IMG/VR virus record: IMGVR_UViG_3300025418_000346
Coordinates: 1-38,395 of that record
DNA: 38,395 nucleotides
DNA from: a virus
Strand: one strand, 5' to 3'
Positions 1 to 38,395 of this stretch are shown one piece after another. Positions within the stretch are counted from its first letter, which is position 1. Each line of letters begins with the position of its first letter. The notes under the pieces were generated by a model. The model saw only the letters and a list, made by a program, of their open reading frames with translations. It was not told where the DNA came from and searched no databases. The position numbers and the translations under genes are program-made.

Positions 1-1333
<1,333 letters not shown>

Positions 1334-1342
1334 CAAGGCTCC

Positions 1343-1600
1343 TTAGACTGTGGTGATGTTTGCGCCGTAACCAGCGTTAATCAAAATTGTTCTCTCTGGG
1401 TCGGTGATGATGTACTCATGCCCGCCGAGGTAGCAGTAATCTGCTGCTTGCGTTTCATCCACGCCTGGAGTTCTTTCACTTTTAACTGTTGTGCCGTATA
1501 CAAGAATCGTATTGGCACGGGCAATTCTATAACGCCAGAACAATCGCGTGAAGCCTGCTGGGCCTTCTTCCACCGTAGGTGGCTTAAACATGTATGCCAT
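1343..1600 (-). CDS. Small structural protein downstream of major capsid gene
   Basis: This 85-residue protein begins MAYMFKPPTVEEGPAG. It contains a basic segment (FWRYRIARANTILVYG) and a C-terminal part with YLGGHEYIITDPE. Proteins with this opening are common just after the capsid gene in actinobacteriophages and are usually left as hypothetical. A strong AAGGAGAAC ribosome binding site precedes the ATG. Position suggests a head or head-tail interface component; no enzymatic motif is visible. Confidence 0.7.
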   Translation of the reverse strand: MAYMFKPPTVEEGPAGFTRLFWRYRIARANTILVYGTTVKSERTPGVDETQAADYCYLGGHEYIITDPERTILINAGYGANITTV

Positions 1601-1616
1601 TGTTCTCCTTATTGGG

Positions 1617-1647
1617 GTTAGCCCCCGCCCGAAAGCGGGGGACTAAC
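1617..1647 (-). other. Strong hairpin between capsid gene and next gene
   Basis: The arms GTTAG-CCCCCGC and GCGGGGG-CTAAC form a 12-bp stem with one bulge. It lies between the major capsid stop at 1660 and the AAGGAG of the next gene. On the transcribed strand the hairpin is followed by CCCCAATAAGG and not by a U-run, so it is not a canonical intrinsic terminator. It may act as a partial attenuator or as a 3' stabiliser of the capsid message. Confidence 0.55.
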
Positions 1648-1659
1648 ACTTACTTCAAA

Positions 1660-2697
1660 CTACGCTGTGTGGATTGAAGATGTTGATTCAATACGAACGA
1701 GTGATGGCTCACGGTAACGTGCCCATCCAAGTACGCCGTACCATCCGATTGGACGGAAACGCATCAACTTATCAACGATTGGTCCGAAGATGACATGTGG
1801 CTCTTCAGCAACTGCCTCTGCGAGTGCCTGCTTACCAGCAACGAGTGTACGGAATACACGTACGCCACCTGTAGCGTTGACATATGAAGAAGTACCGAAA
1901 GTACCTGATGCTGAACCAGCACCTGTACCGTCAGTGAAGTTGGCCATACGTGGAGACTCAACAAACATTGCGCCTTCGTATGTTCCGATTGTGCCTGGCC
2001 AGAACTCAGAAGCACCTGTCTCTGAGTACTTGTGGTCGTCACGCCATCCGCCAGCACCAGTCTCAGCACGAAGATCGTGTGAAACTTCTGGGTGGATACC
2101 AACCCAGTAGTACTCGCCCTGACGTGGGACAGCCTTGTTAGCACGGAGCTTAGCGACAGCCAAACGGATGTCACGAGACTTGATTACGTCTGTTGAGAGG
2201 ATTGACTTGTTAGTAGTACCGTTTGTGTATGTACCAGCGAAGGTAGATACTACAGAACCGTTAACTTCTGCAATTGCGTTGATTCCGCCTGTGAGGGTAG
2301 AAAGCGCAACTGTGTCAAGTGAGTCAGCCATGTTGAACGCGATGATGTCTGCAATCGCTGGATCAACGTCTGAGAGTGAGAACAATTCAAGCTTACGGGT
2401 TGCAAGTGATGCATTTCCGTATTCCTGAAGTGTTACTGAAGCTGTTGTTGTGTTACCAAGTGCAACTGCATCTGGATCAACTTGCTCAGTAAGTGGTGTT
2501 GTTGCAGCCGAGAGATCAGTATAGAACTGGAAAACGACTGATGAACCAGGCATAGCCTGCTGTACTGGCTTCTTGTCCGCTACATCGCGAACCATTGGCA
2601 CAGCACGAAGAGCGAACTCAACATAACGATCATAGGCGGTCTGTACGAGTGAGGTACCGAGCGAGCCAGAGGTCGTATCTGTATATGCGTTAGCCAT
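1660..2697 (-). CDS. Major capsid protein, N4-gp56 family (HK97 fold)
   Basis: This 345-residue protein fits the N4-gp56 type of HK97-fold capsid proteins. The N-terminus (about residues 1-45) is helical, followed by PGSSVVFQFYTDLSAATTPL and a VTLQEYGNASLATRKLELFS segment typical of the family's E-loop to spine region. A C-terminal P-domain-like stretch ends RYREPSLVRIESTSS. It assembles the icosahedral shell. The gene lies directly after the scaffold gene, as in most tailed phages. The start is an ATG preceded by AAGGTGA. Family assignment rests on recalled sequence pattern, so the role is more certain than the exact family. Confidence 0.87.
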   Translation of the reverse strand: MANAYTDTTSGSLGTSLVQTAYDRYVEFALRAVPMVRDVADKKPVQQAMPGSSVVFQFYTDLSAATTPLTEQVDPDAVALGNTTTASVTLQEYGNASLATRKLELFSLSDVDPAIADIIAFNMADSLDTVALSTLTGGINAIAEVNGSVVSTFAGTYTNGTTNKSILSTDVIKSRDIRLAVAKLRANKAVPRQGEYYWVGIHPEVSHDLRAETGAGGWRDDHKYSETGASEFWPGTIGTYEGAMFVESPRMANFTDGTGAGSASGTFGTSSYVNATGGVRVFRTLVAGKQALAEAVAEEPHVIFGPIVDKLMRFRPIGWYGVLGWARYREPSLVRIESTSSIHTA

Positions 2698-2743
2698 TGT
2701 GTGTCACCTTCTTTCTGTAAAGGTTTGTGCTTGGATGGGTTTT

Positions 2744-3232
2744 TTATCGTCGGAAACGTTGGCTTGGTGAGCCTGTTAACGCGTTAAGTTCTTCAACTGT
2801 CTTTGCCCCAGCAATCTTTGCGGCCAGATCCTGGTCACGAGATGGGGTATTTGCGTTTTGTGTTGCAGCGTCAATGCGCTGATATGCTGCCACGTTTGCT
2901 TTGGTTTCTTCTGATGTTGGAGCAGGTTCTTGTCCAGCAATCTGGAATCCGAATACATCGGCGTTCTCTGATAGCCAGGCATCAACTGCTTCAGGCGTTG
3001 AAATATCGCCAGGAATAAACTTGGCGACCTTTTCTGGTACGCCTTTATTAGCCAATACTTCTTTGACTGAACGACTACGAAGATCTGACTGAATTTGCGC
3101 TAACTGATCAGCCAGTTCCTTCTTTTCTTTCTCTGCTCGCTTTAGGGCTTTGCGGAGATTTGCTGGACCATTATCTGTCTCAGCTGCTTCATTAACGAAG
3201 TCATCTTCGTCATCTTCATATTGGTTTGCCAT
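2744..3232 (-). CDS. Capsid scaffolding protein
   Basis: This protein has 162 residues from the ATG at 3232, which has GGGAG 7 bases upstream. An in-frame start 36 bases further upstream lacks a good site. The N-terminus is very acidic (MANQYEDDEDDF). A charged coiled-coil region follows (LRKALKRAEKEKKELADQL, about residues 30-60), and then a short globular part. This acidic, coiled-coil, low-complexity layout immediately upstream of the capsid gene is characteristic of actinophage scaffold proteins, which template procapsid assembly and are then lost. No protease motif is visible in it. Confidence 0.82.
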   Translation of the reverse strand: MANQYEDDEDDFVNEAAETDNGPANLRKALKRAEKEKKELADQLAQIQSDLRSRSVKEVLANKGVPEKVAKFIPGDISTPEAVDAWLSENADVFGFQIAGQEPAPTSEETKANVAAYQRIDAATQNANTPSRDQDLAAKIAGAKTVEELNALTGSPSQRFRR

Positions 3233-3353
3233 ACGGCACTCCCTTTCGTTGATTGAGACGCAGGCCACAAATTCTCACAGGGGAATGAGGTTTGGCTCCC
3301 ACTACCAGTCTTAATACACGTCATCGGCGCTGGTGGACCGTGACGGATTCTGT

Positions 3354-4631
3354 TTACTGTAGGCCGCTTGTATCGCTAATGCCTAGGCTGCCTTTACCTG
3401 CTCCTGATGAACCTGAGAAGGCGCTGATTTCTTGAGTCTTGAGACGCTCAAGTTCTGCTTGGGCTTGTGCCTGAGTCTGTGTACCAGGCTGACCGAATAC
3501 TGCGGTCTGTAATTCCTGACCAACATTTCCTGCTGTGCCGTAACCCTGATAACGATTAGCAAGTGCTTGTGTTGCTGGCAATTGCTGAGCGATGTTTTGG
3601 AATCCAGTCTGTGCTTGGGCTTGTGTGACACCCGCTGCTGCCAACTGCATTGCATAATCTTGTGTGGTGTTAACACCAGCACGAGCCGCTTCAGCTCCAA
3701 CTTGTGCTGCCTGAACTTTCTGAGCAACGATGTTTGATGCAGTTGCTGGATCAAGAAGATGGAATACCATATCGCCAGTGCCAAGACCCATTTGATTTAA
3801 TTGCTGAATAACATAAGGATCTTCTGAATTGACCGCTGTTGTGGCTGCATCAATACGCTGTTGTACTTCTGCTGGAGATACATCTACCGACATCAACTTG
3901 CCAATGTAATCATTGTTAATTGCTGTTGTTGGCAACCCTGCGCGAAGCATTACTGCCTTGTACTGTTGCTCAGTGGCAATATATGTTGCTGGGTCAAGGA
4001 CTGGCAGGCCAGCTTGCTGACGAGCAGTGTTTGCTGAGAATCGTGTCTGCCATGCAGAGGCAAGAGATTTAATTGAAGGGTCTGAGGAATTAACCGCAGA
4101 TGGGTCTTGAATAACCGCCTTGATGGTGTCTGATGTATAACCTTTTTGCAACAAACCTGTAATGCCAGATGCAATATCTCCGCTTAGGCCATAACCAGTA
4201 AGGGTAGATGTAAGTAACTGAAGGGCATTTTGATCTGTTGATGGAGCAGCGTTTGTCGCTCCTGTTGCCGTTGTTGTTGGTGCGGTTTGGGTAGTTGTTC
4301 CCATTGCAGCCATTTGGGATGATGCAGCATTGCTGGCATAAAGTTGCCAAGAACCAGTATTGGTTCCGCCAATCCAAATATATTGTGACCCTGCTGGCGC
4401 TGTCGGCTGAACAGATTTATTGCGCAGTGGGTCTGTCATTGTTGCAACTGGTGTAGGTGCAGGGGCTGGCGATGCAGGTGTTTCTGTTGCTGGCGCGGGT
4501 GTTGCCATTGGCGTTGGATCAGGCGCAGAGGCTGCATAGTTAATAGCGGCTGCTTGATCTGCTGCGCTAACAGTAGGAGTTGGGGTGGCTACTGAACCAC
4601 CATCAAGAAGATCTGCTCTTAATCTAGCCAT
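3354..4631 (-). CDS. Presumed internal virion protein (425 residues)
   Basis: I do not recognise a named family. The N-terminal 110 residues are Pro/Ala/Thr-rich and disordered-looking. A middle section (about 120-330) is rich in predicted helices with repeated short segments such as DPSIKSLASAWQ and DPATYIATEQQ. The C-terminal 90 residues are Gln/Ala-rich. It is the last of four overlapping genes (TAATG junctions) between portal and scaffold that share a low-complexity Pro/Thr-rich N-terminus. Position and composition fit internal core or DNA-ejection proteins, as in podoviruses, but this is inference. Confidence 0.65.
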   Translation of the reverse strand: MARLRADLLDGGSVATPTPTVSAADQAAAINYAASAPDPTPMATPAPATETPASPAPAPTPVATMTDPLRNKSVQPTAPAGSQYIWIGGTNTGSWQLYASNAASSQMAAMGTTTQTAPTTTATGATNAAPSTDQNALQLLTSTLTGYGLSGDIASGITGLLQKGYTSDTIKAVIQDPSAVNSSDPSIKSLASAWQTRFSANTARQQAGLPVLDPATYIATEQQYKAVMLRAGLPTTAINNDYIGKLMSVDVSPAEVQQRIDAATTAVNSEDPYVIQQLNQMGLGTGDMVFHLLDPATASNIVAQKVQAAQVGAEAARAGVNTTQDYAMQLAAAGVTQAQAQTGFQNIAQQLPATQALANRYQGYGTAGNVGQELQTAVFGQPGTQTQAQAQAELERLKTQEISAFSGSSGAGKGSLGISDTSGLQ

Positions 4632-5746
4632 TAGTTTGCCAATCCAAAACTCTTGAGGAAATCTAATCCTGTTGACATTAAGCTGTCACGAGCATTATTT
4701 GTTTGAAGCCACTTAGGATCCTGACGGAGCAAGTTCTCAAATTGCCAAGTAGGCATAGGCTGGCTTGTACCATCTGGTCCAACGGTAAGCCCTGCCGCTT
4801 TTTTAATATAAGGATCTGTAGAAATATCTACAGCGTTTGGGTCAATTTCAAGGATACGAGCCATTGAGTTGATATATGGTGAAACAATGTCTGAAACCTT
4901 AAAACCTTTATCAATCTTGTCTGCGTATCCAGACCAATCCAACTTTGCCTGATCTTTAATTTGACCCATGAAGTCATTAACAGTTAATCCACTAGAAGGA
5001 TTGTTGATGGCGTTTGCGGCATCTTGGTACCAAGAATCAACATGGGCAACACCCATTTGCTGAGCGTAACTTTTGAGAGAATTGATGTTGTCAAGAGCGG
5101 TTCCACCAGCGGGGGCAACTGCTGGTCCAGTTGCGCCAGTTGCAAGCGTTCCCGCTGCGCCAGTTATACCTTGTGTTGCACCTGTTGTGGCAGCTGAAAC
5201 AATCTTGCTTTTAAGAATCTGTTGGTATCCAGCATTGCCAAAAGCGTTTGCATCATATGCTTGGAATAAAGACTTATCGGCAAGATCTTGAATAACAGAA
5301 TCGCTTAGTGTGCCATATCCCATCTGAGAAGCCAACTGCTTGATCTCGGCAGAACGGTTTTGAATATCAATTGGGTATGTATTATTGATAAACTTGGATG
5401 TGGCATACAAAAGACCTTGATCTTTGTTTGCTGCAAACCAATCAGTCTGGCGGAAGTTTTTTTGGAATGATGAAGCGTTGCCAAGCCAACCTTGCTTCTG
5501 CGCTTCTGCTAGGAAGCCAGAAAGGGTTTGCTGCCAAGCAGGACGGCTTGGGTCAATTTTTTTGCCATCATCTTGGTGCCAGAAAGCGTAAGCACCACTA
5601 CTTGGTGTTGTTAGTGCTGACTGCACATCCGCTGGGCTAGTTAAACCTCCAGCAAGACCACCAGTAGATCCTGTATCAAATGCAGGGGCAGGAGGTGTGG
5701 AGGGACCTGTAGGTCCAGTTGAAGCAACTTTAGGTTTAGTAGCCAT
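4631..5746 (-). CDS. Presumed internal virion protein (371 residues)
   Basis: The first 45 residues are Pro/Gly/Thr-rich (MATKPKVASTGPTGPSTPP). Then comes an alpha-helical body with Trp- and Gln-rich segments (FWHQDD, WQQTLSGFLAEAQKQGW, FRQTDWFAANKDQG). A Gly/Ala/Thr linker sits at about 185-215, and a C-terminal helical half ends DFLKSFGLAN. The pattern DPxIKK followed by a Trp-containing helix recalls the downstream 425-residue protein, so the two may be distant relatives. Start and stop overlap the neighbours as TAATG, implying stoichiometric co-translation. No enzymatic signature is evident. Confidence 0.65.
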   Translation of the reverse strand: MATKPKVASTGPTGPSTPPAPAFDTGSTGGLAGGLTSPADVQSALTTPSSGAYAFWHQDDGKKIDPSRPAWQQTLSGFLAEAQKQGWLGNASSFQKNFRQTDWFAANKDQGLLYATSKFINNTYPIDIQNRSAEIKQLASQMGYGTLSDSVIQDLADKSLFQAYDANAFGNAGYQQILKSKIVSAATTGATQGITGAAGTLATGATGPAVAPAGGTALDNINSLKSYAQQMGVAHVDSWYQDAANAINNPSSGLTVNDFMGQIKDQAKLDWSGYADKIDKGFKVSDIVSPYINSMARILEIDPNAVDISTDPYIKKAAGLTVGPDGTSQPMPTWQFENLLRQDPKWLQTNNARDSLMSTGLDFLKSFGLAN

Positions 5747-6222
5747 TATGCAGCACCCGCATCCGATTTAGCCATCTGGGTTAACATGTCAAAAGCAGTC
5801 GTTGCTGACTGGAACTCCTGAGCAGAAGCAGATGTTTTAATTTGCTGAGTAAGAAAATCTTGTGGATTTACGCCAGTCGTGACCTGTGTACCGCTAACAG
5901 TTCCACGCTTACCTGATTGCTGGTATGTGGTTTCGCCAGTATATTTGCCAGGGTTTGCCTTTTCAGCGGCAAGAAGTTCTGCGCCATATTGCTTAATTTC
6001 AGCAGGCGTAGCGTAGCGACCAACAAGTTGCTGAAATAAACCGTTAACTGTTGACTCAATATCAGGTTGTGAAGTTTGAGTTAGGTATGTGGTATTTGTT
6101 GTTGTGGGAATTGCATATGGATTGGAGGCGCCGCCTGTTAGACCAGCAAGAGCCTGTGCAAAAGCACTCTTGCCAGCAGCACCTGTTGGTGCTGGTGCTG
6201 GTGTCGCTGATGGTGTTGCCAT
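5746..6222 (-). CDS. Small presumed internal virion protein (158 residues)
   Basis: The protein has a Pro/Ala-rich N-terminus (MATPSATPAPAPTGAAG), a possible short helix (SAFAQALAGL), and then a segment with FQQLVGRYATPAEIKQYGAE that looks like a small helical domain, followed by a Gln/Thr-rich tail. The N-terminal MATP pattern matches that of the 1573-residue protein encoded just upstream. TAATG overlaps at both ends couple it to both neighbours. Function is unknown; context suggests a minor component of the same ejection complex. Confidence 0.6.
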   Translation of the reverse strand: MATPSATPAPAPTGAAGKSAFAQALAGLTGGASNPYAIPTTTNTTYLTQTSQPDIESTVNGLFQQLVGRYATPAEIKQYGAELLAAEKANPGKYTGETTYQQSGKRGTVSGTQVTTGVNPQDFLTQQIKTSASAQEFQSATTAFDMLTQMAKSDAGAA

Positions 6223-9200
6223 TACGATACTCTCCTAAATACGCCATTGATAACATTTGCAAGATTTGAATTATTGGTCATTTCTTGATCCAAATAATTG
6301 TTCCAAGCATCTTGAATTGCATACCCGATACTTGTAAGTTTTGTGCCCTTAGTCTGCTGGCTAATGGCTGCGTGGTAATCGTTGTAACTTGAAAGCAAGT
6401 CTGCTATACCTGTTGCTTGCTGTGAGTTACCCAACTTGCCTGTGCTTTGCAAAGACTGGAAATCTTTGAGAGCATTTTCGGCATCTACAGTCTTGGTTGG
6501 ATCTTTGTAACTAGCCCACCAAATTGGGTTCTGCTGTCCGTATGCTTCGCTAACAGACTTCCAAGCCTGTGAAATTTGACCAAGGGCTGTGATGTTATTT
6601 GTAGCTTTGGCCTGCTTAATGGCATCTTGGTAATCCTTAAAATCTTGGCCAAGATCAGCCCAACCCTTTGCAACATATACCGAATTCATAAACTCTGCTG
6701 GTGTCTGCTGAGCGCGAAGGTGCATTGTAAGCAACTTATTCTCAATAGCCTGAATGTCCCCACCAGCTGTGTTTTGAGGAACAAGGTATGCAGCGCCATT
6801 TGGATGGCTTTGCATAATGTCCTTGTTGGCATTTAACCAGTTAATGGTTGCATCCGAAAGCGGAATTGTTGCTCCGTTTTCTTTGGTCTTTGAGAAGCCT
6901 AAAGTGTAGGAAATTGCTTGATTGCCATGGCTTGATAGGAACTTATCTTGTGCCTGAGCAATTGTCATGCCAGACTTAAGCATGTTTTGATATTCATCGC
7001 GTAAAGATTGCAAGTTCTTATTGTAATCCATATTGGATACGTTTGGTGCTAACGGCAAGAAGAATGAAAGCAAGCCCTGAATAAACAAGTTTGACTTTGC
7101 GTTGTTTTCAATCTTGTCAAGGATCTGCTGTTGCTGAGCAGGTGGCAATGATGGGAACTTATCGTCAATAAGTCCATGGTATTGCGCACTGGCAATAGCA
7201 ACCAAAGTAGCGTTGTGAACTGCGTTCACTCGTTGATCCATTGTCAAGCCGTTAAAAATGGCCCTAACACTTGAGTTGGGAAGAACAGTATCTAGCCAGT
7301 TAGTTGCTGGGTATCCACCTGATGCAGCACTTGCTGCCTTTTCCATCCACGGGAAACGCTTACCAAGTTCAGTTACTGCAAGGTTTGCCATTGGTGAGAT
7401 ACCTGGCATCTTGACTTCTGGGAGAACAGTTGCAAGAGATGCAGTGTTTCCGATAACGGACTCTGGCATGCCAGAAAAAGAGTTTAATCCGATGGCTTGG
7501 AGTCCACGGAGTGCAGCATTACCAAATTCACCAACAAGTGGGTAGACAATATACTGCTTGCCAGTTGAGTCGGTATGTACAAATCCAGGATTGTTCATTC
7601 CCTGCTGGATCATCTGAAAGTCTCTAAATGTGCGGATGGCACGACCATCTTGCAAACCAAGGCGACCAATACGCTTTAATGCCTGTTCCTGTGCAAAGTA
7701 AAATGGGAACAAGTTACGGCTCATTGTTGCCCACTGGCTGCGAAGTGCAGGGTTGTGGATCAATGGAACCATTGCAACTGTTGCCTTTTGACCTGCTAGG
7801 CGTAGTGCTTCATCCTCAGTAATTGCACCTGAGTCAAGAAGTGGCTTGAGATCACGGAAGTTCTCATATAGGTAATGAGCAAAGATGGGCTCACGAGAGA
7901 TATGATCAATAACTGGGTTAATAAATGTACGGTATCCAAAATCAAGAACCTTGTCTGTAGCATTTGCCCAGTTTGGCTTGTGAGCCTTTCCAAGAATAGC
8001 AAATGGGCTATCTGTAGTTGGAATGTTCTTTAGCGCAGGCTCGTATGTACGCTCGCCATTCTTGATGTTGTTGATAAGATCTTCGTGGATTTTTCCTGAA
8101 GCACCTTCAACTAAACCACGGAATGATGAAACAACTTCGTTGGCATATGAGGCAGGATCGCCCTTAGATAGACCAACCATTGTTGGGCGGAGATCCTTGT
8201 ACTGGTTTGTATCCTCAACACGAGCTTGGAAGGATGCCTTAACCTTGCCCCATTTTTCATCATTAGAAAGTGATGACCAGTCTGGTGACTTTGAGAACTT
8301 CTGCCAGTCTGCTGCAATATCCTGAGCCATCTGCTCATTGCGCAACTTGGATAGGTTCTGCGCCCAGTACATATGGTAGTGAGGATTTGTGCCAGTAAGG
8401 CTTGCAATTTCCTCGGTTGGCTTGGCTGTGTGGCCCATCAACTGTGAAAGAATATCTACACGATCATCGGCATTGTTCTTAAATGACTTGCCGTGATCTG
8501 ATGCAACGCCTGCTGGGATACCTACGTGACCCATTAACTGCTGGTACTTGGTAACAACATCTAACTTATCAGCTGCTACATAAGGAGCAATCTTGCTGTT
8601 GATAAATCCAACTGGACTGATACGGTTGCGAACACCACGAATATCTGTAGCCAGTTCATTGGCTCGTTCAGTGGCGCTGAGGCTCTTGTAGATGTCAGCC
8701 TTTTGCTTGATAAGTTTTGTTACAGCGTTGTCAGTGATAGATTTGCCAGAAAGCAAGGCAGCATGATCTTCGCTAGTAAGTGCCTGAGCGGCAGAATCTG
8801 CATAACGGGCAATAGTGTTGTCATCTAGATTGTGCAAGATGTTGTACTTTGCTGCACTTTGAGCAACCTGAGTCTTGAGATAATCGCCAAGACCAGCACG
8901 GATGATCTGGTGTAATGCCTCAGATGAGGCTACGCGTAGACCAAAACCTGTTGAAAAAAGAGTAAGCGGTGCAAAAATTTTATCAGTGTAATAAGTAAAT
9001 CCATCATCCAACTTCTGATAAAGAAGGCTATGAATTGTTGACTGACGCATAGCGTTACGCAATTCTTTGAAATCAATAAATGCATTGTTACCGCGTTGCC
9101 AAGACCAAAGGGCTACACCCTGCTTACCGCCATCTTTCATATCTACATAACCACGTGGTGCGCCTGACTCATCATGGCCATAGGCAATGTTTGTCAATTC

Positions 9201-10943
9201 ACCGTTATCTGTGGCACGTTGCGCCTGTGACATAACACGATTGACGATTGCATCGTTAGATGAAAGACCAGCGTTCTTGACAACTTCCTTGACAAGATTA
9301 CCGTACATCTCTTGCTTTGTGGCAAGATCTGGCTCAAGCATGATTTTAGCAGTATGCTCAAGAGCAAGGTCGTGTGGCATAGCGTAGTAAGCCATGTTGT
9401 AAATCTGTGGCGCAAGGTTTGGGTCATCCCAAGTAAAGTTTTTACCTGACTGCTCAAGTGTCTTAGCGTTAATAGCCAAAGCTTTATAGCCAGTAAAAGT
9501 ACGAACTTTAGCAGCAAGACCATTAAGTGCTGCTTCCTTGGCTCCTGAAATGTCAAACATGCCCAATTTGGCAAGGGCAGTTGGTAGCGCACCCTGAAGT
9601 GTTTGCTTTTGTATCGTGCCATCTGGGTTAAGGAGTGGGTTGCCTGCTTCATCAGTAACTGTTGATGTCTTAGGCAAAAGCAAGTTGCGTTCTTCGTTAA
9701 GCGATGTGCCAGATTGACGGATAGCCTGAAGGCCCTTGTCAACAAATGCACGAGCTACTGTCTGGGTAGGCAAAATCAATGTTGTGCGTGGGGCGGCATC
9801 CTTGGCAACAAGTTCTGATGAATAGAGTGTTTTACCCATTTCATTAACAACCTGCTGTGGCGTTGATGCTTTAGCAAGGCGCTCGGCTTCATATGTTGTG
9901 AACTGGCTTGCTGGAAACAAACGCTGAATTTCAACTGGGTTTGATGTCTGTGCGATTGTGTCTACAGCACGACGAAAACCAGTATTGGCTATATTGTCAT
10001 AGGCATCAAGAACTTGTGAACCGCTGTAAGCCTTACCTGAGTAAGCAACCATAAAATCATTAACAGACTTTGATTGTGCAGCAATAGGCAATGTTGCCTT
10101 GATCTGCATTGGCTTGCCAGACTCATCAAGTAATGTCTTTCCAGCGTCATCTACAGCTGCGCCGACATACTTGCCAGATTTAAGTGCTGAATTAAGTTGA
10201 CCACCTTTAACAAGTGGGTCAGCACCAAAATCAAACACAGCATCTGTAACGCCAGAGATGGTCTGACCAAATCCATGCTCAGTATCTTTAAGAGCAGAAA
10301 AGCCTGGTAGTTGACCAAGAACATTAGAAAGATCGCGACCAGGAGAAATCAAATAATTTGGATCCTGCGACTTGGCAACTGAATCTTTGAAAGATGGGAT
10401 AAGTTTTGCTAATCCACGCTCGCCAGCGGCTGCAAGATCTGCGCCAAGAACTGCCCCCATTGGACCTGCGAGAGAACCAACTGCGGCTCCGCCTGCTACA
10501 CCAAGAGTGGCAAGTACGCCTTGCCATACTGAATGGTCTGTATAGACGCTATGAAGAAACTTGTAATCTTTTTGCACTTCTTGCAATGGCTTATTTGCCC
10601 ACTGCATAATTGTGCCAACGCCAGGGACTTTGCCCGCTGCTTGAGTAACTGTGTTGAGAACGCCTTTAGCATCACCAAGAATTGTTCCCCAAACGCTCTG
10701 GGAATTGTATTGTTTTTGGTGATCGGCTAATGCCTGAGCATGGGTCGCAATTGTATTTGCGCCAGCAAGAGTAAGAGCAGCATCGGGTGATCCTGTAGCA
10801 ATTGCGTCAGCACCAAGCTGTGGAGACTTTTGTACAAGTTCAGGATGATTTTGTACAATTTGGTTTGCGACAGCAACGTTTGGTGTTGTTGTAACTGTAG
10901 GTGGAGTAACCGATGGCGTAGGTTGCGGTGTAGGCGTTGCCAT
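6222..10943 (-). CDS. Very large internal virion / DNA-ejection protein (1573 residues)
   Basis: This is the largest gene in the window. Residues 1-30 are Pro/Thr-rich (MATPTPQPTPSVTPP). A glycine/alanine-rich hydrophobic stretch (VLATLGVAGGAAVGSLAG, about residues 144-161) could insert in a membrane or pack as a helix. The rest is a long, mostly helical body with many Asn/Gln and few Cys. I see no clear transglycosylase or peptidase motif. Its size, position between portal and scaffold, and the trailing cassette of smaller proteins recall podovirus internal core proteins such as T7 gp16, although sequence similarity is not obvious. The start follows the stop of the preceding gene by three bases. 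Confidence 0.7.
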   Translation of the reverse strand: MATPTPQPTPSVTPPTVTTTPNVAVANQIVQNHPELVQKSPQLGADAIATGSPDAALTLAGANTIATHAQALADHQKQYNSQSVWGTILGDAKGVLNTVTQAAGKVPGVGTIMQWANKPLQEVQKDYKFLHSVYTDHSVWQGVLATLGVAGGAAVGSLAGPMGAVLGADLAAAGERGLAKLIPSFKDSVAKSQDPNYLISPGRDLSNVLGQLPGFSALKDTEHGFGQTISGVTDAVFDFGADPLVKGGQLNSALKSGKYVGAAVDDAGKTLLDESGKPMQIKATLPIAAQSKSVNDFMVAYSGKAYSGSQVLDAYDNIANTGFRRAVDTIAQTSNPVEIQRLFPASQFTTYEAERLAKASTPQQVVNEMGKTLYSSELVAKDAAPRTTLILPTQTVARAFVDKGLQAIRQSGTSLNEERNLLLPKTSTVTDEAGNPLLNPDGTIQKQTLQGALPTALAKLGMFDISGAKEAALNGLAAKVRTFTGYKALAINAKTLEQSGKNFTWDDPNLAPQIYNMAYYAMPHDLALEHTAKIMLEPDLATKQEMYGNLVKEVVKNAGLSSNDAIVNRVMSQAQRATDNGELTNIAYGHDESGAPRGYVDMKDGGKQGVALWSWQRGNNAFIDFKELRNAMRQSTIHSLLYQKLDDGFTYYTDKIFAPLTLFSTGFGLRVASSEALHQIIRAGLGDYLKTQVAQSAAKYNILHNLDDNTIARYADSAAQALTSEDHAALLSGKSITDNAVTKLIKQKADIYKSLSATERANELATDIRGVRNRISPVGFINSKIAPYVAADKLDVVTKYQQLMGHVGIPAGVASDHGKSFKNNADDRVDILSQLMGHTAKPTEEIASLTGTNPHYHMYWAQNLSKLRNEQMAQDIAADWQKFSKSPDWSSLSNDEKWGKVKASFQARVEDTNQYKDLRPTMVGLSKGDPASYANEVVSSFRGLVEGASGKIHEDLINNIKNGERTYEPALKNIPTTDSPFAILGKAHKPNWANATDKVLDFGYRTFINPVIDHISREPIFAHYLYENFRDLKPLLDSGAITEDEALRLAGQKATVAMVPLIHNPALRSQWATMSRNLFPFYFAQEQALKRIGRLGLQDGRAIRTFRDFQMIQQGMNNPGFVHTDSTGKQYIVYPLVGEFGNAALRGLQAIGLNSFSGMPESVIGNTASLATVLPEVKMPGISPMANLAVTELGKRFPWMEKAASAASGGYPATNWLDTVLPNSSVRAIFNGLTMDQRVNAVHNATLVAIASAQYHGLIDDKFPSLPPAQQQQILDKIENNAKSNLFIQGLLSFFLPLAPNVSNMDYNKNLQSLRDEYQNMLKSGMTIAQAQDKFLSSHGNQAISYTLGFSKTKENGATIPLSDATINWLNANKDIMQSHPNGAAYLVPQNTAGGDIQAIENKLLTMHLRAQQTPAEFMNSVYVAKGWADLGQDFKDYQDAIKQAKATNNITALGQISQAWKSVSEAYGQQNPIWWASYKDPTKTVDAENALKDFQSLQSTGKLGNSQQATGIADLLSSYNDYHAAISQQTKGTKLTSIGYAIQDAWNNYLDQEMTNNSNLANVINGVFRRVS

Positions 10944-10946
10944 AGA

Positions 10947-11405
10947 TTACTGTCCTAAGATTAACGCGAGTCGCTTTAACTCTGGTGAAGCATCAGGATG
11001 TGATGCTAATGCCTGTACGGTTTGCTTGGCAGAACCGCCACCAACAGTGGTGGGCATTGTGCCAAGGATCTCTGGTCCAGCACCAGGACCAAGTGGTGAA
11101 CCTGTAGTTACTGGTTCATTTGGGCGCTGTGTTGGAGCAGTAAGGGGAACGATTGGCTGCTGTGGAGTAGCCTGTGCTTGTCCACCTTGCTGTGGCTGCA
11201 TAGAAGATGCAGGAGCAGGCTTTGGTGGATTGTTTGTTTGTGCCATTGGTGCAGATGCCTGCATATCCATTAGCGATTGTGCATCTCCGTAATTAGGCAT
11301 ACCTGCCACATAACGAAGTGCTTGCTTTGATGCTGGTCCGCCATCGGTTCTTTGGCTTAAAGCCCCAGGGCCTGATGTCATTGCTGGCTTATTTGCCTGT
11401 GGCAT
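10947..11405 (-). CDS. Pro/Gln-rich virion-associated protein, unknown function
   Basis: This 152-residue protein is strongly biased to Pro, Gln, Ala and Thr over residues 50-120 (PAPASSMQPQQGGQAQATPQ). A short C-terminal helix ends HPDASPELKRLALILGQ. The bias suggests an extended linker with a C-terminal docking helix. It lies between small post-portal genes and the large internal protein. I recognise no family; a head-interior or connector accessory protein is a reasonable guess. Confidence 0.55.
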   Translation of the reverse strand: MPQANKPAMTSGPGALSQRTDGGPASKQALRYVAGMPNYGDAQSLMDMQASAPMAQTNNPPKPAPASSMQPQQGGQAQATPQQPIVPLTAPTQRPNEPVTTGSPLGPGAGPEILGTMPTTVGGGSAKQTVQALASHPDASPELKRLALILGQ

Positions 11406-11408
11406 GAC

Positions 11409-11624
11409 TTATTCTCCCTCTTTTAGTGTCTCAATGGTTCGGGCTGCATACTCGTGGAACGACTTTTTATCATCCACGAAACTTGCTTGGTGTTCAAACA
11501 TCTGAGTCAAGATGTCAAACCCGCTCGCTATATCAATTAAAATTGCTGCTGTTGTATCTGCGAGCAGGGCAAAGAAATCCCACTTAGTTACTTGCGTAGG
11601 AACTCTGCCCTGATCGTCAGACAT
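11409..11624 (-). CDS. Small acidic protein, unknown function
   Basis: This 71-residue protein begins MSDDQGRVPTQVTKWDFF. A hydrophobic helix (LLADTTAAILIDIASGFDIL) is followed by an amphipathic C-terminal helix (FHEYAARTIETLKEGE). It begins 4 bases after the preceding stop and has only a weak ribosome binding site, which suggests translational coupling. The small size and helical character would suit a portal- or core-associated peptide, but no function can be assigned. Confidence 0.55.
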   Translation of the reverse strand: MSDDQGRVPTQVTKWDFFALLADTTAAILIDIASGFDILTQMFEHQASFVDDKKSFHEYAARTIETLKEGE

Positions 11625-11628
11625 TTAA

Positions 11629-11838
11629 TTACTTACCGCGTGGCTTGCTTGCTGTTGTGCCTACGCCCTTTGTGCCTGAAGGCTGCTTTGAGTAAAGGAC
11701 TGTTGACTTTCCTGTTGACTCTGGACCCTTCTTAGGCTGGATTTTTGTTTTCTGGGTAACGGCTTCTGATGAACCCATTGAACCCTGGTTCTTTGGTGAA
11801 GGAACCTTTGTAGTCAATGATGACTTAAGTGTTGCCAT
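11629..11838 (-). CDS. Small basic Ser/Thr/Lys-rich protein
   Basis: The protein has 69 residues, is highly basic and low-complexity (MATLKSSLTTKVPSPKNQGS), is without predicted secondary structure, and ends TTASKPRGK. A good TAGGAG site precedes it. A positively charged, disordered protein encoded between portal and internal proteins could bind DNA inside the head. That is only an inference from charge and context. Confidence 0.5.
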   Translation of the reverse strand: MATLKSSLTTKVPSPKNQGSMGSSEAVTQKTKIQPKKGPESTGKSTVLYSKQPSGTKGVGTTASKPRGK

Positions 11839-11876
11839 GATGTATCTCCTATAGGTTTGTTTGATCGCCAGAAACG

Positions 11877-13664
11877 TTAGGCTGGCGACCTTCTGGAAAC
11901 AGATGCGCTAAGCGCTGGCTGTCCAGAAGATGAAAGTCCTGCTAATAGATTCTGCAATGCAGAACCACCTTGTGCGCCACCTTGCGGTGCAGCAGGCATG
12001 CCTTGCGGTGTAGGTGCCCCAGAAGGAACCTGTCCAGGGGCTTCAGCCTCACCTGCGGTAGCTTCTTCTGGGGATACTGGAGCGGGGGCAAAGGCTTGTG
12101 CAATAACATCTTCAATGTTATCTCCTGCCATGCGTCCCTTAATTGCTGCTGCAATTGCTGTAATTGCCTTTGAAGGATCTTGTCCTTGTGCAGCCATTGA
12201 TGGAATTGCTTGAGCGTATGCTGCAACAGATTGCATCAACGCATCACGTAATTCTTCTACTTCAACTCGTTCTTCTTCCATGGTGACGTTCATCTCCCAT
12301 GGCATCTGACGACGCAAGAAGTCGCGTGAGATTAACTTATCTCCGCGAGCTTGAAGTCCGAATACCAAAGCACGGTTTGGATCAAGTCCAGCCATCATGC
12401 CATAAGATACATCGCACCAGTAATCACCCTGAATATCTTTCTTCGGGGTGTAGGTAATCTCATAAGGAGCGCCAGCGTTTACACCGCGTACTTCCTTTTC
12501 AACATCACCAAATAGTTTTTCATCCATCATGAAGCACATGCGCATGACGTGGCGGAACGCCTCAGCAAATACAGCTTGTGCTGTCTTAACCTGAGTATCA
12601 AAGCCACCCATGAGTGCTTCTACGCCACGGCCTGTGACGATAGATCCTGACTGCTGACCTAGACGGCCTTGTGGATAACGTGAACCAACACGAAGTTCCT
12701 GATCAAGTGCAGCTGTCTCTTGGAAGATTCCGTTAGGAATATCAAGTGCTACACGACGGATCTTCTCAGGATTGGCAGAGCGGATAGTTGCATCTGGACC
12801 AATCTCAAGAACGTTAACGTCTGCTGGCAAAGCAAATGGAGCCTGTACAGATTTCTGTGCTGCTTCCAACTGCAATGTTGCAAAGCGAGCGCGAGCGACC
12901 TGAACCCACATGATGTCATCAAACTGACCACGCTGGTGTTCATCAGAGTCAATACCTGGGCGAGTAGCAATAACTACAGGTAGTTCACCAAGTAGATTCT
13001 TAGCACGCTCAAGGATAAGGTTTTTGCGCTCAGGGATGAAGAGGATGAGTTCGTTCTTGTCCTGATAGCGGAATACTTCAAGCATACGCTCTGAGTTGCG
13101 TTGCTCGTAAGGTCCACGAAGTTGACCTTCTAGTTCTGGGAAGTCATTGATCAACTCACGCACAGTCTTGTTGTAGCGACGTGTGTATGAGAGCAACTTG
13201 CCAAAGCGGTCATGCTCAGGGTATGAACCAATTGGGTTGTCAATGCGAATCATTGGGCGATTGTTTTCCCAATCAGGCTCAATGATAAATGCGATCATGC
13301 CGTAGGTAAGGTAGCGATCTGCGGCTGTGTACATCTGAGTCTGAAGGTTACAGGTATCGCGGTAGCCTGCTGCAATCATAGTGCGCTTGTCGGCACGGCG
13401 ACGTGCGCGATCAGAAATAGCATCTGTTGTGTCGCAGTTAAATGCAGGGAGCGGAGCAATAACTTCTGCTACGTCGCGTGCTGCGATGTCAATGAAGTTT
13501 GACACCATTGGCTTAGGGAACTCATCAGGGAACATGCCAGGGAATACCTGCTGGATGTTGCCTTGACGAATTGAGAGAAGATCTGACCAGCGTGAGTCGC
13601 GGGTGTGGTAATGGTCACGTAGCTTGCGGACTTTGATAGCGATCTGATCAATATCTAGTGCCAT
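11877..13664 (-). CDS. Portal protein
   Basis: This protein has 595 residues from the ATG at 13664. That start has GGGGGA 7 bases upstream, while the in-frame ATG at 13679 has no site. It begins MALDIDQIAIKVRKLRDHYH. The body contains features of podovirus-type portals: an N-terminal helical arm, a conserved central region (DNPIGSYPEHDRFGKLLSYT; VVIATRPGIDSDEHQRGQFD), a stem/crown helix region (about 330-470), and a Pro/Gly/Ala-rich C-terminal tail from about 530. It forms the dodecameric DNA channel at the unique vertex. It overlaps the terminase gene by 17 bases, the classic terminase-portal pair. Confidence 0.83.
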   Translation of the reverse strand: MALDIDQIAIKVRKLRDHYHTRDSRWSDLLSIRQGNIQQVFPGMFPDEFPKPMVSNFIDIAARDVAEVIAPLPAFNCDTTDAISDRARRRADKRTMIAAGYRDTCNLQTQMYTAADRYLTYGMIAFIIEPDWENNRPMIRIDNPIGSYPEHDRFGKLLSYTRRYNKTVRELINDFPELEGQLRGPYEQRNSERMLEVFRYQDKNELILFIPERKNLILERAKNLLGELPVVIATRPGIDSDEHQRGQFDDIMWVQVARARFATLQLEAAQKSVQAPFALPADVNVLEIGPDATIRSANPEKIRRVALDIPNGIFQETAALDQELRVGSRYPQGRLGQQSGSIVTGRGVEALMGGFDTQVKTAQAVFAEAFRHVMRMCFMMDEKLFGDVEKEVRGVNAGAPYEITYTPKKDIQGDYWCDVSYGMMAGLDPNRALVFGLQARGDKLISRDFLRRQMPWEMNVTMEEERVEVEELRDALMQSVAAYAQAIPSMAAQGQDPSKAITAIAAAIKGRMAGDNIEDVIAQAFAPAPVSPEEATAGEAEAPGQVPSGAPTPQGMPAAPQGGAQGGSALQNLLAGLSSSGQPALSASVSRRSPA

Positions 13665-15564
13665 AGAACGTTCCCCCATTCACTGCTAGTTGTTCTTGTA
13701 GTCTTGCGTATTCTTCCAAGTTAACGACCTTACGGTTTGCTATTTGGCTGCGTGTGGCAAACTTGTTTTGTACAAAAGTCTGCCCGTATGAACCCATCTG
13801 GTTGATGTAGTCCCGCATCTGCGTCTCTGCAAACCAGAGCGCCATAGGACCGTCTTGCTTATTCTTGGTTCCTGCTGACCATGTGATCAGCTGCTCAATA
13901 AGAGCCTTGATGTGTTCGTTATCGGCTCGTGGCAGTTCCAGTAAGTTGTTCTTTAAGAATTTGCCTTGGTTGTCGCACGAGCCGAAAAGTGGTGCCATAG
14001 AGGCTACGCCAAACTCTGCATCCATTTTGTTGGCACCTGTGTAGTGCTGAACAAGGCGGATGCCTCGTGAGGCAAGGAACTTGTTGATCTGCTCATCTTG
14101 AGTCAAGAACAACTGGAAAGCGTTTTTCTCAATGACCCAGACATTGACTTTATATTTGTCTGTCCATGCAAAGATCAGATCACGGATCTGCTGTGGTGTC
14201 GGGGCTGGCATGCGGCTTGCCTCAAGCAAGTAGCGCTTGCCTGTGGTTCTATCGCCAGACATAACGACTGAGAAGGTATCACCTGACATTGCTGGGTCCA
14301 TAGAGGCAACGATGTATTGACTGCTGAGAGTCTCAGGGTGTCCTGGTGCGCCAGGAATAAGCGGTCCGATAGATCGCATACCTGCGACAGATCCGCGTAC
14401 ACACTCTGGGCTAAAGATTGCAGTTGACTCAACATCTTGCTGCTGGTAAACCATTGCCCAAGTCTTTGGGTCAATCATTCCGCGACGGCGGTTGAGATGC
14501 TCACCAGACCAGCGTGGGTATAAACCTTTTTCATCTGCCTCGGTTGCATCAGCGTCCCAAGGACGATCTGACTTAGGCCAGAGGGTTACCCAGTCTTTTG
14601 GCTTGTCTGCAAACTCAAGAACAGCTGGCATTGCCAGATATGTCCAAGGGCTGACATTATCGGGATAGCGTTCTGGGTTACGCATCTCGCGGTAAAGATC
14701 CATTGGATCTACGCGTGTGCCGACGACCAAGATTTTTCCTGTTGGGCCAACACGGGTAAGAACTTCCTGTTGGATCCAGCGTAACTGCTTTTCAAACTCT
14801 CCGCAGTTGGCGAGAGTAACGCAGTCATCTAAAATAATGAGGTCGGCACGTGCGCCGTAAATCTGGCCGCCGATACCGAGGGCTTGAACGGTAGGATCTT
14901 TTTCACCTGAGTCACGTTCAAGGTAGATGCTGTCGGCTGTCCACTTTTCGGCGGTAGCCTTAAAGCCTTCAACTGGAGCATATCTGCGCTGCAACTCTGC
15001 CCACTGGGGCGAGGTCAATCTTTGCTTGATGGCATAGAGGAATTCTTTGGCCATGCCCTGCGTCTTAGAAACCAACTTGATACGCACATTGGGATTGGTC
15101 ACAATGCGGTAGGTCACATAGTCAATTGAGACAGTCATAGACTTAGCATGCTCTGGTGGCATGTTAACTAAAACGTAATTTTTATAGCCGACCTCGTAGG
15201 TCATATTCCCATGAAGCCAGGCAGGTTCACCTTCTTCTAGCAGGGACGTGACGTTCCTCTGGTGGTCGAACGTCACGCTATTCAGGTACTTCTTTCGGAA
15301 GTCCTCAAAAGATATATTTGCGTCTTCCTCGGCTACAACACCAGCACGTTTTTTAATAACGCGGGCAAGATCAATAGCTTCTTTGAACTGAGGATCGGAA
15401 GAGCGGTAATACTCATAAGACTTGACGGACTTGCCGACTGCGCGGCAGGCGTCCTCAACAGTCACGCCTTCTTCAATGAGAGCCAGAAGGCGCTTTTTGG
15501 CGTCGGACGCTGAGAGCGTCGCTCCTTCTGCTAGCTTGTAGGAATTGCTCTTTGGCTTTGCCAT
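13648..15564 (-). CDS. terL: Terminase large subunit with N-terminal helix-turn-helix
   Basis: This is the 638-residue packaging motor. Residues 22-70 (RLLALIEEGVTVEDACRAVG and following) look like a helix-turn-helix of the kind found in small terminase subunits. The ATPase follows: a Walker A-like loop MPPEHAKS (135-142), Walker B LIILDD (242-247) and a coupling motif VVGTR. The C-terminal nuclease has acidic residues in ASMDPAMSGD, VWVIEKNA and the late KQDGPMALWF. I see no separate small terminase gene next to it, so the fused domain may recognise the packaging site. The ATG has TAGGAG about 10 bases upstream. Confidence 0.9.
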   Translation of the reverse strand: MAKPKSNSYKLAEGATLSASDAKKRLLALIEEGVTVEDACRAVGKSVKSYEYYRSSDPQFKEAIDLARVIKKRAGVVAEEDANISFEDFRKKYLNSVTFDHQRNVTSLLEEGEPAWLHGNMTYEVGYKNYVLVNMPPEHAKSMTVSIDYVTYRIVTNPNVRIKLVSKTQGMAKEFLYAIKQRLTSPQWAELQRRYAPVEGFKATAEKWTADSIYLERDSGEKDPTVQALGIGGQIYGARADLIILDDCVTLANCGEFEKQLRWIQQEVLTRVGPTGKILVVGTRVDPMDLYREMRNPERYPDNVSPWTYLAMPAVLEFADKPKDWVTLWPKSDRPWDADATEADEKGLYPRWSGEHLNRRRGMIDPKTWAMVYQQQDVESTAIFSPECVRGSVAGMRSIGPLIPGAPGHPETLSSQYIVASMDPAMSGDTFSVVMSGDRTTGKRYLLEASRMPAPTPQQIRDLIFAWTDKYKVNVWVIEKNAFQLFLTQDEQINKFLASRGIRLVQHYTGANKMDAEFGVASMAPLFGSCDNQGKFLKNNLLELPRADNEHIKALIEQLITWSAGTKNKQDGPMALWFAETQMRDYINQMGSYGQTFVQNKFATRSQIANRKVVNLEEYARLQEQLAVNGGTFYGTRY

Positions 15565-15585
15565 ATCGCGCGAACTCCTAGATTC

Positions 15586-15663
15586 CTAATGGGTCAAAAA
15601 TGCTAATGGGTCAGAATAGACCTATGCCACTGCGAAGCATCCCCTAGGGGATTGCTAATGGGT
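15586..15663 (-). repeat. CTAATGGGT(CA) direct repeats upstream of terminase
   Basis: Two copies of CTAATGGGTCA lie at 15586-15596 and 15603-15613, a period of 17 bases. A third copy, CTAATGGGT, lies at 15655-15663. Read toward the terminase gene they are TGACCCATTAG repeats 20-50 bases ahead of its start. A fourth related copy, CTAATGGGG, is at 28771. They may be regulator or sigma-factor binding sites for late transcription. No convincing sigma70 promoter overlaps them. Confidence 0.6.
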
Positions 15664-15858
15664 AGTTATGGGGGGCTGTAAGCCCCAACTGGGTAACAAA
15701 TACATAGGGGCCTGAAAGGCCCTGCATTTACCATCTGGCATGGCTCGTGGAGCTCGCCATGAAGCGAGCGGAACGGGGGGATTATTTAATCCCCTATATA
15801 TACTAAGGCGTTGACTTTGACGTTTATCCCGCCCTAAGGTGTGTGATGTTAGTCACAC
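15639..15858. other. Cluster of six palindromes in the head/early intergenic region
   Basis: Six perfect inverted repeats lie within 220 bases: ATCCCCTAGGGGAT (15639-15652); GGGGCT-GTA-AGCCCC (15672-15686); GGGCCT-GAA-AGGCCC (15708-15722); GCTCGC-CATGAA-GCGAGC (15752-15769); GGGGATTA-TT-TAATCCCC (15777-15794); and GTGTGA-TGTTAG-TCACAC (15841-15858). None carries a canonical U-run on either strand. Possible roles are operators, structured leader RNA, an origin element or a packaging site. No gene is convincing between 15565 and 16392. Confidence 0.75.
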
Positions 15859-15907
15859 TGTATATTACTGATGAGTAGTGTGCCTCTGACCTGCGGTTTT
15901 GCTATGC

Positions 15908-16113
15908 GGGGCGCCTATATTTAGAAAAAATATTTTGGTGGATAGTACTATACAGACAACACTATTATTAAAACCCCGTGGGTTGAATACCGCGTAAACG
16001 GCTACGACCGACCGACCAGCGACCCGCACCTTTCCCGCTGGCTGGGGAATTACGGGGAAGATTCCCGCTTGATTCGGGGGCATTTATCCCCCATTACGGG
16101 CGCTTGTGGATAA
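15908..16113. other. Candidate replication origin: AT-rich tract plus DnaA box
   Basis: Bases 15913-15972 are markedly AT-rich and include AAAATATTTT (15927-15936). About 130 bases further on, TGTGGATAA (16105-16113) is an exact match to the DnaA box TTATCCACA on the minus strand. The region lies next to the palindrome cluster and between divergent operons. Because the window encodes helicase and primase but no DNA polymerase, recruitment of the host replisome through DnaA is plausible. A single box is weak evidence. Confidence 0.35.
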
Positions 16114-16272
16114 CTAACAACGCGTTCGGGCGTGTTGTGAGTGGGTTGCGATGCGTTAATGGGGAGACTGTCCCACCCACCACTTCCCACCACTTCCGAC
16201 CACCTGCCTTCAGATATTCCAACCCGCTGGCACTCTCGCCCCGAGCTTGCTAGATGGTTGAACCTTCAACTA

Positions 16273-16313
16273 ATGACCATTAAGCGTGGGAAAGTATGAC
16301 CACCAAATGACCA
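16273..16313 (+). repeat. Three ATGACCA boxes upstream of early promoter
   Basis: ATGACCA occurs at 16273-16279, 16296-16302 and 16307-16313. The spacings are 23 and 11 bases, about two and one helical turns, and the boxes end 9 bases before the -35 element at 16322. Same-face spacing next to a promoter suggests sites for an activator or repressor. Confidence 0.5.
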
Positions 16314-16321
16314 TTTTGGGC

Positions 16322-16350
16322 TTGACTTGCTTTTCAGCTGAGAGTAATTT
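16322..16350 (+). promoter_or_regulatory. Sigma70-like promoter of the rightward early operon
   Basis: TTGACT (16322-16327), a 17-base spacer and TAATTT (16345-16350) sit about 40 bases ahead of the first rightward gene. The predicted leader contains a small hairpin TCGGG-ACAAG-CCCGA (16359-16373). This is the best match to a vegetative promoter in the intergenic region and is correctly oriented for the early genes. Confidence 0.65.
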
Positions 16351-16392
16351 TGCTCATGTCGGGACAAGCCCGATACATTGAAAGGACAATAA

Positions 16393-16515
16393 ATGAACAG
16401 CACTTTTGACTCAACCTGCCCACAATGCGGGGACGATAACGATTTAATCGTGGCAATTACCGGCAAGCCATGCGGGAAATGCACACGCAAGAATCATAGA
16501 AAGGCGATGAAATAA
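16393..16515 (+). CDS. Zinc-ribbon microprotein (40 residues)
   Basis: This is the first gene of the rightward operon; it begins MNSTFDSTCPQCGDDND and ends KNHRKAMK. CPQC and CGKC knuckles about 15 residues apart suggest a single zinc ribbon with a basic tail, so nucleic acid or protein binding is possible. An AAAGGA site precedes the ATG. It is immediately followed by another CxxC microprotein. The reading frame and Cys spacing support a real gene despite its size. Confidence 0.6.
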   Translation: MNSTFDSTCPQCGDDNDLIVAITGKPCGKCTRKNHRKAMK

Positions 16516-16516
16516 C

Positions 16517-16678
16517 ATGGAGATGATTACCTGTACCTCATGCAAGGCAGACACTCACCCTTACGCCGTATTTCCTAACGATCTGTGCCTCTCCTGCTAC
16601 GAGCAGACCCCCGAGGCTAACGCGCCTCTTACCGTTGCAGGGCTCGCACAATTGACTAGAACATGGGGCGGAAAATGA
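16517..16678 (+). CDS. CxxC-CxxC microprotein (53 residues)
   Basis: The product begins MEMITCTSCKADTHPYAVF, with CTSC and CLSC pairs 14 residues apart followed by a short tail ending TRTWGGK. The four Cys fit one structural zinc site. Two in-frame ATGs, at 16517 and 16523, could both serve as start. The stop overlaps the next start (ATGA), supporting a coupled operon. The function is unknown. Confidence 0.6.
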   Translation: MEMITCTSCKADTHPYAVFPNDLCLSCYEQTPEANAPLTVAGLAQLTRTWGGK

Positions 16679-16764
16679 CCGAGCGCGATCTCCTAAATGC
16701 TTTACAACTCATCAACGATCTGAGAGAATTACTCACAACCGAGCTTGAAAGGATAGGACTATGA
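16675..16764 (+). CDS. Very short leucine-rich peptide (29 residues)
   Basis: The product MTERDLLNALQLINDLRELL continues for nine more residues and is predicted to be one amphipathic helix or coiled coil. Overlaps of four bases at both ends with its neighbours (ATGA junctions) make it likely to be translated. It could be a dimerising peptide or merely a coupling ORF. Confidence 0.4.
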   Translation: MTERDLLNALQLINDLRELLTTELERIGL

Positions 16765-16862
16765 AGAACACTTATCAGAATCCCTGCCACTATTGCAATG
16801 CAAAGGCGGGGGAATCCTGCTCATGGAATTGCCCACCTATCAAGATTAAAGAGGCGGCATAA
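16761..16862 (+). CDS. Cysteine-rich microprotein (33 residues)
   Basis: The product starts MKNTYQNPCHYCNAKAGESC and has a CHYC pair and a CSWNC pair, consistent with a zinc knuckle, followed by a basic end (PPIKIKEAA). AGGACT sits directly upstream of the ATG. It resembles short zinc-finger peptides of actinophages but is too small for firm family assignment. Confidence 0.5.
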   Translation: MKNTYQNPCHYCNAKAGESCSWNCPPIKIKEAA

Positions 16863-16863
16863 C

Positions 16864-17007
16864 ATGAAGAAACTCACCGCCACCGCGCTAGTCGCTCTCG
16901 CTCTCGTAGCGATTGGATACCGCGCCACTCACCATCCCGTCTATGGCAACTGTCGCCAAACAGTAGATGGCTACACCTGCACACTCTTACACTATGTGAA
17001 GAACTAA
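16864..17007 (+). CDS. Small secreted or membrane-anchored protein (47 residues)
   Basis: The product begins MKKLTATALVALALVAIGYR, a short basic n-region followed by a hydrophobic helix, which is a signal peptide or membrane anchor. The exported part has two Cys (NCRQTVDGYTC) that could form a disulphide. The ATG one base after the preceding stop is preferred to an upstream in-frame ATG that would overlap the previous gene. A superinfection-exclusion or envelope-modifying role is possible but unproven. Confidence 0.55.
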   Translation: MKKLTATALVALALVAIGYRATHHPVYGNCRQTVDGYTCTLLHYVKN

Positions 17008-17013
17008 GGCGAA

Positions 17014-17047
17014 ACGGGGACAACCCCGTCCGAGCGTGTCGCGCTCG
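17014..17047 (+). other. Two adjacent hairpins in early operon
   Basis: ACGGGG-ACAA-CCCCGT (17014-17029) is followed one base later by CGAGCG-TGTCG-CGCTCG (17031-17047). Both lie in the 81-base gap between two early genes. No U-run follows, so they are more likely an RNA-processing or stabilising element, or a partial attenuator, than a terminator. Confidence 0.5.
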
Positions 17048-17088
17048 CTGATGAGCCTAATACTCACAGACTATGAAAGGACTATGAA

Positions 17089-17406
17089 ATGTGTGAAGAA
17101 TACAACGGCTGGGGCAACCGCGAGACATGGGCTGCCGCTCTCTACCTTAATAACGATTATGGCATGTATTGCACGGTACAAGAACTAATCTCCGAGGCTA
17201 TCGCCAGCAAGGACGAAGATCAGGACTTCGCCTGCTCTACCTGCCTAGCCGAGAACCTAGAGGCTATGTTTGAGGATGTTTGGGGAGATGGAACAGAGCT
17301 ATCCCATGAGACTTACTCAATGTTTAAGGATATCGGCAGCCTTTACCGTGTGCGCTGGCATGAAATTGCTACATCTTTCCTAGATGAGGCGAAGGTGAAC
17401 GCATGA
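17089..17406 (+). CDS. Phage NGWxNxETW-type hypothetical protein (105 residues)
   Basis: The product begins MCEEYNGWGNRETWAAALYL. The NGW-x-N-x-ETW signature followed by a hydrophobic helix and ND is shared by many small phage and plasmid proteins of unknown function. The rest is acidic, with a CSTC pair near residue 50. AAAGGAC precedes the ATG. It ends in an ATGA overlap with the next small gene. The family is recognisable; the function is not known. Confidence 0.7.
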   Translation: MCEEYNGWGNRETWAAALYLNNDYGMYCTVQELISEAIASKDEDQDFACSTCLAENLEAMFEDVWGDGTELSHETYSMFKDIGSLYRVRWHEIATSFLDEAKVNA

Positions 17407-17534
17407 GCTCTCTGCCCATGATTGAGATCAAAGGCGAGCTCTGCAACTATTGCGACAACCGTGCAGAGTTCATCAAGATTAACGAAGAAATGCCTCTTTG
17501 CTTTCAATGCATCCACGACGGAAAGGACGTTTAG
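17403..17534 (+). CDS. Zinc-ribbon microprotein (43 residues)
   Basis: The product begins MSSLPMIEIKGELCNYCDNR and has a second pair, CFQC, 18 residues later, giving a CxxC-x15-CxxC ribbon. The upstream gene overlaps it by four bases. It belongs to the local series of short two-knuckle proteins and may be an early regulator or protein-interaction module. No family name can be given. Confidence 0.6.
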   Translation: MSSLPMIEIKGELCNYCDNRAEFIKINEEMPLCFQCIHDGKDV

Positions 17535-17536
17535 TA

Positions 17537-17674
17537 ATGAGCCACGAATTAGACACCTACTGTGTACGCTGCGAGGAGAATAAGGACGTGAACAATCTCC
17601 TTGAATATCGCGACGAGCCAGTATGCACGGCTTGCATTACTCATCACGAACTGATAGAGCTAAGGCTCTTATGA
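17537..17674 (+). CDS. Zinc-ribbon microprotein (45 residues)
   Basis: The product begins MSHELDTYCVRCEENKDVNN and has CVRC and CTAC pairs 17 residues apart, followed by HH and a short leucine-rich tail (IELRLL). It is similar in plan to the preceding 43-residue protein, so the two may be duplicates that have diverged. Its stop overlaps the next start (ATGA). Confidence 0.6.
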   Translation: MSHELDTYCVRCEENKDVNNLLEYRDEPVCTACITHHELIELRLL

Positions 17675-17829
17675 CCCGATCCTGCTACGCGTACGACTTC
17701 TACGGGCAAGAGTGGCTAACCGTTTGCGGGTCTGGCTCTTGTCCGTGGCAGGTCTACACCCCCACCCTACGCGACGCGAAACGCTCGCGGCTCAAGCACA
17801 CGCGCACCGAGTGCGCTGGTGGCTACTAA
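17671..17829 (+). CDS. Small Cys-containing protein (52 residues)
   Basis: The product begins MTRSCYAYDFYGQEWLTVCG and contains CGSGSCPWQVYTPT and a basic stretch RDAKRSRLKHTRTEC. Four Cys could bind zinc. I chose the ATG at 17671, which overlaps the previous stop, over an upstream in-frame ATG lying inside that gene. The stop codon lies inside the first copy of a 32-base direct repeat. Confidence 0.55.
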   Translation: MTRSCYAYDFYGQEWLTVCGSGSCPWQVYTPTLRDAKRSRLKHTRTECAGGY

Positions 17830-17958
17830 TACCGACGACTCAACCGATAGGGGAGCGTTTGACGCTTGACTTATGCCACGGCATAGGCAAAGATCAGCAA
17901 ACAGGGAACGAGTCCGCGAAGGATTCACTAATACCGACCAACCAACCGATAGGGGAGC
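17825..17958 (+). repeat. Imperfect 32-base direct repeat, 102-base period
   Basis: Copies lie at 17825-17856 and 17927-17958 and match at 29 of 32 positions, beginning ACTAATACCGAC and ending CAACCGATAGGGGAGC. The GGGGAGC end of the second copy is the ribosome binding site of the gene at 17964. The same end in the first copy has no start codon at a suitable distance, which suggests that a gene between the copies was lost or that the repeat arose by local duplication. Confidence 0.7.
17859..17894 (+). promoter_or_regulatory. Weak candidate internal promoter with palindromic operator
   Basis: Two overlapping -35-like boxes, TTGACG (17859-17864) and TTGACT (17866-17871), precede the palindrome TATGCC-AC-GGCATA (17872-17885). 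The -10 candidates, CATAGG and AAAGAT, are poor. The palindrome is the clearer signal and could be an operator for the second half of the early operon. Confidence 0.25.
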
Positions 17959-17963
17959 AAATA

Positions 17964-18158
17964 ATGAACAAGAATCAAGGACGAATCGCCTACTTTGAGG
18001 CGAAGGCAAAATTACTAGAAAATAACGCGATGAAGTTTGCCAGTGAAGGTCGCAACGATGAAGCGATTAAAGCTGGCATAGACATGGTGCGAGCCATGAG
18101 TGAAGCAACACGCCTACGCATAGGGCTAGGCAATAACAACCCAACCGACGCAGCATAA
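17964..18158 (+). CDS. Small helical hypothetical protein (64 residues)
   Basis: The product begins MNKNQGRIAYFEAKAKLLEN and is predicted to be two amphipathic helices, with DEAIKAGIDMVRAMSEATRL in the second. It has no Cys. The ATG follows GGGGAGCAAATA, a strong site. A longer open frame extends upstream, but it would run through the repeats without a good start. The function is unknown. Confidence 0.6.
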   Translation: MNKNQGRIAYFEAKAKLLENNAMKFASEGRNDEAIKAGIDMVRAMSEATRLRIGLGNNNPTDAA

Positions 18159-18172
18159 GAAAGGAGAGAACA

Positions 18173-18334
18173 ATGGCTAAGACACTGACTGAAACTATCG
18201 GACAACCTGCCACTGACGCACTACACGAAGCGATCAGAGTGGCATGGCAAGCAGGCTACGATCAAGCGATGATAGACCTGCAAAATCATGAGCAACACAT
18301 CAGCCAATTAGTGGCAGAAGATATTGGAGAATAA
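18173..18334 (+). CDS. Small helical hypothetical protein (53 residues)
   Basis: The product begins MAKTLTETIGQPATDALHEA and continues with AWQAGYDQAMIDLQNHEQHI. It is an acidic helical protein with an excellent AAGGAG site. Its stop overlaps the methyltransferase start as TAATG, so it is translationally coupled to that gene. The function is unknown; an accessory role with the methyltransferase is only a positional guess. Confidence 0.6.
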   Translation: MAKTLTETIGQPATDALHEAIRVAWQAGYDQAMIDLQNHEQHISQLVAEDIGE

Positions 18335-19340
18335 TGGCTACATTTGTTTCACTCTTTGCAGGTGTGGGTGGCTTTGATCTTGGTTTTGAGCAAGCTGGTC
18401 ACACCTGCGTAGGGCAAGTAGAGATAGATAAACACGCACAATCTGTGCTAAAGACACATTGGTTTGATGTGCCACTACATAATGACGTAACTACAGCTAC
18501 ACAATGGGCAAAGGAGATAGGTTTAATTGGAAAAGTTGACATTGTTTGCGGAGGATTTCCGTGCCAAGATGTCTCAGTCGCTGGCAAGCGTGCTGGAATC
18601 GCTGGGCAACGAAGTGGATTATTCTGGGACGCAATACGATTTGCACAAGAAGTTAAAGCACAAACAATCGTCTTGGAAAATGTCCCAGGACTTCTATCAA
18701 GCAACAACGGACGCGATTTCGGAGTCGTCCTCACTGCTCTGGCCGACGCAGGGTATCGCCACATTGAATGGCGAATTTTGGATTCGCAATTCTTCGGAGT
18801 ACCCCAGCGACGCCGTAGAGTCTTCATTGTCGGAAGTGTTACAGACCGACGCACCAGCCCGATACTCATTGAGTGCGAAAGCAGCGGAAGGAGTGCTACG
18901 CAGATCCAATCGCGGGGGCAAAACACTTCCCGATCATTTGCAGAAAGCTCTTGAAGATGTGGTGGGTCAAGTCGCGCAGAGCGCAGAGTGATACCGATTT
19001 TGAAACTTGGGTAGAAGGTGGCATAGTGCCGACCTTAAATGCTTTTGATAACGGAGATGTAAGGACTACAGTGTTAATTTTATTTGAAGCAACAAGGGTG
19101 GATGATGTAAGAATCCATGAGAAAGTAAGCCCAACCGTTCCAACTTATTGGGGAACGGGTGGAGCAAGAGTTCCTTACTGGTCTACAACACCAATCAGGC
19201 GTTTAATGCCTGTTGAGTGTGAGAGATTGCAAGGCTTCCCCGATGATTGGACCGACGGACAGGCAGATAGCCACCGATATAAGCAGATGGGAAATGCAGT
19301 AACTGTGAATGTAGCACGATGGATCGGGGAGCGTCTTTGA
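18334..19340 (+). pseudogene. C5 cytosine DNA methyltransferase (Dcm/Dnmt-like) in three reading frames
   Basis: All C5-methyltransferase motifs are present but split. Frame one (18334 to about 18842, open to 18954) carries motif I (FAGVGGFDLGFEQAG), motif IV with the catalytic Cys (GGFPCQDVS), motif VI (ENVPG) and QRRRRVFIVG. Frame two (about 18824 to 18991) carries ARYSLSAKAAEGVLRRSN, a segment I know from phage enzymes just after that point. Frame three (about 18985 to 19340) carries IVPTLNAFDNGDVRTT, motif IX (RRLMPVECERLQGFPDDW) and motif X (QMGNAVTVNV). Both shifts are +1. Two indels from decay or assembly error are the simplest reading, with programmed shifting less likely. If intact, it would methylate phage DNA against host restriction. 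Confidence 0.85.
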
Positions 19341-19786
19341 TCCGCAACCTCAACCCAGACGATCAACCGCTATGCGCGGACCCAGCCTACGACCCAGAAA
19401 TGTGGTTCCCTGAACCAGCTGGGCGTGGCAATCCTAACCTAGATACGCGCATTAACGCGACGTTAAGTAGGGCGGTAACTGCCATGCAAATCTGCACTAT
19501 CTGCCCGTTGCAACTAGCCTGTATTGAGTACGCGATGGAGTCTCTTGAGACGATCCATTACGGTATTTATGGCGCAACCTTGCCCATAGATCGGCAACGG
19601 GCGGTAGGTGCTGGGGATATTTCCAATACCCAGACTTGGCAGAGTAGGATTAGAAAGATGGCGAATGAGAAGGACATCCCCGTGCCTTACATCGCCAAAA
19701 GGGAAAGGCCAGAACTATTAGTATCCTTACAAGAAAGAGCCTCGTGGCGTGCGTTGTCCTGGGATTCATCGGAGGAGGCATCATAA
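19337..19786 (+). CDS. whiB: WhiB-family Fe-S transcriptional regulator
   Basis: This protein has 149 residues from a TTG at 19337, which has GGGGAG 5 bases upstream. An ATG at 19319 is in frame but lacks a site and overlaps the methyltransferase. The WhiB signature is clear: Cys13, then CTICPLQLAC with Cys53, Cys56 and Cys62 (C-x2-C-x5-C), a DPEMWFPE segment, and the GIYGA turn that replaces the usual GVWGG. These four Cys bind a 4Fe-4S cluster. Members act with the primary sigma factor in Actinobacteria, and phage copies can repress host whiB genes. The C-terminal 65 residues are basic and variable. Confidence 0.88.
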   Translation: MIRNLNPDDQPLCADPAYDPEMWFPEPAGRGNPNLDTRINATLSRAVTAMQICTICPLQLACIEYAMESLETIHYGIYGATLPIDRQRAVGAGDISNTQTWQSRIRKMANEKDIPVPYIAKRERPELLVSLQERASWRALSWDSSEEAS

Positions 19787-20154
19787 TTGCCCCACAGACC
19801 CCTTTACAGCCGTTTCTGAGGCATCATAAGGCCGACCTGCCGCCTACCGTTGATCAGTTGAAGGCATACACAAAGGCTAAATACCATCAGGACGACATCC
19901 AGTTTGAGGCACTAGATCTACTGTTCACAATGGAGTCGCACTGGAACTGGCGAGCTAGAGGCTCACGAACTACCCAAGGCAGGGCGTATGGCATAGCCCA
20001 AGCTCTGCCAGCGGACAAGATGGTGTCGGCAGGTAAGGATTACTTGACTAATCCCTACACCCAGATAAACTGGGCGTTGTTATATCTGAAAAGCAGGTAT
20101 CAGAACAATGCAATATACGCGCTCAAGCATGAGCTAAAACACGGATGGTGGTAG
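19744..20154 (+). CDS. Membrane-anchored lytic transglycosylase-like protein
   Basis: This 136-residue protein begins with a hydrophobic N-terminus (MACVVLGFIGGGIIIAP), a signal or anchor. It is followed by a lysozyme-like/SLT fold with a presumed catalytic Glu64 in FTMESHWNWRARGS and the YGIAQ motif at residues 82-86. ALLYLKSRYQNNAIYALKH fits the end of such domains. The GTG start overlaps whiB by 43 bases and has only a weak AAAGAG site, so the exact start is uncertain. It is early-expressed and unlike the late lysis genes, so local wall remodelling during infection, or exclusion of other phages, is as likely as lysis. Confidence 0.7.
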   Translation: MACVVLGFIGGGIIIAPQTPLQPFLRHHKADLPPTVDQLKAYTKAKYHQDDIQFEALDLLFTMESHWNWRARGSRTTQGRAYGIAQALPADKMVSAGKDYLTNPYTQINWALLYLKSRYQNNAIYALKHELKHGWW

Positions 20155-20157
20155 GAC

Positions 20158-20988
20158 ATGGAACCAACAGTCTTAATACATATACTGGCAAAGGACAAAG
20201 CAGCCATGCTACCAGCGTGGCTAAAGCAGAACTTAGAGAAGATTCAATACCCAAAGGATCGGATCATCCTTTACTTCCGCACCAATAACAACAACGACGA
20301 CACGGCAAAGATCTTGCACCAGTGGATAGATGATCAACACATACTTCGCGACAGGGAAGATGATGACTTTGAGTATTACAACTGGCGCGACATCATCATT
20401 GAGGACAGAGATGTCCAAGCCCAAGTGCAGAAGTATGGCGTACATGAGTGGACACCAGAGCGGTTCAAGGTGCTAGGAGAGTTACGCGAGCAGGGTATTG
20501 AGGAAGCAATCTTCTGGGATGTGGACTTCTACTACACCGTAGATGTAGATAACTTCACCATGCCACACACGCTTAAGAACTTGGTCAGCTACAACTTGCC
20601 AGTTGTCGCACCATTACTAATGAGTGCAGACCCAGAGCAACCTGCATACGCTAACTACCATAACAAGGCCACGCCTAACGGCTACTTCATGGACAATGAG
20701 GCGTATTACCGCATACTCAATCGTCAGGTGCAGGGACTCATCAAGTGTGATGTGGTTCACTGTTCCTATCTCATCCGCAAGGATGTCCTCAAGCGAGTCA
20801 CCTACCAAGATGGCACTGATGATTACGAGTATGTGATCTTCAGCCGTGAACTACGCCGCTTGGGTATCGCGCAATACTTGGACAACACAGAGGTCTATGG
20901 TTATCTCTCAACGCGGGAGAACGTCAAGGCGTGTGTTGATAAGATGGCAGAACTACGCAAGGAGTGGGTCAAGGGACAACTTAAGTGA
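20158..20988 (+). CDS. Glycosyltransferase resembling procollagen galactosyltransferases
   Basis: This 276-residue protein has a GT-A-like fold. The N-terminus (TVLIHILAKDKAAMLPAWL, then YPKDRIILYFRTNNNNDDT) and the core FWDVDFYYTVD with a DxD at 121-123, VVAPLLMSADP at 149-159, GYFMDNEAY and DDYEYVIFSR follow, in order, the landmarks of eukaryotic procollagen galactosyltransferases (GLT25D/COLGALT) as I recall them. It would transfer a sugar from a nucleotide donor using a metal held by the DxD. A collagen-like virion protein is encoded at 1-986, an obvious candidate acceptor, but that link is inferred. TAGGAC precedes the ATG. It overlaps the next gene by four bases (GTGA). Confidence 0.75.
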   Translation: MEPTVLIHILAKDKAAMLPAWLKQNLEKIQYPKDRIILYFRTNNNNDDTAKILHQWIDDQHILRDREDDDFEYYNWRDIIIEDRDVQAQVQKYGVHEWTPERFKVLGELREQGIEEAIFWDVDFYYTVDVDNFTMPHTLKNLVSYNLPVVAPLLMSADPEQPAYANYHNKATPNGYFMDNEAYYRILNRQVQGLIKCDVVHCSYLIRKDVLKRVTYQDGTDDYEYVIFSRELRRLGIAQYLDNTEVYGYLSTRENVKACVDKMAELRKEWVKGQLK

Positions 20989-21281
20989 GTATCAAACCAA
21001 CTGAATTAAAGAAGCTCGTTGCTCTGCTAGATGAGGAAGCACCATCGGCAGAGTGGCTGGCTAAGGCAGTCTGGGAACTGATGGAAGAGTTGGTAGCCAA
21101 GCGCCAGCAGTATGTAGTCTTTGCCGTACATCCATCGCTCAACATCATTCAAGCAGTCGGGCCATACCCGACGAAAGATAAACTATTAAAAGATTATGCT
21201 AAGCGCATTGGTGCATATGACTCAGCATCGTACGCACGAGTTGCAGAACTTGTCCACCCTGATATGATTACACAAGGTTGA
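20985..21281 (+). CDS. Small hypothetical protein (98 residues), end of early operon
   Basis: The product begins MSIKPTELKKLVALLDEEAP and is helical in its first half (AVWELMEELVAKRQQYVVFA). A short basic/aromatic second half contains VGPYPTKDKLLKDYAKRIG. The GTG start overlaps the glycosyltransferase stop and has AGGGAC about 11 bases upstream. It is the last rightward gene before the terminator. I recognise no family. Confidence 0.6.
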   Translation: MSIKPTELKKLVALLDEEAPSAEWLAKAVWELMEELVAKRQQYVVFAVHPSLNIIQAVGPYPTKDKLLKDYAKRIGAYDSASYARVAELVHPDMITQG

Positions 21282-21354
21282 TCGGTAGTTTCTAGTCCTT
21301 TCCGCCGATCAATAGCCAGCTCCCTGATCCTATCCAGGTTGAGCGGCAACAGTA

Positions 21355-21398
21355 AGACCCGCCAAGTGGTAAATCCCACCGAGCGGGTCTTTTGTTTT
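21355..21398 (+). terminator. Intrinsic terminator of the rightward early operon
   Basis: AGACCCGC (21355-21362) pairs with GCGGGTCT (21383-21390) around an inner GTGG/CCAC stem. It is followed by TTTGTTTT (21391-21398). The orientation fits termination of the plus-strand operon ending at 21281. A looser inverted repeat, TTGATCGG/CCGATCAA (21278-21312), lies just ahead. Confidence 0.85.
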
Positions 21399-21420
21399 AG
21401 GTACTTCCCCTATACCTAAA
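21396..21420 (-). other. Inverted repeat overlapping the stop of the leftward operon
   Basis: TTTAGGTA (21396-21403) and TACCTAAA (21413-21420) are perfect 8-base arms. The right arm contains the stop codon of the last leftward gene. Together with the adjacent plus-strand terminator it may end convergent transcription, but on the minus strand no U-run follows. Confidence 0.45.
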
Positions 21421-22072
21421 TCTGGTGTAGGCCGTTGGCATCCTTGTAGTAGCCATACCCTGTAGGAGTAAGAGTAAACGGTGCAGTTGCAAGATTAAGA
21501 TACGAGTATGGACCTTTAGCAGTTAGGTCATAGAACGCTGGTAGCGTCCAGTCTGGTGCAATAACATCGCGTCCATCACGAGCAGTGATCTTATACAAAC
21601 CACCACGGACGTGATCGGCAGGCTCTAGGAGCCACGTGCGACCCTTAGAATCTGGCTTAGATACATTGTTAATGTTTGGATCTACCAACATCTCCACCAC
21701 TTCATGGAACACAACCGCAGCTGTACCTTCTTGGTAACGATCCTTTGAGATGACCTTACCCTTAAACGACAAGCCCTTGCGGAACTTACCCAGTGGTGCA
21801 GTAGCAAATGAACCAGCCAAGATGTATGCAATCGGCTGACTGTTCAATACTTCATGGTAGCCATACGCACGCACGGCAGGGTTTGGAAACTTATCTACCA
21901 CACATACATTCCAGCCGTTGGCTGAGCGTGTAGTGCCAAGCTGTACGCCATTATCGCCCAAGCCCCACGCGGTGCAGACTTGGCTAACAAAAGCACCTAG
22001 TGCTGACTGAATAGCAACAGCATCTGGTGTTGAGAGTATCTTGGACTCATTGACAAATGTAATAGTAATCAT
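21416..22072 (-). CDS. Putative metallopeptidase-like phage protein with HExxE motif
   Basis: This protein has 218 residues from an ATG at 22072, which has GAGGCGG about 6 bases upstream and starts two bases after the FmdB-like stop. An earlier in-frame ATG at 22114 would overlap that gene. The notable segment is AAVVFHEVVEMLVDPNINN, with His123-Glu124 and Glu127 in a helix, which resembles zinc-metallopeptidase helices of HExxE type. GSFATAPLGKFRKG lies upstream. The C-terminal 70 residues are aromatic-rich (GYGYYKDANG). Substrate and family are uncertain. It is the last gene of the leftward operon. Confidence 0.6.
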   Translation of the reverse strand: MITITFVNESKILSTPDAVAIQSALGAFVSQVCTAWGLGDNGVQLGTTRSANGWNVCVVDKFPNPAVRAYGYHEVLNSQPIAYILAGSFATAPLGKFRKGLSFKGKVISKDRYQEGTAAVVFHEVVEMLVDPNINNVSKPDSKGRTWLLEPADHVRGGLYKITARDGRDVIAPDWTLPAFYDLTAKGPYSYLNLATAPFTLTPTGYGYYKDANGLHQI

Positions 22073-22073
22073 C

Positions 22074-22250
22074 TTACCGCCTCGCATTATCTGTTGAATA
22101 GAAACCTGACGCATTAAAACTTACTCCTGGCACAGTATACATACGCCCCATCGTTTGACCACAGCATACAGGGTTGTCCGCCTCAGCGTGGATGCTACGC
22201 TCCACAGTCTGCTCGCCACCACATACTACACAACGATAGTCATACTGCAC
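22074..22250 (-). CDS. FmdB-like zinc-ribbon protein (58 residues)
   Basis: The product begins VQYDYRCVVCGGEQTVERSI from a GTG, with GGGGGCGAAC just upstream. Cys7/Cys10 and Cys29/Cys30 fit the FmdB-type ribbon. The ending YTVPGVSFNASGFYSTD is very characteristic of actinobacterial FmdB-family proteins. It is a putative regulatory or nucleic-acid-binding protein. It overlaps the 41-residue gene upstream by 11 bases. Confidence 0.8.
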   Translation of the reverse strand: MQYDYRCVVCGGEQTVERSIHAEADNPVCCGQTMGRMYTVPGVSFNASGFYSTDNARR

Positions 22251-22365
22251 GTTCGCCCCCTATCGGACACTTATCTACACAATTCCACACAAGCTCCATG
22301 TATGAGTGACCTTCAACCCGACGGATCTCGGTGTAGCAATCTGAGTCATGGATGTATTTGCTCAT
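22240..22365 (-). CDS. Small hypothetical protein (41 residues)
   Basis: The product begins MSKYIHDSDCYTEIRRVEGH and ends DKCPIGGERAV. It has three Cys and no clear fold. An ATGA overlap with the sigma-like gene upstream and an overlap with the FmdB-like gene downstream argue that it is translated. Part of its 3' end supplies the ribosome binding site of the FmdB-like gene. Confidence 0.5.
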   Translation of the reverse strand: MSKYIHDSDCYTEIRRVEGHSYMELVWNCVDKCPIGGERAV

Positions 22366-22991
22366 TCCTCACCCTTTCCAAATGGGTTGTCCCCACCTAG
22401 CGAGAAGTGTAAGCGGCGCAACGCACCAGTAACACGGCGATGAGCCGTAGTATCTGAACAGTTGAGCAACTCAGCCATCTCGGTGTAGTTCTGGTTGTCA
22501 TAATACTTCATTTGCAATACCAGCTGGTCTGTTGGGTCTAACTTATGTACGGCACGGCGCACATCAAAGAGCTGGATGATGTAGTTGCCACCCTCGGCAG
22601 GGTTGCCACCACCTGAAACAATCTCATCAGCGTTTGCCGCTCGTGTCTCTAGCACATCAGACCAGATCAGCGGGAGCATATCCTCAAGGGTAGGGATGGA
22701 GTAGTAATGCTCATCTCGGATCTCATAGCCCAACTTCTGTGCCTTAGCACGACGGCAATACTTGTCCGCTTGGCGGGTTAAAGTCTTACCCAAATGTTTG
22801 ATGCCAGACTTCAGATCCTCTGGCTTCTGATCGGGGCTAAGCCACTGAGAAATCTTATCCTGGCGACGCACACACCAGAGCAACAGCTCTTGACGGACAT
22901 CGGCCACATCAAAATAGGGATGGTATTTGCGATGAACAATGCGGGCTACCTGAGCGGCAATGTCAACTACTTCCTCTGGTAGTTCATTCAT
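22362..22991 (-). CDS. Phage sigma-factor-like protein (sigma70/ECF type)
   Basis: In this 209-residue protein, residues about 10-90 (VDIAAQVARIVHRKYHPYFD, then DVRQELLLWCVRR) resemble sigma region 2. Residues about 150-200 (DPTDQLVLQMKYYDNQNYTE, then LLNCSDTTAHRRVTGALRRL) form a region-4 helix-turn-helix for a -35 element. A poorly conserved linker separates them. The usual role is to redirect host RNA polymerase, here plausibly to late head and tail promoters. Proteins of this type occur in actinobacteriophages at the end of replication operons. It overlaps the upstream nuclease gene by 8 bases. Confidence 0.78.
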   Translation of the reverse strand: MNELPEEVVDIAAQVARIVHRKYHPYFDVADVRQELLLWCVRRQDKISQWLSPDQKPEDLKSGIKHLGKTLTRQADKYCRRAKAQKLGYEIRDEHYYSIPTLEDMLPLIWSDVLETRAANADEIVSGGGNPAEGGNYIIQLFDVRRAVHKLDPTDQLVLQMKYYDNQNYTEMAELLNCSDTTAHRRVTGALRRLHFSLGGDNPFGKGEE

Positions 22992-23445
22992 TGATCACCA
23001 CAGGCAGGATGTAATCTGGGAAATCGTGGACGGCATTGAAATGCACGTTGAAGTCATGCTCGTTTGTATCGGCACGAGTGAGGCCAAAGATAGGGTCTAA
23101 ACAGCGCAAGGTGTGGGCTGGGATCAGTAGCAACGCATCAGTGTAGCGGATACAGATACGGTTGAAGGCATCTGGACGGTCATTGGTAGGCTCGGTAAGC
23201 CAGATCTGTTGCAACTTCTGGTATGGAAACTTAACCTCTGAGTCAACAGGACGCTTCATCCACTTCACTTCAAGCCCGCCGATGTAGTTGGCGTAACCAT
23301 TGCCATGATTCTTGTTGACAAGAAAGTCTATGAAATAGTACTTTGGTGTACCGTAGAGGTCCCATGAATATTCTTGAGATAGCCAGTTGGCCACCTTTTC
23401 TTCACGAGTACCATCGCCTGATACCTGGCGGATTGGCTCAACCAT
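22984..23445 (-). CDS. Putative PD-(D/E)XK-like nuclease (153 residues)
   Basis: The segment KYYFIDFLVNKNHGNGYANY leads into GGLEVKWMKR, giving an Asp followed about 20 residues later by Glu-x-Lys (ID ... EVK), the minimal PD-(D/E)XK core. Before it is REEKVANWLSQEYSWDL, a helix typical of such folds. It lies between Endo VII and the sigma-like gene with TAATG coupling. A role in DNA processing is inferred; motif evidence alone is moderate. Confidence 0.55.
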   Translation of the reverse strand: MVEPIRQVSGDGTREEKVANWLSQEYSWDLYGTPKYYFIDFLVNKNHGNGYANYIGGLEVKWMKRPVDSEVKFPYQKLQQIWLTEPTNDRPDAFNRICIRYTDALLLIPAHTLRCLDPIFGLTRADTNEHDFNVHFNAVHDFPDYILPVVINE

Positions 23446-23741
23446 TATGCCTGCCTCATCAGATAGGCCATCAGCTTGACGAGGATGTTCTTGCCCTCAA
23501 AGTAGCCAAGCCTAGTGTTGCAATTCATGCAGAGTAAGCCTCTCACCTGTAACGTTTCATGGTTGTGGTCTACAGCCAATGCGTGTAGTTTACCATCTTT
23601 TGTCAGGTTTTCGGGCTTTTCGCAGATGGCACAGACACCATTTTGTTTGGCAAAGATCTCTTCATACTCTTCAATGCTGATGCCATAGCGGGTCTTGTAG
23701 TTGTGCCTGCGCTTGCTTTCGTAAGGTATTTTTTTAGCCAT
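23445..23741 (-). CDS. Recombination endonuclease VII-like
   Basis: This 98-residue protein has the Endo VII/HNH core: CAIC (Cys37, Cys40), then LAVDHNHETLQVRGLLCMNCNTRLG with the Asp58-His59-Asn60-His61 metal site and a second CxxC (71, 74). Enzymes of this family resolve branched DNA before packaging. It lacks the longer C-terminal domain of T4 gp49, as is usual for actinophage copies. TAATG couplings exist on both sides. Confidence 0.9.
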   Translation of the reverse strand: MAKKIPYESKRRHNYKTRYGISIEEYEEIFAKQNGVCAICEKPENLTKDGKLHALAVDHNHETLQVRGLLCMNCNTRLGYFEGKNILVKLMAYLMRQA

Positions 23742-23887
23742 TAGGATGCGCTCTTATCTCCGTTGAGGATACGCAAAGCCCAATCAAGCCCAGCGTTAAA
23801 GCCTTCCATCCAATCAAAGTCTTTAGACTCCAATGGGACGCTTGTCTTAGCCGCCTCAATCTTGTCCTTAGCCTTCTCAAGATCCAT
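23741..23887 (-). CDS. Small helical hypothetical protein (48 residues)
   Basis: The product begins MDLEKAKDKIEAAKTSVPLE and contains DWMEGFNAGLDWALRILNG. It is entirely helical. Start and stop both overlap neighbours as TAATG, which makes it very likely real. The function is unknown. Confidence 0.6.
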   Translation of the reverse strand: MDLEKAKDKIEAAKTSVPLESKDFDWMEGFNAGLDWALRILNGDKSAS

Positions 23888-24264
23888 TACTTAGGCCACT
23901 TACCCCGCTCAATCATAAGCGCGATGACCGCATAGTTTGCCATGTCCTTGAAAGAATCCTCAATAGGCTCATGCCGTGGCGACCTACTGTGACTATAAAG
24001 ATTCTTAAGACGCTCAAACTTATCGCCAATACGCACCAGCAAACCGTTAATAGGACCGCCAAAGGCATTGTTAATATTGCCAGGGCCATAGTCAGCCTGC
24101 TTCGTGATAAGGAGATTTCCGATTTCATCCATTATTTCCCAGACGCTGGCCGCGAACTGGGTATCTGAACGAGCAGCTGGTTGCTTATCTTGTCTAGTGA
24201 TATAACTTTCAGCCCAATTGATTGAATCAACTTGATGGCCAATTCCATGTCCTCGCTCATCCAT
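23887..24264 (-). CDS. DUF1599 / nucleotide-modification-associated-domain-1-like protein
   Basis: This protein has 125 residues from the ATG at 24264, which has a strong GGGGAG site; an upstream in-frame ATG is less likely. LLITKQADYGPGNINNAF, GLLVRIGDKFERLKNLY and EDSFKDMANYAVIALMI match the order of conserved blocks in this family, which is predicted to act in nucleotide or base-modification pathways and related to MazG-like all-helical NTP pyrophosphohydrolases. The family role is largely predicted. It is coupled to both neighbours. Confidence 0.75.
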   Translation of the reverse strand: MDERGHGIGHQVDSINWAESYITRQDKQPAARSDTQFAASVWEIMDEIGNLLITKQADYGPGNINNAFGGPINGLLVRIGDKFERLKNLYSHSRSPRHEPIEDSFKDMANYAVIALMIERGKWPK

Positions 24265-24442
24265 TTGTCTCCCCTTGTATTTGTCCATTAAATATCCAAT
24301 TCCTTGAATCTTCATCTAACTTATATGTGTAGATCAACACTTGCCCATTGGCTAATCTATGTTCCATCTCAATAACATCTAATATCCACAATACATCTGG
24401 TACCCGTGCGCCATCTTTAGGACCGCCAATAAACTCAGGCAT
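24257..24442 (-). CDS. Small phage hypothetical protein (61 residues)
   Basis: The product begins MPEFIGGPKDGARVPDVLWI and ends NWIFNGQIQGETNG. The opening GGPxDG, a central beta segment (VLIYTYKLDEDS) and a terminal Trp are seen in a widespread family of short phage proteins of unknown function. It overlaps the neighbours by 8 bases on each side. Confidence 0.6.
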   Translation of the reverse strand: MPEFIGGPKDGARVPDVLWILDVIEMEHRLANGQVLIYTYKLDEDSRNWIFNGQIQGETNG

Positions 24443-24764
24443 CTTCGGCTTCGTCTACTATCTCCCTCAAGATATATTCCACAATCTCTGGGTTGTCTTT
24501 GAGCGCAGTAAAAATATGATAGCCAACAATGTCACAGACTTCTTCTACATCAAAGCGTTTACGTGTAGACATTGGTGTTTCAAATATAACTGCATGAGTC
24601 AGCTCGTGCATAAACACACGGATCATCTTATCTTCAGGAAGATTGTCGCGTATGCGAATTGTATTGGTGGCAGAATCTGTCATGCCGTAAGCCTCTGGGT
24701 CATCAAGATCGTATCTGATCTTGTATTTCTGCCCAGCAATGCGGGCAAACTTTGGCTTATTCAT
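24435..24764 (-). CDS. ImmA/IrrE-like zinc metallopeptidase
   Basis: In this 109-residue protein the motif VFMHELTHAVI (His53-Glu54-x2-His57) is a classical HExxH zinc site. TNTIRIRDNLPEDKMI upstream and EEVCDIVGYHIFTAL downstream fit the ImmA/IrrE or SprT-like minimal metallopeptidases common in actinophages. ImmA proteins cleave repressors; here no repressor gene is visible, so the target is unknown. The ATG overlaps the primase stop (ATGA). Confidence 0.78.
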   Translation of the reverse strand: MNKPKFARIAGQKYKIRYDLDDPEAYGMTDSATNTIRIRDNLPEDKMIRVFMHELTHAVIFETPMSTRKRFDVEEVCDIVGYHIFTALKDNPEIVEYILREIVDEAEDA

Positions 24765-25396
24765 GCGGCTAGTCTATCAGCAAACCAGTCAGATCCGCTG
24801 TCCAAGAAGGTATCGTTGACATCACGGTTGGCAGGTAAACCCACGATTATCGCTTTGTCCAAGTCTTCTTTAATGCGCTTCGCCAATTCCTGTCCTGGGT
24901 TTCTTCCATCTTCTTTAACATCATTGTCAGCAAAGATGAGAATACGGTTGTATGACTCAAAGAGTTTTGGGAACCACGGCTTCCATTGGCTGACACCAGC
25001 GACCCCAACAGCTGGTATTTGAACCATGCCCGATAATATGATGGTGTCAATCTCGCCCTCGCAAATGGCAATAGTGTCACTATGCTTATGCAAATCATTA
25101 ACATTAAACAGCCCAATCTTTTGACCCGTGGGCCATATGTACTTAGGTGTGCCATCATCTAATCTCCTAAACTTGATACCCACCACGCCAGCGGGAGTAA
25201 TATAAGGAATGGAAAGCATGCCTGTAGCATGTTCATGGCCAGCTGCTGGATCAACGACGCTTCCAAGAAGGAATGTATTTGCCACTTCCTTTGTTAGTCC
25301 CCGTCCCGCGAGGTAAGAGGCTGCCTGTGGCGTTAGATTGTTGGAGTATCTTTCGGCTGCTTCCGTGAGTAATGCTCTCTGCTTTGCGTTTAGCAT
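24761..25396 (-). CDS. DNA primase, Toprim catalytic subunit (split primase)
   Basis: The 211 residues contain an N-terminal helical part (LTPQAASYLAGRGLTKEVAN), GHEHATGMLSIPYITPAGVV, and then the Toprim core: Glu113 in AICEGEIDTII and Asp157-Asn-Asp159 in IFADND. These acids hold metals for RNA primer synthesis, as in DnaG. It lacks the zinc-binding domain, which is encoded separately just upstream in another frame with an overlap of 146 bases. The same division occurs in L5-type mycobacteriophages. The start ATG lies within the zinc-finger gene. Confidence 0.85.
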   Translation of the reverse strand: MLNAKQRALLTEAAERYSNNLTPQAASYLAGRGLTKEVANTFLLGSVVDPAAGHEHATGMLSIPYITPAGVVGIKFRRLDDGTPKYIWPTGQKIGLFNVNDLHKHSDTIAICEGEIDTIILSGMVQIPAVGVAGVSQWKPWFPKLFESYNRILIFADNDVKEDGRNPGQELAKRIKEDLDKAIIVGLPANRDVNDTFLDSGSDWFADRLAA

Positions 25397-25613
25397 CTGC
25401 GAATCCTAGTCCTTCCTTTGCTTGTACTAATGTGTATACATCTCCGAGTACCTGACAGACAAGGCAGTTGTATGCCTGATTGTCTAGGTTGTAGGCGGCA
25501 CTTGCTTGGGCATCATCATGGATGACGCACTTGCAAGGCACCCAGCCGTGCTTGTCTATAACGTTAAGCCCGTAGTGTTCTAGCACCAGGGCAATGTCAG
25601 GCTTGGATACCAC
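25251..25613 (-). CDS. DNA primase, CHC2-type zinc-finger subunit (split primase)
   Basis: This 120-residue protein has WVPCKCVIHDDAQASAAYNL followed by YNCLVCQVLGDVY, providing Cys27/Cys29, His32, Cys50 and Cys53 in the DnaG-type template-binding ribbon. Then comes GLGFADAKRKAESI. The last 45 residues overlap the Toprim gene in a different frame and look unstructured (Ser/Gly/Lys). It starts at a GTG overlapping the resolvase-like stop. It probably pairs with the Toprim protein; a fused product by +1 frameshift is conceivable but unnecessary. Confidence 0.8.
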   Translation of the reverse strand: MVSKPDIALVLEHYGLNVIDKHGWVPCKCVIHDDAQASAAYNLDNQAYNCLVCQVLGDVYTLVQAKEGLGFADAKRKAESITHGSSRKILQQSNATGSLLPRGTGTNKGSGKYIPSWKRR

Positions 25614-25956
25614 TTTGCTTCAACCATTGGTTCAAATCTTGGACTACCCAGCTCTGATCTAGCCCCGCCATGCGACGCTTGACAATGACATAGGCTGGCG
25701 GTACTGCATCTAGGCCACGAGCCTTAGCGTAGTTGGCTGCCTCAACGCAAGCCTCACGCCAGAACTGTGGCAGATCCATCTTTACCGTAGCCTTTAATTC
25801 AAAGATGTAGGGCTGACCAGCGACCATGCAAACAATGTCGCCTTCATCGTCCTTGCCAGCCAACCTAAGCCGCTCAGCCGCTACACCCTTGCCACGAAGC
25901 CATTTGAGTATGCCCGTCTCAAAGGCTGAACCTTTACGCTTTCCGTATGTACTCAA
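25597..25956 (-). CDS. Holliday-junction-resolvase-like PD-(D/E)XK nuclease
   Basis: This protein has 119 residues from TTG 25956, which overlaps the helicase stop as TTGA with a GGAG-type site upstream. TTG 25971 is also open but lacks a site. STYGKRKGSAFETGILKWLR contains the helix Glu. GKDDEGDIVCMVAGQPYIFE with LKAT supplies the Asp and Glu-x-Lys of the nuclease core (GDI ... ELK). The family resembles Hjc-type resolvases of phages. It would cut branched recombination or replication intermediates. It sits between helicase and primase genes. Confidence 0.72.
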   Translation of the reverse strand: MSTYGKRKGSAFETGILKWLRGKGVAAERLRLAGKDDEGDIVCMVAGQPYIFELKATVKMDLPQFWREACVEAANYAKARGLDAVPPAYVIVKRRMAGLDQSWVVQDLNQWLKQSGIQA

Positions 25957-26780
25957 CGAATCCCACTCCAAGTCTGTGCAACGAAAGCTGATGATCTATC
26001 ACCATAGATAGACATACGACTTGCATCTGCCCACAGTGTAACGAACTTGTCACCTGTAGCGCTGTGTTTACCAAAGCGATTCTTGACAACTGCAACACGA
26101 AACTCTCCTGAGTATGGCACTAGAGCCACGGTCAGAATCATCTCAGGCAGCTGAGCAATCTTGCCTTGGATAGCCTTACGGCTTGGGGGGATGTCAGGCT
26201 TTCCTTCTGCTTCACTGGTATGGTGAAGTAGCATCACGCCTGCATCTGTCTCACGAGCAATGTGGTGCATAGCCTTGGCAATCTCACGAAGGCCAGACCA
26301 TTCATCGTTGTGCATAGAGACAACGTTCATTGCATTGTCCACAATAATCATGTGGGGATATTCACCATATGCTTCACCGTAGGCACGGATAGCAAGATCA
26401 ATCTCATCAAGTGTTGGGCTAGGGGCGAAGTCAAACTGTAAGTGCGTAATGCTGGCTAGTTCATTTTCGTAGAACTCTTTACCAGCACCAGTTGTAAATG
26501 CTTCTTCTACTGTGGCGACTTGATGGCCAGTAATCATTGCTGCTGCACGGATTGCTGTGGTGTAAGAATCGGTATCTGCGGATATGTAAAGCGTAGGCAC
26601 TTCCATCTTCACCGCCATCCAAAGGGCTATGAGTGATTTACCAGCGTTAGGTGCGCCAGCAATCATGGTCAACTGTCCTCTGCGAAACCTAATCCCCTCG
26701 CTTTGTAGCGAAGGGAAAAGGTCTGGCAGTAACTGATGATCGTTAGTGCTTTTCGCTGCCGCTTGGGTAAGTGACAGCAT
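25953..26780 (-). CDS. DnaB-like / RecA-fold replicative helicase ATPase
   Basis: In this 275-residue protein Walker A is GAPNAGKS (42-49), Walker B is MIIVDN (144-149), and a third motif, VMLLHHTSE, matches motif H3 of DnaB/RepA-type ATPases. The N-terminus lacks the DnaB primase-binding domain, so only the motor domain is present, as in many actinophage helicases. It likely unwinds DNA with the adjacent split primase. No DNA polymerase is encoded nearby, so it may load the host replisome. Confidence 0.82.
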   Translation of the reverse strand: MLSLTQAAAKSTNDHQLLPDLFPSLQSEGIRFRRGQLTMIAGAPNAGKSLIALWMAVKMEVPTLYISADTDSYTTAIRAAAMITGHQVATVEEAFTTGAGKEFYENELASITHLQFDFAPSPTLDEIDLAIRAYGEAYGEYPHMIIVDNAMNVVSMHNDEWSGLREIAKAMHHIARETDAGVMLLHHTSEAEGKPDIPPSRKAIQGKIAQLPEMILTVALVPYSGEFRVAVVKNRFGKHSATGDKFVTLWADASRMSIYGDRSSAFVAQTWSGIR

Positions 26781-26785
26781 CTAAA

Positions 26786-27187
26786 TTATCTAACGAACTT
26801 AGGCTCGCACTGGTCAGGTGTTCCCTTAGCGGATGGGCAGAACCAGCCCTTCCATGCCTTTGGCGCTCCTGGCTTTGACTCACGCCATACCAACGCACCG
26901 TGCTTACAGTGTCCCTCTGGAAGCTGTGCTGGTGCTGCTGGAGCAGCAGATGCTGAGTATGCAGGTGCCGCTGGGGCTACTGGTGTAGCACCAAGTGATG
27001 CTGCAAGGTTGCGTACAGCGCTTGCTGATGTAAGTGATGCCATCACTGAATTGATGAGAGCAGATGTATCTTGAATAGTTGTTAACTGCACTTCAAGTTC
27101 AGCTGCATCTTGTGCATAGACATTCACCATTGTACCGTCAGTCATTTTGTAACTGACTTGATACTTTGTATTTTCGTTTGCTGCCAT
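26786..27187 (-). CDS. Hypothetical protein with C-terminal Cys/His-rich domain (133 residues)
   Basis: An N-terminal beta segment (KYQVSYKMTDGTMVNVYAQD) and helix are joined by an Ala/Pro linker (about 68-88) to a C-terminal region with HCKHGALVWRESKPGAPKAW, FCPS and DQCEP, a likely zinc-binding fold. Proteins like this recur between Cas4-like nuclease and helicase genes of actinophages. A ssDNA-binding or recombination-mediator role is suggested by context only. AAGGAG precedes the ATG. Confidence 0.6.
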   Translation of the reverse strand: MAANENTKYQVSYKMTDGTMVNVYAQDAAELEVQLTTIQDTSALINSVMASLTSASAVRNLAASLGATPVAPAAPAYSASAAPAAPAQLPEGHCKHGALVWRESKPGAPKAWKGWFCPSAKGTPDQCEPKFVR

Positions 27188-27197
27188 TTGTTTCTCC

Positions 27198-27857
27198 TTA
27201 TTTTATTTCTGCTAGTGGATCGTATATTTGTGAAAGTTGTCCGCCGACTGCGTAACAGTAGTCCTTTACGCCGCAAGTAGAGCAGGCCATTCCAATGTTT
27301 GGAAGGTAAATGTTAGCATCAATTCCCCGTACAAACTGGGCAAAGAGTTCGGTCATTACTGGAACTGTCCAGCGATCTAGGCCAGTAGCCTCTTTGAACT
27401 CAGCCTTACGGGCATCGTAATAGTAGCCCTTGGTTGGTCTGATACCAAACTGCATCTCCATACAGCAGGCATATATACCCAACTGCATAGATGAAGTCGG
27501 CATAAAACTACCAGTCTTGAAGTCAATGACTGCAAGTTCACCTGTTGGCTCAACCACGATGGCATCAGCAAATGCCTTGATAGGTACATCGCCAAAGTTT
27601 AAGAGCCAGCCAAGTTCTGCTGCTGGTACACCTTCAGGTGTTACCCACAACTCAAACTGTGACTCCTGCCAAGCATTGATGAAATCAAAGAACATCCGCT
27701 TGCCATTGTTATCCCACCAGACTTTGTTCTCTTTGTCTGGGTTTTCTTTGGTGGCACGACCAGCTACACGCCAGTCTGTTGGATTGCTGCCTGACTTGGC
27801 TTCTTGATCTGCAATGGCTTCAAGGAACGATTCATCCCAAATGTTATCCCAGGTCAT
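27198..27857 (-). CDS. Cas4/RecB-like nuclease, C-terminal part (catalytic core and three Fe-S cysteines)
   Basis: This 219-residue protein begins MTWDNIWDESFLEAIADQEA. Asp98 in AFADAIVV, Asp112 and Lys114 in VIDFKTG, and Gln125/Tyr129 in QLGIY form most of a RecB-type PD-(D/E)XK site. Cys192, Cys195 and Cys201 (CSTCGVKDYC) are the three C-terminal ligands of a Cas4-type 4Fe-4S cluster. The N-terminal His motif and the first Cys are missing here but present in the separate 72-residue product of 28477-28695. Intact homologues carry both in one chain. The start overlaps the preceding stop as ATGA. It is probably a recombination or end-processing exonuclease working as a two-chain enzyme. Confidence 0.8.
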   Translation of the reverse strand: MTWDNIWDESFLEAIADQEAKSGSNPTDWRVAGRATKENPDKENKVWWDNNGKRMFFDFINAWQESQFELWVTPEGVPAAELGWLLNFGDVPIKAFADAIVVEPTGELAVIDFKTGSFMPTSSMQLGIYACCMEMQFGIRPTKGYYYDARKAEFKEATGLDRWTVPVMTELFAQFVRGIDANIYLPNIGMACSTCGVKDYCYAVGGQLSQIYDPLAEIK

Positions 27858-28072
27858 TCGTGTAAACCTTTATAGTAAACAGTACCGTCACCGTTGTCTT
27901 TCAAAGTTCCAGGTACTGCTTCAAGCAAATATTCCGCAGCAAGAACAAACCCTCTGGTATATAGCATTTGCACTTGAGGATTCCATTCATTTGATATGAG
28001 ATTTGATTGTGCTTTTTCAATTAACTCAAATGCAATCCGCCGACGATAATTTCCTAATTCATCATGACTCAT
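27854..28072 (-). CDS. Small hypothetical protein inside split nuclease locus (72 residues)
   Basis: The product begins MSHDELGNYRRRIAFELIEK and has LYTRGFVLAAEYLLEAVPG, a helical segment, then DNGDGTVYYKGLHE. I chose ATG 28072 with AAAGG upstream; a TTG at 28081 is an alternative. No catalytic motif is visible. It is the third of three small genes that separate the two nuclease parts. Its stop overlaps the start of the nuclease C-part. Confidence 0.6.
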   Translation of the reverse strand: MSHDELGNYRRRIAFELIEKAQSNLISNEWNPQVQMLYTRGFVLAAEYLLEAVPGTLKDNGDGTVYYKGLHE

Positions 28073-28259
28073 TTGTTTCAACCTTTCCTGCTACTAATTC
28101 CTGAGCTTGGCGTAAGCCAGTGATGATGTCAGGGTTTGTTTCGTTCTCAATGAGGACTTCAATCCTAGCACCTAAGTTCTTGCGCATAACAACTTCAGCT
28201 TCCACAAAGGATTGCATGAAGGCATCACGGCTAATAATCTTTGCGTGTTTGCGTCCCAT
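28062..28259 (-). CDS. Small hypothetical protein inside split nuclease locus (65 residues)
   Basis: The product begins MGRKHAKIISRDAFMQSFVE, basic at the start and then helical (EAEVVMRKNLGARIEVLIEN), ending in a Gln/Glu-rich helix. GGGAGCAGTA precedes the ATG, which overlaps the preceding stop as TAATG. It belongs to no family I can name. Confidence 0.6.
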   Translation of the reverse strand: MGRKHAKIISRDAFMQSFVEAEVVMRKNLGARIEVLIENETNPDIITGLRQAQELVAGKVETNES

Positions 28260-28477
28260 TACTGCTCCCTATCTATCGGTGTAACAACTGTTGCAAGGCT
28301 GTCGCAGAGAACGCAGCGGGCAGTTGTCCCGTACATTCCAATTTCAAAGTCAGTGTCAAACTTACACTGGACATTCCACCATTCTGATCCGCAGGGACAA
28401 ACTCGTATTGGACCGAGTGAACGGTAGTCTGCTTCTGCACCCTGCGTGGATTGTATGTTTCCAAGTTTATGCTCCAT
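28259..28477 (-). CDS. Zinc-ribbon-like small protein inside split nuclease locus (72 residues)
   Basis: The segment RVCPCGSEWWNVQCKFDTD and the CVLC pair at 55-58 give a CxC ... CxxC arrangement typical of small phage zinc ribbons. The N-terminal 20 residues look disordered. It starts within the stop of the nuclease N-part (TAATG), so it is translationally coupled to it. Its place between nuclease halves is unusual; a structural role in the complex cannot be excluded. Confidence 0.65.
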   Translation of the reverse strand: MEHKLGNIQSTQGAEADYRSLGPIRVCPCGSEWWNVQCKFDTDFEIGMYGTTARCVLCDSLATVVTPIDREQ

Positions 28478-28695
28478 TAGAACGGTACATCCGCGTACTT
28501 TGCTTTGTCTAACTTCTTCTGATGTTCAGCCAGTAGGAACTTCTCAGCTGCTGAGTGAAATGCACTACCGCCAACGAAATACCATGCTGGCTCTGATGGT
28601 GCTTGCAAGTTGCGCTCTAGCTCAAATGCTTTGCCACAGCGTAACCATGATGTAAATGCACTGAATGATCTATGTTGTATTTGTGTTTCTTTCAT
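28477..28695 (-). CDS. Cas4/RecB-like nuclease, N-terminal part (His motif and first Fe-S cysteine)
   Basis: This 72-residue protein begins MKETQIQHRSFSAFTSWLRC. The SFSAFTSWLRC block with Cys20, then PAWYFVGGSAFHSAAEKF with His47, is the recognisable N-terminus of RecB/Cas4-like exonucleases of phages. The chain stops at residue 72, and the matching remainder is encoded 620 bases downstream at 27198-27857. The ATG lacks a Shine-Dalgarno sequence but lies 6 bases after a -10-like element, so translation is probably leaderless. It is the first gene of the leftward replication operon. Confidence 0.75.
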   Translation of the reverse strand: MKETQIQHRSFSAFTSWLRCGKAFELERNLQAPSEPAWYFVGGSAFHSAAEKFLLAEHQKKLDKAKYADVPF

Positions 28696-28701
28696 GGGTG
28701 A

Positions 28702-28732
28702 ACCGTAGCACCGCCTATGAATGACATGTCAA
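28702..28732 (-). promoter_or_regulatory. Promoter for leftward operon, leaderless type
   Basis: On the minus strand a consensus TTGACA (28732-28727), a 19-base spacer and TACGGT (28707-28702) with an upstream TGC (extended -10) end 6 bases before the ATG at 28695. Transcription would begin at or within a base of the start codon, which explains the absence of a ribosome binding site. Leaderless messages are common in Actinobacteria. The spacer is long and the -10 is imperfect. Confidence 0.5.
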
Positions 28733-28767
28733 CTGGTTAGCATTTTCGGCGTGGCGCGAACTTCTAT

Positions 28768-28795
28768 TTGCTAATGGGGTTGGAATGTGTATAAT
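28768..28795 (+). promoter_or_regulatory. Plus-strand promoter opposing the leftward operon
   Basis: TTGCTA (28768-28773), a 16-base spacer and a perfect TATAAT (28790-28795). It points right into a region without plus-strand genes, ahead of three hairpins. The -35 box overlaps a CTAATGGG motif shared with the terminase upstream region. Confidence 0.5.
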
Positions 28796-28801
28796 CGGAG
28801 C

Positions 28802-28920
28802 GAAGCGACGGCGGTAAATACAGGGGAGCCTGAAGGCTCTGGTTGAGGCGGCAAGGCTGATAGCCTCTAACAGTAAAACGGCAAAAAAAATAAAGCCCCT
28901 CCAAAGAGGGGCCATACTTT
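28802..28920 (+). ncRNA. Candidate small RNA between divergent units
   Basis: Downstream of the TATAAT promoter, about 120 bases contain GAGCC-TGAA-GGCTC (28826-28839), a GAGGC/GCCTC stem (28845-28867) and a final GCCCCTC-CAAA-GAGGGGC stem (28895-28912) followed by ATACTTTT. No open frame with a good start occupies it. Part of it (AAATACA, GGGG, CCTGAA hairpin) resembles 15698-15722. An untranslated regulatory RNA is possible; the evidence is structural only. Confidence 0.3.
28883..28912 (-). terminator. Intrinsic terminator of the tail/lysis operon
   Basis: On the minus strand GCCCCTC-TTTG-GAGGGGC (28912-28895) is followed by TTTATTTTTTTT (28894-28883). It lies 16 bases after the holin-like stop at 28928. 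This is the strongest terminator in the window and separates the late operon from the leftward early operon. Confidence 0.92.
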
Positions 28921-28927
28921 TAATAAC

Positions 28928-29107
28928 TTATTTTGATGCAGTTGCCTTGAAATGATTGTAAGCACCAACTGCAACTGGGCCAAGTACTGCAACGATTGCA
29001 GCCCAAGCTACTGACTTCAGATGGTGGTTACCTGTCTGCCAGATTGATACTCCAGCAACGAGTAGTGCTGCGAGGTAATGCTCCAAGATCGCTTTATTGA
29101 TCTTCAT
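28928..29107 (-). CDS. Holin-like small membrane protein (59 residues)
   Basis: The product begins MKINKAILEHYLAALLVAGV. Two hydrophobic segments (about 9-23 and 32-49, VAWAAIVAVLGPVAVGAY) flank a short polar loop, and a basic tail follows (NHFKATASK). Start ATG 29107 has AGGAGATATT upstream; a longer in-frame form starting at 29164 lacks a site and overlaps the endolysin. Its position after the endolysin and size suggest a class II holin. It is the last late gene before the terminator. Confidence 0.72.
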   Translation of the reverse strand: MKINKAILEHYLAALLVAGVSIWQTGNHHLKSVAWAAIVAVLGPVAVGAYNHFKATASK

Positions 29108-29126
29108 AATATCTCCTATAGGTAGA

Positions 29127-29624
29127 TTAGTTTGTCCACTTTGGTCGCCCAAAGCCGACAACAAATACTACCATTTTGCGCTTGTTTGCCGTCTGATAAG
29201 CACGGATTTTTAAGCATACTTCTCCGCCATTGGCTTCAGCTCCAGTGGTTCCATCAGGAACTGTGTTGCCTTCTACAGTTGTGATAGTGCCATCACCGTT
29301 GTCTTTGACAACAATGCCCACATGCTCAATGCCTTTGCCGTCAAAGTTAAAGAACACAATATCGCCCGCCTGAGGCTTTGCAGTCTCATGGTTGAACCAT
29401 TGACCCGTTCCCTGGAACAAAGTGGCTCCAGCGGGCGTATAGACGCAATTAGGCATACCTTTGAAGTTGATCTGTGCCGCTGTCCACATGACAAAAGAAC
29501 CGCACCATGGCTGGCCATCGTGTCCTGTAAATTTGCCATAGATAGTTTTATTAGAATTTGCTGGGGATTCCTTGACACCTACCTGAGTGCATGCCTTGGC
29601 TACGAAGTCATCTTTCTGAGTCAT
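29127..29624 (-). CDS. Endolysin with CHAP domain
   Basis: This 165-residue protein has the order of a CHAP amidase/endopeptidase: PWCGSFVMW with Cys41, GIEHVGIVV with His101, and TVEGNT with Glu118/Asn120. The N-terminus (FVAKACTQVGVKESPANSNK) is the usual leading helix. There is no separate wall-binding domain or signal peptide, so release would depend on a holin. It would cleave peptidoglycan stem peptides or their amide bond. ATGA overlap with the second peptidase gene. Confidence 0.85.
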   Translation of the reverse strand: MTQKDDFVAKACTQVGVKESPANSNKTIYGKFTGHDGQPWCGSFVMWTAAQINFKGMPNCVYTPAGATLFQGTGQWFNHETAKPQAGDIVFFNFDGKGIEHVGIVVKDNGDGTITTVEGNTVPDGTTGAEANGGEVCLKIRAYQTANKRKMVVFVVGFGRPKWTN

Positions 29625-30097
29625 TGCCAGATCAACCTCTCTGCTAAATCACCTGGGTTGCATAGGTCTGCCTCTGGGCAGATGGGATAACCTGCCACTG
29701 CGTAACACTCGGCTACCAATTCAGAGCAGATGTAACCATCGTGCTTAGCAAGGTATGAGATGAAAGACTTTGGGAAGATCTTGATGCCTAGCGCACGAAG
29801 TGCAAGCATGAAGATGATGCCGAAATTGTATGGCCGTCCGACTGCGTTATTGGCATGAGCGACAATCTTTGCCCGCTGCTCATCGGTAAGTTCCTCGTGC
29901 ATGTTCCATGCGATTTTTGAGTACTCAGTAACAGGGCTAACAGCAACGCCAGTAGGATTAGCTTCAACAATCTTGCCATCGCCAATGTAGATAAACGCAT
30001 GGTTCCAGCGAGATACCGTTCCTAGTCTGATGAGTTTGGCAAAGAATCCGTTACCTCGGATTACTCCGTAATCACCAATACGTGGCTCGTAGGTCAT
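29621..30097 (-). CDS. Permuted NlpC/P60 (YiiX/YebB-like) cysteine peptidase
   Basis: This 158-residue protein contains GDYGVIRGNGFFAKLIRLGT, WNHAFIYIGDG with His33, a nearby Glu45, and DGYICSELVAECYAVAG with Cys124. His before Cys is the circularly permuted papain-like order of YiiX/YebB and LRAT-type proteins. A hydrophobic helix (FGIIFMLALRALGI) lies between. It sits beside the CHAP endolysin, so a role in wall degradation is likely, though some relatives act on lipids or are structural. Confidence 0.75.
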   Translation of the reverse strand: MTYEPRIGDYGVIRGNGFFAKLIRLGTVSRWNHAFIYIGDGKIVEANPTGVAVSPVTEYSKIAWNMHEELTDEQRAKIVAHANNAVGRPYNFGIIFMLALRALGIKIFPKSFISYLAKHDGYICSELVAECYAVAGYPICPEADLCNPGDLAERLIWQ

Positions 30098-30444
30098 TTA
30101 TCTTCCTCTAGCAAATCTTGTAGATGTTCAATCTCCTGTTTCTCAAGTTTGAGAATGTGGCGGATGATAAGAGCATCACGCTTGGTCTGACCAATCATGG
30201 CGATACCGATAATAAGTTCAACTGTTACTGCAAGCCATGAGGCTAGGTTCATCCACTTGACATAAGATGCGTCATCGCCAAACCAATGTGGGCGAATCCA
30301 CCAGATAATAGTTACGGTAGTCCAGCCAATAACAAAAAACCAGTTGCGGATAACGCCCTGTACCCACCAAGAAATCTGTTCGCTGAAGGTAAGGACATCG
30401 CCAGTTGTTTCGTGGATGTACTTTTTCTTCAGTGGATTACGCAT
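30094..30444 (-). CDS. Membrane protein of the lysis cluster (116 residues)
   Basis: The protein begins MRNPLKKKYIHETTGDVLTF from ATG 30444, with AGGGAGCATA upstream. Two hydrophobic stretches rich in Trp/Ile (NWFFVIGWTTVTIIWWI and WLAVTVELIIGIAMIG) are followed by a charged C-terminal coiled coil (EKQEIEHLQDLLEEDK). The layout loosely resembles DUF1003-type membrane proteins. It is probably a holin or spanin-like accessory in this lysis cassette. Confidence 0.65.
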   Translation of the reverse strand: MRNPLKKKYIHETTGDVLTFSEQISWWVQGVIRNWFFVIGWTTVTIIWWIRPHWFGDDASYVKWMNLASWLAVTVELIIGIAMIGQTKRDALIIRHILKLEKQEIEHLQDLLEEDK

Positions 30445-30739
30445 TATGCTCCCTGATGTGTTGCTCAAACTTGCCGTTAAGTACGCCTACTTCTACCGCT
30501 ATACCTTGCTGGCGCTCAACTAATGTCTCTACCATTGGAATAACTTGTTTGCGGATAGCATCATTAAGAGAGCCACCTGAGTTTGGCATTACCTCATGCT
30601 TGATGTGCTTAATATCGCTCATCTCTTCACGTAATACATTCTGTACGCCATGCTTAAATACATACCATATTCCAGTACCAGTGGCACCAATTGTAAATAC
30701 TGCGTTATAGGCAATTGTTGTAATGTCTGTGCTGGTCAT
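30437..30739 (-). CDS. Membrane/coiled-coil protein of the lysis cluster (100 residues)
   Basis: The protein begins MTSTDITTIAYNAVFTIGAT from ATG 30739 (GGGAGAACCGCA upstream). One N-terminal transmembrane helix (AYNAVFTIGATGTGIWYVF) is followed by charged helices and a coiled-coil end (VEVGVLNGKFEQHIREH). This resembles the DUF2746-type proteins found beside actinophage lysis genes. It overlaps the next gene by 8 bases. The precise role is unknown; a holin accessory is plausible. Confidence 0.62.
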   Translation of the reverse strand: MTSTDITTIAYNAVFTIGATGTGIWYVFKHGVQNVLREEMSDIKHIKHEVMPNSGGSLNDAIRKQVIPMVETLVERQQGIAVEVGVLNGKFEQHIREHNA

Positions 30740-30755
30740 TGCGGTTCTCCCTGTT

Positions 30756-32957
30756 TTATAGCGTACGGAACTGTAGATAAATGATTCCACCAAAGCCTTT
30801 GAATCGGCGATCAGGTGGAGTCATGCGTTCAAAGGTAATGCTCTCAATGACACCTTGGACAGTCTCATTGTTGGTAAAATCTTGCAATGTAAGGACATTT
30901 CCTGGGCCTTCAAGGGTTTCAATGGCAAGCAAGCGTTCAGCAGCACGACCTTCATAACCAGTGGTCATGTTGTATCGGTCGCCTTCAAAGTCAAAGTTAA
31001 GAAGCGGCAAGGTAATCATGCGGGTACGGTGAACCGCAGGTAACGCCTTTAGTTGGTAGCCGTTAAAGGTAGTTGCGGCAGACAGATCCGATGTCGGATA
31101 GATTGTAAACTTGAGCGCAAGGGAAGAGCGCTCAGTCTGTAGATTTGTAGCAATATCAAGGCTGAGATTGAAGTTTGGATCAACGGTAATGATGTCCGTT
31201 GTCGTTCCATCATCAAGAACTGTTGACACCTTGATGTTAGACACCACTGGGTTTTGAGCAAGGAGCTTAACCAACTTGAAGTGCTTGTCCTCAAGGGTAA
31301 GGAAACGGATTAAACCAGTCTGGATATAACCAGATGCAACCAAAGTGTTTGCCTGAACATAAGTGCCAAGGCCAGTTACGCCAATAGCCAATTTATTGCT
31401 ACGGCCATAAACCGCTACGGCAACTGCATCATTGGTTGATGGCACTTGTAAATGAGTGGCATATGCCATTTGGTTGACGCTAAGGTCACGACTAAGATCA
31501 ATCTTAACTAAGCCAGATTTTAACGTGCCAACACCATCTGAGTCAATGTAATTGCTGACCGTGCAGTAGGCATAGCGATCATTGAAAGCGATGCTGTAGC
31601 AAGGACCGCCTGCAAGGTTTGTACCGCTGGCTGGGTCATAGCCGTTGGTGACAACGGTGAGTGGGCCGTAGGTGATGTAACCTGATGAAACGAATCCTGA
31701 TGTATCAATCTGTCCTACACGAATACCCTTGTTAGTTCCAAAGACCATGTACTTGCCAACGTATGCGCCAAGGGAGTAAATCAATTCACCATTTGGCATG
31801 TCAGCTGCGGTGAGGGCTTTGGTTAAGAGTGGGACTTGGCCTGTTGTGTCCAAAGACAAGCGGTAAACGCTACTGCTGCTACCTGCATAACCGCCAATGT
31901 AGATGGCGTTAGGGCCTTCACAGATACCAGTCCATACCCAGTTGGAGTTTGGGTGGGCGTAAATTGGCAGGTTGTTATTGCTGGCAAGGACTGCGGTACC
32001 TGTTAACCCTGTGGCAAATGCTACGTCAGCATTGTTATGGTAAAACGATACGCTTGTAGGAGTAACTGCTGTTACTGACCAGGTGCCGTTGTATGCCGCT
32101 GAGATGCTGGCTACTGTGATCTGGCTACCAACTGAGAAGTTGTTGGCAGTTGATGTGGTTAGCGTGGCGATATTTGTAGATAAACCAGCAGCTGTAACTG
32201 TGTAAGAAGTAATCGGGCTTACTTCGTAGATGTAGTTGTTAACGCCAGCAATTAAGCGTTGCTTAACCCAACCAAGTTTTACACGGGTTGTGACAGTGCC
32301 AACGGCTGATGGGTAGGTGAAGATAGATGTACCAGAACCGCCTGCTAGTGTGCCACGATAGATGTCTGTAGTAGATGCGGCATAGTAATACTGGCCATCG
32401 GTTGCAATATCAAGGATATTGCCAGAGCCACCCCAAGTAATGCTTGTGTTGCCCGCAGGGGTAATGCGGGTAAGGGTGCCACCGTCTGCTTGGAACAAGA
32501 CATCGGTTGCATTTACCGCATCGTATCCGCCAACAAGGAATGGGCGGTTGGTTGCAGCTTGGGTAAGTGTGACATCTGGAAGCAGGGTTGTCTTGCCGAT
32601 GTTAAAGACATCTACGCCAGCTGACTTGTTGAAACGGTAAGCAACTGTCTCGCCTTGGATTGGTTCCTCAAAGCGAATACCAGCGCCGTAGTGGAATGAG
32701 GATTGGCTACGAAGCCACCATGAGGTAAGCGTTTGCTCGCCTGGTTCCTTCTGCATATCAATTTGTTGCTTGCGGTACTGGGCAGTCTCACGCTTGTATG
32801 GATACTTCTCGCTAATGCCAAGGAAGAATGGGATACCGCCGACAGCCACATCATATGTGTTAGAGCTGTTGATGTAGGTGGTTCCGCTGGTTACTGATGG
32901 TTGACCAACTGGATCAACTGGACGCTCTGCAATATGGATTTTGCCGTCGTATGCCAC
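30756..32957 (-). CDS. Large tail protein (733 residues), beta-propeller-like with inserted Ig-like domain
   Basis: A GTG start has AAGGAGTAGGT upstream. The N-terminal region to about residue 120 is aromatic and positively charged (SEKYPYKRETAQYRKQQID). The centre has many short repeats of ATDGQYYYAAS and GKYMVFGTNKGIRV type that suggest a beta-propeller. Around residues 245-330 a Thr/Ser-rich segment (SVGSQITVASISAAYNGTWS) looks like a small inserted beta domain found in tail proteins. The C-terminal part has GYEGRAAERLLAIETLEGPG. Probably a tail tube/nozzle or hub protein; the family is not certain. Confidence 0.68.
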   Translation of the reverse strand: MAYDGKIHIAERPVDPVGQPSVTSGTTYINSSNTYDVAVGGIPFFLGISEKYPYKRETAQYRKQQIDMQKEPGEQTLTSWWLRSQSSFHYGAGIRFEEPIQGETVAYRFNKSAGVDVFNIGKTTLLPDVTLTQAATNRPFLVGGYDAVNATDVLFQADGGTLTRITPAGNTSITWGGSGNILDIATDGQYYYAASTTDIYRGTLAGGSGTSIFTYPSAVGTVTTRVKLGWVKQRLIAGVNNYIYEVSPITSYTVTAAGLSTNIATLTTSTANNFSVGSQITVASISAAYNGTWSVTAVTPTSVSFYHNNADVAFATGLTGTAVLASNNNLPIYAHPNSNWVWTGICEGPNAIYIGGYAGSSSSVYRLSLDTTGQVPLLTKALTAADMPNGELIYSLGAYVGKYMVFGTNKGIRVGQIDTSGFVSSGYITYGPLTVVTNGYDPASGTNLAGGPCYSIAFNDRYAYCTVSNYIDSDGVGTLKSGLVKIDLSRDLSVNQMAYATHLQVPSTNDAVAVAVYGRSNKLAIGVTGLGTYVQANTLVASGYIQTGLIRFLTLEDKHFKLVKLLAQNPVVSNIKVSTVLDDGTTTDIITVDPNFNLSLDIATNLQTERSSLALKFTIYPTSDLSAATTFNGYQLKALPAVHRTRMITLPLLNFDFEGDRYNMTTGYEGRAAERLLAIETLEGPGNVLTLQDFTNNETVQGVIESITFERMTPPDRRFKGFGGIIYLQFRTL

Positions 32958-32980
32958 ACCTACTCCTTAGTTTGTTCCAA

Positions 32981-33006
32981 TAAAAAAGCCCCACCGAAGT
33001 GGGGCT
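32981..33006 (-). terminator. Intrinsic terminator within the tail operon
   Basis: On the minus strand AGCCCCAC-TTCG-GTGGGGCT (33006-32987) has a stable UUCG-type loop and is followed by TTTTTA. It lies 15 bases past the stop of the small coiled-coil gene and before the 733-residue tail gene, so it would reduce expression of downstream tail and lysis genes relative to the fibres. Confidence 0.9.
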
Positions 33007-33021
33007 AGGTACTGCTAGTTA

Positions 33022-33267
33022 CTACGCCTTGGCTGCGTTGAGCAGGTTGTTAATATCGTCTTGGGTTAATCCAAGAGCGATTAACTTAGCGTTAGTTGCA
33101 GCAAGAGCTGCTGCCTTTGCTGCGTCTGCTTCGGCCTTAGCCTTGGCATCTGCCTCAGCCTGTGCTGCTGCTGCCTGCTGTGCGGCAATCTCTTCCGCTG
33201 TAAGTGGGCGGGTAGTTACTTCCTGTGTCTCACAATTTACCTCTACGGCAACTGGTGTATCAGACAT
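33022..33267 (-). CDS. Ala/Glu-rich coiled-coil protein of the tail cluster (81 residues)
   Basis: The protein begins [20 protein letters not shown]. Residues 20-60 are a strongly helical Ala/Glu/Lys run ([20 protein letters not shown]), and the end is [18 protein letters not shown]. The pattern TRPLTxEE followed by a coiled coil is common in phage proteins encoded beside fibres and may act as a chaperone or trimerisation accessory. AAAGGAGAACG precedes the ATG and lies in the 3' end of the HNH gene. Confidence 0.65.
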
Positions 33268-33808
33268 TTTCGTTCTCCTTTAAGTATTGTGGTGCATATT
33301 GATTAAGTATTTCTAACGCATATTGAATTTTATCTTCAACTCGTTGTCCTGCTGGCTGTGCTTTAGACCAAAGTTCCAGATTTTCTATGCGATTATCTGA
33401 ACGATTACCATTCTTATGATGGACAGTCTCGCCTTTGGTCAATAGTCTGCCAAGATGATGCTCCATCACAAGTCTATGTTTGCCTACAGCATTAGTTCTT
33501 TTATGCGGGTCTGACACATAAATATATCCATCTTGTTCGTACCATCCTTTTTCAAGGGTGACAGATGGGTCGCCATGTTTTTTATTTCTAAAATAGTGAG
33601 TTAAGCAATAACCCTTTGCATTATGAGGATTTTGGCAACCTTTATATTTGCAACCAACTTCTGCCCTTGATGATTTGCCACGCTTGAATTTCCTTGGGTC
33701 GCCAGTCCTCATCCAGCGTTTGTAATGCATGTCGCACATTTTGCGGCCCATTACTTTTCTACCACAATTGTCTATCTGGCAACCAGCTGTATCTTTTGGT
33801 CTAGGCAT
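33260..33808 (-). CDS. HNH homing endonuclease
   Basis: In this 182-residue protein two Cys/His zinc motifs near the N-terminus ([32 protein letters not shown]) bind DNA. The C-terminal HNH core is [20 protein letters not shown] then [19 protein letters not shown]. It is a free-standing endonuclease, probably a selfish element. The ATG has no ribosome binding site and overlaps a ten-codon ORF with a good site. A paralog lies at 34369-34779. Confidence 0.88.
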
Positions 33809-33833
33809 AAGGAGATTGTACTGTATCTGTCAT
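33801..33833 (-). other. Ten-codon ORF leading into the HNH gene
   Basis: An ATG with AAGGAGC about 6 bases upstream encodes ten residues ([10 protein letters not shown]). Its stop lies just past the HNH start, so it overlaps the HNH ATG by 8 bases. Its first codons (ATGACAGATACA) resemble the first codons of the downstream coiled-coil gene (ATGTCTGATACA). It may be the severed start of the gene that the HNH element invaded, now used for coupled translation. Confidence 0.4.
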
Positions 33834-33859
33834 TGTATTGCTCCTTAGTTAGTTGTGGC

Positions 33860-34369
33860 TTAAATGCCGTATAAGTAAAAACTGGAATTTGCGAGTATAT
33901 TTACACCACTTGCCGCCGTTAGCGTTAAACTTGCAATAGCGGCTGTGTTAGATAATAAAAATGCTTTTATATAATTTCCCCAACCAGTTGTTGAGTTATT
34001 TTCAGCAAGTGAGTTTAACGACATCGGCTTATATGTTGAGCCAGCATAATTTGGAACATACAATTCACCTGATGAAAATGTGTTGCTTGTCGCAGGCGCA
34101 CCTTCTACATATTCGTGATAAAACCAGGCTACTCCTGTGTTATTGCTAGATAATGTGCTGGAATCATATCCAAGCAAATAAGTTTCTGAATATCCTGTCG
34201 TTAAACCGTTGAAAGTTAAACGAAGATTAGTTCTTGCGCTTGATGATAAATCAGTTCTAACGCTCGTTTTCAACACCAAATCCTTATAGGTTTGCGGAAT
34301 TGACGAGAAGGTAACGGATGCGGCTGATGAGCCGAGGACTTGGGATGAGATGAGTGTGTATGTGGACAT
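33860..34369 (-). CDS. Tail fibre/spike module, paralog 1 (169 residues)
   Basis: A beta-rich protein begins MSTYTLISSQVLGSSAASVT and ends NSSFYLYGI. The block SVTFSSIPQTYKDLVLK and the LYGI end are shared with the proteins at 34772-35281 and 35281-35871, so the three are tandem paralogs. These modules likely form the receptor-binding knobs or tail spikes. The TAATG overlap with the HNH gene upstream shows that gene is inserted precisely at the boundary. Confidence 0.7.
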   Translation of the reverse strand: MSTYTLISSQVLGSSAASVTFSSIPQTYKDLVLKTSVRTDLSSSARTNLRLTFNGLTTGYSETYLLGYDSSTLSSNNTGVAWFYHEYVEGAPATSNTFSSGELYVPNYAGSTYKPMSLNSLAENNSTTGWGNYIKAFLLSNTAAIASLTLTAASGVNILANSSFYLYGI

Positions 34370-34779
34370 TAGGCAAGCCTCTCAGGTGCGTACTGTTGGA
34401 GTATTTCTAAAGCATATTCCACTTTGTCCTCTATTCTTTGGCCAGCGGGTTGAGCCTTTGACCATAGTTCTAAGTTTTCAATTCTGTTATCATCTCTGAT
34501 ACCGTTTTTGTGATGCACTGATTCAGTTGGCAGTAATGCTCTACCAAGATGCTCAGCCATCACAAGCCTATGCTCGTAAGTATATCTGCCATATTTTCCA
34601 TTACCAGCAGTTGTTCTTATTTTGACATATCCATCTTCGTACTTTTTTCCTATATTTATTTTTACTGATGGGTCATTGTACAAAGACCAACGACGATAGT
34701 GCATTTGGCAATAGCCTCTTGCAATAATTGTTTTATTACAATCATCCATTGTGCAGATTTTATCTTTAGTATCAGGCAC
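34369..34779 (-). CDS. HNH homing endonuclease (second copy)
   Basis: In this 136-residue protein a single N-terminal zinc motif (CQMHYRRWSLYNDPS) and the HNH core ([39 protein letters not shown]) match the copy at 33260-33808. The end [20 protein letters not shown] is nearly the same in both. It starts at a GTG overlapping the stop of the fibre gene. It is shorter than the first copy by one zinc motif. It is a selfish endonuclease lodged between fibre modules. Confidence 0.85.
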   Translation of the reverse strand: MPDTKDKICTMDDCNKTIIARGYCQMHYRRWSLYNDPSVKINIGKKYEDGYVKIRTTAGNGKYGRYTYEHRLVMAEHLGRALLPTESVHHKNGIRDDNRIENLELWSKAQPAGQRIEDKVEYALEILQQYAPERLA

Positions 34780-35281
34780 TTTTTATTCCGTAGAGTTGGG
34801 CTGTAGTGCCAGCATTAATATTTGAACCAGTTGTTAAATATTGCATTGTAATACTCGTTATTGCAGAAGTGCTACGCCATAATCCAACAACTCTATCTGT
34901 GTTGCCACTGCCATTCTTGTCAGAACTTGTCGTACATAAAACTGTTTTGTATGTGCTGCCAGTGTAAGAAAAAATATCAGCAGTAATAAATTGCGGAATT
35001 GTTATTGATGAACCGCCATAGTTATTTGTATATAACGATGTATCGCTAGTTCTATTGCCACTAGCGGCTGAAGTTCCATCGCCAACCAAATATGTCATAG
35101 AATAATTTGTTCCAGAATCAGCATTAAATGTTAATGTTAAATAACGATTTGCCGCTGATGAGTTACCCACAAACACCAACCGCAAATCAGTCCAACTTGC
35201 CGCGATAGAGGAGAAGGTAATAGATGCGGCAGCAGTGCCTAATGTTTGCGATGCGATTAAATCGTAAGTTGCGGTAGCCAT
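34772..35281 (-). CDS. Tail fibre/spike module, paralog 2 (169 residues)
   Basis: The protein begins MATATYDLIASQTLGTAAAS, shares ITFSSIAASWTDLRLVF with the other modules and ends TAQLYGIKSA. It is a beta-sandwich-like Thr/Ser/Asn-rich protein with few charged residues. The three extra C-terminal residues after LYGI arise at the junction with the HNH gene. It is probably a receptor-binding or decoration module of the tail. Confidence 0.7.
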   Translation of the reverse strand: MATATYDLIASQTLGTAAASITFSSIAASWTDLRLVFVGNSSAANRYLTLTFNADSGTNYSMTYLVGDGTSAASGNRTSDTSLYTNNYGGSSITIPQFITADIFSYTGSTYKTVLCTTSSDKNGSGNTDRVVGLWRSTSAITSITMQYLTTGSNINAGTTAQLYGIKSA

Positions 35282-35871
35282 TAGTTAATCCCATACAGAG
35301 CGAAGGTTGTGTTGGCGGCGAAATACTGGTACCAAGAGTTGATAGTTATAGATGTAATTGCAGAGGTGCTTAACCAAACTGCCGAACTAAGCGCAACTCC
35401 AAAGTTTGTACTTGTTGTATTGTTATTGCTTCCAGAAAATACCCTTACAGTTTTGTTTTTTGTAGTGGATGCATAGTCGTGTATATCCCAAATAGACACA
35501 CCCCATGTTGCTGTGTCGCTAGAACCGCTATTTGGCTCTCCATACTTGGGAGAGAAGTTTATTGTCGGCGCACCGTTAGGGTTTGCTGCTGTAACCGCTG
35601 TGCCATTTCCTGAGAGTGTGTGGGTAACATAGTTTGAACCTGTATCGCCATTGAAGATTGCACTCATAGAATTATCTGAAAATGTAGTTGTTGCTAAATC
35701 TTTTGCAATAGCACGAATCTGCAATGATTTGTAAGTTCCAGATATTCCAGAAAAAGTAACGGATGTTGTAGTTGAGCCGCTAACCGTCACCGTAGCAATG
35801 TTGTAGAAGGAGGATGGCGGAATAAGGTGACCCGAAATTTGCGAGGCGTAAATACCAAGAATAGGTGACAT
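35281..35871 (-). CDS. Tail fibre/spike module, paralog 3 (196 residues)
   Basis: The protein has an N-terminal extension (MSPILGIYASQISGHLIPPS), then the shared core (TTSVTFSGISGTYKSLQIR), an Asn/Ser-rich middle and the end FALYGIN. It is the longest of the three paralogs and retains a leader segment that may anchor it to the tail. No HNH gene follows it directly: its stop overlaps the ATG of paralog 2 (TAATG). Confidence 0.7.
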   Translation of the reverse strand: MSPILGIYASQISGHLIPPSSFYNIATVTVSGSTTTSVTFSGISGTYKSLQIRAIAKDLATTTFSDNSMSAIFNGDTGSNYVTHTLSGNGTAVTAANPNGAPTINFSPKYGEPNSGSSDTATWGVSIWDIHDYASTTKNKTVRVFSGSNNNTTSTNFGVALSSAVWLSTSAITSITINSWYQYFAANTTFALYGIN

Positions 35872-36227
35872 TATGCAAGGTCCCCTACTACTAACCAGTT
35901 ATTGGCGCTTGTCTGGATGCACGAAGCGGCTGAATACTGCACACGAGTTTTTGGGGCAGATGGAGTTGCACCTGTAGAAGTAATCGTCACACCGCTTCCT
36001 TGAGTAATCGTTGTGGCACCAGCGCCAGTCTGTGCAAAGTTTAACACAGTACCGATTGGAAAAGCCACAGACGAGTTAGGCGGAATAGTCACCGTGTTGG
36101 CAGAAGCATTTGCAATAGTGACAAGGGTGTTATTGCCATCTGCCAAGACAAAGGTGTAGGAAGCAGTCTGGGCATTGACAGCAAGGGCTGGAGTGACGTT
36201 GGTATTGGTCAGTAAGGAGACGGCCAT
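35871..36227 (-). CDS. Tail fibre module with duplicated head domain (118 residues)
   Basis: The protein begins MAVSLLTNTNVTPALAVNAQ. The stretch from NAQTASYTFVLADG through KTRVQYSAASCIQTSANNW to VVGDLA is homologous to the C-terminal domain of the 245-residue protein at 36538-37275. It is therefore a free-standing copy of that domain, beta-rich with Thr/Ser/Val repeats. It is likely displayed at the tail tip; no enzymatic motif is present. Confidence 0.7.
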   Translation of the reverse strand: MAVSLLTNTNVTPALAVNAQTASYTFVLADGNNTLVTIANASANTVTIPPNSSVAFPIGTVLNFAQTGAGATTITQGSGVTITSTGATPSAPKTRVQYSAASCIQTSANNWLVVGDLA

Positions 36228-36538
36228 TAGAGTGTACTTCCCGTCGCAATAAAGTCAGTGTTGCCTGTGGTGGAATAGACGGTTAGAACATCGCCATTGG
36301 CTAATGTCCATCCCGGCTGCTCAACTAAGGAACTGCTGGCTGGAATGGTGTAGTTGTAGAAAAGGTAGTAAGCAGAACCACCAGACTTGGTGATGCTGAC
36401 ACGGATTGAATCATTGGTTCCGCCACGGTTGCAGGCATTAAACGATGCAATGATGGTTCCGTTAGTTGAACCAGTTACTAGCGTTGTTGATCCAGCTGCC
36501 GATGGGGTTGCGTTGCCGAGTACGAGATAGGCTGCCAT
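36227..36538 (-). CDS. Small beta-rich tail protein (103 residues)
   Basis: The protein begins MAAYLVLGNATPSAAGSTTL and contains GGSAYYLFYNYTIPASSSLV and WTLANGDVLTVYSTTGNTDF. It has a beta-sandwich pattern typical of small phage fibre or tail-tip subunits. TAATG overlaps both neighbours. I cannot tie it to a named family. Confidence 0.62.
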   Translation of the reverse strand: MAAYLVLGNATPSAAGSTTLVTGSTNGTIIASFNACNRGGTNDSIRVSITKSGGSAYYLFYNYTIPASSSLVEQPGWTLANGDVLTVYSTTGNTDFIATGSTL

Positions 36539-37275
36539 TACGCCAAGTCTCCAATCAACTGAAAGGTGTTGGTAGCCGTGCAGACGATTGAGGCTGCTGA
36601 GTATTGGACACGCAACTTGGTTCCTGTGCCTGTGACAGTTGAGGTTCCATCGCCTTGGACAGTTACCTGTCCTGTGCCAATCTGCTGAATGTTGATAATC
36701 TGACCTGCGCTAAAGACACCCGCTGGGACGGTTAGGGTGATAGCACCTGAGTTGTTGAGCGTAACCAACTTGGCTGCATCGGCTAGGACTGGGGTGTAGG
36801 TAATTCCAGTCTGGGCGTTAATGCCAATGGCAATCGTTGGGGCTGTGCCAAAGACTAGGTTGCCAGAGCCTGTCTCGTCTGTAACAAGGGCTGCGAGGTT
36901 GGCTGAGGTTGATGTACCAAGGAAGGTTGCCAAGGCTCCTGTAACGCCGTGTGCGCCCGCTGTAAGGGTTGTACCGTAGTGGGTCTGGGCATCTGTCAGA
37001 TCCTGAGCTGTAATGACGTGGCGGACAACAGCGCCAGCATTATGGCTTACTGCTGTAGTTCCGTTATACCCACGAGTAATAGTCAGGGTTAGACCCGACA
37101 CGCCAGTGACGGTGACAAGTTCTTCAGCCGCTGTGTTGTAGTCAAGGGCAAGGACAAACGGATAACTGGTTGGGTAGCCAGTTGTGCCAGCAACCGTAAC
37201 GGTAGTGGATGATGAAGTGATACCACTGGTAATAGTTGTATCTTGCGCCACAGCGCTGTAGTAACGAGATGCCAT
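36538..37275 (-). CDS. Tail fibre/tail-tip protein (245 residues)
   Basis: The N-terminal domain begins MASRYYSAVAQDTTITSGIT, then TVTVAGTTGYPTSYPFVLAL and a loop rich in Thr/Val. A linker with AGAHGVTGALATFLGTS leads to the C-terminal domain NAQTGITYTPVLADAAKLVT ... LRVQYSAASIVCTATNTFQL, ending GDLA, which is duplicated in the 118-residue protein downstream. AAGGACAACC precedes the ATG. Probably a fibre anchored by the N-terminal domain. Confidence 0.68.
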   Translation of the reverse strand: MASRYYSAVAQDTTITSGITSSSTTVTVAGTTGYPTSYPFVLALDYNTAAEELVTVTGVSGLTLTITRGYNGTTAVSHNAGAVVRHVITAQDLTDAQTHYGTTLTAGAHGVTGALATFLGTSTSANLAALVTDETGSGNLVFGTAPTIAIGINAQTGITYTPVLADAAKLVTLNNSGAITLTVPAGVFSAGQIINIQQIGTGQVTVQGDGTSTVTGTGTKLRVQYSAASIVCTATNTFQLIGDLA

Positions 37276-37284
37276 TGGTTGTCC

Positions 37285-38178
37285 TTAGCTTGTGTAGTGC
37301 GTGCGAGGTGGGTACTGCTCTTGAAGGCGACGTACTTCAATAAGCAAGCGCTGTTGGTACATCTGTTGAATTGATCGTCCGATATTTGCAGCTGAGCCAA
37401 TTGGATCTGACTGACCTTGTGAGTCTGCTTCTGCTGTCTGGGCTGGGACACGGCCAAGATCTAGGTACATCGCTGTACGGTAAGCAGCGCCAAGGACAAT
37501 GACTTCACGGGCTGATTCTGGCAAGCCAGTAAGGCTTGAGAAATCATCTGTGTCGTAGGTAAGCGTTGATGGCTTCTTGGTGTAAGTAACCATCACTGTA
37601 CGACCAGGAATGATGCCTTCACGGATTGAGATGGTCTTACCGCTGTTCCAATAGGTTGGGTTAGCCATACGGTCTACACGGTAGTGGCGCACTGGGAGCC
37701 ATTCCTTAGATGGGCCGATGGTCTGCCATGAGCAACCAAGAATATCAATTGCCTCTTGAGGCAAGACATAGGTAGTTACCGCAGCTTGGAATGGAAAAGT
37801 TGTGTAGTAAACGCCGAACAAATCTGGGTAGACCGCATCAATGGCAAGGTTAACGTTTCGGCGGATAACTGATCGCGGAAAGGAAGGCGTGATAGTCACA
37901 CGAGTACCAGAACTGTGAGTAGTGGCTACCGTGTCACGAAACCCTCGGCCATATGATGGGACAGTTGCCGTATTTGTAGTACGGTCAAATGAGTCCACCC
38001 AGATAAGTTCATCGTCAATCTCAACCAAACCACGGGTTAGCACGGTGCCATCGGCAACTGTGAATGTGGTGGCGGTTGAACTTAATGATGCTGTGAGATA
38101 TGTGGCTTGATCCTGACGGTTTGTATAACCAGTCAGGGCAAGAGCCGTCTCGTCAATGATATTTACAAATGTTGTCAC
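37285..38178 (-). CDS. Head-tail connector / tail adaptor protein (297 residues)
   Basis: A GTG start overlaps the upstream stop (GTGA), with GAGGATC as a weak site. The N-terminal 95 residues form a beta module (YLTASLSSTATTFTVADGTV; LVEIDDELIWVDSFD; SYGRGFRDTVA). The remaining part is helical with RSVIRRNVNLAIDAVYPDLF and GLPESAREVIVLGAAYRTAM, a pattern I associate with podovirus gatekeeper or connector proteins. It likely closes the portal channel and joins the tail. Confidence 0.68.
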   Translation of the reverse strand: MTTFVNIIDETALALTGYTNRQDQATYLTASLSSTATTFTVADGTVLTRGLVEIDDELIWVDSFDRTTNTATVPSYGRGFRDTVATTHSSGTRVTITPSFPRSVIRRNVNLAIDAVYPDLFGVYYTTFPFQAAVTTYVLPQEAIDILGCSWQTIGPSKEWLPVRHYRVDRMANPTYWNSGKTISIREGIIPGRTVMVTYTKKPSTLTYDTDDFSSLTGLPESAREVIVLGAAYRTAMYLDLGRVPAQTAEADSQGQSDPIGSAANIGRSIQQMYQQRLLIEVRRLQEQYPPRTHYTS

Positions 38179-38395
38179 GATACGATCCTCGCTGCCGCTT
38201 CATTTTCGCCAAGGCCAAATGTGCCAGCGAGTAGGTTCAAAATGCCTGGTGTATCTTCAAGATAGTTTTTGCCACCATGGCGTGATGCATAGATCTGATT
38301 AAGCACGTCAATGCCACGAGTAGCATTGTGTGAACCAAGAACAACTGTTCCCCACTTGAGAGCAGCACCATCAAAATCGTACTGTGGTACACCAT
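38175..38395 (-). CDS. C-terminal part of an unknown virion protein (5' end beyond window)
   Basis: The last 72 full codons of a leftward gene are visible, beginning GVPQYDFDGAALKWGTVVLG and ending GENEAAARIVS. They are helical and Gly/Leu-rich near the end. The gene enters from beyond base 38395 and overlaps the connector start by four bases. It is not in frame with the collagen-like gene at the other end if the ends are simply joined. The position suggests another connector or neck protein. Confidence 0.6.
   Translation of the reverse strand, partial: GVPQYDFDGAALKWGTVVLGSHNATRGIDVLNQIYASRHGGKNYLEDTPGILNLLAGTFGLGENEAAARIVS

Follow-up and report, generated by a model that had tools for sequence, protein, structure and literature searches.

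The window, the whole 38,395-nucleotide stretch of viral DNA analyzed here, contains on its minus strand a run of five genes in the order N-part, zinc ribbon, 65-residue gene, 72-residue gene and C-part (Table 1). By sequence the outer two, present as the earlier note described them (28477-28695 and 27198-27857), together make up a single Cas4/AddB-type PD-(D/E)XK exonuclease, of which they are the N-part and the C-part. The junctions between the N-part and the zinc ribbon and between the zinc ribbon and the 65-residue gene are TAATG overlaps sharing 1 nt, the 65- and 72-residue genes overlap by 11 nt, provided that the ATG at 28072 is used, and the 72-residue gene shares 4 nt (ATGA) with the C-part. 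All junctions among the five genes overlap, as the note had stated, but they number four rather than five, the C-part being followed by a 10-nt spacer that contains an AAGGAG site and no overlap. The three small genes between the parts are likewise present in the window, but this number is not fixed: relatives carry 0 to 4 genes there, and the 72-residue accessory gene occupies this site in just two close relatives besides the window.

Table 1. Features of the split-nuclease locus and the adjoining replication genes
Feature	Coordinates	Strand	Remarks
N-part of split nuclease, 72 aa	28477..28695	-	carries C20 (first Fe-S cysteine), motif-I H47 and E51; C-terminus ...KYADVPF
Pro-Phe codons preceding the N-part stop	28480..28485	-	SSB-tip-like C-terminus (ADVPF-COOH)
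c1, zinc-ribbon-like protein, 72 aa	28259..28477	-	CxC...CxxC: C27, C29, C55 and C58 invariant within the c1 family; median dN/dS 0.185
c0, helical-hairpin protein, 65 aa	28062..28259	-	typically the last core gene preceding the C-part; median dN/dS 0.10
Accessory gene, 72 aa, no family assigned	27854..28072	-	ATG at 28072; alternative TTG at 28081
C-part of split nuclease, 219 aa	27198..27857	-	D98 (motif II), D112/K114 (motif III), Q125/Y129, C192, C195, C201
gp49-like gene	26786..27187	-	next operon gene after the C-part
DnaB-like helicase	25953..26780	-	belongs to the same replication module as the split nuclease

The locus is carried by many related freshwater viruses of actinobacteria, which form a large group. 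A WhiB-like protein encoded in the window (19370-19597, +) supports an actinobacterial host and, together with a G+C content of about 45-50%, is as expected of phages of low-GC actinobacteria. The primase of the window also occupies two genes (24761-25396 and 25251-25613, -), which encode CHC2 zinc ribbon and Toprim parts; since phage PA6 is likewise annotated with two primase genes (gp31/gp32), this split is common to known phages. On the plus strand, 18334-18954, within 17712-19786, matches the middle portion of a DNA methyltransferase family (positions 208-388 of 779), and the adjoining overlapping ORFs may carry more of a divided methyltransferase gene.

Family assignment and division of the motifs

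Profile searches place the two products in one family. The N-part matches phrog_69 (E 7e-10), phrog_1870 over positions 14-66 and PDDEXK_1 over positions 3-52, and the C-part matches phrog_1870 over positions 80-293 (E 4e-34) and PDDEXK_1 over positions 67-246, which leaves ~13 profile positions between them. Because the matched stretches adjoin, the products are consecutive pieces of one family, and the N-part aligns to the family of the C-part (phrog_1870, PDDEXK_1) rather than to a different one. Against PF12705 (PDDEXK_1), which has a curated cut-off of 22 bits, the C-part scores 42.5 bits, above this value, and the N-part alone 18.2 bits, under it; the joined sequence of a relative, L197, reaches 52.7 bits over positions 1-246. 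Enzymes of this kind escape automatic annotation, since their N-part scores below family cut-offs. No second full-length Cas4-like gene was found in the window or in 15 related virus records of 36-41 kb: a phrog_1870 search of the whole virus record returned just the places of the N-part and C-part, a PDDEXK_1 search of the window gave no match beyond the split pieces, and the same profile retrieved split pieces only from the 15 related records. The N-part profile had no relative in bacterial and archaeal genomes.

The PD-(D/E)XK motif set is complete over the two chains, with H47 in the N-part and D98, D112-x-K114 and Q125/Y129 in the C-part, and the cysteines follow the iron-staple pattern of one N-terminal (C20) and three C-terminal residues (C192, C195, C201). 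In the alignment of 153 members (99 distinct N and 134 distinct C proteins), all of these positions, together with E51 and E81, are invariant (153/153). What is absent is the arrangement of the motifs on one polypeptide, which is usual though not strictly defining for the family, the parts being encoded by separate genes in 155/155 complete segments. Four single-chain proteins served for comparison, namely Rhodococcus AngryOrchard gp53, Mycobacterium BobSwaget gp66 and Acolyte gp64, and Propionibacterium PA6 gp37, which are annotated as exonuclease or Cas4 exonuclease and are all encoded upstream of a DnaB-like helicase. When both products are aligned to these single-chain phage Cas4-like nucleases, the motifs line up: the early cysteine, the His, the D, the D-x-K, the Q...Y and the three late cysteines fall on C20, H47, D98, D112, K114, Q125, Y129, C192, C195 and C201, and the break lies in the loop following the motif-I helix. 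The claim of the earlier note that the active site and the cysteines are divided between two genes is borne out by this correspondence with the Rhodococcus, Mycobacterium and Cutibacterium phage exonucleases.

A joined form was modeled on L197, a 30%-identical relative in which N and C abut in frame and which was read through its TAG junction as one chain. With an input alignment (A5) of joined, single-chain and part sequences, AlphaFold2 gave a mean pLDDT of 84.8 and a pTM of 0.82, confidence dropping near the break, and joined L197 is confidently predicted to form a complete Cas4/AdnA-like nuclease fold. The best matches of the model among solved structures (the mycobacterial AdnA nuclease domain, the Cas4-family ACE1, Dna2 and SSO0001) span both parts, and so does the best match among viral models, a Cas4 exonuclease that Streptomyces phage WRightOn encodes as a single chain (TM 0.74, 282 columns). 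A profile search against AdnA aligns both the cysteine block of the N-part and the C-x2-C-x5-C block of the C-part.

Distribution, selection and alternative explanations

Scans of IMG/VR with the two parts yielded about 150 loci, a scan with a more distant member (35% identity) added 52, and the N-part profile had at least 348 matching places, the 80 best of them being retained; after deduplication, IMG/VR and phage records contributed 155 complete N-to-C segments. Retrieval relied on conserved peptides, so unusual forms are under-sampled; profiles built from split and single-chain members together proved too diverse for scanning the collection. The same split was found in related genomes, in relatives down to 35% identity. 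Every one of the 155 segments is split, 58 with overlapping or abutting parts and 97 with variable small genes, spanning 72-749 nt, between them.

The commonest gene between the parts is the zinc ribbon and the commonest order is zinc ribbon followed by the 65-residue gene; further small genes may precede, separate or follow these two. A 47%-identical clade has the zinc ribbon alone between N and C (L113), and its sisters are without an insert (L115-L117); elsewhere the 65-residue gene stands alone between the parts (L106), or an unrelated gene does (L145). In the loci seen, the zinc-ribbon and helical-hairpin genes are located only between nuclease parts, and neither family had a match in 50,697 phage records or in Pfam. 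A role of these two proteins as a structural part of the nuclease is not supported, overlapping-type relatives lacking both. One locus (L206, 1417-1960) has an N-part fused in frame to the second half of the C-part with ~100 residues missing, a probable internal deletion or misjoin.

In a maximum-likelihood tree of the joined proteins, the split members all group together, and the split likely arose once; the placement of single-chain PA6, on a long branch, is uncertain, so that a single origin is not proven. The insert state changes at least 4 times on well-supported branches of this tree, and the small genes look like stepwise insertions into a gene that was already split.

Both parts are under purifying selection, with a median dN/dS of 0.23 for N and 0.13 for C. 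Mirror-tree correlations (n=31) are 0.69 for N and C, 0.57 for N and the zinc ribbon and 0.53 for N and c0, in the expected direction, although the signal is too weak to count for much. The earlier note had read the locus as a maintained arrangement and not as decay, and this agrees with the low dN/dS of both parts, the 153/153 invariance and the 155 split segments; decay of the gene is ruled out by dN/dS and residue invariance, and the split is old and maintained. The invariance of the cysteines could reflect stability alone, since the cysteines of Pcal_0546 are not essential for activity (PMC4176176).

That the split is a pseudogene, an assembly error or a sequencing artefact has practically no likelihood: such a reading can draw on the metagenomic origin of most member contigs and on nothing beyond, and it is opposed by the recurrence of the split across 155 distinct segments, by its presence in sequenced isolates (OX376640/OX376641; PMC10202952) and by the purifying selection that acts on each part. 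It is also improbable that the N-part is a mere remnant, or now serves another function, with a C-part that is self-sufficient or inactive. The somewhat faster evolution of N relative to C would fit this, as would the conserved Pro-Phe end that many N-parts have acquired for themselves; however, C20, H47 and E51, residues relevant solely inside the nuclease fold, are invariant in all 153 members though tail residues vary freely, and loss of the N-part was never seen in loci long enough to reveal it.

A further alternative holds that a single chain is made from both pieces after all, whether through programmed frameshifting, read-through of the stop, bypassing or splicing of the RNA. Relative to N, the C-part of the 58 adjacent loci lies in the +1 (30), +2 (23) or 0 (5) frame, and its start lies up to 23 nt within the N gene or as late as immediately past the N stop. 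The 30 loci in the +1 frame, which have overlaps of 8-23 nt, would be compatible with frameshifting, and in the 5 in-frame loci N and C are parted by TAG alone; these (L197, L200-L203), where the TAG abuts a TTG in one frame, are the sole relatives in which amber read-through could yield a single chain. Against joining stand the conserved genes that lie in the 72-749 nt separating the parts in 97/155 segments, the occurrence of all three frames with variable stops and tails, and the lack of a slippery sequence common to the adjacent loci. An Rfam search that included intron families gave no match in the window region or in nine relatives. The C-part, moreover, retains its own start codon, often with a ribosome-binding site, and in many overlapping loci a Shine-Dalgarno-like AAGGGGGAA lies within the N tail ahead of the C start. 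Production of one chain is very unlikely on this evidence, the inserts, the mixed frames and the lack of an intron match leading to the rejection of frameshift, bypass or splicing to one product.

The SSB-tip-like end of the N-part

The N-part terminates in Pro-Phe in 70 of the 97 insert-type segments and in none of the 58 adjacent ones. The preceding residues are usually acidic, then hydrophobic or proline, as in TDEPPF and EDKPPF among relatives, and residue -4 is acidic in 48/69. Across 69 Pro-Phe members, the Pro codon underwent at least 17 and the Phe codon 7 synonymous changes, the stop codon changed 10 times and each of the ten residues preceding the motif 14-23 times, and Pro-Phe was never lost; this lineage was chosen by having Pro-Phe, and across all 93 insert-type members the motif amounts to only 3 gains or losses. 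A subclade (L077-L106) is without the Pro-Phe end and has GKDNG/KKNG ends instead. Among the other 3,884 ORF ends of the same loci, none is an acidic-x-Pro-Phe end.

Known partners of the bacterial SSB tip include RecO, PriA, DnaG and ExoI. Over a dozen proteins of replication and repair are bound by the E. coli tip, DDDIPF (PMC5872125), and actinobacterial SSBs end in PF in 78/78 cases, as (D/E)EPPF or near it. No SSB was recognised with PF00436 in 16 records including the window. It is a reasonable hypothesis that the N-part tail may mimic the SSB tip, and more speculatively such an end could recruit host proteins that read the SSB tail. A broader proposal, in which the carboxyl end created mid-fold by the split would display an SSB-tail mimic and an Fe-S-clasped two-chain nuclease would dock on host SSB-reading proteins, is tentative and rather doubtful; alternatively, the N-part tail might dock onto the C-part. 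The conserved end hints at what the split might bring to the phage, namely a possible route for SSB-less phages to host repair proteins.

A proposed two-chain nuclease and its known relatives

The explanation that we consider very probable is fission of a one-chain ancestor, the products most likely forming one nuclease of two chains that share an active site and an Fe-S staple. An ancestral single-chain phage Cas4/AddB-type exonuclease gene would have broken in the loop behind the motif-I helix, giving two genes that are translated separately, and this form would have been retained through the radiation of an actinophage group. The two products most likely assemble in trans into one nuclease domain, presumably active, to which the N-part would give the motif-I His and the first cysteine and the C-part the D, the D-x-K, the Q-x-x-x-Y and the last three cysteines. 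The Fe-S cluster, if formed as in the family, would be shared and would staple two chains rather than two ends of one; by analogy with relatives it may be of the 4Fe-4S type. The gap opened by the split would then have taken in small genes several times. Gene order points to a recombination or replication role. The split nuclease belongs to a known enzyme family as a new variant and is not a new enzyme class.

In the current view the Fe-S staple clamps the two ends of a Cas4/AddB-type nuclease to each other, and a long-lived natural break between the first cysteine and the other three makes this idea testable by genetics. The locus is also a clear example of a gene that underwent fission and then took up small genes repeatedly, with intermediate stages visible in relatives, two cultured phages included. 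Searches of the open-access literature turned up no phage nuclease of the Cas4-like type described as split.

The cultured relatives are the Planktophila phages LanE43AprE7 (probably OX376640, 39.1 kb) and LanE43AprF5 (OX376641, 38.9 kb; locus L153 for the pair), described as phages E7 and F5 of Ca. Planktophila LanE-43 (PMC10202952), an abundant freshwater bacterium. Both carry the same split nuclease in the overlapping form, but unlike the window they have a C-part that is ~34% identical, no genes between the parts and no Pro-Phe tail. With the bacterial SSB tip (DDDIPF; DDEPPF in actinobacteria) the N-part shares a terminal acidic-x-Pro-Phe-COOH, a likeness in sequence; here, however, the tip terminates a nuclease half and not an OB-fold protein.

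The single-chain actinophage Cas4 exonucleases (AngryOrchard gp53, BobSwaget gp66, PA6 gp37; PHROG 1870/69) resemble the split enzyme in motifs, in the four cysteines, in joined size and in location, their genes lying ahead of a DnaB-like helicase within the replication module; in these phages too, genes after the nuclease precede the helicase, as the gp49-like gene does here. They differ in consisting of one gene and one chain, with a continuous loop after motif I and no SSB-tip-like end in mid-fold. AdnA/AddB and the Cas4 proteins SSO0001 and Pcal_0546, in which the "iron staple" is known, have the same fold and the same succession of His, Asp, (D/E)xK and QxxxY, and likewise four cysteines, an early one and three late ones, which bind the cluster (PMC4176176, PMC3466216). 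The cluster is required for activity in SSO0001 and not required in Pcal_0546 (PMC4176176, PMC3466216), where it is of the 2Fe-2S type (PMC4176176). AdnA/AddB, SSO0001 and Pcal_0546 are each one chain stapled to itself; the nuclease of the window has its first cysteine and motif-I His on a separate polypeptide.
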